A stretch of 64,000 nt of DNA from Sphingomicrobium sp. (GTDB lineage: Bacteria; Pseudomonadota; Alphaproteobacteria; Sphingomonadales; Sphingomonadaceae): contig JAUJOV010000003.1 in assembly GCA_030447545.1 (NCBI GenBank), positions 60,704-124,703 of the forward strand, written 5' to 3'. The stretch's first letter is position 1; each line of letters begins with the position of its first letter. A program made the position numbers and the translations under genes. Shown here in pieces: positions 1-64,000 of the stretch. The notes beneath the pieces were generated by a model. That model searched no databases. It worked only from the letters and a program-made list of their open reading frames with translations, and had not been told where the DNA came from.

Positions 1-462
1 GTGCGGGTGATCGACGAGAACGGCGAGAATCTGGGCGTGATGTACACGCGCGAAGCGATCGAGCAGGCGGCCGGGGTCGGGCTGGACCTGGTCGAGATTT
101 CCCCCAACGCCGACCCGCCGGTCGCCAAGTTCCTCGACATCGGCCGCTACAAATATGAGGCGCAGAAAAAGGCCAACGAGCAGCGCAAGAAGCAGAAGAC
201 GCAGGAGATCAAGGAGATCAAGATGCGTCCGAACATCGACGACCACGACTATGACACCAAGATGAAGAAGGTGTTCGAGTTCCTCGAGGAGGGGGACAAG
301 GTGAAGGTCACGATGCGCTTCCGCGGCCGCGAGATGGCGCATGGCGAGCTCGGCATGGCGGTGCTTCGGCGGGTTCAGGACCAGACCGCCGAGATGGCCA
401 AGGTCGAGGCTCACCCGCGCATGGAAGGCCGGCAGATGCTGATGGTGCTCGCGCCCAAATAG
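1..462 (+). CDS. infC: Translation initiation factor IF-3, 5'-truncated by window edge
   Basis: IF-3 binds the 30S subunit, prevents premature 50S joining and checks initiator tRNA selection. The reading frame is open from base 1, and the visible 153 residues start inside the N-terminal domain ([12 protein letters not shown]). They run through the lysine-rich linker ([15 protein letters not shown]) and the complete C-terminal domain ending MLMVLAPK. The family is usually about 170-180 residues, so roughly 20 N-terminal residues and the true start lie upstream of the window. The GTG at base 1 is therefore unlikely to be the start. The stop codon falls inside a short tandem repeat that continues into the next intergenic space. 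Confidence 0.95.
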
Positions 463-505
463 CACCCGCTGCCCAAGTAGCACCCGATGCCAAGTAGCAC
501 CCGCT
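453..505. repeat. Three imperfect tandem copies of an 18-bp unit
   Basis: The unit CCCAAGTAGCACCCGCTG is repeated about three times (18, 18 and 17 bases) with one or two substitutions. The first copy contains the last two codons and the stop of infC, and each later copy repeats an in-frame-looking TAG. It looks like a local slippage duplication of the gene end. No hairpin or promoter is obvious in it. Confidence 0.75.
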
Positions 506-534
506 GTTCGCCCGAGGGGGAGTTTTTCCGAAGA

Positions 535-3365
535 ATGTCGAAATCCGGCTGGCTGCTGTCCGCAGCCCTGTTCACTGTCACGTGCCCCGCCCATGCTCAG
601 GACGCCCAGAGTGAGCCTGAGACTGACACCGACCGGCAGGCGGCGCAGGCGACCGAGGACGCGACCGCACAAGGCGCGGCCGTCGACGTCGCTGCCCTCG
701 AGGCGCAGCCGGTCGATTCTGCCGACATCATCGTCACTGCGACCCGCCGCAACGAGGCGCTTTCGGACGTTCCGCTTGCCGTCAGCGCGGTGACTGCCGA
801 GCGGCTCGAATATAGCGGCGCGAGCGACATCAGGCAGCTCAACCAGCTGTCGCCCTCGCTTCTGGTTTCCTCGACGGGCTCGGAATCGGTCGGCGCCGTC
901 GCGCGCATCCGCGGCATCGGCACGGTGGGCGACAATCCGGGGCTCGAAAGCTCCGTCGGCCTATTCATCGACGGAGTCTATCGCTCGCGCACCGGACTCG
1001 GCTTCACCGAGCTCGGGCCGCTCGACCGCATCGAGGTGCTGCGCGGTCCGCAGGGCACATTGTTCGGCCGCAACACGTCGGCCGGGCTGATCTCCGTGAT
1101 CACTGCACGGCCGCTGTTCACGCCGATGGCCGCGGGCGAGGTCAGCATCGGCAATTACGGGATGCGCCGGCTCGAAGGCAGCGCCACCGGGCCTGTCGGC
1201 GGGAGCGTCGCTGCCCGACTCGACGCCGTGACCATGAAGCGCGACGGCTTCATCGAGGACGCGATCTCCGGCCGCGACTTCAACGACCGCAACCGCTGGC
1301 TGCTGCGCGGGCAGGCGCTGTTCGAGCCGAACGACGATTTGTCCGTGCGCCTGATCGCCGACTACTCGCACCGCGACGAGGAATGCTGCGCGGCCGTTTT
1401 CCTGCCGACTCGCGACGTCGTTGCAAGCGGCGCCGGCGGAGTGACCACCCAGCCGTCGACCATCGCCGCGATCGAGCGCGGCCTTGGCGCCGTGATCGAC
1501 GAGGACAGCTTCGAGCGCAACACGTCGATTACTCCAGGCCGCAATTACGACAATGAGGTCGATGACGGCGGCCTGTCGGGCGAGCTGGTCTATGATTTGG
1601 GCCGCGCGGAGCTGACCTCGCTGACCGCGTACCGGGTCAACGACCTCGTGCGTGGCCAGGACCTCGACTACAACCGGCTCGACATCCTGTTCCGCGACAG
1701 CGACGGCAGCGCGGGCAACCGGTTCAGGACCTTCACCCAGGAACTGCGACTGCAGGGCGAAGCATTCGGCGGCCGGCTCGACTGGCTTGCAGGCGGCTAT
1801 TTCGCGGATGAGAAGCTGCGGGCGCGCGACAATCTCAGCTACGGCGCCGACTATGCGAGCTACGCCAACTGCCTGGTCGCAGCCAGCTTCGGCGTTCGCG
1901 ACCACGCCCGCGCTGCTCGCGCCGACCTCGCCGACATGCTTCAATCCGGCCGCCGCGGGCGCGATCCTGCCGCTGCTTCCCGCCGCTCAGCAGCCGGTGC
2001 TCGCGGCCTTGCGCGGCTTGGCGCTTTCGCCGCGCCGATGTTCACCAACAGCGGCTTTTTCAACCTCGCGACCGGTTCGGCCCGGCCTAAGCCTCGACGA
2101 TTGCTGACGCAGGATGAGTTCGATCAGAAGACGCAACTGGGCGCTGTTCACGCACAACATCTTCGCGTCGCCGACGGCCTCGATGTGACCCTCGGCGCTC
2201 GCTACACGCGCGAGCGCAAGACGCTCGACGCGGACCTCACCGACGGCAATGCGGTGTGCACCTTCTTCGCCGCCGCGATTGCAGGGCTGCAGGGTCTGCC
2301 CTGCGTGCTTCCGAGCGCGCCGGGCGGTGCGTTCCGGATCGACGACAGCCGCAGCGAGGGCAAGCTCTCGGGCACCGCAATCCTCAGCTACAAATTCTCC
2401 GACTTCCTGACCTATGCGAGCTATTCGCGCGGCTACAAGGCGGGCGGGTTCAACCTCGACCGGTCGGGGCTGAGGCGAAGCAACGGCAATGGCGCGATCT
2501 GCGTCAGCGCGGCGCAGCCCGGTTGCGGCAGGCATCGCGGCGCGTCGGGCGAGGATTTGCAGTTTGAGCCGGAGATCAACAACGCCGTCGAGCTCGGCGT
2601 GAAATATAATGGGCGCGGGTTCGACGCGAACGTTGCCTTTGTTCCGCCAGCTGTTTCGCGATTTTCAGCTCAACACGTTCAACGGCGTCAACTTCATCGT
2701 CGAGAACATCAACAGCTGCGAGGATGATCTCGGCGGCGCCGACGAGGACAATGTCGCGGCGAGCGGCGCTGCGCAGCGGCGACACGCGCGCGGGCGTCGA
2801 AAGCAAAGGCGTCGAGGTCGAGCTGTTCGCGAGGCCGATCGCCGACGTCAGCTGGAACTTCGGGGCGGTGTACGCGAATACGCGCTACCGCGACGACCTC
2901 GTCGGACGCGACGGACGGCCGCTTGCGCCGCCGCTGTTCCAGCTTCCGGGACGGCGGCTGTCCAACTCGGCGCAATGGACCGCGACGACTTCGCTCGCCT
3001 GGACTCCGCCGATCGGCGGGACGGGCATGCGCGGGCTGTTCTATGTCGACGCGCGGTACATGAGCGCGTTCAACACGGGGTCGGACCTGGACGTGGAAAA
3101 GGGGCAGGACGCGTTCACGGTGCTCAATGGCCGGGTCGGCATCCACGGCGCCGATCAGGCCTGGGGTGTCGAGCTGTGGGCTCAGAACCTGACCGACACC
3201 GACTACACGCAGGTGGCGTTCGACGCGCCGCTGCAGGGCTCGGGGACCGAGCGCGCCGTGCGCCGCGGTTTCATCCCGCGCGCGACCCAGCTCTACGGCG
3301 CGTTCCTCGGCGAGCCGCGCACGCTCGGGCTGACTCTTCGCGCGAGGTGGGGAGCGCCGCGCTAG
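535..3365 (+). CDS. TonB-dependent receptor (frame broken several times)
   Basis: Outer-membrane receptor for energised uptake of siderophores, vitamins or oligosaccharides; the substrate cannot be told. The likely start is the ATG at 535, giving the signal peptide MSKSGWLLSAALF..AHAQ. The ORF track begins earlier at 487, but that extension has no signal-peptide character. A plug domain follows (DIIVTATRRNEALSDVPLAV; VLRGPQGTLFGRNTSAG), then a long beta-barrel ending in LRARWGAPR. The barrel part changes frame near 1.9-2.1 kb and again near 2.62 and 2.75 kb. Joining the frames gives a normal receptor of about 940 residues. The last four bases (CTAG) are shared with the stop codon of glnD on the other strand. 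It is either a pseudogene or, more likely, affected by sequencing indels. Confidence 0.85.
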
Positions 3366-6075
3366 GCGGCCTTGGCTTCGTCGACCTGCCGCGCCGCGTC
3401 GAGCAGCGCGCTGCGCAGCTGCTCGATGTCATCCGGCCCAAGCCTGCGGCCGTCGGCGCGCGTAAGGTAGAACACGTCGACCGCGCGCTCGCCATAAGTC
3501 GCGATATGCGCCGAATGGATTCGGTGGCCGTGGGCGTAGATCGCGCCGGCAAGCCCCGCGAGCAGGGCGGGCCGGTCGCGGGCGTTGACCTCGACCACCG
3601 TTGTCCTGCTCGACGCGCGCTCGGCAATGGCGACGAGCGGCGCGACCTTGAACGCGGCGGTCCGCGCCGGGCTCGCTGCGCGCGGCAGCGCCGGCGGCTC
3701 CTCGGCGCCAAGCGCGCTCTCGACCGCCCGAACCAGCCGGTTCCTCAGGCGCCGGTCTGAATAGGCGCGGCCCTGGCCGTCCTGGACGAGCAGATTGTCG
3801 AGCGCCATTCCGTCGCGCGTGGTGTGGATTCGCGCATCGATGATGCTTGCGCCGGCCGCCGCGAGCCCCGCGCAGATCCGGTAGAACAGGCCCTCGCGGT
3901 CGGGCGCGAACACGCTGATCCGAGTCGCGCCGCTGTCGGGATCGTCCTCGGCGATCACGCTCGGCACGGGATCGCCGATGCGCGCCTCGGCGCATGCGAC
4001 CTGCCGCGCATTGGCCAGCTGCAGCTCGAACGGCTCGGCCAGCCAGTAGCTGTCGGGAAGGCGGTGCGCCTGGGCCTTTGCCGCGCTCGCCTTCCAGCCG
4101 AGCGTCTCGGCCAGCCTGCGCTGCCGCTCGACCACCAGGTCGCGCCGGCCGCGTTGCTTGTGGCCGAGCCGAAGCCGGTCCTCGGCCGCCTCGAACAGGG
4201 TACGCAGGAGCGCGCGCTTCCACTCGCTCCAGGTGCCCGGCCCGACCGCGCGGATGTCGACCACGGTCAGGATCAGAAGCAGTCGAAGCCGCTCGGGGCT
4301 TTGCACCCGCGACACGAAATCCTCGATCGTCTTCGGGTCGGCGAGGTCGCGCTTGAACGCCGTCGAGCTCATCAGCAGATGGTGCCGCACGAGCCAGGCG
4401 ACCATTTCGGTCTCGGCCGGGTCGAGCCCGAAGCGCGGGCAGAGCTTGAGCGCCACCTGCTCGCCGAGCACGCTGTGGTCGCCGCCGCGGCCCTTGGCGA
4501 TGTCGTGGAGAAGCACTGCGACATAGAGCGTTCGGCGCGAGCCGATCTGCTTGAACAGAGCCGTCGAGAGCGGGTGGTCGTCCTTCAGCTCGCCGCGCTC
4601 GATCGCCGCGAGCAGCCCGATCGCGCGGATCGAATGCTCGTCGACCGTATAATGGTGGTACATGTCGAACTGCATCTGGGCGACGACACGGCCGAAGTCG
4701 GGGACGAAGCGGCCGAACACGCCCGATCTCGTTCATCCAGCGAAGCACCGTCTCGGGCGAGTTGATGCAGGTCAGCACCTCGAGGAACAGCGCATTGCGC
4801 GCGGATCCCTGCGCACCTTCTCGTCGATCAGCCTGGCGTCGCGCGAGGCCGCGCGCATCGCCGCCGGATGGATCTCGAGCTGCTCGCGCGCGGCAAGCGC
4901 GAACAGCTCGATCAGTCGCACCGGCTCTTTGGCGAAATAATCGTCGCCGGGGATCGACAGCCGGCCGCGGTCGAGCACGAAGCCGGCCAGGCGCCTCGGG
5001 CGGCGGCGGATGGTCGGAAGGGCGAAGCGCGTGCCTTTTCGCCCCAGCTGCTCGTCGAGCTGCGCGAGGAAGACGCCGGTGAGGTCGCCGACCGCCTTTG
5101 CGTTCAAAAATAGAATTGCATGAAGCGCTCGACCGCGGATTTCCCCGGCCGGTCGGCGTAGTGCATGGCTCGCGCAATCTGCTTCTGGTGGTCGAAGCCG
5201 AGCCTTTCCTCGGCGCGGCCGGCCGACAGATGGTGTGGCAGCGCACCGCCCAGAAGAAGCGCTCGGCGCGCTCGAAGCGCCGGAACTCGGCGGCGCTGAA
5301 CAGGCCTGCGCGCACCAGTCCGCGGGCTCCTCGACCCCGTGCACATATTTGCCGATCCAGTAGAGCGCGTGCAGGTCGCGAAGCCCGCCCTTGCCGTCCT
5401 TGACGTTGGGCTCGACCAGGTAGCGGCTGTCGCCCATGCGCTTGTGGCGCTCGTCGCGCTCGGCGAGCTTGGCGGCGACGAACTCGGCCGCGGTGCCAGC
5501 GACGAGCTTCGACCGGAAGCGCTGCATCGCCGCGGCGAAGATCGCCTCGTCGCCCCAGATCAGGCGTGCTTCGAGAAGGCGGTGCGCACCGTCATGTCGC
5601 CGTGGCGAGCGCCATCAGCTCGTCGATCGAGCGGATCGAATGGCCGACCTTGAGCTTCAGGTCCCACAGCAGATGGAGCATCGCCTCGACGCATTGCTCG
5701 GTCCCCGGCGACCGCCTGTCGAGCGTCAGGAACATCAGGTCGACGTCGCTGAACGGCGCCATTTCGCCGCGCCCGGTCCCGCCGAGGCCGACGATGGCAA
5801 CCTGCTCTTCATTGTCGCAGGCGATGAAGTCATGCGCGAGGCGAACCAGCTGGTCGTGCAGATAGGCGGTCGCTCGAGGCGCGGCGCGGCCGCGGTCGGG
5901 GTTGGCGCAGAGCCGGCGGGCGACCTCGGCGCGGCCTTCGTCGAGCGCGTGCCTGAGGATGTTCGCGCCTCTGCGTGGCGCGCGTCCGCCTTGAGCGCGG
6001 CAAGCTCGTCGGCGAGCGAGCGGCGGTCGATGATCGCGCGCGGCGGTTCTCGACCGTATCGAAGCTGCGGCTCAT
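3362..6075 (-). CDS. glnD: Bifunctional PII uridylyltransferase / uridylyl-removing enzyme (frame broken)
   Basis: GlnD reads glutamine level and adds or removes UMP on PII proteins, steering nitrogen metabolism. Domains seen in order: nucleotidyltransferase ([20 protein letters not shown]), GlnD helical region ([19 protein letters not shown]), HD hydrolase ([15 protein letters not shown]) and two C-terminal ACT domains ([39 protein letters not shown]). The start is taken at the ATG at 6075 ([13 protein letters not shown]), which overlaps the mutS stop as ATGA, so the two genes are transcribed together from mutS. The C-terminal 450 residues form one clean ORF, but the N-terminal half is split by at least five single-base shifts between 4.7 and 6.0 kb. 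Sequencing error is the likely reason. Confidence 0.9.
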
Positions 6076-8686
6076 CTGCCCTGCTCGGCGGCCAGCCGCT
6101 TGAGCGCGTAGAGCGCCTCGAGCGCGTCGCGCGGGCTCAGCGCGTCGGGATCGATGGTCTCGAGCGCCTCGGCCAGCGGATCGGCCGGCTGCTCGGGCTC
6201 GGCCGCGGCGAACAGCGGCAGATCGTCGAGCCCGGCCGCGATCCCGCCGGTCGCGTCGCGGCCGGCTCGAGCTTGCCGAGCACCGATTTCGCGCGCGCGA
6301 CCACGCGCGGCGGGAATCCGGCGAGCTTGGCGACGGCAATTCCGTAGCTGCGGTCGGCGGCGCCGTCGGCGACCTCGTGGAGGAGGACGAGATCGCCCTT
6401 CCACTCGCGCGCCCGGACGTGGTGGAGCGACAGGCAGTCGAGCCGGCCGGCGAGCCGGGTCAGCTCATGATAATGGGTCGCGAACAGCGTCCGGCAGCGG
6501 ACCTCGTCGTGCATCGCCTCGACCACCGCCCAGGCGATCGCGAGCCCGTCATAGGTCGAGGTGCCGCGGCCGATCTCGTCGAGGATGACGAGGCTCTGGG
6601 CGTCGCCTGCGCGAGGATCGCGGCGGTCTCGACCATCTCGACCATGAAGGTCGAGCGGCCGCGCGCGAGATTGTCCGAGGCTCCGACGCGGCTGAACAAT
6701 TTGTCGACGATGCCGACCTTCGCGCGAGCCGCGGGGACGAAGCTTCCGGCCTGGGCGAGCACGGCGACGAGCGCCGACTGGCGAAGGAAGGTCGACTTGC
6801 CGCCCATGTTGGGCCCGGTGATCAGCCACAGCCGGTCGTCCAGCCCGAGCCTCAAATCGTTGGCGACGAAGCGCTCGCCGGTCGAGCCGAGCGCCGCTTC
6901 GACGACCGGGTGGCGGCCGGCCTCGACCTGGAGGCACGGCTGCTCGACGATGCGCGGCTTGTCCCAGCCGCCTTCGGCCGCCCGGCTCGCGTGGCTTGCG
7001 GCGACGTCGATGCGGGCGACGGCTTCGGCGGTGCCGAGGATGCGCGAGGAAGCTGCGAAGGCCGGCTCGCGTGAGCTGCTCTCGGCACCGCCTCGGCGGC
7101 GAGCGCGTGCGCTCCGGCCTCGACGACGCGGCTCGCTTCCTCGTGGAGCTCGGGCGAATTGAAGCGCACCACGCCGGCGAGCGTCTGGCGATGGGTGAAG
7201 CCCGATCGGGCGCCATCAGCTTGTCGGCGTGCCGCGCGGCGATCTCGACATGATAGCCGAGCACTGCATTGTGCCGGATCTTCAGCGAGGGGATCCCGGT
7301 CGCCTCGCGGTAGCGGTTTTCGAGCGCCGCGATCGCTCGGCGGCCGTGCGCGGCGGCGTCGCGAAGCGAGTCGAGCGCCTCGTCATAGCCTTGAGCGATA
7401 TAGCCGCCCTTCGATGAGTCGAGCGGCGGCGAACCGACCAGCGCCCGGGCGAACTGCTCGACCAGCGGCTCGTGACCGCGCAGGCGAGGCAGAGGGTCTC
7501 GAGCAGCGGCGGGCGGTCGGGTTCGCGCGCAAGTTCATCGCCCAGGGCCGACGCGGCAGCGAGGCCGTCGCGCAGCAGCGCGAGGTCGCGGGGGGTTCCG
7601 CGCCCGGCGGTCAGCCGCGCGAGCGCCTGCGCGAAGTCGGGCATCGCTTTCAGCGCCGAGCGCACCCGCTCGCGCTTCGGGCGTCCTCGTGCAGCCATTC
7701 GACCAGGGCGAGGCGCGCCTCGATCGCGCGCTTGTCGGTCAGCGGGGCGGAAATGTCGGAGCCGAAGCAGGCGGCGGCCGGCGGCGCTCTGGCAGCGGTC
7801 GATCTCGCCGAGCAGGCTTCCAGCGACGCTGCCGGCGATCGAGCGGGTGAGCTCGAGGCTGTCGCGCGTCGCCGCGTCGATCGCCATGTGCGCGAGCCGC
7901 GACACGCGGCGCGGAGCGTCGAGCAGCGTGCCGGCGCCCTTTTGCGTCGAGTCGAGATAGGCGAGCAGGCCGCCGGCGGCAGCGAGCTCCGCTCGGCCCG
8001 GGCTGCCGATCCCGTCGAGCGTTGCAAGCCCGAAGCGGCTTTTGAGCGCGCGTTCTCCGGCGAGGCTGTCGAAGCCCTCGTCGCGCCGGGTGGTCTTGAT
8101 GCCGGGGACCGCTGCCTCGGCCACGACTTCGGCGGGCGCCAGTCGGGCAAGCTCGGATGCGAGCTCGCCGGGCCCGCAGGCGATCAGCTCGAAGCGGCCG
8201 GTCGAAATGTCCGCGGCGGCGATCGCCCATTCGTCGCCCCGGACGCCGATCCGGGGTCGCCCGCGCGCGCGACGGCAGCGAGCCAGTTGGCCGCGCCGGA
8301 GTCGAGCAGGGTCTCCTCGGTCAGGGTGCCGGGGTGACCAGTCGGACGATCGCACGGTCGACCAGCGCCTTCGAGCCGCGCGCCTTGCGCGCTTGCGCCG
8401 GGCTTTCGGTCTGCTCGGCGATCGCGACGCGGTGCCCGGCGCGGATCAGCCGGGCGAGATAGGATCTGGCCGCGTGGATCGGCACTCCGCACATCGCGAC
8501 CGGCTCGCCGTCGGCCTCGCCGCGCTTGGTCAGCGCGATGTCGAGGCAGGCCGCGGCGATCTTGGCGTCGTCGAAGAACAGCTCGAAGAAATCGCCCATC
8601 CGGTAGAACAGCAAGGCATCGCCGGCCTCGGCCTTGAGCCGCCGGTACTGGGCCATCATCGGAGTGGGTGCGTCGCAGCGCGCCAT
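6072..8686 (-). CDS. mutS: DNA mismatch repair ATPase MutS (frame broken)
   Basis: MutS recognises mismatches and small loops after replication and recruits MutL. The N-terminal mismatch-binding domain has the Phe-x-Glu mismatch-contact motif within [14 protein letters not shown]. The C-terminal ABC-type ATPase shows Walker A ([10 protein letters not shown]), the signature/Walker B region ([16 protein letters not shown]) and the following His loop (FATHYHEL). The start chosen is the ATG at 8686 (MARCDAPTP); the ORF track runs upstream of it without family similarity. Total length is about 870 residues, normal for the family, but the reading frame changes about seven times, near 8.32, 8.26, 7.7, 7.48, 7.27, 6.6 and 6.27 kb. 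Its stop overlaps the start of glnD, so the two form one operon. Confidence 0.9.
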
Positions 8687-8780
8687 CGAGGAAAATCGTA
8701 GCCGCTCGGGACCCGCGGTGCGACTCCGCAATTGATCCGGCGTTACTCTTTTCCCCCCAGGAGTTCGCTAAGGCGCGCCC

Positions 8781-11058
8781 ATGTCCGAAAGCAACGTCAG
8801 CTTCTCCGAAGCCGAAGCGCTCGATTTCCATGCGCGCGGCCGTCCGGGCAAGATCGAGATCGTCGCGTCCAAGCCGATGGCGACCCAGCGCGACTTGAGC
8901 CTCGCTTATTCGCCCGGGGTCGCGGTGCCGGTGCGGGCGATCGCCGAGGATCCGGCGCAAGGCCTACGACCTTACCGCCAAGGGCAATCTCGTCGCGGTG
9001 ATCTCCAACGGCACCGCGATCCTCGGGCTCGGCAATCTCGGCGCGCTTGCCTCCAAGCCGGTGATGGAAGGCAAGGCGGTGCTGTTCAAGCGCTTCGCCG
9101 ACGTCGATCTGATCGACATCGAGGTCGCGACCGAGGACTGCAAGGCGTTCATCGACGCGGTCGCCCTGCTCGAGCCGAGCTTCGGCGGGATCAACCTCGA
9201 GGACATCGCCGCTCCCGACTGCTTCGAGATCGAGCAGACGTTGAAGGAGCGGATGAACATCCCGGTGTTCCACGACGACCAGCATGGAACTGCGATCATC
9301 ACCGCGGCGGGGCTGATCAACGCCTGCCATCTGACCGGCCGCGACTTCGGCTCGATCCGGGTGGTGGTGAACGGCGCGGGCGCAGCGGCGATCGCCTGCA
9401 CCGAGCTCATCAAGGCGATGGGCGTGCGGCACGGCAACGTGATCATGTGCGACCGCAAGGGCGTGATCCACAAGGGCCGGACCGACCTCGACCAGTGGAA
9501 GTCGGCGCACGCCGCCGAGACCGACGCGCGCACGCTTGGCGAGGCACTGGTCGGCGCCGACGTGTTCCTCGGCCTGTCCGCCGCGGGCGCTCTCAAGCCG
9601 GAGATGGTCGAGGGCATGGGCGCGCAGCCGATCATCTTCGCGATGGCCAACCCGGACCCCGAGATTCGGCCCGAAGATGCCAAGGAAGTGCGGCCGGATT
9701 CGATCATCGCCACCGGGCGCTCCGACTATCCTAACCAGGTCAACAATGTGCTCGGCTTCCCGTTCATCTTCCGCGGGGCGCTCGACGTGCGCGCCACGCG
9801 GATCAACGACGAGATGAAGATCGCTGCGGCGCACGCGCTTGCCGAGCTTGCCCGCGAGCCGGTGCCCGAGGAGGTCGCGGCCGCCTATGGCGGGCGATCG
9901 CAGAGCTTCGGGCGCGATTACATCATCCCCGCGCCGTTCGACCCGCGGCTGATGGAGGTGGTTGCTTCGGCAGTGGCCGAGGCCGCCGTCGCGACCGGAG
10001 TCGCGCAAAAGCCGATCGCCGACATGGAGAGCTACCGTACGACGCTCCGCGCACGGCTCAACCCGACGGTCACCGTGCTGAGCCTCGCCTATGAAGCGGC
10101 GCGCGCGAACCCCAAGCGCGTGCTGTTCGCCGAAGGCGAGGAGCCGAACGTGCTTCGGGCCGCAATCGCCTTCAAGGAAGCGGGCTATGGAACGCCCGTG
10201 CTGGTCGGGCGCGAGGAAGTCTATGACCAGCTGCGCGAGCTCGGGGTCGAGCACCCGCACGAATATGAAGTGCTCAACAGCCGCAACTCGCCGCTGGTCG
10301 GGCGAGCGGTCGAGCACATCTACAAGAAGCACCAGCGGCACGGCCTTCTGCAGCGCGAGATCGAGCGGATGGTCAACCAGGACCGCAACTATTTCAGCGC
10401 GGCGATGCTCGCATTGGGCGAGGGCGACGCGATGATCACCGGCACCACGCGGCCGTTCAGCCAGTCGCTGAAGCAGGTGCGGACCATCATCGACGACGAG
10501 CCCGGGGCAACTCCGTTCGGGGTGAACCTGGTGGTCGCCCGGCACCAGACGGTGCTGATTGCCGACACGGCGGTGACCGAGCGGCCGGAGGCCGAGCAGC
10601 TGGCCGCGATCGCGTTGCGCTCGGCGGGTTTCGCCCGGCGAATGGGGCTCGAGCCTCGCGTCGCGTTCATCTCGTACACGACCTTCGGCAACCCGCCGGG
10701 CGTGCATATCGAGCCGCTGCGCGGGGCGGTGAAGCTGCTCGACGGGCTTCGCTGCGACTTCGAATATGAAGGCGAGATGGGCCCGGACGTCGCGCTCAAC
10801 TACGAGATGCAGAAGCGCTTCTACCCGTTCAGCCGCCTCAGCGGGCCGGCGAACGTGCTGGTCATGCCCGGGCTCCAGTCGGCGAACCTGACGGCGAAGA
10901 TGCTGAGGGAGCTGGGCGGCGAAAGCGTGCTCGGCCCGTACATCCTCGGCCTCGAGCTTCCGGTGCAGATCGCGCCGATGACGGCAAGCGCTTCAGACCT
11001 GGTCACGCTCGCAGTGCTCGCTGCCCTGGGAGCGCGCGAGCAGCGCGCCAACGCTTAG
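8781..11058 (+). CDS. maeB: NADP-dependent malic enzyme with C-terminal phosphotransacetylase-like domain (one frame shift)
   Basis: Oxidative decarboxylation of malate to pyruvate with NADP, feeding gluconeogenesis and NADPH supply. About 400 N-terminal residues are the malic enzyme ([48 protein letters not shown]). About 330 C-terminal residues are the phosphate acetyl/butyryltransferase-like domain typical of MaeB proteins ([21 protein letters not shown]-type loop; [17 protein letters not shown]), thought to be regulatory rather than catalytic. The frame changes once near 8.96 kb (the sequence reads AIAEDPA, then should continue [14 protein letters not shown]). The rest, 686 residues, is one ORF. 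The divergent neighbour is mutS. The stop is shared tail-to-tail with rsh (TTAG). Confidence 0.93.
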
Positions 11059-13145
11059 ATCCGCTCGACCGAGCTGATCGGGTCGGCCTCCCGCAACGCG
11101 GCGATGATCGTGTGAAGGTGCGCGAGGTCGTGGACCTCCACGTCGAGATGAAAGGTCTGGAAGCTGCCGTCGCGGTGAACCAGGCCGAGGTTCACGATGT
11201 TCGCGTGCTTCTTGCCAAGGATGCTCGCCATGGTTCCGAGCGCTCCGGGCACGTCGCGAAGGATGATGCACAGCCGCGCGGCGCCGCCGTCCGAGCCTTC
11301 GCCCCAGGCAAGGTCGAGCCAGTCGGCGTCGACCCCGCTGGCAAGCGTGTCGCAGCCGATCACGTGGACCTCGATCTCCTCGTCCTCGCGGCGCAAGCCG
11401 ACGATCCGGTCGCCGGGGATCGGGTGGCAGCAGGTCGCGAGATGGTAGGCGACGCCCGCCGTCAGCCCCTTGATCGAGATTGCGGTCTGCTGCGGAAGCG
11501 GGCGCGGGGCGACGTCGCCGCCGGCCGAGCCGGGCATCAGCGCTTCCATCACCTGCTCGTCGCTCACCCGCTTGCGGGCGATGGCGATCATCAGCTCGTC
11601 CTCGCTCTCGATCTTTATCCGCTTGAGCGCCTGGCGGACGGCGTCCTTGTCGAGCAGCGCCGGCAAGCGCTCAACGATCTCGTCATAGATCTTCCGCCCG
11701 AGCTCGATCGTCTCGTCGCGCTCCTTGTGGCGAACGAAGCGGCGAACGCCCGAACGCGCCTTGCCGGTGACGACGAAGCGAAGCCATGACGGCTGCGGGT
11801 GTTGCGCTTCGGACGCGAGAATCTCCACCTGGTCGCCATTCTCGAGGATCGTGCGCAGCGGCACCACTCGGCCGTTGACCTTGGCTCCGACCGTGCGGTC
11901 GCCAAGGTCGGTGTGCACTGCATAGGCGAAGTCGACCGGAGTCGCGCCCTTGGGCAGCTGGATCAGCTCGCCCTTGGGCGTGAAGGCGAAGATCCGGTCC
12001 TGGTACATTGCCATCCGGGTGTGCTCGAGCAGCTCCTCGGGGCTTGCCGCATGGTCGAGAATTTCCACCAAATCGTCGATCCACGGCACCTTGATGTCGG
12101 CCGCGGGCTTGCGCTCCTTGTAAGCCCAGTGCGCGGCAAGCCCGCGCTCGGCCTGCTCGTGCATGCTCCGCGTGCGGATCTGGATCTCGATGCGCATCTT
12201 GGCGTCGTGGATCACCGACGTGTGCACCGAACGGTAGCCGTTGCGCTTGGGCGTCGAGATGTAATCCTTGAAGCGGCCCGGGACCATCGGCCAGCGCTGG
12301 TGAATGAGGCCGAGCGCGCGGTAGCAATCCTCCTTGCTCTCCACGATCACGCGGAACGCCATCACGTCGGACAATTGCTCGAAGCTGATGTGCCGCTCGG
12401 CCATCTTCTTCCAGATCGAATAGGCATGCTTCTGGCGGCCGGTGACCGTCGCATCGAGGCCGTTGTCGGCAAGGTAGAGCTGAAGGCCAAGGCCGATGCG
12501 GTTGACGAGGTCGCCGCCCTCGCGCGTGAGCTGGTCGAGGCGGCGGGTGATCGAGGCGTAGGCGTCGGGCTCCAGCACCTGGAAGGCCAGGGTCTGCATC
12601 TCGTTCATCATCTCGTACATGCCGATGCGCTCGGCGAGCGGAGCGTAGATATCCATCGTCTCGCGCGCGATCCGGCGGCGCTTCTCGTCTGACGGAATGT
12701 GGTGGAGCGTGCGCATGTTGTGCAGCCGGTCGGCGAGCTTCACCAGAAGCACGCGAATGTCGTCGGACAGCGCAAGCAGGAACTTGCGCAGATTCTCGGC
12801 CGCTCGCTCGCTTTCCGACTGGGCCTCGATCTTGCTGAGCTTGGTCACTCCGTCGACCAGCCGCGCGATATGCGGCCCGAACAGGTTGTGGATCTCGTCG
12901 GGAGTGGCGAGCGTGTCCTCGATCGTGTCGTGGAGGATTGCAGTGACGATCGTCTCGTCGTCGAGCTTGAGGTCGGTGAGGATTCCGGCGACCTCGATCG
13001 GATGGCTGAAATAGGGGTCGCCGTTCGCGCGGACCTGGGCGCCGTGCGCCTTCATCGAAAAGACGTAGGCGCGGTTGATCATCCCCTCGTCGGCGTCCGG
13101 ATCGTAGGAGCGGACCTTCTCGATGAGCTCATACTGTCGAAGCAC
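11055..13145 (-). CDS. rsh: Bifunctional (p)ppGpp synthetase/hydrolase of RelA/SpoT family
   Basis: Makes and degrades the stringent-response alarmone (p)ppGpp. I chose the GTG at 13145 (VLRQYELIEKVRSYDPDADE) because family members start there; the 12 extra residues in the ORF track have no similarity. Domain order: HD hydrolase with H48 and H72-D73 (SHPIEVAGIL; ILHDTIEDT), synthetase (LSDVMAFRVIVESKEDCYRALG), TGS domain (IFAFTPKGELIQLPKGATPVDFAYAVH), conserved-cysteine region (LATCCHPIPGDRIVG) and ACT domain (LRDVPGALGTMASILGKKHANIV). The intact HD residues plus the RFKD form of the RxKD motif in the synthetase suggest both activities. It is the only RelA/SpoT homologue in the window, as expected for alphaproteobacteria. 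The frame is intact at about 696 residues. Confidence 0.95.
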   Translation of the reverse strand: MLRQYELIEKVRSYDPDADEGMINRAYVFSMKAHGAQVRANGDPYFSHPIEVAGILTDLKLDDETIVTAILHDTIEDTLATPDEIHNLFGPHIARLVDGVTKLSKIEAQSESERAAENLRKFLLALSDDIRVLLVKLADRLHNMRTLHHIPSDEKRRRIARETMDIYAPLAERIGMYEMMNEMQTLAFQVLEPDAYASITRRLDQLTREGGDLVNRIGLGLQLYLADNGLDATVTGRQKHAYSIWKKMAERHISFEQLSDVMAFRVIVESKEDCYRALGLIHQRWPMVPGRFKDYISTPKRNGYRSVHTSVIHDAKMRIEIQIRTRSMHEQAERGLAAHWAYKERKPAADIKVPWIDDLVEILDHAASPEELLEHTRMAMYQDRIFAFTPKGELIQLPKGATPVDFAYAVHTDLGDRTVGAKVNGRVVPLRTILENGDQVEILASEAQHPQPSWLRFVVTGKARSGVRRFVRHKERDETIELGRKIYDEIVERLPALLDKDAVRQALKRIKIESEDELMIAIARKRVSDEQVMEALMPGSAGGDVAPRPLPQQTAISIKGLTAGVAYHLATCCHPIPGDRIVGLRREDEEIEVHVIGCDTLASGVDADWLDLAWGEGSDGGAARLCIILRDVPGALGTMASILGKKHANIVNLGLVHRDGSFQTFHLDVEVHDLAHLHTIIAALREADPISSVERI

Positions 13146-13272
13146 GCCGCTTACATGGGGGGAGCGGCGGCCTTTGTGCAAGCGCCAAGGCTGCGCGCGG
13201 GCTTGGGCGCGCGCGGCTGTTCATTTTCAGATCTTTGTGCTTTCATCGCGCTTCGCGAGGGAGGCGAGCGGA

Positions 13273-13761
13273 TTGGGCCAGGGCAAGGTCGCGTCGCAGA
13301 TCGACGAATATCGCAAGCAGGCGGTGCAGTGCCCGTTTCCTGCGGCGGTCGAGCTGATCGGCGAGAAATGGGCGTTCCTGATCCTTCGCGGCGCGTTCAA
13401 TGGGCTTCGGCATTTCGAGGAATTCCAGGCCGCGCTCGGGATCGCGCGCAACATCCTGTCGGACCGCTTGTGCAAGCTGGTCGCCGGCGAGATCCTCGAG
13501 CGTTCGCCTGACGAGTCCGACCGCCGCAAGGTGGTCTATGCGCTGACCCCCAAGGGCGAGGCGCTGATGCCGGTGGTCGTCGCGCTTCGCCAGTGGGGCG
13601 AGGAATGGGGCTGCGGGCGCGCGGACGTGGTCCTCGCCGACCGGCGCACGGGCCGTCCGGTGCGCAAGATCTGCGTCCAGGCTGAAGACGGCCGGCCGCT
13701 CGGCCTCGACGAGCTGATCTGGGTAGCGCGGAAAGATGCCGAGGCCGGCAAAGCGGCCTAG
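13273..13761 (+). CDS. HxlR-family winged-helix transcriptional regulator
   Basis: DNA-binding regulator of the HxlR (MarR-like) family. These often respond to aldehydes, quinones or redox state; the target here is unknown. The HTH lies in about residues 10-110 (CPFPAAVELIGEKWAFLILRGAFNGLRHFEEF, then ILSDRLCKLV and the wing RRKVVYALTPKGEAL). The ORF track starts at 13123, but that would overlap the rsh start and has no similarity. A TTG at 13273 with GGGAGG about nine bases upstream is the best start, giving 162 residues. The gene is divergent from rsh over about 127 bases. A C-terminal tail of about 45 residues (DRRTGRPVRKICVQAEDGRPL) extends beyond the usual family core. Confidence 0.85.
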   Translation: MGQGKVASQIDEYRKQAVQCPFPAAVELIGEKWAFLILRGAFNGLRHFEEFQAALGIARNILSDRLCKLVAGEILERSPDESDRRKVVYALTPKGEALMPVVVALRQWGEEWGCGRADVVLADRRTGRPVRKICVQAEDGRPLGLDELIWVARKDAEAGKAA

Positions 13762-13770
13762 GAAGCAGCC

Positions 13771-14112
13771 TTATTCGTAGTCGTTGCCGCTGGGGCTCGG
13801 ACGGGGCGGCGCAGCGGCGGTCAGGCGCAGGGCCTCGGCGGCCTCGCTGATCGACGCCAGCTCCTCGGTCTCGTCCTCCTCGTCGACGCGGACCTTCTGC
13901 AGCCCGTTGACGATCGCTTCCTCGAGGATTCGCGGCTGAACCGTCTGCTCGGCGATCTCGCGCAAAGCGACGACCGGATTCTTGTCGCGGTCGCGCTCGA
14001 TCGTCAGGTCGGCGCCCGCCGAGACCTGGCGCGCGCGCTGCGCAGCAAACAGGATGAGGTCGAACCGGTTGGGGACCTTGTCGACGCAATCTTCGACCGT
14101 GACGCGAGCCAT
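13771..14112 (-). CDS. rpoZ: RNA polymerase omega subunit
   Basis: Small subunit that helps assemble the beta-prime subunit into RNA polymerase and, with it, forms a ppGpp binding site in many proteobacteria. The start at 14112 gives [31 protein letters not shown], the textbook omega N-terminus. The ORF track's 16-residue extension is discarded. The core ends around residue 70 ([10 protein letters not shown]), followed by an acidic alphaproteobacterial-type tail (DEEDETEEL). It is convergent with the HxlR gene, nine bases apart. Confidence 0.95.
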
Positions 14113-14203
14113 GAAGCGCTCCGAAATGCCTGAAATGTGGTGGAGGAACGGCCCGGGCAATAAGGGGTTGCGAGGCTGAAAGTCAAGGAAACGTCACGCG
14201 GAG

Positions 14204-14261
14204 CCAGTCCGGGGGACTGGCGAGCATGGCGTTCCGCCCGCAGGCAGTCCGGGGGACTGCC
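14204..14261. repeat. Pair of near-identical short palindromes (CAGTCCGGGGGACTG core)
   Basis: Two inverted repeats with the same 15-base core, CAGTCC-GGG-GGACTG, lie at 14204-14220 (7-bp stem) and 14243-14261 (8-bp stem), separated by 22 bases. The flanking base pairs differ between the two (CC/GG versus GGC/GCC arms), so the stems stay paired despite sequence change. They lie in the 184-base space between rpoZ and the phospholipase D gene. No U-tract follows either hairpin, so they are not ordinary intrinsic terminators. They resemble short interspersed palindromic elements of bacterial genomes. Confidence 0.8.
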
Positions 14262-14296
14262 GAGGCCGGCGCTCACGAAGCGAAGCGAGGGCAAGC

Positions 14297-15511
14297 TTGC
14301 TCAAGGACGATGCTCCGGCCACAGACGGCTCGATGGCCGATGAGCCCACTGTTCAGACCCTCTCTCCAGCGCCGCTCCGGGCGCGCGTCGCCGGCAATGA
14401 TCTCGAGCTGATCGAGACGGGGCAGGCGCGCCTCACGGCGATTCTCGAGCTGATCAATTCGGCCCGGCGCAGCGTCCGGCTGCTGTTCTACATCTTCAAG
14501 GAGGATGCGAGCGGCCGGCAGGTGCGCGACGCCCTGGTCGCGGCCGCGCGCCGCGGGGTCGACGTCAAGCTTCTGCTCGACGGCTATGGCTGCTCGGACG
14601 CGACGGCCAGCTACTTCCGGGGCATTGCCGAGGAGGGCGGGAATTTCTGCCTGTTCCACCCGAGCTACGGGCGGCGCTATCTGCTGCGCAACCACCAGAA
14701 GCTCGCCATCGCCGACGACCGCGCAGCGATCATCGGCGGCGCGAACATCCACGACGATTACCTCATCGACGAGGGTCCCACGCGCTGGCGCGACCTGTGG
14801 CTGAGGATCGAGGGGCCGGCAGTGGAGCCCGCGGCCGAATATTTCGACGCGATCTACGGCTGGACGACGCGCAAGGGCGCCAAGCTGCGCAGCCTCAGGC
14901 GGCTGATCAACCGCCACACTGAGAACAGCGGCCCGCTGCAGTGGAAGTTCAGCGGTCCGCTGACCCGGCGCAATCCGTGGCCCAAGGCCTTTGCGCAGGA
15001 CATGGCGCAGGCGAGCCGGCTCGACATCATCTCCGCCTATTTCTCGCCGCCGCGCTCCTTCCTCCGGCGAATCGGGCGGCTCGGCGACCGCGGGCGCGTG
15101 CGGGTGATCACCTCGGGCAGCTCGGACAATATGGCGACCGTCGACGCGGCGCGACACAATTATGCGCGAATGCTCCGCCACCGGGTCGAGATGTACGAAT
15201 ATCAGGCGGCGCGGCTGCACACCAAGCTCAGCATCCTCGACGAGGTAGTGTACATCGGCTCGGCCAATTTCGATTTCCGCAGCGCCTACATCAACCTGGA
15301 GATCATGCTGCGGATCGAGGACCGTCCCTTTGCCGAGTTGATGCGCGGCTATTTCGAGCGCGAGCTTGGGGCCAGCGAGCGGATCACGCCCGAGCTCCAT
15401 CGCAAGCGCGCAACCCTGCTGCGCCGACTGCGCTGGACTATCGCTCACTGGCTGGTGACGACGATGGACTACACGGTGACGCGCAGGCTGAACTTCGGGC
15501 CTGAGCGCTAG
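14297..15511 (+). CDS. Phospholipase D family / cardiolipin synthase-like protein
   Basis: Probably transfers or hydrolyses phosphatidyl groups, as in cardiolipin synthesis. Two HKD motifs are visible: HQKLAIADDRAAIIGGANI near residue 135 and HTKLSILDEVVYIGSANFDFRS near residue 310. Both keep the His, Lys and Asp and are followed by the usual GG/SxN. There is no clear N-terminal membrane segment, unlike classical Cls, so it may be a ClsB/C-like soluble form. The ORF track starts at a TTG (14297). The ATG at 14333 (MADEPTV) is an equally plausible start, with neither preceded by a strong ribosome site. The gene is intact and convergent with the methyltransferase gene, nine bases away, which also looks lipid-directed. 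Confidence 0.85.
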   Translation: MLKDDAPATDGSMADEPTVQTLSPAPLRARVAGNDLELIETGQARLTAILELINSARRSVRLLFYIFKEDASGRQVRDALVAAARRGVDVKLLLDGYGCSDATASYFRGIAEEGGNFCLFHPSYGRRYLLRNHQKLAIADDRAAIIGGANIHDDYLIDEGPTRWRDLWLRIEGPAVEPAAEYFDAIYGWTTRKGAKLRSLRRLINRHTENSGPLQWKFSGPLTRRNPWPKAFAQDMAQASRLDIISAYFSPPRSFLRRIGRLGDRGRVRVITSGSSDNMATVDAARHNYARMLRHRVEMYEYQAARLHTKLSILDEVVYIGSANFDFRSAYINLEIMLRIEDRPFAELMRGYFERELGASERITPELHRKRATLLRRLRWTIAHWLVTTMDYTVTRRLNFGPER

Positions 15512-15520
15512 TCGAGGACG

Positions 15521-16177
15521 CTACTCGTCCGTCCCCCGGGCCGACTGCGGGGCGTCCTTCCACGCCCAGAACAGGCGGGCGGGGGGCACGTTGATCCACT
15601 CGAAGCCGCGGTCGATCCGCCTGAAGTGCGGCTGGATGAAGTCGAGCACCTTGGAGCTGAACTGGTAGACCAGGAACGCGCCGCCCGGGCGGAGCACGCG
15701 CGCGGTCGCCTCGCCGATCGAATCGCCGACGCCCGGCGGAAGGGTCGAGAAGGGCAGGCCCGAAAGCACATAATCGGCCTTGGGCAGTCCGCGCTCGACG
15801 ATCATCTTCTCGACGTCGGCGGCCGATCCGGTGACCGCGACCAGCCGCGGGTCGTCGATCGACTCCGCGAGATAGCGCGTGAATTCGTCGTTGGTGTCGA
15901 TCGTCAGCAGAGTCGCGTCGGGCCCGAGCTTTTCCAGGATCGGCCGCGTGAAGGTGCCGACGCCCGGCCCATATTCGACGAACAGCCGCGTGTTCTCCCA
16001 GTCGACAGGCTTGAGCATGCGCTCGATCAGCACCCGGCTCGACGGGATGATCGAGCCGACCATCACCGGGTGCTTGAGGAATCCGCGAAGGAACTGGAGG
16101 CGCGGGTTCGGACCTCGGCGGTCGCCGCGGCGCGCGTGGCGGCGATTGGCTTTGAGCGGTCGGGCGCTGGGGGGCAT
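15521..16177 (-). CDS. SAM-dependent methyltransferase, phospholipid N-methyltransferase-like
   Basis: Class I SAM methyltransferase resembling PmtA-type phospholipid N-methyltransferases or rRNA-adenine-dimethylase-like folds. The start was set at the ATG at 16177 (MPPSARPLKANRR), since upstream residues in the ORF track look non-coding. Motif I is LFVEYGPGVGTFTRPIL, followed by the acidic TIDTNDEFTRYL. The segment YVLSGLPFSTLPPGVGDSI carries the substrate-loop Pro-Phe-Ser. The N-terminal part (FLRGFLKHPVMVGSIIPSSRVLIERML) matches the characteristic head of this family. The position tail-to-tail with a cardiolipin-synthase-like gene supports, but does not prove, a membrane-lipid role. Confidence 0.75.
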   Translation of the reverse strand: MPPSARPLKANRRHARRGDRRGPNPRLQFLRGFLKHPVMVGSIIPSSRVLIERMLKPVDWENTRLFVEYGPGVGTFTRPILEKLGPDATLLTIDTNDEFTRYLAESIDDPRLVAVTGSAADVEKMIVERGLPKADYVLSGLPFSTLPPGVGDSIGEATARVLRPGGAFLVYQFSSKVLDFIQPHFRRIDRGFEWINVPPARLFWAWKDAPQSARGTDE

Positions 16178-16287
16178 CGAAGATCCGTTCGTCGGAAAAG
16201 CGAGGGCGGTCCGTTCGCAAATGCGCCGCTGCTTGGCAAGGTTCCGGTGCGGCGCGTCTTTGACCTCGCGGCGCGCCGCACTAGGGC

Positions 16288-17597
16288 GTGCGCGTGCCAC
16301 GCGACCCAGCCCCGCAGCGGATCGGAACCACGGCGCTCAGCCGAGCGCACTTCCTGCTGCTCTACGCCGCGATGCTGGTTGCCGCGGCGGGCAACACCGC
16401 GCTCCAGTCGGTGATGCCGGCGATCGGGCGCGAGATCGGCATTTCGGATTTCTGGGTCGCGGTCTCCTACACCTGGTCGGCGGTGCTGTGGGTGTTGCTC
16501 GCGCCCTACTGGGCGGAAAAGAGCGACCGCCACGGGCGCAAGGCGCTCACTTTGGTAGGGCTGAGCGGCTTCGTGGTGTCGATGCTGCTGTGCGGGATCG
16601 TGCTTCATGCGGGGCTGGTGGGGGCGATCGGCGGAGCGCTGACCTTCGCCCTGTTCGGCCTGTTTCGCTCGATCTACGGCGCGCTGGGTTCGGCCACGCC
16701 CTCGGCGACGCAGGCCTATCTTGCCGCTCGCACCCGCCGCAGCGGCAGGGTCGCGGCGCTTTCGGCTCTTGCTTCCTCGTTCGGCCTCGGGACGATCATC
16801 GGCCCGGCAGTCGCGCCCCTGTTCGTGCTTCCGTTTGTCGGCCTGTCCGGGCCGCTGTTCGCCTTTGCCGCAATTGCAGCGCTGGTGTTCGCGGCGATCC
16901 TGCTGTGGCTTCCCAACGACCGGCTGGGCCGGCGCAGGGGGCGGGGAGCGGCGATGAGCTATCCCTCGATCGCCACTCCGCCGACGGGAGCGAGCGTGGT
17001 CGCCGCGACCTCGCCCGAGCGGCCGGGCGGCCGGATGCGGTGGAGCGACGCCAGGATCCGCTCCTGGCTTCTCGCCGGAGTGACCGCCGGCCATGCGCAG
17101 GCGGCGACGCTGACCTGCGCCGGCTTCTTCATCATCGACCGGCTGCAGCTGGAGCCGGTCGGTTCGGAACGTGCGATCGCAATCGTGATGATGGCCGGAG
17201 CCTCGGCGACTCTCGGCGCCCAGTGGGGCCTGATCCCGCGCGTCGGAATCGGGCCGCGGGCGCTGATCGTGTGGGGCTCGCTGGTCGCCGCCGCGGGGCT
17301 GATCGGCACCATGCTCGCGCAGAACCTGTACGGGATCACGATCGGCTTTGCCCTGGCTTTGCTGGGTTTCGGAATGACTCGCCCCGGCTTCACCGCAGGC
17401 GCGTCGCTTGCCGTTCCGCTGGCCGAGCAGGGCGCCGTGGCGGGCGCGATCACCGCCGCGAACGGGATCAGCTGGATCGCCGCCCCGGCGCTCGGCATGG
17501 CGATCTATCTGATCGATCCCAACCTGCCGTTCGCGGCATCGGCGCTGGTCCTCGTCGCGCTGTCCCTGTGGACCAGGCGCGGGCTGGCCGGCGCTGG

Positions 17598-17601
<4 letters not shown>
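16288..17601 (+). CDS. Major facilitator superfamily transporter
   Basis: A 12-helix drug/metabolite-type MFS permease in the cytoplasmic membrane, 437 residues. The loop 2-3 signature is visible as WAEKSDRHGRKALTLVG, and there is a central cytoplasmic loop rich in Arg/Gly (RLGRRRGRGAAM) between the two six-helix halves. The start is a GTG at 16288, and a second GTG six bases later is also possible. The substrate cannot be inferred from the sequence. It is divergent from the methyltransferase gene. Its stop shares TTAG with the CDC48-like gene coming from the other side. Confidence 0.85.
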
Positions 17602-19916
<2,315 letters not shown>

Positions 19917-20011
19917 TCGCTCTCCTTTTCACGCTCTCGTGCCCAATCCTAACGGCGGCGGGCTCGTTTGGGTTCAATGTGGGGCCGGGCAGCGTCGGGA
20001 AAAGCTCGCCC

Positions 20012-20767
20012 CTAGAACTTGAGCGCGCCGGCGATCCTGCGAACGGTCGAGCGCGGAGCGAAGCGCGTCGCCTGAGCGCCAACCTTGTTGATCGCTCCGG
20101 GAATGACGATCGCGCGGTTGCGCTCCAGCCCGTCGAGCCCCGCGCCGACAACCGCCGCCGCCTCCATCGCCCTCCGGTCGAAGGCCCCGTCCTCGCTGAA
20201 GCCCGCGACCTGCCCGAATTCCGTGCGGGTCGGGCCCGGGCACAGGCAGCTGACCCTGACGCCGTGGGGCTTGAGCTCCTCGTGAAGCGCTTCGCTGAAC
20301 GAGAGCACATAGGCCTTGGTCGCGAAATAGACGGCGATGTTGGGCCCCGGCTGGAAGGCCGCGGTCGAAGCGACGTTGAGGATCGCACCATGGCCGCGCT
20401 CGATCATCGCCGGAGCGACTGCTCGGCACAGTTCGGTCAGCGCTCCGCAATTGAAGTCGATCATGTCGCGCTGGCGCCTGGCGTCGAGCTCGGCGACTCG
20501 GCCGCGAAGCCCGAACCCCGCATTGTTGACCAGGGTCTCGACCTGCTCTCCCGCAGCTTCGACATCGCGCATCAGCGCTTCGGCCGCCCCGGGCCGCGCA
20601 AGGTCGATCCCGACCGCGCGCGCATTGCCGAGCTCGGCCGCCAGCGTCTCGAGCCGGTCCCTGCGCCGGGCGGCAAGCACCAGCCGCTGCCCGCGCGCCG
20701 CGAGCTGCCGGGCGAATTCCACGCCCAGCCCGGCCGACGCGCCGGTGACGAGCGCGACCGGCTTCAC
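20012..20767 (-). CDS. Short-chain dehydrogenase/reductase
   Basis: Classical SDR fold oxidoreductase with NAD(P) motif VTGASAGLGVEFARQL, the structural LVNNAGFG motif, and the catalytic Ser (ILNVASTAAFQPG) with Tyr-x3-Lys (VYFATKAYVLSF). The Arg after the second strand (LAARRRDRLETL) hints at NADP preference. I place the start at the GTG at 20767 (VKPVALVTGASAG), because the longer ORF reads back into the upstream isomerase gene, which ends only four bases before. The two are probably one transcript. The substrate is unknown; the closest general description is a DltE/acyl-type SDR. Confidence 0.85.
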   Translation of the reverse strand: MKPVALVTGASAGLGVEFARQLAARGQRLVLAARRRDRLETLAAELGNARAVGIDLARPGAAEALMRDVEAAGEQVETLVNNAGFGLRGRVAELDARRQRDMIDFNCGALTELCRAVAPAMIERGHGAILNVASTAAFQPGPNIAVYFATKAYVLSFSEALHEELKPHGVRVSCLCPGPTRTEFGQVAGFSEDGAFDRRAMEAAAVVGAGLDGLERNRAIVIPGAINKVGAQATRFAPRSTVRRIAGALKF

Positions 20768-20771
20768 CTTG

Positions 20772-21236
20772 TCAGCTCGCGGAACCGATCGTCGCCTTGA
20801 CGATCTTGCCGGGCTCGCTCGGCGGCTCGCCCTTGGGCAGCGCGTCGACATGCTCCATGCCGCTCTCGACATTGCCCCACACGGTGTACTGGCCGTCCAG
20901 GAAGCGCGCGTCGCCGAAGCAGATGAAGAACTGGCTGTTGGCGCTGTCGGGGTCGTTGGTGCGCGCCATCGAAACGGTCCCGCGAACGTGCGGCTCGCGG
21001 CTGAACTCGGCCTTGAGGTTGGGCAGGTCGGACCCGCGATAGCCGGTGCCGCTCGGGTCGCCGCCCTGCGCCATGAAGCCCGGAATCACGCGGTGGAAGG
21101 TCACGCCGTCGTAAAAGCCTTTGTTGACCAGCTCCGTGATGCGCTCGACATGGCCGGGCGCGAGGTCCGGGCGAAGGCGGATCACGACGTCCCCGCCGCT
21201 CGAAAGAGTAAGTGTCAGCCGCTCGTCGTCTGCCAT
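20772..21236 (-). CDS. ppi: Cyclophilin-type peptidyl-prolyl cis-trans isomerase
   Basis: Catalyses cis-trans isomerisation of X-Pro bonds during folding. The 154-residue protein starts at the ATG at 21236 (MADDERLTLTLSSGG) with no signal peptide, so a cytoplasmic PpiB-like form. Cyclophilin core motifs are FHRVIPGFMAQGGDPSGTG, with the catalytic Arg, then SQFFICFGDARFLDGQYTVWG. The sphingomonad gene is short, consistent with a single-domain enzyme. The downstream SDR gene starts four bases before its stop region ends, indicating co-transcription. Confidence 0.93.
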   Translation of the reverse strand: MADDERLTLTLSSGGDVVIRLRPDLAPGHVERITELVNKGFYDGVTFHRVIPGFMAQGGDPSGTGYRGSDLPNLKAEFSREPHVRGTVSMARTNDPDSANSQFFICFGDARFLDGQYTVWGNVESGMEHVDALPKGEPPSEPGKIVKATIGSAS

Positions 21237-21352
21237 GGATATGCTCCGGATGATGGGGTGAAGTGGTGGGGCGTGTAGGCCGCGATGGCGGCTTGCGCCA
21301 GAGCGGCCGCGACCATAGGACGACCATATCGGTCGGGATTGGGGTGCAAGGC

Positions 21353-22766
21353 ATGAGCGAGAGCGAGAACATCGCCACCGCAGCCCCGCCCGACGCCGCA
21401 GAGCCGATGGACGAGGAAGATCGTCTTCGGCCCGAGTTCGTCGACCTCGTCCTCGACGCGGTTGCAAGCGGCGACGACGAAACCGCGCGCGAGCTGGTCG
21501 CTCCGCTCCACCCCGCCGACGTCGCCGACCTGATCGAGCTTGCCGCCCGCGACGAGCGCGACGGGCTGGTCAGGGCGCTCGCCGGGATCGTCGGCCCCGA
21601 CGTGCTCGCCGAAATGAACGAGCATGTGCGCGAGAGCCTGATCGACGCACTCGAGCCCGAGCAGGTCGCCGACCTCGCCGGCCAGCTCGAGACCGACGAT
21701 GCGGTCGCGATCCTCGAGGACCTCGAGGAGGACGAGCAGCGCGCGGTGCTCCGGGCAATGGAGCCCGACGACCGCGCAGCGATCGAGGAAGCGCTCACCT
21801 ATCCGGAAGAATCGGCCGGCCGGCTGATGCAGCGCGACCTGTGCGCCGTGCCCGAGCACTGGAAGGTCGGCCAGGTGATCGATTACCTGCGCTCGACCGG
21901 CGAGCTTCCGACCGACTTCTGGGAAGTGTTCGTGGTCGGCCCGAGCCACCACCCGGTCGGCACGTGCAAGCTCTCGACCATCCTTCGCTCCCCGCGCTCG
22001 ATGCCCGTGACCGACATCATGATCCGCGACCAGACCCTGATCCCGGTCGACATGGACCAGGAGGAGGTCGCGCTGCGCTTCCAGAAATATGCGCTCATCT
22101 CGGCCGCCGTGGTCGATGACGAGGGGCGCCTGGTCGGCATGATCACGGTCGACGACATCGTCCACATCATCCAGGAGGAAGCGAGCGAGGACGTGCTTCG
22201 CCTGTCGGGCGCCGGCGACGAGGGCGACATCAACGAGCCGGTGATGGAAAGCTACCGCAGCCGGGTGCGCTGGCTGATCGCCAACCTCGTCACTGCGCTG
22301 GTCGCCTCGACCGTGATCAGCCAGTTCGAAGGCGCGATTGCCGAGCTCGTGGTCCTCGCCGTGCTGATGCCGATCGTTGCCGGCGTCGGCGGCAATGCCG
22401 GCACCCAGGCGCTTGCCGTCACGGTGCGTGCAATCGCGACCAACCAGCTGACCGGCTCCAACCGCTGGCGGGCAGTCGGCCGCGAGGTGCGGGTCGCGCT
22501 CCTCAATGGCGGCACGGTCGCCGCAATCCTCGGCGTCGGCGTCGCAATCGCGTTCGGCAACCCGCTGCTGGGCGGAGTGATCGCTGCGGCGATGCTCACC
22601 AACATCCTGATTGCCGGCACCGTCGGCTCGCTCGTCCCGCTGACGCTCGAGCGGATGGGGGTGGACCCGGCGGTCGGCTCGTCGATCTTCGTCACCATGA
22701 TGACGGATTCGATGGGCTTCCTGCTTCTTCCTCGGCCTTGCCGTCGCCAGCGGGCTGGTGGGCTAA
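21353..22766 (+). CDS. mgtE: Magnesium transporter MgtE (one frame shift near the 3' end)
   Basis: Mg2+-gated Mg2+ channel in the inner membrane. The acidic N-terminal superhelical MgtE_N domain runs to about residue 140 (LHPADVADLIEL; LEPEQVADLAGQLETDDAVAIL). A CBS pair follows (YPEESAGRLMQRD; KYALISAAVVDDEGRLVGMITVDDI), then five membrane helices including the pore signature MPIVAGVGGNAGTQALAV. The start is the ATG at 21353 (MSESENIATA); the upstream 30 residues in the ORF track are not supported. After DSMGF the frame breaks by one base near 22.73 kb. Reading the neighbouring frame gives LFLGLAVASGLVG and a stop at 22764-22766, the normal family ending. Confidence 0.92.
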
Positions 22767-22821
22767 GCGCCCGCGCAGCTAAGTCATTGTCACGACAGCT
22801 GTATTTGGGCATCACAGCCCG

Positions 22822-23220
22822 ATGCCGAATCTCCACCTGACCAAGGTCGCAATGGGCTGCCGCGACGTCGAGTCGCTCAGGCGCCGGGCGGCCGAGCGGG
22901 CGCAGGGGCCCGAGCGGCGAGTGCCGACCCGGATGCGCCCGCGGCGCTGCGACGAGCTCGTCGGCGGAAATCTCTACTGGATCGTCAAGCACCGGATCAT
23001 CGGCTGCCAGCAGATCCTGCGTTTCGAGGATCGCGAGGACGGGCGCATCGACATCGTCTGCTCGGCCGAATTGAGGACGCTCGTCCCGGTCCCGCGGCGC
23101 GCGCACCAGGGCTGGCGATATTTCGACGCCGACGCGGCCGTCGCGGCCAACGACGAGACCGGCGTCGGCGAGCTCCCGCCGCAGCTTTACGGCCGCCTCG
23201 CGGCGCTCGCGCTGGTCTGA
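22822..23220 (+). CDS. DUF1489 family protein
   Basis: Short (132-residue) protein of a family found almost only in alphaproteobacteria; its function is unknown. The recognisable core is the run TRMRPRRCDELVGGNLYWIVKHRI followed by CQQILRFE, with a basic middle and an acidic surround. There is no signal peptide or membrane segment. It is not obviously linked in function to mgtE upstream, although it follows it closely on the same strand. Confidence 0.8.
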   Translation: MPNLHLTKVAMGCRDVESLRRRAAERAQGPERRVPTRMRPRRCDELVGGNLYWIVKHRIIGCQQILRFEDREDGRIDIVCSAELRTLVPVPRRAHQGWRYFDADAAVAANDETGVGELPPQLYGRLAALALV

Positions 23221-23290
23221 GCCAAGCCGCCTTGCCCGCGCCGGGGGGCGCGGCTATCGCCTGCCACTCGTCCAGTCAGGGAGTCAGCGC

Positions 23291-23962
23291 ATGGCCAGTG
23301 TTTCGTCGAGGATCGATTCGAAAGTCGCAAGCCAGGCGATGCTCAGCCATCCCTTCTATCAGGCGTGGACCGAAGGCCGGCTGCCGCTCGACACGCTGCG
23401 CGCCTACGCGCGGCAATATTTCCACCATGTCGAGGCTTTCCCGCGCGCGGTGAGCGCGGTGCACAGCGCCTGCCCCGACCGCGACGGACGGCGGATGCTG
23501 GCCGAGAACCTCGCCGAGGAGGAAGGCATCGAGGCCGGCAAGCAGGACCATGCGAGCCTGTGGCTGATGTTCGCCTGCGGGCTCGGCGAGGACGAGGCTG
23601 CGGTTCACGCGCAGCAGCTCAACCCGGACACCCAGGCGCTGATCGACACCTTCCGCCGCCTGTCGCGCCGCTCCTACGCATCGGGCCTCGGAGCGCTCTA
23701 CGCATACGAAAGCCAGTTCCCGGGCGTCGCTTCGGCCAAGATCGAGGGCCTCGTCGAGCGCTATGCGATCAGCGACGAGGAAACCTTGCGCTTCTTCCGG
23801 GTGCACGAGAGCGCGGACGTCGAGCACAGCCAGGTGTGCCGCGCCCTCCTCGACCGCCTGCCCGAGGCCGAGCGGGAGGAAGCCGTCGAAGCGGGCGAGG
23901 AGCTCGCCGGCGCGCTGTGGAACTTCCTCTCGGGCGTCGAGCGCCAAGCCAGCGTCCACTAG
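23291..23962 (+). CDS. CADD/TenA-like di-metal oxygenase, candidate self-sacrificing pABA synthase
   Basis: Heme-oxygenase-fold protein of the family of Chlamydia CADD, which makes para-aminobenzoate by cleaving one of its own tyrosines. Counting in this 223-residue protein, candidate metal ligands are E77 or E78, H87, E140, H172, D176 and H179 (HxxxDxxH). The Tyr at 23 in HPFYQAW and the Lys at 150 stand at the spacing known for the CADD tyrosine and amine-donor lysine, with Lys ten residues after the Glu ligand. From family knowledge, this suggests a folate precursor role. From sequence alone I cannot exclude a different oxidase activity. A class V aminotransferase gene follows 37 bases downstream. 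Confidence 0.8.
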   Translation: MASVSSRIDSKVASQAMLSHPFYQAWTEGRLPLDTLRAYARQYFHHVEAFPRAVSAVHSACPDRDGRRMLAENLAEEEGIEAGKQDHASLWLMFACGLGEDEAAVHAQQLNPDTQALIDTFRRLSRRSYASGLGALYAYESQFPGVASAKIEGLVERYAISDEETLRFFRVHESADVEHSQVCRALLDRLPEAEREEAVEAGEELAGALWNFLSGVERQASVH

Positions 23963-23999
23963 GGCCGCCGGGCTCCCGAGCGACCAGCTTGCCCGAGTG

Positions 24000-25145
24000 A
24001 TGCCCGTCCTGGCTTCGCAGCGATCGGCGTTCGAGGTTCCCGAGCATATCTGCTACCTCAACTGCTCGTACATGGCGCCTCAACTTCGCGTCGTCCGGCA
24101 GGCGGGAAAGGCGGCGATCGACTGGCGCTGCCGGCCGTGGGAAATCCGCTCGGCCGACTTCTTCGACAAGGTCGAGCGCGTTCGGACCCTGTTCGGCGAG
24201 CTGGCCGGAACCTCGGCCGAGTGCATCGCGCTGGTGCCCTCGGCAAGCTACGGCCTGGCCACCGCGGCGGCGGCGCTGCCGTTCGGCCCCGGCGAGGCAG
24301 TCCTGCTGCTCGAAGGCGAATATCCGTCGAACTTCTACATCTGGGAGCGGCTTGCGCGCGAGCGCGGGGGCACTCTGGTCAGGGTCGAGCGTCCATCCGA
24401 CGGCGACTGGACGGCTGCCGTGCTCGACCGGCTCGTTCCCGAGGTGCGGATCGCGTCCCTGCCGCATTGCTACTGGGCCGACGGCGCTGCGCTCGACCTG
24501 GCGCGAATCGCGGGCGCGTGCCGGGCGCAGGAAACCGCGCTGGTGCTCGACCTCACCCAGTCATGGGGAGCAATGCCGCTCGACCTCGCAGCCGTGGACC
24601 CGGACTTCGCGATCGCCGCCGGCTACAAGTGGCTGTTGAGCCCTTACGGCTCGGGCCTGATGTATGTCGCGCCGCGCCATCACGACAAACGGCCGCTCGA
24701 GGAAAACTGGGCGGCCCGCGCCGGAGCCGAGAATTTCGCCGAGCTGGTCCCGTACAAGGACGCCTATCAGCCGGGCGCCCGCCGCTTCGACGTCGGGGAG
24801 CGAAGCAACTTCACCGCGGTTGCGCAGATGGAAGCGGCGCTCGAGCAGCTTGTCGCGTGGGGCGTCGAGGCGATCGCCGCGCAGCTTCAGATCCTCACGG
24901 GCAAGCTCGCCGAGCTTTGTGCCGGTGCGGACATGCGCCAAAGCCCTGCGCCCTTGCAGGCGCCGCACATCATCGGCTTCCCCTTGCCGGCCGAGGCCGG
25001 CGCGGACCTCGTCGAGCGAATGGCCGCCGACGGGGTGTACCTCAGCCGGCGTGGCGCCATGCTGCGGCTGTCGCCTCATCTTCACGTGGAGCAAAGCGAC
25101 CTCGATCGCTTCGAGAAAGCGCTGCGGTCCTCAGGCAAGCGCTGA
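24000..25145 (+). CDS. Class V aminotransferase family PLP enzyme
   Basis: PLP-dependent enzyme of fold type I, class V (cysteine-desulfurase/kynureninase-like), 381 residues. The PLP Lys is in AIAAGYKWLLSPYGSG, preceded by the Asp-x-x-Gln/His region VLDLTQSWGAMPLDL. The substrate side has NFTAVAQMEAAL. The start is the ATG at 24000 (MPVLASQRSAFEVPEH); the ORF track reads far upstream through the CADD gene. The reaction is undetermined: kynureninase, selenocysteine-lyase-like or a simple aminotransferase. Its close pairing with the CADD gene may be meaningful. Confidence 0.8.
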   Translation: MPVLASQRSAFEVPEHICYLNCSYMAPQLRVVRQAGKAAIDWRCRPWEIRSADFFDKVERVRTLFGELAGTSAECIALVPSASYGLATAAAALPFGPGEAVLLLEGEYPSNFYIWERLARERGGTLVRVERPSDGDWTAAVLDRLVPEVRIASLPHCYWADGAALDLARIAGACRAQETALVLDLTQSWGAMPLDLAAVDPDFAIAAGYKWLLSPYGSGLMYVAPRHHDKRPLEENWAARAGAENFAELVPYKDAYQPGARRFDVGERSNFTAVAQMEAALEQLVAWGVEAIAAQLQILTGKLAELCAGADMRQSPAPLQAPHIIGFPLPAEAGADLVERMAADGVYLSRRGAMLRLSPHLHVEQSDLDRFEKALRSSGKR

Positions 25146-25173
25146 CGCCACGTTCCACGCGTAAAAAATCGCC

Positions 25174-25199
25174 GGAACGCTGAACAACCGCCGTTTGTT
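25174..25199 (+). promoter_or_regulatory. EcfG-like promoter motif upstream of the receiver gene
   Basis: GGAAC at 25174-25178, a 17-base spacer and TGTT at 25196-25199 fit the alphaproteobacterial general-stress promoter pattern GGAAC-N16/17-CGTT except for the first base of the -10. Transcription would begin only a few bases before the ATG at 25210, and no Shine-Dalgarno sequence is visible there, so the message would be nearly leaderless. Chance occurrence is possible. Confidence 0.4.
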
Positions 25200-25209
25200 T
25201 GTCACTGCT

Positions 25210-25593
25210 ATGAACACTCAGATCCCTCGTGAAGTCCTCGTGGTCGAGGACGAGCCGCTCGTCAGGATCGTTGCCACTGACGCGATTGCCGACAGCGGGA
25301 TCATGGCGTGGGAGGCCGGAGACGCGGCAGAGGCTCTCGATGTGCTTCAGGAGCACCCCCGAATCGGCCTGGTCGTCACCGACGTGAACATGCCGGGAGA
25401 GCTGGATGGCCTCGCTCTTGCCGACAAGGTCACCGCGGCGCGGCCCGACCTGTCCGTCATCGTCACCTCGGGGCAGGTGCATGTACAACCGCAGGACATG
25501 CCGGAAGGCAGCTCGTTCCTGCCCAAGCCGTACAGGACGGATCGTCTGGTGGAGCTTGTGCACAGGACCCTGGACGGGCCTGAGGGCAACTGA
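25210..25593 (+). CDS. Stand-alone response regulator receiver domain protein
   Basis: Single CheY-like receiver domain with no output domain. Acidic pair EDE near residue 14, phospho-acceptor Asp in VVTDVNMPGELDG, Thr/Ser switch in IVTSGQ and the conserved Lys in LPKPYRTDRL. The start is the ATG at 25210 (MNTQIPREVLVVEDE), with the ORF track's preceding five residues discarded. Such single-domain regulators in sphingomonads can modulate histidine kinases of the general stress response. No kinase gene is adjacent. Confidence 0.88.
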   Translation: MNTQIPREVLVVEDEPLVRIVATDAIADSGIMAWEAGDAAEALDVLQEHPRIGLVVTDVNMPGELDGLALADKVTAARPDLSVIVTSGQVHVQPQDMPEGSSFLPKPYRTDRLVELVHRTLDGPEGN

Positions 25594-25710
25594 AGCCCGC
25601 CAGGGAGCACCCCCAAGACTCACCCGACCCCTTTCGCGCCCCCCGGCCTGCTTGACAGGACGCGCTGATCGGCGCCTCTTTGGCGCTCGTTCCGCAGGGG
25701 GAGATGCGGC

Positions 25711-26796
25711 ATGGCTGGTTTGCGCTTGCTCGCTGTTGGGCTGGGGCTGCTCGGAGCCGTTCCGTCCGTCTCCGCGGCTCAGCCCGCTTCCCCCGCTCAG
25801 CGCCCCGCCGGCGCGCCCGCGCCGCCGACCAGGCTGTTTTCGTCCGCCGATCCCGTCCGAGTGACTCTGCGCGGCCCGATTGGCGCGGTCGTCTCGACCC
25901 GCGAGGAACAGCGCACCGCGCGCCCCGCGACCCTCCAGCTGACCTATCCCGCCGCCGAAACCCACGCGATCCTGCTGTCGCCGCGCGGCCTCACCCGGCG
26001 CAAGCGCGAGACCTGCACCTTTCCGCCGCTCAGGGTCGAATTCGCCGCCAAGCCGCCGCCGTCGTCCCTGTTCGAGCGCCAGCGGCGAATCAAGCTGGTC
26101 ACCCATTGCCGAAGCGGCGCCGCCTTCCAGCAACATCTGCTCCTCGAATATGCCGCCTACCGGATGTTCAATGTCCTCAGCCCGAGGGGCTTGAGGGTTC
26201 GGCTCGCGCAGGTCGATTATGTCGGCGCCGATGGCCGGCCAATGACCTCGCGGCTCGGCTTCTTCATCGAGGATCCCGACGATGCCGCGCGCCGCAACGG
26301 CCTGTACGAAGTGCGCACCAGGGACATCCCCCACTCGCGGCTCGACGCGCGCGAGGCGGTTCGCGCCGCCTTGTTCCAGTACATGATCGGCAACGTCGAC
26401 TGGTCGATGAATGTCGGTCCGCCCGGCGACATCTGCTGCCATAATTTCCGGCTGATGGGCGCAAGCCCCGCTGCCCGCACGGGAATCATCCCGGTGCCGT
26501 ATGACTTCGACTTTTCGGGCCTGGTCGACGCGCCTTATGCGACGGCGCCGGACATATTGCCGATCTCTTCGGTGCGTCAGCGCCACTATCGCGGATATTG
26601 CTCGCTGGGCGGCCATGCCCCTGCGCTCGCCGCCGAGTTCCGCAGCCGCCGCGCCGAGCTGCTCGCGGTGCTCGGCCAGGTTCCGCAGCTCGAGGAGCGC
26701 AGGCGCCAGCGCGCGGCCGCCTATCTCGAAGGCTTCTTCCGCGACATTGCCACCGACGACGGCGTGCGCCGGCTATTGCGGACCTGCATCGGCTAG
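25711..26796 (+). CDS. Secreted protein with weak CotH-kinase resemblance
   Basis: 361 residues with an N-terminal signal peptide (MAGLRLLAVGLGLLGAVPSVSAA) and a Pro/Ala-rich linker. I do not recognise a named family with certainty. The segments RLGFFIEDPDDAARRNGLYE, then FQYMIGNVDWSMN and VPYDFDFSGLVDAPYA, resemble in order and spacing the NG-Y/F, IGNxDWxxxN and DFDxSG motifs of CotH-type atypical protein kinases. If true, the Asp of DFD would bind metal and the protein would phosphorylate secreted proteins. The 3' end overlaps by 24 bases with the DUF4956 gene on the other strand. Confidence 0.6.
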   Translation: MAGLRLLAVGLGLLGAVPSVSAAQPASPAQRPAGAPAPPTRLFSSADPVRVTLRGPIGAVVSTREEQRTARPATLQLTYPAAETHAILLSPRGLTRRKRETCTFPPLRVEFAAKPPPSSLFERQRRIKLVTHCRSGAAFQQHLLLEYAAYRMFNVLSPRGLRVRLAQVDYVGADGRPMTSRLGFFIEDPDDAARRNGLYEVRTRDIPHSRLDAREAVRAALFQYMIGNVDWSMNVGPPGDICCHNFRLMGASPAARTGIIPVPYDFDFSGLVDAPYATAPDILPISSVRQRHYRGYCSLGGHAPALAAEFRSRRAELLAVLGQVPQLEERRRQRAAAYLEGFFRDIATDDGVRRLLRTCIG

Positions 26797-27462
26797 ATCG
26801 GCCGAGTGCTTGTGCGGGCGCGCCGGGGCCGCCACCGGCTCGCCGGCGGGCCCGCAATCCTCGAGATAGCGCTTCATGCCTTCGCGCTCGCCGTAGGCGC
26901 TGACCCACAAGGCGATGAAGCAATAGTTGAACGCGAGCGACATCAGCCCGGCGAGCTCGACCGCGCCGATGCCCGCCGCGAGCCCGATGCCGACCGCGAG
27001 CAGGATGAACAAGGCGTCGCCGGTGCTCTTGAGCGAATTGCGGAACCTGACCGCGCCGCGATCCCGGCGAGCGAAAAGGCGAGCGCAAGCGAGTGCTGAA
27101 CGATGATCACCACGCTGGTGACGACGATCGGCAGGATGACGACCGTGTCGACCAGCGACTGGTCGTACGCCTCGTGGCTGCGCGCATTCATGTAGACCCA
27201 GCTCACCGGAAGGGCGGTGAGCAGCGCGCCGAGGAGCGCCATTGCCATCCAGGCGAGGCTCGTGCCAAGCAGATCGACGCGCGTGACCTGCGGTGCGTGG
27301 TCGAGCTGCTCGAGGCCGAGCAGAGGTCGAGATCAGCGCCTGCGCTCCGCCGATCGGCAGATAGGGCTCCATGCCCGGCGCGAGGGTCAGCGCGGCCGCG
27401 ACCAGCGCCGCGATTCCGGCATAATAGAGCGTCAGGATCCCGAACAGTCGCAAGGCCCGCAT
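26773..27462 (-). CDS. DUF4956 family membrane protein (frame broken twice)
   Basis: Small inner-membrane protein of a family of unknown function. After joining frames there are several helices (LFGILTLYYAGIAALVAAALTL; then VVILPIVVTSVVIIVQHSLALAFSLAGI; then ALFILLAVGIGLAAGIGAVELAGL). The characteristic RFRNSLKSTGDALFILLAVG follows the central helix. The frame leaves near 27.33 kb and returns near 27.06 kb, so indels are compensating. A proline/histidine-rich tail ends the protein. No neighbour suggests a function. Confidence 0.7.
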   Translation of the reverse strand: MRALRLFGILTLYYAGIAALVAAALTLAPGMEPYLPIGGAQALISTSARPRAARPRTAGHARRSAWHEPRLDGNGAPRRAAHRPSGELGLHECAQPRGVRPVAGRHGRHPADRRHQRGDHRSALACARLFARRDRGAVRFRNSLKSTGDALFILLAVGIGLAAGIGAVELAGLMSLAFNYCFIALWVSAYGEREGMKRYLEDCGPAGEPVAAPARPHKHSADLADAGPQ

Positions 27463-27498
27463 TTCGCCTCCCCCCGGACAGCGCGTTACATGGCCAGC

Positions 27499-28306
27499 CT
27501 AAGCCATGCGCTGCTTGCTGTCATCCGCCAGCGGGAAGTCGGGAGCCGGCCGGAGCACGCCATAGTCTTCGGTCAGCGCAGGCCCCTTGAGCGGCGGAAA
27601 GTCGATGTCGCCTTGGGGAAGCTCGGTCTCCGGCAGCCGGTCGAGCAGATGCCGAAGCAAGGTCAGCCGGCCGAGGTGCTGGTCGTTGTAATCGATCAGC
27701 GTCCAGGGCGCGTGACGGGTGTGGGTCGCGGCGAGCATGTCCTCGCGCGCTCGCGTGTAATCGGCGTAGCGCTCGCGCGGGCGACATCCATGTCCGACAG
27801 CTTCCACCTCTTGAGCGGGTTGTGCAGCCGCCGCTCGAAGGCCTTTCCTCCTGCCTGGCCTGGTCGCAGCACAGCCAGTATTTGAACAGGAAGATGCCGT
27901 CCTCGACGAGCTGGCGCTCGAAGTGCGGAACCGCGGCGAGAAAGGCCTTGGCCTCGGCTTGGGTGCAAAAGCCCATCACCCACTCGACGCCCGCGCGGCT
28001 GTACCAGCTGCGGTCGAACAGGGCGATTTCGCCGCTTGGCCGGCAGATGATGCTCGGCATAACGCTGGAAATACCACTGGCCCTGCTCGCGCTCCGTCGG
28101 CGGGGCGAGGACACGACCTTGCACTGGCGCGGGCTCAGCGCGCGCGCGATCGCGTGGATCGTGCCGCCCTTGCCGGCGGTGTCGCGCCCTTCGAAGATGA
28201 CGACCATGCGCTGCCCGGTCTCCGCGACCCAGCGCGCCATCATAACAAGCTCGCGCTGCATCGGCTCGAGCAGCGCCTGATATGCGTCGTCGGTGAGCCC
28301 GCTCAC
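27499..28306 (-). CDS. ppk2: Polyphosphate kinase 2 (frame broken)
   Basis: PPK2 enzymes use polyphosphate to phosphorylate nucleoside diphosphates or the reverse, buffering energy under stress. The start is the GTG at 28306 (VSGLTDDAYQALLEPMQRE). Walker A is FEGRDTAGKGGTIHAI and Walker B IALFDRSWYSRAGVEWVMGF, followed by the family motif FLFKYWLCCDQARQEERF. The C-terminal HTRHAPWTLIDYNDQHLGRLTLL is typical. At least three frame changes (near 28.1, 27.85 and 27.75 kb) interrupt it. Length after repair is about 269 residues, as in class I single-domain PPK2. Confidence 0.88.
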
Positions 28307-28509
28307 TAGCCTCCCCCATTGGGAAGGGCGGTATCCTGACACTGGCCTCGCCTCGCGGCAACGGCTCACAAAAAGGCGCGCGCCGGTTGCGGCCCTGCCG
28401 CGCCCGCGCCGTTCAGCTCACAACCTGTCGAAAGAGGTCAGAACAGGATGACCAGGAGAATGATCAAAGAATTAGGCCGCCGATTCCGATATACATGGCA
28501 ATGCTCCCG

Positions 28510-29265
28510 TTATTGTCGCCTCGGGAGTGTAACGATTGCCCGAGCGGCGGGGTCCTGGCGTTCGCCGTGTTGACGGCAGCCGGCGACCACCGCGGATCCC
28601 TGCGCCGTCACGGTGCAGGCCGGATCTCCGCTGACCTCCACGCTGGCGGTGCCGCGAGCGTCGACCTTGGCGCTGTTGGTCGCATTGGCCTGGATCACCG
28701 AAGCCCCGTCGGCGCCCAGCGTCGCGTCCTTCACGGCAAGCGCCGACGCATCGAGCTTCGACGTGCCGCGAAGCACCGCGGTCATCTTCGGCGCGGTGCC
28801 CGCGACGGTGGCGCTGCCCGCGCCGCTGATGCCGATCTTGAACTGGTCGACCGCGGCATTGCCGATCGCCGCGCTGCCCGAGCCCTGGACGGCAAGGTCG
28901 AACGACAGCCCCTTCACCCGGTCGATCGCCAGCGCCCCCGATCCGTTGAGGAAGGCGGCGGCAAGCTCGTGCGTGCCGACGCGGATGTCGACCGGCCCGA
29001 CCGGCTGCCCGGGATAGCCGCCCCACGACGAGGGGTTGCCGCGCACCACCAGCGTTCGCCCCTGGACTGCGACCGACACGCGGTCGATCGCCGCCGACGA
29101 CCCGCTCACGCTGGCGAAGGGCGCGACTCCGGTCGAGACCGTCACGCGGAACGGCCCATCGATCCGCACCTTGTCGAACGACGTGACGCTGAAGCTTCGC
29201 TCGGCCGGTTGGAGTGGAGCAGCGGCCGCAACGAGCAGCAGGGCGATTAGCGGGGCGATCTTCAT
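28510..29265 (-). CDS. DUF2807 (GIN-domain) exported protein
   Basis: Predicted exported protein made of the right-handed beta-solenoid DUF2807 domain. The start at the ATG 29265 gives the signal MKIAPLIALLLVAAAAPLQPA. The rest is the repetitive solenoid rich in GSG/VDxAG patterns (LAVQGSGSAAIGNAAVDQFKIG; ISGAGSATVAG). Function is unknown; such proteins are commonly cell-surface. A paralogue lies immediately upstream on the same strand, so the pair is probably one operon that arose by duplication. Confidence 0.85.
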   Translation of the reverse strand: MKIAPLIALLLVAAAAPLQPAERSFSVTSFDKVRIDGPFRVTVSTGVAPFASVSGSSAAIDRVSVAVQGRTLVVRGNPSSWGGYPGQPVGPVDIRVGTHELAAAFLNGSGALAIDRVKGLSFDLAVQGSGSAAIGNAAVDQFKIGISGAGSATVAGTAPKMTAVLRGTSKLDASALAVKDATLGADGASVIQANATNSAKVDARGTASVEVSGDPACTVTAQGSAVVAGCRQHGERQDPAARAIVTLPRRQ

Positions 29266-29309
29266 GCCCGCCACTCTGGCCGCTTCGTGGTTAAGGGCGA
29301 GTTAGCAAG

Positions 29310-30032
29310 TCAGCCGCAGCGCACTTTGCCCGACCCGGCGTTGGAGACGGTGCACTTGGCGCCGCCCATGATCTCGACGTCGCCCGATCCGGCGATGTCC
29401 ACCTTCGCGGCGCGAGTCGCGTGGGCGGTCACGTCGCCCGAGCCGGCGATCGACACCGCGGCCGTCTCGGTCGCGACGTCCCTGGCGTCGATCGCGCCCG
29501 ATCCTGCGATGTCGTACTGCGCCTGGCTCGCCCGGCCGCGGGCTTCTGCCCGGCCCGATCCGGAAATGCCCATCTTGAGCCGGCCGACCTCGACCGCGCC
29601 GATGCTGAGGTTGCCCGAGCCGGAAATTCCACCCTCGAAGCTCTCGCCGGTCACCCTATCGACCTGGATGTCGCCCGAGCCGGCGAGCTGCGCCGCGCTG
29701 AGCCGCGGAACGGTGACGGTGAGCGCAACCTTGCCGCGGGAGCCCCGGTTGAAGCCCGTCCCGCTGCGCTTCTGCGGGTGAATCCTCAGCGTATCGCCAT
29801 GCACCTCGACCACCATCTGCTCGATCATGCGCTGGCTTCCACGCGCGTGGACGCTTGGCTCGGCGCCGGTGCGGACGGTCACGTCATAGGCGCCCGAAAG
29901 CGCGATCCGCTCGAAATTGCCGACCTGAAAGTCGCGCTCGATCGTCGGCCCGCTCTCCTGGCTGTGCGCCTTGCTGCACCCGGCAGCCGCCGCGGCCGCC
30001 GCCGCAATCGCGAAAATCACCGACCTGATCAT
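29310..30032 (-). CDS. DUF2807 (GIN-domain) putative lipoprotein
   Basis: Second DUF2807 protein, starting at the ATG 30032 after an excellent ribosome site (GGAGGTGACG). The leader MIRSVIFAIAAAAAAAAGCSK ends in a lipobox, predicting lipid attachment at the Cys (residue 18) and anchoring to a membrane. The solenoid is regular (LSAAQLAGSGDIQVDRV; GSGNLSIGAVEVGRL; GSGAIDARDVATETA). It shares the same fold as the downstream neighbour but has a lipid anchor, so the two may sit on different sides of the envelope. Confidence 0.85.
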   Translation of the reverse strand: MIRSVIFAIAAAAAAAAGCSKAHSQESGPTIERDFQVGNFERIALSGAYDVTVRTGAEPSVHARGSQRMIEQMVVEVHGDTLRIHPQKRSGTGFNRGSRGKVALTVTVPRLSAAQLAGSGDIQVDRVTGESFEGGISGSGNLSIGAVEVGRLKMGISGSGRAEARGRASQAQYDIAGSGAIDARDVATETAAVSIAGSGDVTAHATRAAKVDIAGSGDVEIMGGAKCTVSNAGSGKVRCG

Positions 30033-30094
30033 CGTCACCTCCAAGCTGAGTTAGTGAATTAATACACCACTTCAGCACTGCAGCGCAAGCCCGC

Positions 30095-30127
30095 AAAGAA
30101 AAAGGGCGCGCCCCGCCGGGCACGCCC
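30095..30127 (-). terminator. Intrinsic terminator after carD
   Basis: On the minus strand GGGCGTG and CGCGCCC form a 7-bp stem (one G-U) around a GC-rich loop, followed by TTTTTCTTT. It lies about 30 bases after the carD stop and before the DUF2807 pair. Confidence 0.8.
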
Positions 30128-30158
30128 TTGTTCCTCAGGCCTGAAGCGGTCGTCGAGC

Positions 30159-30695
30159 TTAAGCAGCGACTTCCTTCGGCCGGTGATGGATGTCGGCGGC
30201 CTTGTTGAGGATCTCGAGGATCTTCGCCAGCGCCGCCTTTTCGTCGCTCTGCTCCATCGCGCCGAGCTCGCGCGCCAAGCGCGAGGAAGCGGCCTCGAAG
30301 ATCTGGCGCTCGGAATAGCTCTGCTCGGGCGCATCGTCGGGGCGGAACAGGTCGCGCACGACTTCGGCGATCGACGTCAGGTCGCCCGAATTGATCTTTG
30401 CTTCATATTCCTGGGCGCGGCGCGACCACATGGTGCGCTTGACCTTGGGCTTGCCCTTGAGCGTCTCGAGCGCGTCCTTCATCGTCTTGTCCGAGGAAAG
30501 CTTGCGCATTCCGACCGAGTCCGCCTTGTTGACGGGCACCCGCAGGGTCATCTTTTCCTTCTCGAACCTCAGGACGTAGAGGTCGAGGCGCGTTCCGGCG
30601 ATCTCGGTGCTTTGCAGCTCGACCACCCGGCCGACGCCATGCTTGGGGTACACCACATAATCGCCAACATCGAAGCTGAGCGCCTTCGCAGCCAT
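30159..30695 (-). CDS. carD: CarD family transcription regulator
   Basis: CarD binds RNA polymerase through an RNAP-interacting domain and stabilises the open promoter complex. The start is the ATG 30695 (MAAKALSFDVGDYVVYPKHGVG). The N-terminal Tudor-like domain (GVGRVVELQSTEIAGTRLDLYVLRF) covers about residues 8-70. A helical C-terminal DNA-contacting region follows (RRAQEYEAKINSGDLTSIAEVVRDLF; SYSERQIFEAASSRLARE). It has its own terminator downstream. 178 residues is normal. Confidence 0.92.
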   Translation of the reverse strand: MAAKALSFDVGDYVVYPKHGVGRVVELQSTEIAGTRLDLYVLRFEKEKMTLRVPVNKADSVGMRKLSSDKTMKDALETLKGKPKVKRTMWSRRAQEYEAKINSGDLTSIAEVVRDLFRPDDAPEQSYSERQIFEAASSRLARELGAMEQSDEKAALAKILEILNKAADIHHRPKEVAA

Positions 30696-30795
30696 TTTTG
30701 TCCTTTCCGTTGCGGCAGAGCGAGCCGACACGCTTTCGCGTCGTCCCCCAAAACGACCCTTGCGGGCGCGGCTGCTTGCCTGGTGCGGTTCCTGC

Positions 30796-30820
30796 TAAAA
30801 AAAGGGGCCACCGCTGGCCG
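30796..30820 (-). terminator. Probable intrinsic terminator after dinB
   Basis: On the minus strand GGCCA/TGGCC pair around a four-base loop, followed after two C by seven T. It lies about 70 bases past the dinB stop. An alternative pairing (ACCGC/GCGGT) overlaps, so the exact stem is uncertain. Confidence 0.6.
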
Positions 30821-30890
30821 CGGTAACCTCTCGTGACAATTTTATATCACAACTGACCTCGATTTGCCACCCCCCGCGGCCTCGCCTGGA

Positions 30891-31970
30891 TTAAATTTCG
30901 AGCCCCAGCTGGCGTTGCTGCTGAACCTGCGGCTCGACCAGGTTGTGAAGGCCGAGGCCGAGCAGGCGGATACCCCTCGGCACCGGCTGGAGCGCGGCAA
31001 GGAGCGCCTGGCCGGCGGCCGTGAACGCCTCGCGAGCGACCGGCGCGGGGAAGCTTCTGGAGCGGGTGATCAAGGTGAAATCGGCGAACTTCACCTTCAG
31101 GGTGACGGTTCGGCCGGTGACGCCCGATCGTTCGACCCGCTCCCACGCATAGCCTGCGATTCGCTCGAGCTCGGCCGCGAGCCGCCCGGGCTCCATCAAA
31201 TCCTCGTCGAACGTGCGCTCGGCGCTGACCGACTTGTACGGCCGGTCGGGCGTGACCTCGCGCTCGTCGAGCCCGCGGCAGATCCGCCAGTACCAGCGGC
31301 CCGAGCTCCCGAAGCGGGTCTCGAGCTCGGGCAGGCTGCGCTGCAAGAGGTCGGCGCCGGTGAGGATTCCAAGCGCCTCCATCTTGCGCGCGGTGACCGG
31401 GCCGATCCCGTGGAAGCGCGAGACCGGAAGCGCGGCGATGTAGGCGGGCGCGCGCTCGGGCGGGATCACGCACAGGCCGTCGGGCTTGTTCTGGTCGGAC
31501 GCGAGCTTGGCGACGAACTTGCAGTAGCTCACCCCGGCCGAAGCGGTGAGCCCGGTCTCGTCGCGAATTCGCCGCCGGATCGCCTCGGCCGTCGCTCGCC
31601 CGCTTCCCAGGCGCTGCCGGTCGGCGGTGACGTCGAGATAGGCCTCGTCGAGGCTCAGCGGCTCGATCAGCTCGGTAAAATCGGCGAAGATCGAGCGGAT
31701 CTGCTGCGACACCGTGCGATAGACGTCGAACCGCGGCTTGACGAAGAGGATCTCGGGGCAGCGGCGCTTCGCCGTCACCGACGGCATTGCCGAGCGAACC
31801 CCGAACCGCCTCGCCTCGTAGCTCGCCGCCGCGACCACTCCGCGGTGCCCGCCGCCGACGGCGAGCGGCTTTCCGCGAAGCTGCGGATCATCGCGCTGCT
31901 CGACCGACGCGTAAAAGGCATCCATGTCGACATGGATGATCTTGCGGATCGGGCGCTCGGAGTCGGCCAC
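30891..31970 (-). CDS. dinB: DNA polymerase IV (Y-family)
   Basis: Error-prone translesion polymerase. The palm motif IIHVDMDAFYASVEQRDD with the first metal-binding Asp residues, then LSLDEAYLDVT with the second catalytic Asp-Glu, are intact. Fingers: SYEARRFGVRSAMP. The thumb HhH (HGIGPVTARKMEALGI) and little finger follow. The C-terminal tail ends QRQLGLEI, a candidate beta-clamp binding motif. 359 residues, complete. No LexA box is visible in the 224-base space upstream. Confidence 0.95.
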   Translation of the reverse strand: MADSERPIRKIIHVDMDAFYASVEQRDDPQLRGKPLAVGGGHRGVVAAASYEARRFGVRSAMPSVTAKRRCPEILFVKPRFDVYRTVSQQIRSIFADFTELIEPLSLDEAYLDVTADRQRLGSGRATAEAIRRRIRDETGLTASAGVSYCKFVAKLASDQNKPDGLCVIPPERAPAYIAALPVSRFHGIGPVTARKMEALGILTGADLLQRSLPELETRFGSSGRWYWRICRGLDEREVTPDRPYKSVSAERTFDEDLMEPGRLAAELERIAGYAWERVERSGVTGRTVTLKVKFADFTLITRSRSFPAPVAREAFTAAGQALLAALQPVPRGIRLLGLGLHNLVEPQVQQQRQLGLEI

Positions 31971-32194
31971 GAGATTTTTCTGTCCTACAGCCCTGCCGCG
32001 AGTCTAGCACGGCGGCTGTTGCGTGACCCTTTGGTCGTGCCGCGATTTTCGGCACGTGCGCCTCGCGCGTGCGAGAGCGCGTGCGGGGGCGTGCGCCCGC
32101 GTTGAGGAGCGAACTTGGCGAACTTCGGGTATCTGACTACCGGCCGCCCCTCGGCTTTGCAGCGCCGCCCCAATCTGGCTAAGGCCGGCGCGCT

Positions 32195-33400
32195 ATGAAC
32201 ATCCACGAATATCAGGCCAAGGAGCTGCTCGCGAAGTTCGGCGTGCCGGTGCCCGCCGGACATGCTGCTCTAAGCGTCGAGGAAGCGGTCGAGGCCGCGA
32301 ACCGGCTTCCCGGCCCGTTGTGGGTGGTGAAGTCGCAGATCCACGCGGGCGGCCGCGGCAAGGGCCGCTTCAAGGAGCTCGGCCCCGACGCGCAGGGCGG
32401 CGTCCGCCTCGCGCGCTCGGTCGACGAGGTGCGCGACCATGCGGCCGAAATGTTCGGCAAGACCCTGGTCACCGTCCAGACCGGCCCCGAGGGCAAGCAG
32501 GTCCAGAGGCTCTACATCACCGACGGCGTCCACATCGTTCAGGAATTCTACCTCGCGCTTCTGGTCGAACGCTCGACCGGCCGAATCGCGATCGTCGCCT
32601 CGACCGAGGGCGGCATGGACATCGAGAAGGTCGCGCACGACACTCCCGAGAAGATCGTCACCTTGACCATCGACCCGGCGACGGGGCTGATGCCGCACCA
32701 CGGCCGCGCGGTTGCATCCGCGCTTCGCCTCGAGGGCGATCTGGCCAAGCAGGCGGGCAAGCTTCTGCCGCGGCTGTACCAGGCGTTTGTCCAGACCGAC
32801 GCAAGCCAGATCGAGATCAACCCGCTGGCGATCGTCGGGGACGGCCAGCTGCTGGTGCTCGACGCCAAGGTCGGCTTCGATTCCAATGCCGAGTTCCGCC
32901 ATCCCGACCTCAATCAGCTGCGCGACCTTTCCGAAGAGGAGCCGATGGAAATCGAGGCGTCGAAGCACGACCTCGCCTACATCAAGCTCGACGGCAATAT
33001 CGGCTGCATGGTCAACGGCGCGGGCCTGGCCATGGCGACGATGGACATCATCAAATTGGAAGGCGGCGAGCCCGCCAACTTCCTCGACGTCGGCGGCGGA
33101 GCGTCGAGGGAGAAGGTCACGGCCGCGTTCAAGATCATCCTCAGCGATCCGTCGGTGAAGGGAATCCTGGTCAACATCTTCGGCGGCATCATGCGCTGCG
33201 ACATCATCGCCGAAGGCATCGTCGCCGCCGCGCGCGAGGTCGACCTCACCGTCCCGCTGGTCGTGCGGCTCGAGGGCACCAACGTGCAACAGGGCAAGGA
33301 CATCCTCGCGATGAGCGGCCTGCCGATCGTCGCCGCCGACGACCTGGGCGATGCGGCGCGCAAGATCGTCGCCGAAGTGAAGCAGGAAGTGCCCGCTTGA
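32195..33400 (+). CDS. sucC: Succinyl-CoA synthetase beta subunit (ADP-forming)
   Basis: TCA cycle enzyme making succinate and ATP from succinyl-CoA; the alpha subunit (sucD) is not in the window. ATP-grasp domain at the N-terminus ([37 protein letters not shown]) and the C-terminal ligase domain ([35 protein letters not shown]). 401 residues, intact. It leads a rightward operon (sucC, GFA gene, etfB, etfA) whose members overlap by four bases or so. Confidence 0.96.
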
Positions 33401-33858
33401 GCGAAGTGCGGCACGAGGGAAGCTGCCGTTGCGGTGAGGTGCGGTTCGCGGTCGGCGGTCCGCCGTTGATCACCTTCGCCTGCCATTGCAGCGGCTGCCA
33501 GCGCATGGCGGCGAGCGCCTTCTCGCTGAACAGCCTCTATCCGGCCGATCGCTTCGAGCGGCTTCAGGGCGACACGGTGCTCGGCGGCCTCAAGGGTCCT
33601 GCCCGCCACCATTTCTGCCCCTCGTGCATGAGTTGGCTGTTCACCCAGCCCGAGAGCATGGACGATTACGTGAACGTGCGTTCGGCGCTGCTCGACGCGG
33701 CCGCGGCGCACCGGCCGTTCGCCGACGCCTGGCTTAGCGAAGGTCTCGGGTGGGCGAACAGCGGCGCCGAGCGCGGCTTCGACACGGTTCCTGCAGAGGA
33801 GGAGTTTCCCCAGCTGATTGCCGATTACGCGGCCTGGGATGGAAGGGTGAAGCAATGA
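33397..33858 (+). CDS. GFA-family zinc protein (glutathione-dependent formaldehyde-activating/CENP-V-like)
   Basis: Small protein of the GFA family, about 153 residues, which binds zinc through three cysteine motifs: [16 protein letters not shown] and CPSCMSW. Members are proposed to act on S-hydroxymethylglutathione, but many have other unknown functions. The start is a TTG at 33397 overlapping the sucC stop as TTGA; a GTG nine bases later is the alternative. Its stop overlaps the etfB start as ATGA. This tight stacking inside an energy operon makes co-expression likely. Confidence 0.85.
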
Positions 33859-34630
33859 AAGTTCTGGTCGCGGTGAAGCGCGTGATCGACTTCAACGTCA
33901 AGCCGCGGGTGAAGATGGACGGCTCCGGGGTCGACCTCGCCAACGTCAAGATGAGCATGAACCCGTTCGACGAGATCGCGGTCGAGGAAGCGATCCGCCT
34001 CAAGGAGAAGGGCGTAGCTACCGAGATCGTCGCCGTCTCGATCGGCCCGCAAAAGGCGCAGGAAACCTTGCGCACCTCGCTTGCGATGGGTGCCGACCGA
34101 GCGATCCTCGTCCAGACGCCGGACGATGTGGGCTCGGAGGTCGAGCCGCTCGCCGTCGCCAAGATTCTGGCGAAGCTCGCGTCCGAAGAGCAGCCGGGGA
34201 TGATCATCCTTGGCAAGCAGGCGATCGACGACGACAGCAACCAGACCGGGCAGATGCTCGCCGCGCTGCTCGGCTGGCCGCAGGGCACGTTCGCATCGAA
34301 GCTCGAGGTGCAGGGAGATTCTGGCGACGGCGAAGTCACCGTCACTCGCGAGGTTGACGGCGGGCTCGAGACCGACCGGCTGAAGCTGCCGGCGGTGATT
34401 ACCACCGACCTTCGCCTCAATGAGCCGCGCTACGCGAGCTTGCCCAACATCATGAAGGCCAAGTCCAAGCCGCTCGCCACGCGCACCGCGGACGAGCTCG
34501 GCGTCGACATCGCGCGGCGTCTCGAAACCCTCAAGGTCGCCGAGCCGCCCAGGCTTACCGGGCGGGCGACAAGGTCGGCAGCGTCGATGAGCTCGTCGGC
34601 AAATTGAAGACGCTCGGGGTGGTGCAGTGA
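33855..34630 (+). CDS. etfB: Electron transfer flavoprotein beta subunit (one frame shift)
   Basis: With EtfA carries electrons from acyl-CoA dehydrogenases to the ubiquinone pool through ETF-QO. Nucleotide-binding N-terminus [22 protein letters not shown]-site region [27 protein letters not shown] and the family signature [21 protein letters not shown]. The frame shifts by one base near 34.56 kb; the other frame continues [21 protein letters not shown] to the stop at 34630. It overlaps etfA by four bases. Confidence 0.92.
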
Positions 34631-35571
34631 CGGCTCTGGTTTATGTCGAGCACGAGGCCGGCGAAGTCCGCGACGCGACGCTGGCGGCGGTCACTGCCGC
34701 CGGCAAGCTGGGCGAGGGTCCACGCGCTGGTCGCGGGACACAATGTCGGCGGTGTTGCCGAAGCTGCGGCGAAGATCGCCGGGTGACCAGGGTGCTGGTC
34801 GCCGACGCTGCGCACCTCGACCACGGCCTTGCCGAAAACATCGCGCCCATCGCTGCAGCCGCCATGACGGATTATTCAGCGTTCGTCGCTGCTTCGACCA
34901 CCACCGGCCGCAACCTCGCTCCGCGCGTCGCGGCATTGCTCGACGTGATGCAGGTCAGCGACATCCTCTCGGTCGAGGACGAGAACACGTTCACTCGGCC
35001 GATCTACGCGGGGAACGCGATCGCCACGGTCCGCTCGAGCGATGCGAAGAAAGCAGCTTACGGTGCGCGGCACGGCGTTCGAAAAGGCGGCGCGCGAGGG
35101 CGGAAGCGCTTCGATCGAGCCGCTCGACGCCGGCAGCGACGCCGCGTTGAGCAGTTTCGTCGAAATGGACGCTTCGAAAGCGAGCGGCCCGAGCTGACCA
35201 GCGCAAAAATCATCGTGTCGGGCGGCCGCGCGCTTGGTTCCGCCGAGCAGTTCCACGCGCTGATCGACCCGCTCGCCGACAAGCTCGGCGCCGCGGTCGG
35301 CGCATCGCGCGCCGCGGTCGACGCGGGCTATGCGCCCAACGACTATCAGGTCGGCCAGACCGGCAAGATCGTCGCTCCCGAAATCTACATCGCGATCGGC
35401 ATTTCGGGCGCGATCCAGCACCTCGCCGGAATGATGATGTGACTGGCGCGTGATCGTGGCGATCAACAAGGACGAGGAAGCCCCGATCTTCCAGGTCGCG
35501 GACATCGGCAGCTCGTCGGCGACCTGTTCAAGATCGTGCCACCGCCGGAGCTGACGCAGAAGCTCGGCTAG
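34627..35571 (+). CDS. etfA: Electron transfer flavoprotein alpha subunit (frame broken)
   Basis: FAD-binding partner of EtfB. The start is a GTG at 34627 ([22 protein letters not shown]). The FAD-binding C-terminal half is clear: [62 protein letters not shown]. The sequence then needs a frame change near 35.44 kb to read [26 protein letters not shown]. Other breaks lie near 34.72 and 35.05 kb. Its stop is shared as CTAG with the hydrolase gene opposite. Confidence 0.9.
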
Positions 35572-36571
35572 AACCCGCCGAGGAAGGTGGCGACATTCGC
35601 GCCCAGCGCCTCGATCGCATAGCCGCCCTCCATCGCGATCACGGTCGGCACACCGAGCGCGGCGATGCGGCGCGCCATCGGCGCATAGTCCTGCGTCCTC
35701 AGCGCGAAATGGCTGATCGGGTCGGCCTCGTGCGTATCCGCGCCGTAGGACACGACCAGCAGCTCGGGCTCGCGCTCGGCGATCCACTCGAGCGCTCTGG
35801 TCAGCGCCGGCTCGTATTGCCCCAGCCGGTGCCGCGGGGCAGCGGCAGGTTGAGGGTCGCGCCCTCGCCGTCGCCTTCGCCGCTCTCGTCGGCATGGCCC
35901 CAGAAGAACGGGTAGTCGGTGCTCGGGTCGGCGTGGATCGACGCGAAGGCGACGTCGGCGCGCGCGTAGAAAATGTCCTGCGTGCCATTGCCGTGATGGT
36001 AGTCGACGTCGAGGATCGCGACGCTCTTGCGGCCGGCGGCGAGCGCCTGCTCGGCGGCAATCGCGGCATTGCTCAGGTAGGAATAGCCCCCGAGGTAGTC
36101 GGCGCCCGAATGGTGGCCCGGCGGCCGGCACAAGGCGAAGGCGGCACGCTCGCCGCTCAGCACCGCGTCGGTCGCGGCAAGCGCGGCCTGCGCTCCCCAG
36201 TAGACGGCATCCCAGGTGCCTTCAGCGATCGGCGTTGACGTGTCGAAGCTGTATTGTCCGAGCAGCGCATCGACGCGCTGGAGACTGAGCGGCCGGCGGC
36301 CAACAACCGGGAATGTGTAGGGGAAGGCGTCGCCCTCGCGCCCCGCCGCGCGCCATTGGCCATGCGCGCTTTTCAGAAAATCGACATAGTCGCGGCTGTG
36401 GACTCGAAGCAGCGGCTGCTCGCCCTGATCCGGCGGCGCTTCTGTTCGGCCGATCGCCTCGAGAATCGCATCGACCCGGCCGGCATGCTCGGCCGGCGGG
36501 TGCATTGCGCCGTTGAAGAACTCGCCCGCGGGGCGATGCCCGCGCTGGCGCTCGTCCCAGAAGCAGCGCAT
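35568..36571 (-). CDS. Histone-deacetylase-fold amidohydrolase, acetylpolyamine type (frame shift near 35.82 kb)
   Basis: Zn-dependent deacetylase of the class II HDAC / acetylpolyamine amidohydrolase fold. Active-site motifs: tandem His in CRPPGHHSGADYLGGYSYL, zinc ligands in ILDVDYHHGNGTQDIFY and in the last third SYGADTHEADPISHFAL. A catalytic Tyr is in MEGGYAIEALG. The HEADP and SHFALRT pattern is more like acetylpolyamine amidohydrolases than histone deacetylases. The single frame change is near 35.82 kb. It shares its stop with etfA and starts directly against the nhaA stop, so it is probably the last gene of a leftward nhaA operon. Confidence 0.83.
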
Positions 36572-37849
36572 CTAGTCGGCCGATTTGCGCGACGCGGGCT
36601 CGCCTGCGGCAAGGGCTTGCGCCAGCCTCCTGGCCGCGGCCCTTTTATCCTGGTCCTCGCCAAAGATCTCGATTGCCTCTTCCCTGTCCTCCTCGCTGAT
36701 GGCGACCGGCGTCGCCAGCCACAGGATTCCAAAGCCAAGCACGGCCGAGAGCAGAGATCCCACCAGGATGCCGATCTTGGCCGCCTCCACCGCCGCCGGG
36801 GCGTCGGGAAAAGCGAGCGCCGAGATGAACAGGCTCATGGTGAAGCCGATCCCGCACAGCAGGGATGCGCCGTACAGCTCGAGCCACCGTGTGTATGCCG
36901 GCCGCGGCGCGAGGCCCGTGCGGTCCGCCAGCCAGATCGCGCCGAACACTCCGATCTGCTTGCCTACAAAAAGGCCGGCAATGATCGCCAGCGGGAGCGG
37001 CTCCAGCATGTCGCCAACGGAGGTCACTTCGACTCCGGCGCTTGCGAAGCCGAACAGCGGCATCACTCCGAACATCACCCATGGGTGGATGTGGTGCTCG
37101 AGCCGCTTGAGCGGCGAGAAGGGTTCGCCGCGCCCGAGCGGGATCGTCAGGGCTGCGAGCACGCCCGCGATCGTCGCGTGGATTCCGCTCGCCAGCATGG
37201 CGAGCCAGAGCAGCGCAAAGCCGAGCATGTACGGCCACAACCTGCGCACTCCGCACAGGTTGAGCCAAGCCATGGCCGCGACGATGACCAGCGCGGCCCC
37301 GATCGCGGCTCCATTGAGGCTGGCGGTGTAGACCAGCGCAATGATCATCACCGCGCCAACGTCGTCCATGATGGCGATGGTGACGAGCAGCAGCTTGATC
37401 GTCGGGTTTGCGCGCGCGCCGAGCAGCGCAAGCACGCCGACGGCAAAGGCAATGTCGGTCGCGGACGGGATTGCCCAGCCGCGGATCAGCGCCGGATCGA
37501 AGCCGATCACCATCAGGTAGAGCAGCGCGGGCACCGCCATGCCGGCGGCCGCGGCAAGGAACGGCAGGCGCCGTTCCGCGGGCGTCGAGAGCCGCCCGTC
37601 GTACCACTCGCGCTTCACCTCCAGCCCGACGAGAAGGAAGAAGATGGCCATCAGCCCGTCGGCGACCCAGTGGTGGACGTCGAGCACGCCGAGCCGCGGC
37701 ATCGGCGGCCCAAAACGGGTTTCCAGAAACTCGTGATAGGCATGGGACAAGCCGCTGTTGGCGGCGATCAGCGCAAGCGTGGCGGCGGCTATGAGCACCA
37801 GCCCGGCGAGCCTCTCGCTTTGCTGAATGTCTCTGCGATCGTCGCTCAT
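36572..37849 (-). CDS. nhaA: Na+/H+ antiporter NhaA
   Basis: Exchanges two H+ for one Na+ or Li+ across the inner membrane, for salt and pH balance. Eleven to twelve helices. Conserved parts are the IPSATDIAFAVGVLALLG helix and the ion-binding Asp pair in TIAIMDDVGAVMIIALVYT, and GIGFTMSLFISALAF near the end. 425 residues, intact. A 5' leader with a tiny ORF and a strong terminator hairpin lies 100-190 bases upstream, so expression may be controlled by premature termination. Confidence 0.93.
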   Translation of the reverse strand: MSDDRRDIQQSERLAGLVLIAAATLALIAANSGLSHAYHEFLETRFGPPMPRLGVLDVHHWVADGLMAIFFLLVGLEVKREWYDGRLSTPAERRLPFLAAAAGMAVPALLYLMVIGFDPALIRGWAIPSATDIAFAVGVLALLGARANPTIKLLLVTIAIMDDVGAVMIIALVYTASLNGAAIGAALVIVAAMAWLNLCGVRRLWPYMLGFALLWLAMLASGIHATIAGVLAALTIPLGRGEPFSPLKRLEHHIHPWVMFGVMPLFGFASAGVEVTSVGDMLEPLPLAIIAGLFVGKQIGVFGAIWLADRTGLAPRPAYTRWLELYGASLLCGIGFTMSLFISALAFPDAPAAVEAAKIGILVGSLLSAVLGFGILWLATPVAISEEDREEAIEIFGEDQDKRAAARRLAQALAAGEPASRKSAD

Positions 37850-37951
37850 GGGGCTCCCTTAACGGCGCCACCGTTCATTTGAACCCTTTGACCGGCTGCG
37901 CGCGGCGGGCCGACCGGCGCCAGCGTTTACGCGCACTGCTGCTGAACGACA

Positions 37952-38039
37952 CAAAAAGAAGGCCCGCCGCTCGGCAAGTCCAGGCGGCGGGCCGCCCCTG
38001 CGGAGGCAGCAGGGGTAGTGATCACGCGAATCTGGACAT
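37952..38039 (-). promoter_or_regulatory. Leader with mini-ORF, hairpin and intrinsic terminator upstream of nhaA
   Basis: On the minus strand, in order: a Shine-Dalgarno-like GAGGT, a five-codon ORF starting at the ATG at 38039 (MSRFA, stop), a hairpin CCCCTGC/GCAGGGG (7 bp; 37995-38015) and then a 10-bp perfect stem GGCCCGCCGC/GCGGCGGGCC (37961-37993) followed by TTCTTTTT. The terminator lies about 100 bases upstream of nhaA and would stop its transcript. This is the form of a transcription attenuator or riboswitch expression platform. Which signal it senses is not visible; other genomes carry Li+/Na+ riboswitches before nhaA, but I cannot match their consensus here. Confidence 0.6.
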
Positions 38040-38067
38040 GATTCGACCTCTTTTTGCGGCAATCAGG

Positions 38068-38097
38068 GATGAAACGAGGATGACCTGCCGTTTCATC
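38068..38097. promoter_or_regulatory. Perfect 9-bp inverted repeat upstream of the ECF sigma gene
   Basis: GATGAAACG and CGTTTCATC, 12 bases apart, lie 14 bases before the sigma factor start and in the divergent space towards nhaA. Either an operator for a dimeric regulator or a hairpin in a leader. The GAAAC..CGTT spacing (13) is shorter than usual for an ECF promoter. Confidence 0.5.
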
Positions 38098-38111
38098 CAG
38101 TATGAGGGCGA

Positions 38112-38618
38112 ATGAACTCATCCGTGGCGTTCGAGCGCGAATTGACGCAGTTGCTTCCGCGGCTGCGCCGCTTTGCGCACACGCTCAGCCGCAATTCGGC
38201 GGACGCCGACGACCTTACGCAGACCTGCGTCGAGCGCGCGCTGCGCTCGCGCGCGCAATGGCAGCCCGGCACGCGGCTCGACAGCTGGCTCTACCGGATC
38301 ATGCGCAATCTGTGGATCGACACGGTGCGCGCGCGCGGCCGCAAGGAGCGGCACGAAGCGCCCGAAGAGGAAGCGCAGAACATCGGCGAGGACCCGCGCG
38401 GTGCGATGGACTCTTCGCTAGAATTGAAGCGCGCGATGAATGCGATGGAGCGGCTTTCCGACGAGCAGCGCGAAGTGGTCGCGCTGATCCTCGTCGAGGG
38501 CTTCGGCTATCGCGAGGTTTCTCAAATGCTCGACCTGCCGATCGGCACGGTGTCGAGCCGGCTGGTGCGCGGGCGGACCGCGCTTCTGTCGATGCTGGGG
38601 GTGGCAGCTGATGGTTGA
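38112..38618 (+). CDS. ECF-type RNA polymerase sigma factor
   Basis: Extracytoplasmic-function sigma factor, 168 residues. Region 2 (LLPRLRRFAHTLSRNSADADDLTQTCVERAL; WLYRIMRNLWIDTVR) recognises the -10 element, and region 4 (LSDEQREVVALILVEGFGYREVSQMLDLPIGTVSSRLVRGR) holds the helix-turn-helix for the -35. The start is the ATG 38112 (MNSSVAFERELTQLL). Its stop overlaps the start of the next gene, a membrane anti-sigma, by eight bases. That is the usual arrangement for such pairs. It is not an EcfG-type protein by its context, since no NepR/PhyR is next to it. Confidence 0.9.
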   Translation: MNSSVAFERELTQLLPRLRRFAHTLSRNSADADDLTQTCVERALRSRAQWQPGTRLDSWLYRIMRNLWIDTVRARGRKERHEAPEEEAQNIGEDPRGAMDSSLELKRAMNAMERLSDEQREVVALILVEGFGYREVSQMLDLPIGTVSSRLVRGRTALLSMLGVAADG

Positions 38619-39324
38619 CGAGGAAAAGTTCTTCGCCTGGCTCGACGGCGAGCTCGGCGCCGCCGACGCCGCGGTGGTCGAACGCGAAGTCGCGGGCGAT
38701 CCGGAGCTTCAGCGGCAGGCGGCCGAGCATCGCGCGCTTGCCGGCAGCCTGCGCGGCGCGTTCGCGCCCGTTGCAGCGCAGCCGGTGCCCGAGCGGATCC
38801 TGGCAGCAGCGCAGCCGCGCAGCTCGAACGTCGTCGACCTCGCGTCGCGGCGCGCGAGGATCGCGCGGGCCTTTACGAGCCCAAGACCGCAATGGGCGGC
38901 GAGGGCGGCCACGCGCGCCCTTTGAATCGCGCTCGGCGCCACCGTCAACCGCGTGAGCAGCAATGCGCCGGTCGAGGTGCAGGGCGGCGCGATCTATCCC
39001 GCCGGCGTCGTCGGCGAGGCGCTCGACACGCAGCTTGCAAGCGCAGGTTCGTCCAGCGACGTGCGCATCGGCCTCACCTTCCGCGACCAGACCGGCAGCG
39101 TCTGCCGCACCTTCGAAAGTGCGGCATCGAGCGGGCTCGCCTGCCGCGACGACGGCCGCTGGCAGCTGCGCGGCCTGTTCGCCGCGCCCGAAGACTCGCA
39201 ATCCGAGTACCGCATGGCCGCGGGCTCCGATCCGCGGCTGCTCGACATGGTCGACTCGACGATTGCGGGCGAACCGTTCGACGCGGCGAAGGAAGCGCAG
39301 GCGAAGCAGCGCGGCTGGAAGTAA
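38611..39324 (+). CDS. Membrane anti-sigma factor (frame shift near 38.92 kb)
   Basis: Partner of the sigma factor just upstream. The N-terminal cytoplasmic domain MVDEEKFFAWLDGELGAADAAVVEREVAGDPEL is typical of RskA-like anti-sigma factors; no zinc HxxxCxxC motif is seen. After a one-base shift near 38.92 kb the other frame gives a membrane helix and then a periplasmic domain (APVEVQGGAIYPAGVVGEALDTQL; LTFRDQTGSVCRTFESAASSGLACRDDG) with two Cys that could form a disulfide. A role in envelope or redox sensing is possible but not shown. Confidence 0.78.
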
Positions 39325-39327
39325 CGG

Positions 39328-39516
39328 CTACTTCTTCGACGCGTGCTCGGGCTTACCCTTGCGCTCGGTCGAAGCCATCTTCTCGAGCTCTTTCTCGCTC
39401 ATCGATTCGGCCATTTGCTTTGACGGGCCCTTGAGCTTGCTCTTCGGCGTGTCGCCGCGTTTGGCGGACAAGGCCGCCCCGGCCGCCTTTTGCTGAGCTC
39501 CGGATTTCGCAGGCAT
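39328..39516 (-). CDS. DUF3008 family small protein
   Basis: 62-codon basic protein, MPAKSGAQQKAAGAALSAKRG...KGKPEHASKK, matching the small DUF3008 family of unknown function. It has no membrane segment, and its lysine-rich ends resemble stress-induced nucleic-acid-associated proteins. A GAGGAGC ribosome site lies upstream. It begins 15 bases after the inositol-phosphate synthase gene on the same strand, so it could be the last member of that leftward operon. It also lies convergent with the anti-sigma gene, four bases away. Confidence 0.8.
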   Translation of the reverse strand: MPAKSGAQQKAAGAALSAKRGDTPKSKLKGPSKQMAESMSEKELEKMASTERKGKPEHASKK

Positions 39517-39531
39517 CGCAGATGCTCCTCT

Positions 39532-40647
39532 TCAGCTGTCGCGGACGAAACGCTCGAGCTGTTCGAAGGCTTCGTCGTCGCTCAGTTGCTCGGGCGGGTG
39601 CTTGCAGAAGAAGGCCGCGGCGGGCTTCACCGGCCCGGCAAGCCCGCGGTCCTTGGCGACTCGCGCGCAGCGGATGAGGTCGATCGCGACGCCCGCGCTG
39701 TTGGGAGAATCCTCGACCGACAGACGCAGCTCGAGGTTCATCGGCACTCCGCCGAACAGCTGGCCTTCCATGCGCAGGAAGCAGACCTTGTTGTCGTTCT
39801 GCCAGGCGACATAGTCGGACGGGCCGACGTGGATGTTCTCGGGATCGAGCCGGTGCTCGGCGACCGACTGCACGGCTTCGGTCTTGCTGATCTTCTTCGA
39901 TGCAAGCCGCGAGCGCTCGAGCATGTTGAGGAAGTCGGTGTTGCCGCCGGTGTTGAGCTGATAGGTCCGGTCGAGCTTCACGCCACGCTTGCGGAACAGG
40001 TCGGTGAGCACTCGGTGGACGATCGTCGCGCCGAGCTGCGCCTTGATGTCGTCGCCGATCAGCGGGAGTCCCGCCTGCTCGAACCGCCGCGCCCAGTCGG
40101 GGCAGCTGGCAATGAACACGGGGATGCAATTGACGAACGCGACGCCCGCCTCGAGCGCGCATTCGGCGTAGAATTCGGTCGCCTGCTGCGAGCCCACGGG
40201 CAGATAGTTGACCAGCACGTCGGCGTCGGTTTCGCGCAGGACCTGCACGACGTCTTCGCGCTCGGGCTGCGGCTCGTCCGCGACCAGGAAGGTGCGCTCG
40301 TCGGTCCAGTCGCGCATATGGTCGGCAACGCCGTCAAGCACGCGCCCCATGCGCACCGTCGTGCCGCTCGCAGGCACATGGTCGCAGAACGTCGCGGTGC
40401 AGTTCGGCTTGGCAAAAATCGCGTCGGCGACGTCGCGGCCGACCTTGCGCCGGTCGACGTCCCAGGCGGCGACGAAGCGGATGTCCTTGGGCCGGTAGCC
40501 GCCGAGATCCCAGTGCATCAGCCCGATCTGATCGTTCGCGCCGCCGTTCTGATAGTGCGCGATTCCCTGGACGAGCGAGCTTGCGCAATTGCCGACGCCG
40601 ACAATCGCAACGTTGATGTCGCTTCGATTGGATGCGTGCAGGCTCAT
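39532..40647 (-). CDS. ino1: Inositol-3-phosphate synthase
   Basis: Converts glucose-6-phosphate to 1D-myo-inositol 3-phosphate with bound NAD, the first step to inositol. NAD motif VGVGNCASSLVQGI near residue 16; the middle region DDIKAQLGATIVHRVLTDLFRKRGV and the catalytic part QLNTGGNTDFLNMLERSRLASKKISKTEAVQS with the usual Lys residues are intact; the end is LAGPVKPAAAFFCKHPPEQ. 371 residues; actinobacterial-like short form. It overlaps the glycosidase-like gene upstream by four bases (ATGA) and so is co-transcribed with it and the methyltransferase gene. Bacteria seldom carry this enzyme; its presence marks the cluster as one that uses inositol. Confidence 0.93.
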   Translation of the reverse strand: MSLHASNRSDINVAIVGVGNCASSLVQGIAHYQNGGANDQIGLMHWDLGGYRPKDIRFVAAWDVDRRKVGRDVADAIFAKPNCTATFCDHVPASGTTVRMGRVLDGVADHMRDWTDERTFLVADEPQPEREDVVQVLRETDADVLVNYLPVGSQQATEFYAECALEAGVAFVNCIPVFIASCPDWARRFEQAGLPLIGDDIKAQLGATIVHRVLTDLFRKRGVKLDRTYQLNTGGNTDFLNMLERSRLASKKISKTEAVQSVAEHRLDPENIHVGPSDYVAWQNDNKVCFLRMEGQLFGGVPMNLELRLSVEDSPNSAGVAIDLIRCARVAKDRGLAGPVKPAAAFFCKHPPEQLSDDEAFEQLERFVRDS

Positions 40648-41558
40648 GCCACCGCTTTTCGCCGTTCGGCCGGCGCGTAGCGCTCAATCATCCGCCCGCA
40701 GAACTCGGCGAAGGCCTCGGGGTGCGCCGGCGGGCAGGTGTGGTGGCCGCTCGTGCCCTGGCAATCGGGAGTGAAGCAGAGGGTCACGGTCGTGTTGAAA
40801 TCCTCGAGCGCTTCCATCTGGCGGTCGAACCAGTCCTCCCAGCCGGGGCGGTAGCTGTCCGCCCAACTCAGGCCGGTGCGCAGGTGCGTCACTCCAAGCT
40901 CCTTCATCCACCTGACTGCGTCGTCCAGCCGGTGGTCGTTGAAGTGGAACCACTGCATGATGCCCATCCGCGGAGCATATTTGCGGAAATCTTCGAGCGC
41001 GAGCTTGGGAGTGCCGTCCTCCTTAATGAGGCCCATGTAGAAGTGGCGGTAATAGGACGAGCCTTCGGCTTGCTTGTGGCGGGTCGTCGCTTCCCACGAG
41101 CGGGGAAGGTCGAACAACGAATACCAGAAGACGCGGGGCACTCGGTCGAGCAGTAGCTCGGCGGTGCGGTTGAGGCCGAACACCTGCACTTCCTCGGCGC
41201 CGAAGCTGCCGACGCCAACTTCGGTCACCCAGATGTCGTGATCGGGCACGACCGCCTCGATCTCGGCGATGCGCTGCGGCCACTCGTCGATCGGCCACAA
41301 ATTCCAGTCGAGCGGGAAGCCGTGCACGGCGACGACATCGACCGCATCGAGCGCGCCCATTTCACCCAGCCGCCTGATGAAGTGCGGATCGATCGGCGAA
41401 ATGCCGCCGAGCACGCGAGTCACCGATGGGTTTGCCGCTTCGATCGCCTTGCCCGCCTGGATCACCGTGCGCGCGTAGGTCGACCAGTCCGGGTCCACCT
41501 CCGGATCCCAGTGCGACTTGTTGTTGGGCTCGTTCCAGATCATCGCCGCTTCGATCAT
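40644..41558 (-). CDS. TIM-barrel glycosidase-like protein (clan GH-A), apparently circularly permuted
   Basis: About 304 residues with the two clan GH-A catalytic motifs: acid/base in AMIWNEPNNKSHWDP at residue 11 and nucleophile in IWVTEVGVGSFG around residue 112. In ordinary clan-A enzymes strands 1-3 come before WNEPN. Here the segment with the strand-1 to -3 look (MQWFHFNDHRLDDAVRWMKELGVTHLRTGLSWADSYR; TVTLCFTPDCQGTSGHH) follows the nucleophile and ends the protein, so the order is strands 4-8 then 1-3. The start is the ATG 41558, overlapping the methyltransferase stop as ATGA. It may be a glycosidase, transglycosidase or sugar-binding form; no signal peptide, so cytoplasmic. Confidence 0.7.
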   Translation of the reverse strand: MIEAAMIWNEPNNKSHWDPEVDPDWSTYARTVIQAGKAIEAANPSVTRVLGGISPIDPHFIRRLGEMGALDAVDVVAVHGFPLDWNLWPIDEWPQRIAEIEAVVPDHDIWVTEVGVGSFGAEEVQVFGLNRTAELLLDRVPRVFWYSLFDLPRSWEATTRHKQAEGSSYYRHFYMGLIKEDGTPKLALEDFRKYAPRMGIMQWFHFNDHRLDDAVRWMKELGVTHLRTGLSWADSYRPGWEDWFDRQMEALEDFNTTVTLCFTPDCQGTSGHHTCPPAHPEAFAEFCGRMIERYAPAERRKAVA

Positions 41559-42349
41559 GCGCGCGGCTCCCTGGCTGGATAGACGGCGCCCGGGTCCCAC
41601 TGCGCGAAGGGCCGCTCGCCGCGGCGGCAGAGATAGACTTCCTCTTCGACGCGCTTCTCGATGGCGAAGCCCGCGGACCGCAGCATGGCTTCGGCGCCGC
41701 CGCGGTTGGGAATCCACCAGTTGGTCCAGTCGCCCGCATATTCATGCTCGACGAAGTGGAGCTTGGGGTAGTCCGCCTCGAAGAAATGGTCGGTTTCCTC
41801 GAACTCGTAGTCGGGAGCCACGTCGAACACATGCTTCGACCCGCGCTGCATCGACTGGAACAGCAGGAGGTCCCCGGCGACATGCTCGTGGATCAGGTCG
41901 AGCGCGAGCAGCGGATGGCGCAGGTGATAGAGCACGCCCATGAAGATCACGAGGTTGAAGCGCTCGCCGATGGCCCCGACGTCGTAAACGTCGAGCTTGC
42001 GCAATTCGATGTCGTCGAAGCCGAGCACCTGGCTCGCAAGCTGCGCCTGGGCGAGGTAGCGCTCGTCGCTGTCGATCCCGACCACGCGCGCGGCGCCGCG
42101 GCGCTTCATCTCGATCGAGTAGAACCCCGCGTTGCAGCCGATATCGAGCACGCTCTTGCCGCTGAGGTCCGTCGGCAGGTGCCGAGCGAAGCGCTTGAAC
42201 TTGGAAGCCGGATAGTCGCCCAGGAAATGGTCGGGCGCAGTCGCCACGCCGCCCAGGTTCATGTTGTGGAACCAGGGGCCGAGCGCGTCGATGCGCTTCC
42301 TCAAATCGCTGTCGGCGGAAGCCCGGATGCTGCGTTCCGCTACGTTCAT
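41555..42349 (-). CDS. SAM-dependent methyltransferase, CmoB-like (TIGR04290-type)
   Basis: 264 residues, starting at the ATG 42349 (MNVAERSIRASADSDLRKRID). SAM motif I is VLDIGCNAGFYSIEMKRRGA, followed by RVVGIDSDERYL and the post-motif VIFMGVLYHLRHPLLALDL. It looks like tRNA carboxymethyltransferase CmoB/CmoM in the core but is part of a separate subgroup that I recognise from glycosyltransferase-rich clusters (TIGR04290). The head DALGPWFHNMNLGGVATAPDHFLGDYP is characteristic. A sugar or cyclitol O-methylation is the inferred role. First gene of the leftward operon that continues into the glycosidase-like and ino1 genes. Confidence 0.78.
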   Translation of the reverse strand: MNVAERSIRASADSDLRKRIDALGPWFHNMNLGGVATAPDHFLGDYPASKFKRFARHLPTDLSGKSVLDIGCNAGFYSIEMKRRGAARVVGIDSDERYLAQAQLASQVLGFDDIELRKLDVYDVGAIGERFNLVIFMGVLYHLRHPLLALDLIHEHVAGDLLLFQSMQRGSKHVFDVAPDYEFEETDHFFEADYPKLHFVEHEYAGDWTNWWIPNRGGAEAMLRSAGFAIEKRVEEEVYLCRRGERPFAQWDPGAVYPAREPRA

Positions 42350-42445
42350 TCGCCTGTCTCGTGCCCCTGTTGCGCGGCTCGCCGCCGCCGACTGTCCAGC
42401 CTCCGCCCGATCGGTTCGGGGTTGCAATGAGATTATTTAGCACTC

Positions 42446-42473
42446 GGAACCGCTGGGAGCGCAGGTAAGTTCC
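42446..42473. promoter_or_regulatory. Palindromic, bidirectional EcfG-like promoter between the two glycan operons
   Basis: GGAAC at 42446-42450 and GTTCC at 42469-42473 form inverted arms 18 bases apart. Read rightward this gives GGAAC-N17-AGTT; read leftward it gives GGAAC-N17-GGTT. The alphaproteobacterial general-stress consensus is GGAAC-N16/17-CGTT. A further rightward GGAAC-N16-TGTT follows at 42479-42503. Predicted start points would lie about 35 bases before the phosphatase gene and about 90 bases before the methyltransferase gene, so one site could drive both operons. Confidence 0.5.
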
Positions 42474-42511
42474 ATTCAGGAACAACATAGCTGCTGCGTT
42501 GTTCAGCGGCC

Positions 42512-43066
42512 ATGGCATTGGAGCGGTCGGATCTTGACGGCGGTGCGGGGGGCCCTGCCCAGCCGTGGGAGGATATCAGCTGGCTTGCCGAGCTTCTGGC
42601 GGTGAGCGGCTGCTTCCCCATAGAGAGCGTCGCCGACCTGGCGCGAACGCACGGCATCGGCGCGGTCGTCGACCTGCGCGAGGAGGATTGCGACGACCGG
42701 CAGGTGCTTGCGGACGCCGGCCTCGATTTCCTCCATCTGCCGACTCCCGACCTTGATCCGGCGAGCCCCGAGATGCTCGACCGGGGAGTGGAATTCGCGC
42801 GCCGGCACATCGAGCGCGGGAGCGGGGTTCTGATTCACTGCCAGCACGGCATCGGCCGCTCGCCGCTGCTTGCCCTGTGCGCGATGGTCGAGCTGGGCTG
42901 GGAGCCGCTGGAGGCGCTCGAGCAGGCGAAGCAGCGGCGGCTGTGCGTGTCGCCGAGCGAAGCGCAATATCGCGGCTGGGCGGCCTGGCTCGAGCGGCAC
43001 GGGCATCCCGTGCCCGACTATCATTCGTTCGGCTGCATCGCCTATCGCCACCTGGCGCAAGGCTGA
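42512..43066 (+). CDS. Dual-specificity-type cysteine phosphatase
   Basis: 184 residues with the Cys-based phosphatase active site VLIHCQHGIGRSPLLALC (HCx5RS) and an upstream general-acid region LHLPTPDLDPASPEM. Overall layout matches atypical dual-specificity phosphatases; in a small-molecule cluster it may dephosphorylate inositol phosphate or a sugar phosphate rather than protein. The start is the ATG 42512 (MALERSDLDGGAGG). It begins the rightward operon right after the EcfG-like promoter. Its stop is three bases from the next start. Confidence 0.85.
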   Translation: MALERSDLDGGAGGPAQPWEDISWLAELLAVSGCFPIESVADLARTHGIGAVVDLREEDCDDRQVLADAGLDFLHLPTPDLDPASPEMLDRGVEFARRHIERGSGVLIHCQHGIGRSPLLALCAMVELGWEPLEALEQAKQRRLCVSPSEAQYRGWAAWLERHGHPVPDYHSFGCIAYRHLAQG

Positions 43067-43069
43067 GCG

Positions 43070-44852
43070 ATGCTGGTCTACGGCGACGCAAGCGAGCGCG
43101 TGTCCCCAGGCGAGCGGCTGCAGTGGCCTCGCGCAGGAACGGGCGGCGATTTGTGCGATGGCGCCGGGGCTCGAGCGGCATTCGAGGCTCGTCGCGCTGC
43201 TGATCGAAGCCGGGCGGCTGCTCCAGGGCATCGCCGACGCCGATTTCGAGCGTGCCCGAGCCGACCGGCGAACGCCGGCGACCCACTCATTGACCGAGCT
43301 TCTTCTGCACCTCGGCCGCGCCGTCCACTCTTCGTGGGACAGCGATTTCGATGCGCCGCTGGAGCTGCCGCAGGTGCCGTGCCCCGTGGACCTGCCGCCC
43401 GCAGTAGATCTGCGCGAGCCCGAGGGCTTCGCCTTCTACGCCGTCTATCCGGAGGCTTATGCGCTCGCCGCCCGCCGCCTGAGTCTCGCTGCTCCGCCTC
43501 GGGTGATCGGCATCCGAAGCATCGGCGCCAGCCTCGCCGCGACGGTTGCGGCTGCGCTCGGTGCGCCGTCGTTCGTCACCGTCCGACCCTTCGGCACTGC
43601 GTACAACCGCCAGGTTGCGATCGCCCCTGAGCTCGAGCGCGAGCTGCTTGGAGAGCCCGCGCATTTCCTGATCGTCGACGAAGGCCCCGGCCAGTCGGGA
43701 AGGTCGTTCGGAGCAGTCGCCGACTGGCTCGAACAACGCGGCGTGCCGCTCGAGCGGATCGCGTTTTTGCCGAGCCATTGCGGAGCGCCCGGACGGCAGG
43801 CGAGCGCAGCGGATCGGCAGCGCTGGTCTCGCGCGCAGAAAGAGGTCGCTGATCTCGGCCCGATGCTCCCGCAGCTGCTGGGCCGCTGGGCAAGCGATCT
43901 GCTCGGCCCGCTCGATGCGCCGCTCACGGACATTTCCGCGGGAGAGTGGCGCAGGCATGCCTATGCCCACGCGGGCGAGTGGCCGGCGGTCAATCGTGCG
44001 TGGGAGCGGCGCAAATTTCTCGCCCGCGCAGGCGGCGACACATGGCTCCTGAAGTTTGCGGGGCTCGGCAAAGCTGGCCGCCGCAACCTGGCAACGGCCT
44101 CGGGGCTGCAGGAGTCGGGGCTCTCATGCGACGCGCGGGGCCTCGTCCACGGCTTCCTCGTTCAGCGCTGGCATGGCGAAGCTCGTCGGCTGGTCGCGTC
44201 CGATGCGCCCGTCGAGGAGCTCGCGCATTACATCGCGCGGCGCGCCCGGCTCTTCCCCGCCGCCGGCGCGCAAGGGGCGAGTATCGCCGAGCTGCTCGAC
44301 ATGACGCGCCGCAACCTGTCGCTCGCGATCGGCGAGCATGCGGCGGCCGCTTTGTCGCGCTGGCAGCCGCGGGTTGGAGCGCTCGAGCAGCGGGTGGTGC
44401 GAGTGCTCACCGACGGCCGCCTTCAGCCGCACGAATGGCTGCGCCTTGCCGACGGCAGGCTGCTCAAGGTGGATGCCCTCGAGCACCATTGCGGGCACGA
44501 CCTGATCGGCGCGCAGGACATCGCCTGGGACGTCGCCGGGGCGTCCGTCGAGTTCGAACTCGACCGGCGCCAGACGGCCTGGCTTGCGGCGGAGGTCGGC
44601 CGCTCGATCGGCAGGCTCGTCGACCCCGAGCTGGTGGAGTTCATGACGACCGCTTTTCTCGCGTTCCGCCTCGGGCAGGTGGCGCTGTCGATCGACATGT
44701 GCGGCGATCGGGCTGAACAGCTTCGCCTGACGCGCGTTCTCAAGCGCCTCGAACAGCGGCTTCATCAATGTCTTCTTCCATGTGCAACAAGCTCAAAGCG
44801 GCTGGAATCCTTGGTAGATGAAGAGCCGGAACGAATGGCTGTTCGGAACTAA
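43070..44852 (+). CDS. Phosphoribosyltransferase-like plus kinase-like fusion protein (frame shift near 43.13 kb)
   Basis: I do not know a named family for this protein of about 590 residues. The start is the ATG 43070 (MLVYGDASERVSPGERL); a one-base shift near 43.13 kb is needed, after which a single ORF follows. The middle has a phosphoribosyltransferase-like segment: RVIGIRSIGASLAATVAAALG and FLIVDEGPGQSGRSFGAVADWL, the latter like the PRPP loop. The last third looks like an aminoglycoside-phosphotransferase-fold kinase (RLLKVDALEHHCGHDLIGAQDIAWDVAG, with a DxxxxDIAWDVAG-type catalytic loop and metal-binding Asp). It could phosphorylate a cyclitol or sugar intermediate. Confidence 0.55.
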
Positions 44853-44930
44853 CTTCCGCGGCAATGGGTTGATGAAGAAGAAGCGCGCTCAAAGCGTGCG
44901 GATGACCGAAAAACAGGGAAGGGAAGACGC

Positions 44931-46047
44931 TTGGGGGAAACTGTTCTCGTAACCGGCGGAGCCGGCTTCATCGGGCGTGCGGTCACCGCCGAGCTCCTCA
45001 GGCGCGGCAATGAGGTGCGAGTCCTCGACAGCCTGATCGAGCAGGTCCACGGGAATCGCGATCATCCCGAAGATTTCCCCGCCGGCGCCGAGCTGATCGT
45101 CGGCGACATCCGCAACAAGGACGTCGTCACGCGCGCGCTCCAGCGCGTCGACAGCGTCATCCACCTCGCCGCCGAAGTCGGGGTCGGCCAGTCGATGTAC
45201 GCGGTCGAGCGCTACACGTCGGTCAACGAGACGGGCTCTGCAGTGCTGTTCGAAGCCTTGATCGACAAGCCGGTGCGCCGCGTGGTCACCGCCTCGTCGA
45301 TGAGCATCTACGGCGAGGGGCTTTACGAGGACGCCGACGGAAACCTCGTGCAGGACGCCGAGCGCAAGCCGCGCACGTCCGACAGCCAGAGCTGGGATCC
45401 GCTAGACGCTCAGGGGCGGCCCTCAGGCCTGTAGCGACCCCCGAGTGGAAGCAGCCCAGCCTCGCCTCGATCTACGCGCTCGGCAAATATGTGCAGGAGC
45501 GCCAGACTCTGATCATGACTCGGGGCCTATGGAATGGAAGGCTGCCTGCCTGCGCCTGTTCAACGTCTACGGGCCGGGCCAGGCGCTTTCCAACCCATAT
45601 ACCGGAGTGCTCGCGATCTTCTCGTCGCGCCTGTCGAACGGACAGCGGCCGATGATCTTCGAGGACGGCGAGCAGCGCCGCGACTTCGTCTATGTCGGCG
45701 ACGTCGCCCGCGCATTCTGCGATGCGCTGGTCCATCCGGACGCGAACGGCGAAGTGTTCAACATCGGCTCGGGGGTCGACCGCAGCGTGACGCAGGTCGC
45801 GCGCTCGATCGCCCGTGCGCTGCAGCGCAACGACATCCAGCCGGAGATCGTCGGCAAGGCGCGGGTGGGCGACATCCGCCACTGCTTCTGCGACGGAGCC
45901 AAGGCGCAGGAGAAGCTCGGCTTTACTGCCGAGAACGACTTCGACCAAGGCCTGGCGGAGCTTGCCGAATGGGTCGCGGGCCAGACGGCCGACGACCGAG
46001 TCGACCAGGCGCGCGCCGAGCTCGAAGCCAAGGGGCTGGTGGCATGA
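44931..46047 (+). CDS. NAD-dependent sugar epimerase/dehydratase (frame broken twice)
   Basis: Extended SDR, nearest to nucleotide-sugar 4-epimerases. NAD motif TVLVTGGAGFIGRAVTAELLRRG; catalytic Ser in VVTASSMSIYG; Tyr-x3-Lys in ASIYALGKYVQERQ; ends with LFNVYGPGQALSNPYTG and DFVYVGDVARAF. The start is a TTG at 44931 (GGGAAGGGAAG lies just upstream). The frame changes near 45.42 kb and again near 45.53 kb. Its stop overlaps the next epimerase start as ATGA. The nucleotide sugar is unknown. Confidence 0.85.
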
Positions 46048-47120
46048 CGAGCCAGCCGGACTCTCGGCCAATCCTGATCACCGGCGGAGCCGGTTTCATC
46101 GGCTGCAACATCGCCGACAGATTCGCGGCCGACGGCCACGACGTGATCGTCTTTGACGCGCTCTCGCGCCCCGGGGTCGAGCGCAATCTCGACTGGCTCA
46201 AGGAACGCCACGGAAGCCGGATCACCAGCGTGGTCGCCGACATCCGCGACGAGGACGAGGTCGCGCGCGCCGCGGCCGACGCCAGCGCCGTGTTCCACAT
46301 GGCTGCGCAGGTCGCGGTGACGACCAGCCTGGTCGATCCGCGCGAGGACTTCGAGATCAACGTGCGCGGCACGCTCCACCTGCTCGACGCCCTGCGATTG
46401 AACGGGCGACGAGTGCCGGTGATCTTCGCCTCGACCAACAAGGTCTACGGCGATCTTGCCGATCTGTCGGTCGACCGCCGCGGCGAACGCTACGAGCCGG
46501 ACGCCCAGACGGCCTCGCGCGGAATTTGCGAAGCGCGCGCCCTCGACTTCCACACGCCCTACGGCTGCTCGAAGGGCGCCGCCGACCAATATGTGCTCGA
46601 CTATGCGCGCAGCTACGGCATCCCGAGCGCGGTCTTCCGCATGAGCTGCATCTACGGCCGGCGGCAGATGGGTACCGAGGACCAGGGCTGGGTCGCGCAT
46701 TTCCTGATCCGCGCGCTCGAGGGCGAGCCGATCACGATCTACGGCGACGGGCGCCAGGTGCGCGACATCCTCGACGTGTCCGACGCGGTCGAGACTTATG
46801 TCCGCGCCCTCGAGCGCATCGACCGGATCGCGGGAAGCGCGTTCAATCTCGGCGGCGGCCCGGGCAACGCGGTCAGCCTGCTGCAGCTCGTCGATGAAAT
46901 GCGCGCGATCACCGGGCGCAAGGTCGATCTTGAATTCGAGGATTGGCGCAACGGCGACCAGCGCTGGTATGTGTCGGACACCAGCAGGGCCCGCGCCGCG
47001 CTCGGGCTCGATCAGCCGATCGCCTGGCGCGACGGGGTGGCGCGGCTTGCTCAATGGCTGGCGAACGAGCGCAAGGCGACGATCCAGCTTCAGCCGACCA
47101 TGGCGAGCGCTGCTCAATGA
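46044..47120 (+). CDS. NAD-dependent epimerase, CDP-paratose/tyvelose 2-epimerase-like
   Basis: Extended SDR, 358 residues, intact. NAD motif PILITGGAGFIGCNIADRFAADG; the LSRPGVERNLDWLKERHG segment is characteristic of CDP-paratose 2-epimerase relatives; catalytic Thr/Ser region FASTNKVYGD and Tyr-x3-Lys in TPYGCSKGAADQYV. The substrate may be a CDP- or UDP-sugar. It overlaps the previous gene at its start and the next glycosyltransferase at its stop (ATGA both times), as part of one translationally coupled series. Confidence 0.85.
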   Translation: MTSQPDSRPILITGGAGFIGCNIADRFAADGHDVIVFDALSRPGVERNLDWLKERHGSRITSVVADIRDEDEVARAAADASAVFHMAAQVAVTTSLVDPREDFEINVRGTLHLLDALRLNGRRVPVIFASTNKVYGDLADLSVDRRGERYEPDAQTASRGICEARALDFHTPYGCSKGAADQYVLDYARSYGIPSAVFRMSCIYGRRQMGTEDQGWVAHFLIRALEGEPITIYGDGRQVRDILDVSDAVETYVRALERIDRIAGSAFNLGGGPGNAVSLLQLVDEMRAITGRKVDLEFEDWRNGDQRWYVSDTSRARAALGLDQPIAWRDGVARLAQWLANERKATIQLQPTMASAAQ

Positions 47121-48229
47121 GCGTGCGCAAGGTCCTGCTTGCGACCGACGCGGTTGGCGGCGTTTGGACGTACAGCGTGGAGCTGGCGCGCGGGCTTCGC
47201 GAGCTCGGGACCGAGACGGTGCTGGCGGCGATGGGACCCTCGCCCGGTGACCGGCAGCTCGCCGACGCGGACGGGATTCGAGTGATCGACACGGGCCTGC
47301 CGCTCGACTGGCTTGCCGAGCAGCCCGATGCGATCCGCCGCGCCGGCTGCGCGCTTGCCGAGCTTGCGGACAGGGAATCGGCCGACGTGGTGCAGCTGTG
47401 CAGCGCCGCCCATGCTGCCGTCGTCGAGTTCGGCCGCCCGGTCGTCGCCGTCCAGCACAGCTGCCTTGCAAGCTGGTGGCAAAGCGTTCGCGGCGGGCCG
47501 CTTCCGCACGATTTCGCGTGGCGGCGTGACCTCGTGGAATGCGGCCTCAATTGCGCGAGCGCGATTGTCGCGCCCACTGCAGCTTTCGCTGCGCAGACCG
47601 CACGCAGCTACGAGCTGTGCCGGCCCTTGTATGTCGTTCACAACGGGCGGCAGCCGCTCGCTTTGTCCAAAAGGTCGCACCGCGATTTCGTGCTGACCGT
47701 CGGCCGGTTGTGGGACGAGGGCAAGAACCTGCGCACGCTCGACGAGGCGGCTGCGCTGCTCGACGTTCGGGTGGAGGCGATCGGCCCTGCCGAAGGGCCG
47801 AACGGCACGCGCGTGGAGTTCGAAAATCTCCACACTCCCGGCTCGCTCCACCCCGCCGCGATTGCCGAGCGGCTGGCCGCGCGGCCGATCTTCGCCTCCG
47901 CCGCTTTGTACGAGCCCTTCGGCCTGTCCGCGCTCGAGGCTGCACAGGCCGGCTGCGCGCTGGTCCTTTCCGACATCGCGACCCTTCGCGAGCTGTGGGA
48001 CGGCGCTGCGCTGTTCGTTCCGGCGCGCGATGCGCGCGGCTTTGCCGAGGCGATCACCAAGCTTCTGAACGAGTGCGAACTGCGCGACCAGCTCGGCCGC
48101 GCCGCACAGCTGCGGGCGTTGCGCTACACGCCCGCCGCAATGGCGCAGCGGATGTCGCAGATCTACGACCCCGTCGCTCTTGCCGCACCACCCGCGCGCG
48201 AGCGGATCGCAGCCGCGGGTGCGGCATGA
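47117..48229 (+). CDS. Glycosyltransferase, GT4-type
   Basis: 370 residues. GT-B fold with N-terminal MSVRKVLLATDAVGGVWTYSVELARGL and the C-terminal EX7E-like nucleotide-sugar binding site LYEPFGLSALEAAQAGCALVLSDIATLREL. It keeps the Glu residues required of retaining GT4 enzymes. No signal peptide or membrane helix; cytoplasmic. Donor and acceptor unknown. It starts within the stop of the epimerase upstream. Confidence 0.9.
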   Translation: MSVRKVLLATDAVGGVWTYSVELARGLRELGTETVLAAMGPSPGDRQLADADGIRVIDTGLPLDWLAEQPDAIRRAGCALAELADRESADVVQLCSAAHAAVVEFGRPVVAVQHSCLASWWQSVRGGPLPHDFAWRRDLVECGLNCASAIVAPTAAFAAQTARSYELCRPLYVVHNGRQPLALSKRSHRDFVLTVGRLWDEGKNLRTLDEAAALLDVRVEAIGPAEGPNGTRVEFENLHTPGSLHPAAIAERLAARPIFASAALYEPFGLSALEAAQAGCALVLSDIATLRELWDGAALFVPARDARGFAEAITKLLNECELRDQLGRAAQLRALRYTPAAMAQRMSQIYDPVALAAPPARERIAAAGAA

Positions 48230-49338
48230 GGATCGCCTACTTCACCCATTCACTGCGCTCGTGCTGGAACCACGGCAATGCCCATTTCCTGCGCGGCGTG
48301 TTGAGCGAGCTGGTCGCGCGCGGCCATCAGGTTGACGCGTTCGAGCCGGAAGCGCCGTGGAGCTTGACCAACCTGCTCGCCGATCATGGCGAACAGGCGC
48401 TTGATGCCTTCGCACGCGCGTATCCCGAGCTTAAATCGCGCACCTACTCGCGGCCCGAGGAAGGTGCTGCGCGCGCCGCCGACGCCGACCTGGTCATCGT
48501 CCACGAGTGGAACGAGCCCGCGCTGGTCGCGGCGCTCGGTCGGCTGCGCGCGCGCGGCGGGCGCTTCACCCTGCTGTTCCACGACACGCATCACCGCGCC
48601 GTGTCCGAGCCCGAGGAAATGCGCGCCTACGACCTCGAACATTATGACGGCGTGCTCGCGTTCGGCGAAACCATCGCGGAAATCTACCGCCGCTGGGGCT
48701 GGGGCCGCCGCGCGTTTGTGTGGCACGAAGCTGCCGACCTTCGACGCTTCAAACCACCAACAATGGACGCCGGCCGCGAAGGGCTGATCTGGATCGGCAA
48801 TTGGGGCGACGGGGAGCGCAGCGAGGAGCTCGTCGAGTTCCTGCTCGAGCCCGCGCGCGATGCAGGCCTGCCGCTCGACATCTACGGCGTGCGCTATCCG
48901 AATCGCGCGCGCCGGACGCTCGCCCAACATGGCGCGCGCTACCACGGATGGATCGCCAATGCGGACGCGCCGGCCGCCTTCGCCAGGTCAATCGCGACAG
49001 TGCATGTGCCGCGCCGTTTCTATTCGCAGCTCCTGCCCGGCATTCCGACCATCCGAGTGTTCGAAGCGCTCGCGTGCGGGATTCCGCTGGTCTCCGCGCC
49101 ATGGGACGACAGCGACGGCCTGTTCCGCGTGGGCCAGGATTTCCTCATGGTGTCGAGCGGCGATGAAATGACTCGCGCGCTCGAGCGCCTCAAGAACGAG
49201 CCCGAGCTGCGCGCCGCGCTCGCTGCAAGCGGGCTCGAGACGATCCGGAAGCGGCACAGCTGCGCGCACCGCGTCGACGAGCTGCTCGGAACGATCCTCC
49301 CTGCGCTGCAGAGCGAGCGCACGATGGTGGCGGCATGA
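48226..49338 (+). CDS. Glycosyltransferase, CgeB-like
   Basis: 370 residues, beginning MRIAYFTHSLRSCWNHGNAHFLRGV and ending in a CgeB-like C-terminal GT-B half (RFYSQLLPGIPTIRVFEALACGIPLVSAPWDDSDGLFRVGQDFLMV). First of three tandem relatives whose N-termini share a (M)(K/R)xxxxx(S)LxSxW..G.AxxxRxLL pattern. No membrane segment. It is joined to its neighbours by ATGA overlaps, so all are made together. Confidence 0.88.
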   Translation: MRIAYFTHSLRSCWNHGNAHFLRGVLSELVARGHQVDAFEPEAPWSLTNLLADHGEQALDAFARAYPELKSRTYSRPEEGAARAADADLVIVHEWNEPALVAALGRLRARGGRFTLLFHDTHHRAVSEPEEMRAYDLEHYDGVLAFGETIAEIYRRWGWGRRAFVWHEAADLRRFKPPTMDAGREGLIWIGNWGDGERSEELVEFLLEPARDAGLPLDIYGVRYPNRARRTLAQHGARYHGWIANADAPAAFARSIATVHVPRRFYSQLLPGIPTIRVFEALACGIPLVSAPWDDSDGLFRVGQDFLMVSSGDEMTRALERLKNEPELRAALAASGLETIRKRHSCAHRVDELLGTILPALQSERTMVAA

Positions 49339-50423
49339 AGATCGCGTTCTACGGTTCGAGCCTGCTGTCGTCCTGGTGGAACGGCGCTGCGACCTATTAT
49401 CGCGGGCTGCTGCGCGACCTCGCGGGCCGCGGCTACGACATCACCTTCTTCGAGCCCGATGCCTACGACCGGCAGAAGCATCGCGACATGGAGCCGCCGC
49501 AATGGGCGCGCTCGGTCGTCTACCCGGCGACGCCCGACGGCCTTGCCGCGGTGCTCGCCGAAGCCCGCGCGGCCGACATCGTCGTCAAGGCCAGCGGGGT
49601 GGGCGTGTTCGACGACGAGCTGATCGCCGGCATCGTCGAGCACAGCCGCCCGGACGCCCTGCGCATCTTCTGGGACGTCGATGCCGCAGCGACGCTCGAG
49701 GAAATGCGCCACGACGAGACGCATGCCGTCCGGCGCGCATTGCCGTCGCTCGACTTCGTGCTCACCTACGGCGGCGGCCCTCCGGTCATCGAGGCGTACG
49801 AGGGGTTCGGAGCCGCGCGCTGCGTGCCAGTCTACAACGCGCTCGATCCGACGACTCACCACCCGGTCGATCCCGACCCGCGGTTCGAGGCCGATCTGTC
49901 CTTTCTCGGCAATCGGCTTCCCGACCGCGAAGCACGAGTCGAGCAATTCTTCCTCTCCGCGGCCGAGGCGCTGCCCGAGCGGCGCTTCCTGATCGGCGGC
50001 AACGGCTGGGAATCACAGGCGATGCCGCACAACGTGCGCCACCTCGGCCACGTCTACACGCACGAGCATAACGCGTTCAATTGCACGCCGCTCGCAGTGC
50101 TCAACATCGCGCGCGACAGCATGGCCAATATCGGCTTCTCGCCCGCGACTCGCGTGTTCGAAGCGGCAGGCGCCGCGGCCTGCCTGATCACCGACGCGTG
50201 GGAGGGGATCGAGCTGTTCCTGAAGCCGCAGGAGGAAGTGCTGGTCGCGCGCGACGGGAAGGACGTTGCCGAACATGTGCGCGCGCTCGACCCCGAACGC
50301 GCGCGGCGCATCGGCCAGGCGGCGCTTGCACGCATCCGCTCCGAGCATACCTACGCGCACGGGGGAGCGCTGGTCGACTACCTGCTGCGCTCGGCAGCGC
50401 AAAGCGAAGGGTGCGCGGCATGA
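49335..50423 (+). CDS. Glycosyltransferase, CgeB family
   Basis: 362 residues: MKIAFYGSSLLSSWWNGAATYYRGLLRDLAGRGYDI, then a CgeB-like middle (FEADLSFLGNRLPDREARVEQFF) and end (NIGFSPATRVFEAAGAAACLITDAWEGIELFLKPQEEVLV). This C-terminal pattern is the family's nucleotide-sugar site. It is a paralogue of its neighbours at about 25-30% by eye. Both ends overlap neighbours by four bases. Confidence 0.88.
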   Translation: MKIAFYGSSLLSSWWNGAATYYRGLLRDLAGRGYDITFFEPDAYDRQKHRDMEPPQWARSVVYPATPDGLAAVLAEARAADIVVKASGVGVFDDELIAGIVEHSRPDALRIFWDVDAAATLEEMRHDETHAVRRALPSLDFVLTYGGGPPVIEAYEGFGAARCVPVYNALDPTTHHPVDPDPRFEADLSFLGNRLPDREARVEQFFLSAAEALPERRFLIGGNGWESQAMPHNVRHLGHVYTHEHNAFNCTPLAVLNIARDSMANIGFSPATRVFEAAGAAACLITDAWEGIELFLKPQEEVLVARDGKDVAEHVRALDPERARRIGQAALARIRSEHTYAHGGALVDYLLRSAAQSEGCAA

Positions 50424-51505
50424 AGCTCGTCGTGCTCGGCCTCAGCCTGTCTTCGTCGTGGGGAAACGGCCACGCGACGACGTTCCGCGCGCTGCTCCGG
50501 GCGTTCGCCGCGCGCGGACACGAGATCCTGTTCCTCGAGCGCGATGTGCCCTGGTACCGCGACAACCGCGATCTCAAGGACGTGGATTACTGCCGGCTCG
50601 AATTCTACGGCTCGCTGAACGAGCTCGACGACTGGCGCAGCGAGATCGAACAGGCCGACGCAGTCATCGTCGGCTCCTACGTTCCCGACGGGGTCGAGGT
50701 CGGCCGCTTCGTCCAGCGCCACGCGCGCGGGGTGACCGGTTTCTACGACATCGACACGCCGGTGACTCTCGCCAAGCTCGAGCGCGGCGATTTCGAATAT
50801 CTTTCACCCGAGATCATCCCCGGCTACGACGTCTATCTGTCCTTCACCGGCGGTCCCACGCTCGGGCGAATCGAGCGGCAGTACGGGTCGCCCGCGGCGC
50901 GCTCGCTCTATTGCTCGGTCGATCCGCACGCCTATCCGGCGCTCGACGTCGAGAAGACGTGGGACCTCACCTATCTCGGAACCTACAGCGACGACCGGCA
51001 GCCGACGCTCGAGGCGCTGCTGATCCAGCCCGCACGCAGGCTCCCGCACCTCAAGTTCGCAGTCGCCGGCCCGCAATATCCAAGCTCCATCCACTGGCCC
51101 GACAATGTCGAGCGCATCGACCATCTGCCGCCCGCCGATCATCCCGCCTTTTACGCGGCGTCGCGCTTCGCTCTCAACGTCACTCGCGCGGACATGATTG
51201 CCGCGGGCTGGTCGCCGTCGGTGCGGCTGTTCGAAGCCGCAGACTGCGCAGTGCCGGTGATCTCGGACACTTGGGACGGGATCGAATCGATCCTGCGCCC
51301 GGACAAGGAAATCCTTCTCTCCCGCTCTACGCAGGACGAGGTCGGACTGATCACCGGCCCCGATCGTTCAGCTTTGGGCAGAGCAGCACGTGCAAGGGTG
51401 CTCGCCGAGCATACCGCCGACCATCGGGCCGGCGAACTGGAAAATCACTTGAAAGAAGCCGCCATCCGGAAGACGGACGGGCGCACGCAACCCAGGGAGA
51501 AGCGT
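50420..51505 (+). CDS. Glycosyltransferase, CgeB family (no stop before the next gene)
   Basis: Third tandem paralogue: MKLVVLGLSLSSSWGNGHATTFRALLRAFAARGHEI with C-terminal NVTRADMIAAGWSPSVRLFEAADCAVPVISDTWDGIESILRPDKEILL. The last family residues (AEHTADHRAGELENHLKEA) are at about 51.46 kb, but there is no stop codon: the frame runs on into the following sugar decarboxylase-like gene. The next gene has its own GTG and ribosome site, so I treat them as separate genes whose intervening stop may be lost by an indel, or as a true fusion. Confidence 0.8.

Positions 51506-51508
<3 letters not shown>
51494..51508 (+). promoter_or_regulatory. Ribosome binding site and GTG that set the start of the UDP-glucuronate-decarboxylase-like gene
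   Basis: AGGGAGA at 51494-51500 stands five bases before a GTG at 51506 that opens VKPTSEKIALVTGG. This supports independent translation of the SDR although the ORF track fuses it to the glycosyltransferase. Confidence 0.6.
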
Positions 51509-52546
<1,038 letters not shown>

Positions 52547-52550
52547 GCGG

Positions 52551-53504
52551 ATGCGCGCGGCCGTAGTCACCGGGCCCGGCGCGGTCCGCATCGAAGACGT
52601 TCCACGGCCCGAGCCGGGCCCCGGCCAGGTGCGCATCCGCCTCGAAGGATCGGGGGTCTGCGCGTCCAACCTCACGCCGTGGGAAGGGCCCGAGTGGATG
52701 AGCTTCCCCACGGACCCGGGCGCGCTCGGCCACGAGGGCTGGGGCGTGGTGGATGCGCTGGGCGAAGGGGTCGGGCACTGGACTGAGGGCGACCGAGTGG
52801 CGGCGCTCAGCGGCCACGCCTACGCGGAATATGACCTTGCCGACGCGTCCGCGCTGGTGCGCATTCCCGACGAGCTCGCGAACACGCCCTTTCCAGGCGA
52901 GCCGTTCGGCTGCGCGATGAACATCTTCCGCCGAAGCGACATCGCCGCGGGCCACACGGTCGCGGTGATCGGCGTCGGCTTCCTCGGCGCGATCCTCGTG
53001 CGCCTCGCGAGCAGTGCGGGTGCCCGCGTAATCGCCATTTCGCGCCGTGCGGAATCGCTCGGCCTCGCCCGCACGATGGGCGCGGCTCAGACGATCCCGA
53101 TGGACGATCACTGGCGGATCATCGAACGCGTGAAGCAGCTGACCGGCGGCCGCATGTGCGAGCGCGTGATCGAGGCGGTCGGCAAGCAGTGGCCGCTCGA
53201 CCTTGCCGCGGAGCTCACGGCAGAAGGCGGCCGGCTGGTGATCGCCGGCTACCACCAGGACGGGCCGCGGCAGGTCAACATGCAGCTGTGGAACTGGCGC
53301 GGGTTCGACGTCGCCAACGCGCACGAGCGCGACCCCGCCGTCGCCCTCCAGGGGATGCGCGAGGCGGTGGAAGCGGTGCGCTCCGGGCTGGTCGATCCCT
53401 CGCTCCTGGTCACTCACCGCTTCCGGCTCGATCAGCTCGGCGCGGCGCTCGACGCGACGCGCGACCGGCCGGGCAATTTCGTCAAGGCCGTCGTGGTGCC
53501 ATGA
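52551..53504 (+). CDS. Zinc-alcohol-dehydrogenase-type (MDR) oxidoreductase
   Basis: 317 residues of the MDR superfamily. GHE catalytic zinc region in GALGHEGWGVVDALGEGV; a Cys (GVCASNL) near residue 37 as possible ligand; nucleotide-binding AVIGVGFLGAILVRLASSAGARVIAISRRA. No structural zinc Cys cluster is present. The Arg after the second strand hints at NADP. Neighbours suggest oxidation or reduction of a sugar or cyclitol. It overlaps the oxidoreductase that follows by four bases. Confidence 0.85.
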   Translation: MRAAVVTGPGAVRIEDVPRPEPGPGQVRIRLEGSGVCASNLTPWEGPEWMSFPTDPGALGHEGWGVVDALGEGVGHWTEGDRVAALSGHAYAEYDLADASALVRIPDELANTPFPGEPFGCAMNIFRRSDIAAGHTVAVIGVGFLGAILVRLASSAGARVIAISRRAESLGLARTMGAAQTIPMDDHWRIIERVKQLTGGRMCERVIEAVGKQWPLDLAAELTAEGGRLVIAGYHQDGPRQVNMQLWNWRGFDVANAHERDPAVALQGMREAVEAVRSGLVDPSLLVTHRFRLDQLGAALDATRDRPGNFVKAVVVP

Positions 53505-54520
53505 TCCGCCTCGGCTTCATCGGCGTCGGCTGGATCGGCCGCAACCGGATGGAGGCGATGCTCGCCACGGGCAAAGCGCAGGCAATCGCAATCTGCGAGC
53601 CCAATCCGGAAATGGCGCAGGAGGCAGGCAGGCTTGCTCCCGACGCACGGCTGGTCGGCTCACTGGAAGAACTGCTTGCGCTCCAGCCCGACGGCGTCGT
53701 GATCGCAACCCCGAGCGCGATGCACGCCGACCAGTGCAGTCGCGCGCTTGAGGCCGGCGCGGCCGTCTTCTGCCAGAAGCCACTCGGCCGCAACTCGGCC
53801 GAAGTCGAAGCGGTGCTCGACGCCGCCCGCCGCGCCGACCGCCTGCTCGGCGTCGATTTGTCCTACCGCCACACCGCTGCCATGCGCGCAATCCGCGAGC
53901 AGGTCCGCGCCGGCGCCCTGGGCGACATCTTCTCGGCCGACCTCCTGGTCCACAACGCGTACGGGCCCGGCAACGCCTGGTTCTGGAACCCGGCGCTGTC
54001 GGGCGGCGGCTGCGTGATCGACCTCGGCATCCACCTCGTCGACCTCGCCCTGTGGCTGCTCGATTTCCCCGAAGTCGAGCGCGCGAGCGGCCGGGCGTTG
54101 CGCGGCGGCAGACCGCCCGAGCCGCACGAGGTCGAGGACTTCGCGACCGGCTCGATCGACCTCGCCACCGGCGCGAACATCCGCATCGCCTGCTCGTGGA
54201 ACCTGCCCGCCGGCGCCGACGCGGTCATCCGCGCGAGCTTCTACGGCACTCAAGGCGGCGCCGAGATGCGCAACGAAAACGGCTCCTTCTTCGATTTCAC
54301 CGCCGAGCTGTTCAAAGGGCGCGAACGGCACACGCTCGCTTCCCCTCCCGACCAATGGGGCGGTCGCGCCGCCGCTCGATGGGTTGAAAAGCTGGCGTCG
54401 GGCGAGAGGTTCGCCGGCAGCACCGCGGGACTTCTCGAAACCGCGCGTGCGCTCGACCGGCTCTACGGCCGGCGAGCCCCCGCCGCTCAGGCGAAAGCCG
54501 CGGCCTTCTTGAGCGTCTGA
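53501..54520 (+). CDS. Gfo/Idh/MocA family oxidoreductase
   Basis: 339 residues. NAD(P) motif [18 protein letters not shown], and the signature [20 protein letters not shown] with catalytic Lys (EKP-like). Family members include inositol 2-dehydrogenases and sugar dehydrogenases; with ino1 in the same block an inositol or inosose redox step is attractive, but unproven. It is the last of the rightward operon and overlaps the DnaJ-like gene by 34 bases tail-to-tail. Confidence 0.88.
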
Positions 54521-55056
54521 TAGGCTTCGATCACTTCGCCGAGCCGGTGCTCCAGGCTGCGGTCGCCGCCGTTGCGGTCAGGATGGTAGCGGCGGACCAG
54601 CTGCGAATAACGGCTGCGAAGCCCGGTGCGGTCGGTGTCCTCGCCGAGCCCCATCACCGCCAAAGCGCGCTGCTCGGCCCTCGAAAACCGCGACGGCCGC
54701 TCGCGGCGGACATGGCCGAACCGGCCGGCAATCGCGTCGAGCGGATCGGAAAAGTCGCTCCACGCAGGCGGCGGGTCGGAGCCGATGGCCGCGTACCTGC
54801 GGCTCGGCCGCTCCCAGCCGCCGAAGGGCGACTGAGCATCGGCGATCTCGTCCGGGCTCATCCCCTCGAAGTAATTGTAGCGCGCATTGTGCTCGCGGAC
54901 ATGGTCGAGGCACAGCAGCCGCCACACCCCCGGCCCGTCGAAGCTCGCCGGCTGCACCGGTGCCTTGTACTCGCCGAGCGCGCGGCAGCCCGGCACCGCG
55001 CAGCGGCCGGCCGCTCCATGGACTTTCCCGTGCATTCTGGGATGACTCGACGCCAC
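54487..55056 (-). CDS. DnaJ-domain protein with N-terminal Cys-rich segment
   Basis: 189 residues, J-domain at the C-terminus (residues about 130-189) with the HPD motif in [27 protein letters not shown]. The N-terminal third has [11 protein letters not shown] and [11 protein letters not shown], a possible zinc site. The usual co-chaperone role is stimulation of DnaK. The start is ATG 55056 or ATG 55035 ([12 protein letters not shown]); the later start would leave more room for a promoter, since bolA starts just 37 bases away on the opposite strand. Confidence 0.85.
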
Positions 55057-55093
55057 CGCTTCCTCGCCTCAAGAACCTTCCTATATAGGCCCG

Positions 55094-55381
55094 GTGAACG
55101 TCGCTGCCACGGGACCGGTCGCAACCGAAATGCTCAGCCGCCTCGACTCGGCGCTTTCCCCAAGCCGACTGGCGCTCACCGACGACAGCGAGAAGCATCG
55201 CGGCCACGGCGGCTACAACCCGGCAGGCGAAAGCCACTTCACGCTTCAGATCGAAAGCGCGTCGTTCGCGGGCAAGTCGCGGGTCGAGCGGCAGCGGATG
55301 GTCTATCGCGCGCTCGGCGAGCTGATGCACGAAAGGGTCCACGCTCTGTCGATCCGCGCGACCGCGCCCGGCGAGGAATGA
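55094..55381 (+). CDS. bolA: BolA family protein
   Basis: 95 residues, GTG start (55094). BolA fold with the invariant [40 protein letters not shown]; the single His residues can coordinate an iron-sulfur cluster with a monothiol glutaredoxin. Role in iron homeostasis and cell-shape stress response in proteobacteria. The sequence CCTATATAGG directly upstream could be a -10 element. It shares one base with the pirin start. Confidence 0.92.
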
Positions 55382-56274
55382 TGCCCGAGCCCCTCGTCCA
55401 GACCATCGCACCCGTCACTCACGACCTCGGCGGCTTCAAGGTGCATCGCACGCTGCCGAACAAGCAGCGGACGATGGTCGGCCCGTTCATCTTCTTCGAC
55501 CAGATGGGCCCGGCGCGGCTGACAGCCGGCCGGGGCATAGACGTCCGCCCCCACCCGCACATCAACCTCGCGACAGTCACGTATTCTGTTCGCCGGGGCG
55601 ATCGACCATCGCGACAGCCTCGGCACGGTCCAGCGGATCGAGCCCGGCGCGGTCAATTTGATGACGGCCGGGCGCGGGATCGCCCATTCCGAACGCTCGC
55701 CGCCCGACGAGCGCTCCGGAGGCGCCGAGCTCGACGGCATCCAGACCTGGCTCGCCTTGCCCCGCGCGAAGGAAGAAGTGGATCCCGCGTTCGAGCACGT
55801 GCCTGCCGGCGATCTGCCGCTGGTCGAAGGCAATGGAGTGTGCGCGCGGATCATCATGGGCGAATGGCATCGCGCCTCCTCACCGGTGACCTGCCATTCC
55901 CCGACTATCTACGCCGCAATCGAGCTCGCGCCGGGGGCAGCGCTGGTGATCGACCATCAAGCCGACGAGCGCGCGCTCTACCTGCTCGACGGCGATGCGA
56001 CGCTCGACGGCCGTCCGCTCGTGCCGCAGCACCTGGCCCTGCTTGCGCCCGCGCATTTGCCGCTGCTGTCCACGGCCGGCGGCGCTCGGCTGATGCTGTG
56101 CGGCGGAGCCCCGCTCGACGGCGAGCGCCACGTCTGGTGGAACTTCGTCTCCTCCAGCCGCGAGCGGATCAACGAGGCGAAGCGCGCCTGGCGCGCCGGC
56201 GAGTTCGCGCTTCCGCCCGACGATGACCACGAGTTCATACCGCTGCCCGAGGTGCCGCTGACGGTCAGCTATCC

Positions 56275-56278
<4 letters not shown>
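55381..56278 (+). CDS. Pirin family protein (one frame shift)
   Basis: Bicupin of the pirin family; members bind iron and some are quercetinases or redox-dependent regulators. The metal site is in [22 protein letters not shown] with later [12 protein letters not shown] single-base insertion near 55.59 kb breaks the frame (TATTCTG expected TATCTG); the rest reads intact to the stop at 56278. ATG 55381 overlaps the bolA stop by one base; the next gene starts inside its stop. Length after repair about 298 residues. Confidence 0.9.
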
Positions 56279-57159
<881 letters not shown>

Positions 57160-57185
57160 CGCTCGCCCGCTAGGAGCCCGTCTCG

Positions 57186-57650
57186 ATGACCAACGAAGCG
57201 CGCTCCCGATCCCGCTCCGCCGCGCGCCTCGCCGCAGTGCAGGCGCTCTACCAGCAGGAGATGGAAGGAACGCCGGTCGCCCGCCTGCTCAAGGAATTCC
57301 ACGACCATCGCCTCGGCGCGACCATCGAGGAGGCGCAATATGTCGAGGCCGAGCGAAGCTTCTTCGACGACATCGTCACCGGCGTAAGCGCGCGCGGCAC
57401 CGAGATCGACGAGCTGATCAGCAGGCGCCTCGCGACCGGCTGGCGGCTCGAGCGCCTCGACCGCCCGATGCGCGCGCTGCTTCGCGCCGGCGCCTACGAG
57501 CTGCTCGCCCGCAACGACGTGCCGGTCGGCTCGGTGATCTCCGAATATGTCGACGTCGCCCACGCCTTTTACGACAAGCGCGAAAGCGGCTTCGTCAACG
57601 GAGTGCTCGACGCGGTCGCCAAGGACGCCCGCGCCGCGCCCGCCGGCTAG
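57186..57650 (+). CDS. nusB: Transcription antitermination factor NusB
   Basis: 154-residue helical protein which with NusE (S10) binds boxA in rRNA leaders to prevent termination. Characteristic residues SAARLAAVQALYQQEMEG, then IDELISRRLATGWRLERLDRPMRALLRAGAYELLA and ISEYVDVAHAFYDKRESGFVNGVLDAVAKD. It sits two bases before thiL, a common arrangement. Confidence 0.95.
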   Translation: MTNEARSRSRSAARLAAVQALYQQEMEGTPVARLLKEFHDHRLGATIEEAQYVEAERSFFDDIVTGVSARGTEIDELISRRLATGWRLERLDRPMRALLRAGAYELLARNDVPVGSVISEYVDVAHAFYDKRESGFVNGVLDAVAKDARAAPAG

Positions 57651-57652
57651 AG

Positions 57653-58630
57653 ATGCGCGAGAGCGACGCGATCGAGCGGCTGCGGCGCATCGCCACCCAC
57701 CCGGCGGCGCTCGGCCTGCGCGACGACGCGGCCCTCCTCGAAGGCCTCGTCCTCACCCCCGACAGCATGGCCGAGGGCGTTCACTTCCTGCCCGCCGATC
57801 CGCCGGCGAGCGTCGGCTGGAAGCTCGTCGCAGTGAACCTGTCGGACCTTGCCGCGAAGGGCGCGACTCCTGTCGCCGCGCTGCTTTCGCTCACTTTGTC
57901 GGGCGACGAAGCGCGCGACATGGCGCTGATCGACGGCATCGAGGCCGCCTGCGAAAGCTACGGCCTGGCGTTGATCGGCGGCGACACGATCGCGCTTCCC
58001 GCCGGAGCTCCGCGAGTCCTCGGCCTCACCGCGATCGGCCGGGCGGGGACAAGCACTCCGCTGCGCAGCGGCGCCCGTCCGGGCGACCATCTGTGGCTCG
58101 TCGGGACCGTCGGTGATTCCGCGGCAGGGCTCGCATTGCTCAGGGCGGACGCCGCAGCGACCGGCGCGCTGGTCGACATCTACCGCCGTCCCGTCCCTTT
58201 GCTTGCCGCGGGCCAGGCCCTCGCGCCGCACGCCCACGCGATGATGGACGTTTCGGACGGGCTTCTGCTCGATTGCCGCCGCCTTGCGCAGGCCAGCAAC
58301 TGCACCGCCCGGATCGACCTCGATTCGGTCCCGCTGTCGGCAGCCTTCATCCAGTCCCGGGGCGACGACCTCGCCGCGCGGATATTCGCGGCGACCGGCG
58401 GCGACGACTATGCGCTCATCGCTGCCTTGCCCCCGGAGCTCGACCCCTTAAGCCTTTCTTTACCCCCAGGGACCAGCATTGCACGGATCGGGACTCTCGC
58501 TGGGCAAGGGGATCTTCTCTCCCTCACCAGCGGCGGCAGGCCCGTCGAGCTACCGGAGCAACTGGGCTTTGAGCACCTTGGCCACCAGCATCGCCGCAAT
58601 CCCCCTGCGCCAGTGGCTGATCGGGGCTAG
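57653..58630 (+). CDS. thiL: Thiamine-monophosphate kinase
   Basis: Final step of thiamine diphosphate synthesis: ATP-dependent phosphorylation of TMP. The PurM-like fold is recognisable by LRDDAALLEGLVLTPDSMAEGVHF, the metal-binding NLSDLAAKGATP, the LIGGDTIALPAG loop and MMDVSDGLLLDCRRLAQAS. ATG 57653. The family's usual end GFEH is at about 58.57 kb; the last 20 residues (GHQHRRNPPAPVADRG) do not look homologous, so a lost stop is possible and a small ORF overlaps there. Confidence 0.9.
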   Translation: MRESDAIERLRRIATHPAALGLRDDAALLEGLVLTPDSMAEGVHFLPADPPASVGWKLVAVNLSDLAAKGATPVAALLSLTLSGDEARDMALIDGIEAACESYGLALIGGDTIALPAGAPRVLGLTAIGRAGTSTPLRSGARPGDHLWLVGTVGDSAAGLALLRADAAATGALVDIYRRPVPLLAAGQALAPHAHAMMDVSDGLLLDCRRLAQASNCTARIDLDSVPLSAAFIQSRGDDLAARIFAATGGDDYALIAALPPELDPLSLSLPPGTSIARIGTLAGQGDLLSLTSGGRPVELPEQLGFEHLGHQHRRNPPAPVADRG

Positions 58631-58673
58631 CGGGCTCGTCACCGGAATGGCGACCGCTCTCCTGCTTTACTGA
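58569..58673 (+). CDS. Possible small membrane protein (34 residues)
   Basis: A TTG at 58569 opens a 34-residue ORF, with one hydrophobic helix (LIGASGLVTGMATALLLY). Overlaps the unusual tail of thiL. GGAG lies upstream. No family recognised; could be a chance ORF. Confidence 0.3.
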   Translation: MSTLATSIAAIPLRQWLIGASGLVTGMATALLLY

Positions 58674-58787
58674 CGGCGAGGCGCCGCAAGCGGTTGCAAG
58701 CCGCGCCTTGCGCCCATAAAGGGCGCCATCCCGCCGGCTGCCTCCCGCACGCCGGCCGTCATCATTCGCCGCCAAACGGGGAAACAC

Positions 58788-60953
58788 ATGGACCTCACTT
58801 TGATCGCCCTCGCCTGTGGCGTGATCGCCGTGCTTTACGGAATCCTCACCAGCCGCCAGGTGCTCGCCGCGCCGGCCGGCAATCAGCGGATGATCGACAT
58901 TTCCGGAGCGATCCAGGAAGGCGCGGAGGCCTATCTCGGCCGGCAATATATGACCATCGGCATCGTCGGCGTGGTCGTCGCCATCCTCGTCGGGCTGTTC
59001 CTCGGGCTTACGCCGGCCATCGCGTTCAGCATCGGCGCGATCCTGTCGGGCGCGGCCGGCTACATCGGGATGAACATTTCGGTTCGCGCCAACGTGCGCA
59101 CCGCCGAGGCTGCCCGCACCTCGCTCCAGGGCGGCCTCACCACCGCCTTCCGCGCGGGCGCGATCACCGGCATGCTGGTCGCCGGCCTCGCCTTGCTGGC
59201 GATCGCCGGCGTCTTCTATGTGCTGGTCGAGGTGCAGGGTGCAGCGCCCGACAGCCGCACCGTCATCGACGGGCTGGTCGCGCTTGCCTTCGGCGCCTCG
59301 CTGATCTCCATCTTCGCCCGCCTGGGCGGCGGCATCTTCACCAAGGCCGCAGACGTCGGCGCCGACCTCGTCGGCAAGGTCGAGGCCGGAATCCCGGAGG
59401 ACGACCCGCGCAACCCGGCCGTGATCGCCGACAACGTCGGCGACAATGTCGGCGACTGCGCCGGCATGGCCGCCGATCTGTTCGAAACCTATGTCGTGAC
59501 CGTCGGCGCGACGATGGTCCTGACCGCGCTTCTGATCGGCAACCGCGGCGGCGGCGACGTCACCACGCTGATGGCGCTTCCGCTGCTGGTCGGGGGCGTG
59601 TGCATCGTCACTTCGATCATCGGCACCTACATGGTCCGCCTCGGCCGCGGCCAGTCGATCATGGGCGCGCTCTACAAGGGCTTCTGGACCACCGCGGCGC
59701 TGTCGGTTCCGGCGCTGTGGCTCGCGACCACCTTCGCCCTCGGCGACCTCAATGCGGTGATCGGCGGGCAGGAAGCGGCCGGCACCGACCTCACCGGCGC
59801 AGCGGCCGAGCAGACCGGCGGCTTTACCGGCTGGGACCTTTATTTCTGCATGCTGATCGGGCTTGCAGTGACCGGCCTGCTCGTGTGGATCACCGAATAT
59901 TACACCGGCACCAACTACCGCCCGGTCCAGACGATCGCGAAGGCCTCGGAAACCGGCCACGCGACCAACATCATCCAGGGCCTTGCGATCAGCCTCGAAT
60001 CGACCGCTCTCCCGACGGTCGTCATCTGCATCGCGATCATCGGCTCCTACCTGCTCGCAGGCCTGATCGGGATCGCGTTCGCGGCAACCGCGATGCTTGC
60101 GCTCGCCGGAATGGTCGTCGCGCTCGACGCCTATGGCCCGGTCACCGACAATGCCGGCGGCATCGCCGAAATGTCGGGCATGGAAGAGGACGTGCGCACG
60201 CGCACCGACGCGCTCGACGCGGTGGGCAACACCACCAAGGCGGTGACCAAGGGCTATGCGATCGGCTCGGCCGCGCTTGCCGCGCTGGTGCTGTTCGGCG
60301 CCTACACCACCGACCTTCAGGAGTTCGCCCCCGAGCTCGGCATTGGCGCAGCCGGCGTCGATTTCTCGCTGTCCAACCCGTACGTCGTCGTCGGCCTGCT
60401 GCTCGGCGCGTTGCTTCCCTATCTGTTCGGCGCGATGGGCATGACCGCGGTCGGCCGCGCGGCGGGCAATGTCGTGCTCGACGTGCGCGAGCAGTTCCGC
60501 TCTAATCCGGGGATCATGGACGGCACGGTTCGGCCCAATTACGCCCGCACCGTCGACCTGGTGACTAGGGCCGCGATCAAGGAAATGATCCTGCCCTCGC
60601 TTCTGCCGGTGCTCGCCCCGATCCTCGTCTATTTCTCGATCTCCGCAGTGGCCGGGCGCGAGCAGGGCTTCGCCGCGCTCGGCGCGCTGCTCCTGGGCGT
60701 GATCGTCTCGGGCCTGTTCGTCGCCATCTCGATGACCTCGGGCGGCGGCGCGTGGGACAATGCCAAGAAGTATATCGAGGACGGCAATTACGGCGGCAAG
60801 GGCTCGGAAGCCCACAAGGCGGCCGTGACCGGCGACACGGTCGGCGATCCGTACAAGGACACCGCCGGCCCGGCGGTCAACCCGATGATCAAGATCACCA
60901 ACATCGTCGCGCTGCTGCTGCTCGCGGCGCTCGCCGGCCAGGGCGCCGGCTGA
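58788..60953 (+). CDS. hppA: Membrane proton-pumping pyrophosphatase, K+-independent type
   Basis: Hydrolyses pyrophosphate to pump H+ across the membrane; 721 residues, about 16 helices, intact. Substrate site [35 protein letters not shown] and the later [19 protein letters not shown]. At the position that distinguishes types the motif reads [10 protein letters not shown]; the Lys in place of Ala (and Thr near it) marks the K+-independent class. It ends with an intrinsic terminator 26 bases on. The start is the ATG 58788 ([18 protein letters not shown]). Confidence 0.95.
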
Positions 60954-60978
60954 TCTTCGGATCAGCTGTTCGAGGATG

Positions 60979-61015
60979 AGCCCCGCCCGGCCCAGCCGCG
61001 GCGGGGCTTTTCTTT
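60979..61015 (+). terminator. Intrinsic terminator after hppA
   Basis: GCCCCGCC and GGCGGGGC form an 8-bp stem around an 11-base loop, followed by TTTTCTTT. It is well placed 26 bases after the hppA stop. Confidence 0.88.
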
Positions 61016-61060
61016 AGCTTTCGCCGTGTTACGCTCGTCCCGCCGAAGTCGGGGGGCTTT

Positions 61061-62985
61061 ATGCGTTTGATGATTAGCATGCTGGCGCTGGCGGCAATCG
61101 CCGGTCCAGCCTCTGTCGCGGCCGAGGTGCAGGCGCAGCCTGGAGCGCCCACGATCACGACTGCGCAGTTTGCGGCGCTCCCTATGTTTCGTAGCCCGCT
61201 GCTCTCGCCGAACGGCCGCCGCATTGCCGCACGAACAACGGTCGCGGGTGAAACGAGGCTGGCGATCCTCGATGCGGATCGTCCCGAATCGCTGCCCAGG
61301 ATGATCAGGCTCGGAAGCGGCGAAGTCGCCGCAGTGAAATGGGCGGGAAATCATCGGCTGCTGTTGACCCTTCGCGCGACGAAAGATTTTGGCGGCTTCG
61401 AACTCCCGTTCCTGCGTCTGATTGCCGTCGACGTGGACTCGGGCCATTCGCGGATCGTCGATAAGAAGAGCCGCGGCCTCTACGCCGGCGATGTCCTCTA
61501 TGCCGACCCGTCGGGGTCATGGGCGCTGGTCGCCAGCCAGGACGACGCGTTCGCCTATCCGTCGGTCAAGCGCGCCGACCTCGCTACGGGCGACGCAGTG
61601 CTCGTGGAGAAAGCGCGCGACGGCGTCTGGGACTGGTACGCCGACGATGATGGGCTGGTTCGCGCCGGGGTGGCGTACGAGGGCCGCCGCTGGACAGTCT
61701 GGTACCGCGAAAAGCCCGGCGAGAAGCTGCGCAGGACGCGCGGCAAGTTCGCCAAGGACGACGACAGCGCGGTCGACCGGATCATCTTCGGGCGAAACAA
61801 CAACAGCTGGGTTCTGACGAACGAGCGGACCGGCCGGTTCGGCGTCTACACATATGATCTGAAGACAGGCGCGGTGGGCGCGCCTTTGTTCGAGCACGCC
61901 GAAGTCGACGTCGACGACGTGACGTACAACGCGATCACCGGAACCGTCTCTGCCGTTGAATATCACGACGACCGGCCGCGCACCGCTTGGTTCGAGCCTG
62001 AGTCGAAGGCGCTGCAGGCAAAGCTCGATCGCGCTTTGCCCAATAGCGTGAACACCGTTGTCGACTCCTCGCACGACAAGAAGCGAGTGCTCGTCTGGTC
62101 GGGCGGCGCGTCCGATCCAGGCCTGTTCTACCTGCTCGACCGGACCAGCTCGAAGATGCACCCGGTGATCGATCCTTATCCGTCGATCAACCCTGAGCAG
62201 CTCGCCCCTGTGAAGGCGGTCCGGTACCAGGCGCGCGACGGGCTGAGCATCCCCGCCTATCTGACGCTTCCGCGAGGCCGTCAGACGAGGGGACTGCCGC
62301 TGATTCTGCTGCCGCACGGTGGTCCGTTCACGCGCGACAAGTGGGACTATGATCCACTGGTCCAGTTTCTCGCCAGCCGCGGATACGCGGTCCTCCAGCC
62401 GCAGTTTCGGGGCTCGACGGGGTACGGCAGGCAGTTCGTCGAAAGGGGCTACGGCGAGTGGGGCCGGAAAATGCAGGACGATCTCGACGATGGTGTCGAC
62501 TGGCTTGCGCGCAGCGGCCAGATCGACCCGCAGCGCGTCTGCATGGTCGGCGCGTCGTACGGCGGATACGCGGCCCTGTGGGCGGCGATCCGCAATCCGG
62601 AGCGCTATCGCTGCGCCGCGAGCTGGGCCGGCGTATCGGACGTGCCGGCCATGCTCAAATATGATCGAAAGCTGTTCTCGGCGGCACGCTATTTTCGCGA
62701 ATGGCGAACGAAGGTGGGCGGCAATGGCAAGGCGGATCTGGCCGCCGTTTCGCCGGTTCACTTTGCCGACCGCGTAAGAATCCCGGTGTTCATCGGCCAC
62801 GGCGAGCAGGACGATAACATGCCGGCACGGCAAAGCCGCGAAATGGTCGCTGCGCTGTCGAAGGCGCGAGCGAATGTCACGTCCGTGTTCTACAAGGACA
62901 GCGGCCACGATTTCGGCAGCAGCCGGACCTCGAGGACTGGCTTCGACGGCTCGAGCAGTTCCTGGCCAAAAACAATCCGAGCTGA
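61061..62985 (+). CDS. S9-family prolyl oligopeptidase-type peptidase (frame shift near the 3' end)
   Basis: Exported serine peptidase of the S9 family (dipeptidyl-aminopeptidase/acylaminoacyl-peptidase type). The signal peptide MRLMISMLALAAIAGPASVAAE precedes a beta-propeller. Then an alpha/beta hydrolase: nucleophile Ser in MVGASYGGYAALWA, Asp in GHGEQDDNMPARQ, His in KDSGHDFG. After the His the ORF reads SRTSRTGFDG; shifting one base near 62.93 kb restores DLEDWLRRLEQFLAKNNPS and the stop at 62985. So the 29 codons the ORF track adds beyond this are an artefact. Confidence 0.9.
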
Positions 62986-63082
62986 GAAAGGCGGCTGGGC
63001 CACGGGACCCTGCGCTCCGCCTTCCATTTCGACTGCTCTGCCGCTAAGGCTCCGCGACTTTTTTCGTAACTAGCGAGGTTTG

Positions 63083-63301
63083 ATGGCCAAGGAAGAACTT
63101 CTCGAAATGCGCGGGCAGGTGGTGGAGCTGCTGCCGAATGCAATGTTCCGCGTGAAGCTCGAGAACGGCCATGAGATCCTCGGACATACCGCCGGCAAGA
63201 TGCGCAAGAACCGCATCCGCGTGCTGACCGGCGACGAAGTGCTGGTCGAGCTGACGCCCTACGACCTGACCAAGGGTCGGATCACCTACCGGTTCAAATA
63301 A
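63083..63301 (+). CDS. infA: Translation initiation factor IF-1
   Basis: 72 residues, OB fold ([72 protein letters not shown] pattern, complete). It occupies the ribosomal A site during initiation. The ATG at 63083 is used; the ORF track's extra first residue (63080) is not needed. With maf and the RNase gene it forms a compact operon common in sphingomonads. Confidence 0.97.
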
Positions 63302-63313
63302 GGAGCGCCGCGC

Positions 63314-63886
63314 GTGCGGCTGATCCTCGCCTCGGCAAGCCCGCGCCGGCTCGACCTCTTGGCGCGCATCGGCGTTATTCCCGACGCAATACTGCCCGCC
63401 GACGTCGACGAGAGCGTCCCCAAAAGCGAGCTTCCGCGCGATCACGCGCTTCGCCTCGCCCGCGAAAAGGCCCAGGCGGTTGCGGCGCGCGATCCCGACG
63501 CGCTGGTGCTCGCAGCCGACACCGTCGTCGCCGTCGGCCGCCGAATCCTGCCAAAGGTCGAGGACGAAGCGACTCTTCGCCAGTGCATGAAGCTGCTGTC
63601 GGGCCGGCGCCACCGAGTGCTGACCGGCGTTGCTCTGGCCGTTCCCGGCGGTGCGATCCGCGAGCGGCTGGTCGAGACGATGATCGCCATGAAGCGCCTG
63701 TCGGGCGAGGAAATCGACTATTACGAAAGCCATGGCGAATGGCGCGGCAAGGCCGGCGGCTATGCGCTCCAGGGTTATGGCGAAGTCTATGTCCGCCACA
63801 TCGCCGGAAGCTATTCCAACGTGGTCGGCCTGCCGCTGGCCGAGACGCGGCTGCTTCTGAAGTCGGCGGGCTACCCGATTGCCTGA
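63314..63886 (+). CDS. maf: Maf-family nucleoside triphosphate pyrophosphatase
   Basis: Hydrolyses dTTP/UTP or modified NTPs, preventing their use; involved in septum arrest in some bacteria. ASASPRRLDLLARIG at the N-terminus is the signature; DVDESVP and ALRLAREKA, then LAADTVVAV with the catalytic Asp, follow. GTG start (63314); 190 residues. Its stop lies within the RNase start region. Confidence 0.93.
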   Translation: MRLILASASPRRLDLLARIGVIPDAILPADVDESVPKSELPRDHALRLAREKAQAVAARDPDALVLAADTVVAVGRRILPKVEDEATLRQCMKLLSGRRHRVLTGVALAVPGGAIRERLVETMIAMKRLSGEEIDYYESHGEWRGKAGGYALQGYGEVYVRHIAGSYSNVVGLPLAETRLLLKSAGYPIA

Positions 63887-64000
63887 CTGGCTGATCGAGC
63901 GCGGGATCGGCGAAACCCGCGCACTGCTCGCCGAGCAAGGCAGGATCGTCGAAGCGCGCATCGCGCTCGAGGGCACGGTTGCGGCCGGCTCGATCGTGGA
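63879..64000 (+). CDS. rng: Ribonuclease E/G family protein, 3'-truncated by window edge
   Basis: Starts at a TTG (63879) that overlaps the maf end by eight bases and reads LPDWLIERGIGETRALLAEQGRIVEARI to the window edge. This N-terminus and the position after maf match the RNase G-like gene of sphingomonads. Only 40 codons visible. Confidence 0.75.
   Translation, partial: MPDWLIERGIGETRALLAEQGRIVEARIALEGTVAAGSIV

Follow-up and report, generated by a model that had tools for sequence, protein, structure and literature searches.

The window, a stretch of 64,000 nucleotides from a soil Sphingomonas, contains on its forward strand (23291 to 23962) a gene whose sequence almost certainly identifies it as encoding a self-sacrificing p-aminobenzoate (pABA) synthase of the CADD family. 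Our overall explanation, in which we place high confidence, is that this enzyme replaced PabA and the PabB-PabC fusion in one clade of Sphingomonas. The enzyme type is already known from CtCADD and NePabS, and the window protein is a further member; self-sacrificing pABA synthases in free-living bacteria have been published, and Sphingomonas was previously listed among the carriers (PMC11965152). What appears to be new in the literature searched is the mapped replacement, at genus scale and in free-living bacteria, of PabA plus PabB-PabC by a single-use enzyme, together with a naturally dominant Tyr/Phe metal pattern and a conserved PabC fragment. Below we document the family, fold and residues of the protein, the reciprocal presence of the genes, the insertion site and the loss of pabBC at its locus.

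Family assignment and predicted fold

The gene encodes 223 amino acids, starts with ATG at 23291, ends with TAG at 23960 to 23962 and has the sequence GGGAG (23279 to 23283) shortly 5' of its start codon. Its reading frame is intact despite frameshifts elsewhere in the assembly. These affect the C-terminus of MgtE (~22720 to 22780), PPK2 (27521 to 28369) and rpoB, which lies in 8 pieces on another contig (C60) of the window's genome (G000), and they suggest that uncorrected long-read indels are present in this MAG. Codon usage of the CADD gene is ordinary (index 0.61, compared with 0.73 for rpoB and 0.61 for mgtE) and does not point to the strong expression that an enzyme limited to one turnover might require.

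The assignment draws on a family model, a structural model and orthologues within the genus. The window protein matched the NCBIfam model of the CADD family, TIGR04305, with 262.6 bits (curated cut-off 200), and the E-value of 2.4e-78 shows that this match is not due to chance. The closest solved sequences found with phmmer were those of Chlamydia trachomatis CT610/CADD (1rcw, 8va9) and of a 4-aminobenzoate synthase (9pj4), which contains the published peptides of NePabS. An AlphaFold (AF2) model built with 37 aligned homologues (mean pLDDT 96.1) predicts a heme-oxygenase-like fold of seven helices near that of CtCADD; comparison with structures 8va9, 8vag and 1rcw gave TM scores of 0.89-0.91 and rmsd values of 1.5-1.6 Å. 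A search for viral CADD homologues found none.

The superfamily as a whole shares the fold and the metal ligands, and structures of PqqC, BesC and UndA were also among the matches to the model. It could therefore be argued that the protein is another heme-oxygenase-like oxygenase, of the PqqC, BesC or UndA type, which acts on a free small substrate and resembles CADD in the shared metal site only. However, the window protein scored 43.7 bits against the PqqC model TIGR02111, far under the cut-off of 240 and hence outside that family, and 34.5 bits against the BesC model, whose cut-off is 500. The residues described in the following section bear on the same question.

Sacrificial-type residues, metal ligands and predicted metal preference

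The preliminary description had proposed that Y23, E140, K150, H172, D176 and H179 occur at the spacings of CADD. All six residues are indeed found at these positions, and phmmer alignment to 1rcw pairs them with Y27, E142, K152, H174, D178 and H181, respectively, so that Y23 and K150, the two residues whose register mattered most, are both in register. The residues of CADD that have been published as sacrificial are Tyr27 and Lys152 (PMC11965152). In NePabS the counterparts of Y23 and K150 are Y25 and K159. Two further metal ligands, which the description lacked, are E77 and H87 (E81 and H88 in CADD), and the complete dimetal site thus consists of three His and three carboxylate ligands: E77, H87, E140, H172, D176 and H179. 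In addition, Y39 aligns with an essential second Tyr (NePabS Y41), and Y43 and W91 align with residues of the proposed radical path (NePabS Y45 and W99); the roles of Y41, Y45 and W99, and the metal switch discussed below, were described by Stone et al. 2025 (PMC11965152).

Residues Y23, Y39, Y43, E77, H87, W91, E140, K150, H172, D176 and H179 are each invariant in 90/90 distinct homologues, although part of this invariance stems from the search itself, because the homologues were gathered with peptide patterns including HPFYQAWT and HESADVEH, a bias that applies to the sites covered and from which K150 is exempt. The homologues come from Sphingomonas, other Alphaproteobacteria, Cyanobacteria, Acidobacteriota and Armatimonadota, and one is from an archaeal MAG. 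The codon of Tyr23, which by family would be the ring donor, is located at 23357 to 23359, and that of Lys150, the amine donor by family, at 23738 to 23740 (both on the forward strand, like all codons given here). HDO paralogues have Ser, Leu, His or another residue at the first position and Tyr, Gly, Thr or another residue at the second. The sphingomonad HDO paralogues that have the metal ligands (L003, L010, L012, L067 and L069) contain neither the sacrificial Tyr nor the Lys, and the three paralogue-holding genomes that were checked for PabB (G028, G211 and G205) all keep it. The invariance of Y23, Y39, Y43, W91 and K150 in the homologues, and their absence from true HDO paralogues of relatives, argue against an oxygenase acting on a free substrate, as does the presence of the CADD gene exactly where PabB is absent (see below). 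We consider such an oxygenase highly unlikely, and a self-sacrificing synthase remains the preferred reading.

One of the paralogues deserves separate mention. The CADD-like HDO of L003 (genome G028, reverse strand, ~1501 to 2112; 100 bits) adjoins a UbiD-like decarboxylase gene, named here by a look at its sequence. It has the six metal ligands, with Ser and Tyr at the positions of the sacrificial Tyr and Lys, its genome keeps PabB, and it probably represents another type of enzyme within the superfamily.

The ligands E77 and H87 (23519 to 23551) are separated by 10 positions, compared with 7 in CADD, because of a 3-residue insertion in the loop between two helices. In the model this loop comprises residues 79-86 and joins helices 64-78 and 87-97; since the extra residues are confined to the loop, both ligands are predicted to stay in place. 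Among the 90 homologues the spacing is 10 in 55, 7 in 34 and 11 in one. The 56 homologues with the longer spacing are essentially all alphaproteobacterial (one belongs to a MAG labelled Hydrogenophilaceae, yet the protein groups with alphaproteobacterial ones). Among the alphaproteobacterial homologues, those without the insertion are the two from Midichloriaceae. The possibility that the longer spacing reflects a broken metal site was rejected, the inter-helix insertion being conserved across Alphaproteobacteria.

Two other positions concern the choice of metal. Position 139, which directly precedes ligand Glu140 (codons of both at 23705 to 23710), is Tyr in 89/90 homologues; position 168, shortly before ligands His172, Asp176 and His179 (codons from 168 to 179 at 23792 to 23827), is Phe in 76/90 and Tyr in 14/90. 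At the corresponding positions CtCADD (Y141 and Y170) has Tyr/Tyr and uses Mn/Fe, NePabS (F148 and F177) has Phe/Phe and uses Fe/Fe, and NePabS variant F148Y is reported to accept Fe/Fe and Mn/Fe about equally (PMC11965152). Because Tyr139/Phe168 is the pattern of this interchangeable variant, the window enzyme is predicted to use Fe/Fe, or Fe/Fe interchangeably with Mn/Fe. The same Tyr/Phe combination is the commonest natural pattern among the 90 homologues and is present in neither of the two characterised enzymes.

Taken as a whole, the window protein resembles CtCADD (CT610; 1rcw, 8va9, 8vag) in its fold (TM ~0.9), the six ligands, the sacrificial Tyr and Lys, the essential second Tyr and the Tyr directly preceding the Glu140/Glu142 ligand. 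It differs from CtCADD in that identity is 36% in the structural alignment, Phe168 replaces Y170 and the loop between the Glu and His ligands is three residues longer; moreover, its host is free-living and its gene is not located beside folate genes. With NePabS (NE1434 of Nitrosomonas europaea, 9pj4), which complements E. coli ΔpabABC (PMC11965152), it shares a free-living aerobic host, the sacrificial residues and the Phe at the Y170 position. Unlike NePabS, it has Tyr139 in place of Phe148, lacks the extra loop that NePabS has relative to CADD, and has a longer E77-H87 loop.

By analogy with CtCADD and NePabS, we infer that pABA is formed from Tyr23 and Lys150. A heme-oxygenase-like dimetal oxygenase would in this way make pABA for folate synthesis out of its own side chains. 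The reduced dimetal site (E77, H87, E140, H172, D176, H179) and O2 would react, and the oxidising equivalent would pass via the aromatic residues Y139, Y43 and W91 to Tyr23. The ring of Tyr23 would then be cleaved off between CA and CB, leaving a glycine, and be oxidised to the carboxylate, with the amine supplied by Lys150. Each protein molecule would perform one turnover.

Reciprocal presence of CADD and PabABC, and the pabBC locus

The window belongs to a MAG with a completeness of 70.5% and a contamination of 4.1%, which contains a single TIGR04305 protein. The preliminary description had taken a CADD protein with a full set of residues to suggest an alternative to PabABC, to be checked by looking for pabA, pabB and pabC elsewhere in the genome. 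TrpE and an adjacent TrpG are present there, and PabB and a stand-alone PabA are absent. A misreading of TrpE as PabB was dismissed: the sole chorismate-binding match in the genome is an anthranilate synthase (PRK13564, 501 bits, cut-off 471).

The survey was then based on 71 genomes of the genus, which corresponds to the GTDB group containing Sphingomonas sediminicola and S. hankyongi. CADD is present in 24 genomes and the PabB-PabC fusion in 43; no genome has both, and the four genomes that have neither show a completeness of 69-88%. The 24 CADD+ genomes are that of the window, 22 with intact orthologues (80-87% identity) and one in which the gene is frameshifted. PabB scored at least 318 bits in the 43 PabB+ genomes, and TrpE at most 237 bits. 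When only the 53 near-complete genomes (at least 90% complete, at most 5% contaminated) are considered, 15 have CADD and 38 have PabB, and exactly one route is found in 53/53. Stand-alone PabA follows the same division (43/43 PabB+ genomes, 0/24 CADD+ genomes). No CADD+ genome of the genus has PabB-PabC, and in most of them an N-terminal fragment of PabC is all that is left. The two enzymes would have the same role in the pathway, provision of pABA for DHPS, and are non-homologous; unlike the window CADD, PabB-PabC constitutes a catalytic, chorismate-based route that needs PabA. The proposed alternative to PabABC is thus supported by the mutual exclusion of CADD and PabB across the genus and by the remnant at the pabBC site of the window's own genome (see below).

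For the exclusion, Fisher's test gave p = 4e-15, a value that does not allow for shared ancestry and overstates independence because the number of swap events is small: in the rpoB tree the CADD+ species group together or almost so, 2-3 changes between CADD and PabB are required, and monophyly of the CADD+ species was not rejected (p-AU 0.38). As judged from this tree, one or two swaps may underlie the distribution seen in the genus.

The gene folP is found in 53/53 near-complete genomes, and these hosts therefore need pABA. The host of the window protein is thus without PabABC and yet in need of pABA: PabB and stand-alone PabA are lacking, a fragment occupies the pabBC site and folP is present. 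It might be supposed instead that pABA or folate is taken up from soil, that PabBC was lost as dispensable and that the CADD homologue has a different function; the genus has often lost other biosynthetic enzymes, with TrpE missing in many genomes, and a second role has been reported for CADD in Chlamydia (PMC11965152). Pure dispensability would allow genomes without both PabB and CADD, but these amount to 0/53 of the near-complete ones, folP is universal among them, and CADD-bearing genomes of other phyla are mostly without PabB too. Uptake combined with another function of CADD is therefore quite improbable, and CADD most probably provides the pABA.

Two further observations concern individual species and another pathway. 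In S. daechungensis (G212; L113 / L066) the CADD gene is frameshifted and PabB is absent from a closed chromosome; the frameshift is likely a sequencing error, and otherwise this species would be a natural pABA auxotroph. Many near-complete species of the CADD+ and PabB+ groups alike lack TrpE and the TrpG next to it, which suggests that tryptophan synthesis was lost repeatedly in the genus.

Independent lineages show the same tendency: 48 of 50 CADD+ genomes, which are mostly from outside the genus, had no PabB above the TIGR00553 cut-off, a count that is weakened because this cut-off is insensitive outside the Sphingomonas group and in distant phyla (4/14 controls pass). The two genomes with both CADD and PabB are a Hyphomonadaceae MAG (G274) and a Chthonomonadales genome (G308). 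In the Chthonomonadales locus L139, from a MAG, a PabB-like gene lies ~3 kb from the CADD gene (2504 to 3319 and 6001 to 6615).

In PabB+ species the fused pabB-pabC gene is located between genes for an M19-type dipeptidase and pdeM (neighbours named by a look at their sequences). The syntenic site in CADD+ genomes contains no pabB, but an open reading frame of 76-84 codons that corresponds to the N-terminal third of PabC. This fragment is intact in 15/17 CADD+ genomes with a readable site. In the window's genome it has 84 codons and is located on the reverse strand of contig C57 (L277), just past the 3' end of pdeM; the other loci are L266-L270, L272-L274, L276 and L278-L282. The fragment starts with ATG, its stop codon as a rule touches that of pdeM, and its consensus is DLEE.MRFDPEEGIADLD.HLDRLK..AEA.GFKFDRHAARNELQAATFGKRR.A.ARLLLSPTGAMAIEV. 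In G232 and G212, which have a rearranged locus, it was not found within ~20 kb of pdeM, and no PabC remnant was found near CADD in the CADD flanks of other lineages that were examined.

The fragment at the syntenic site indicates that the absence of pabBC from the window's genome is not merely due to incompleteness of the MAG, and it takes away most of the doubt on this point. Completeness and contamination of this MAG, together with its error-rich assembly, of which the broken rpoB is an example, would nevertheless be compatible with a contaminant CADD gene or contig and a true genome that has PabBC in the missing 30%. Against this, rpoB on another contig places the genome within the CADD+ clade, the gene order MgtE-DUF1489-CADD is that of this clade, and the pabBC site on contig C57 contains the PabC remnant of the clade in place of pabBC. 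The chance that the gene is a contaminant is negligible, and we conclude that CADD belongs to this genome.

Differences per codon position in the fragment amount to 0.16, 0.145 and 0.417, being highest at the third, and pN/pS is 0.32 with a median dN/dS of ~0.21; the corresponding part of working PabB-PabC gives 0.41 and 0.27. These values indicate purifying selection, and on their basis the fragment is most likely a small protein that is being maintained, as opposed to a sequence in decay. In structure comparisons, its model (pLDDT 90) resembled the small domain found in aminodeoxychorismate-lyase-like proteins (3qqm, 2zgi, 6bb9). The fragment cannot be a lyase because the part with the PLP lysine is missing. 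A literature search for such a PabC fragment found no report. The protein itself is likely functional. That the first ~70 pabC codons were kept under selection as a stand-alone gene whose product acts in the pABA pathway, for instance by chaperoning, activating or regulating CADD, is a tentative and rather unlikely proposal, and a partnership with CADD is speculative. For NePabS, dependence on an activator has been suspected (PMC11965152). Occurrence in the same clade speaks for a link between the fragment and CADD, whereas two CADD+ species that seem to be without the fragment speak against it. The fragment may be the missing partner of CADD, or a small protein that arose recently and is unrelated to it.

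It is puzzling that a free-living bacterium should exchange a catalytic pathway of three activities for an enzyme that is destroyed with each molecule made. The clade constitutes a natural experiment, offering culturable close relatives with either PabB-PabC or CADD and mapped sites of insertion and loss, so that it can be tested directly, outside pathogens, what the self-sacrificing route costs, how it is regulated and which metals it uses.

Insertion site, neighbouring genes and possible origin

The insertion site of CADD is marked by its upstream neighbour, a DUF1489 gene (22822 to 23220, forward strand; Pfam PF07370). This gene immediately precedes CADD in 24/24 CADD+ loci of the genus, and mgtE and DUF1489 are found together without CADD in 25/25 CADD-lacking congeners examined. 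On the other side, two adhesin-head-like genes (28510 to 30044, reverse strand), which were named DUF2807-type by a look at their sequences, fall in orthologous clusters that CADD+ and CADD-lacking loci share and show a weak LiaG match. This pair directly follows CADD in CADD+ relatives and DUF1489 in CADD-lacking ones; in the window, ~4.5 kb of other genes separates it from CADD. CADD would thus have been inserted between the DUF1489 and adhesin-head-like genes and would then have displaced PabA and PabB-PabC in one clade.

This intervening block (24000 to 28400) contains genes for a class V aminotransferase, a response regulator receiver, an uncharacterised protein of 361 amino acids (at 25711) and PPK2; in the other CADD loci of the genus, neither the aminotransferase nor the response regulator was found next to CADD. 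The aminotransferase (24000 to 25145) was considered as an amine-donor partner and discarded, since the window is the only locus of the genus in which it adjoins CADD.

In the protein tree, the sphingomonad CADD proteins form one clade. Its nearest relatives are two MAG proteins, one of them labelled Caulobacteraceae, which suggests that the sphingomonad gene came by transfer from another alphaproteobacterium. Finally, the window also encodes, at 17598 to 19916 on the reverse strand, a CDC48-family AAA ATPase (TIGR01243, 904 bits, cut-off 802.65), a VCP/VAT-like protein in a sphingomonad.
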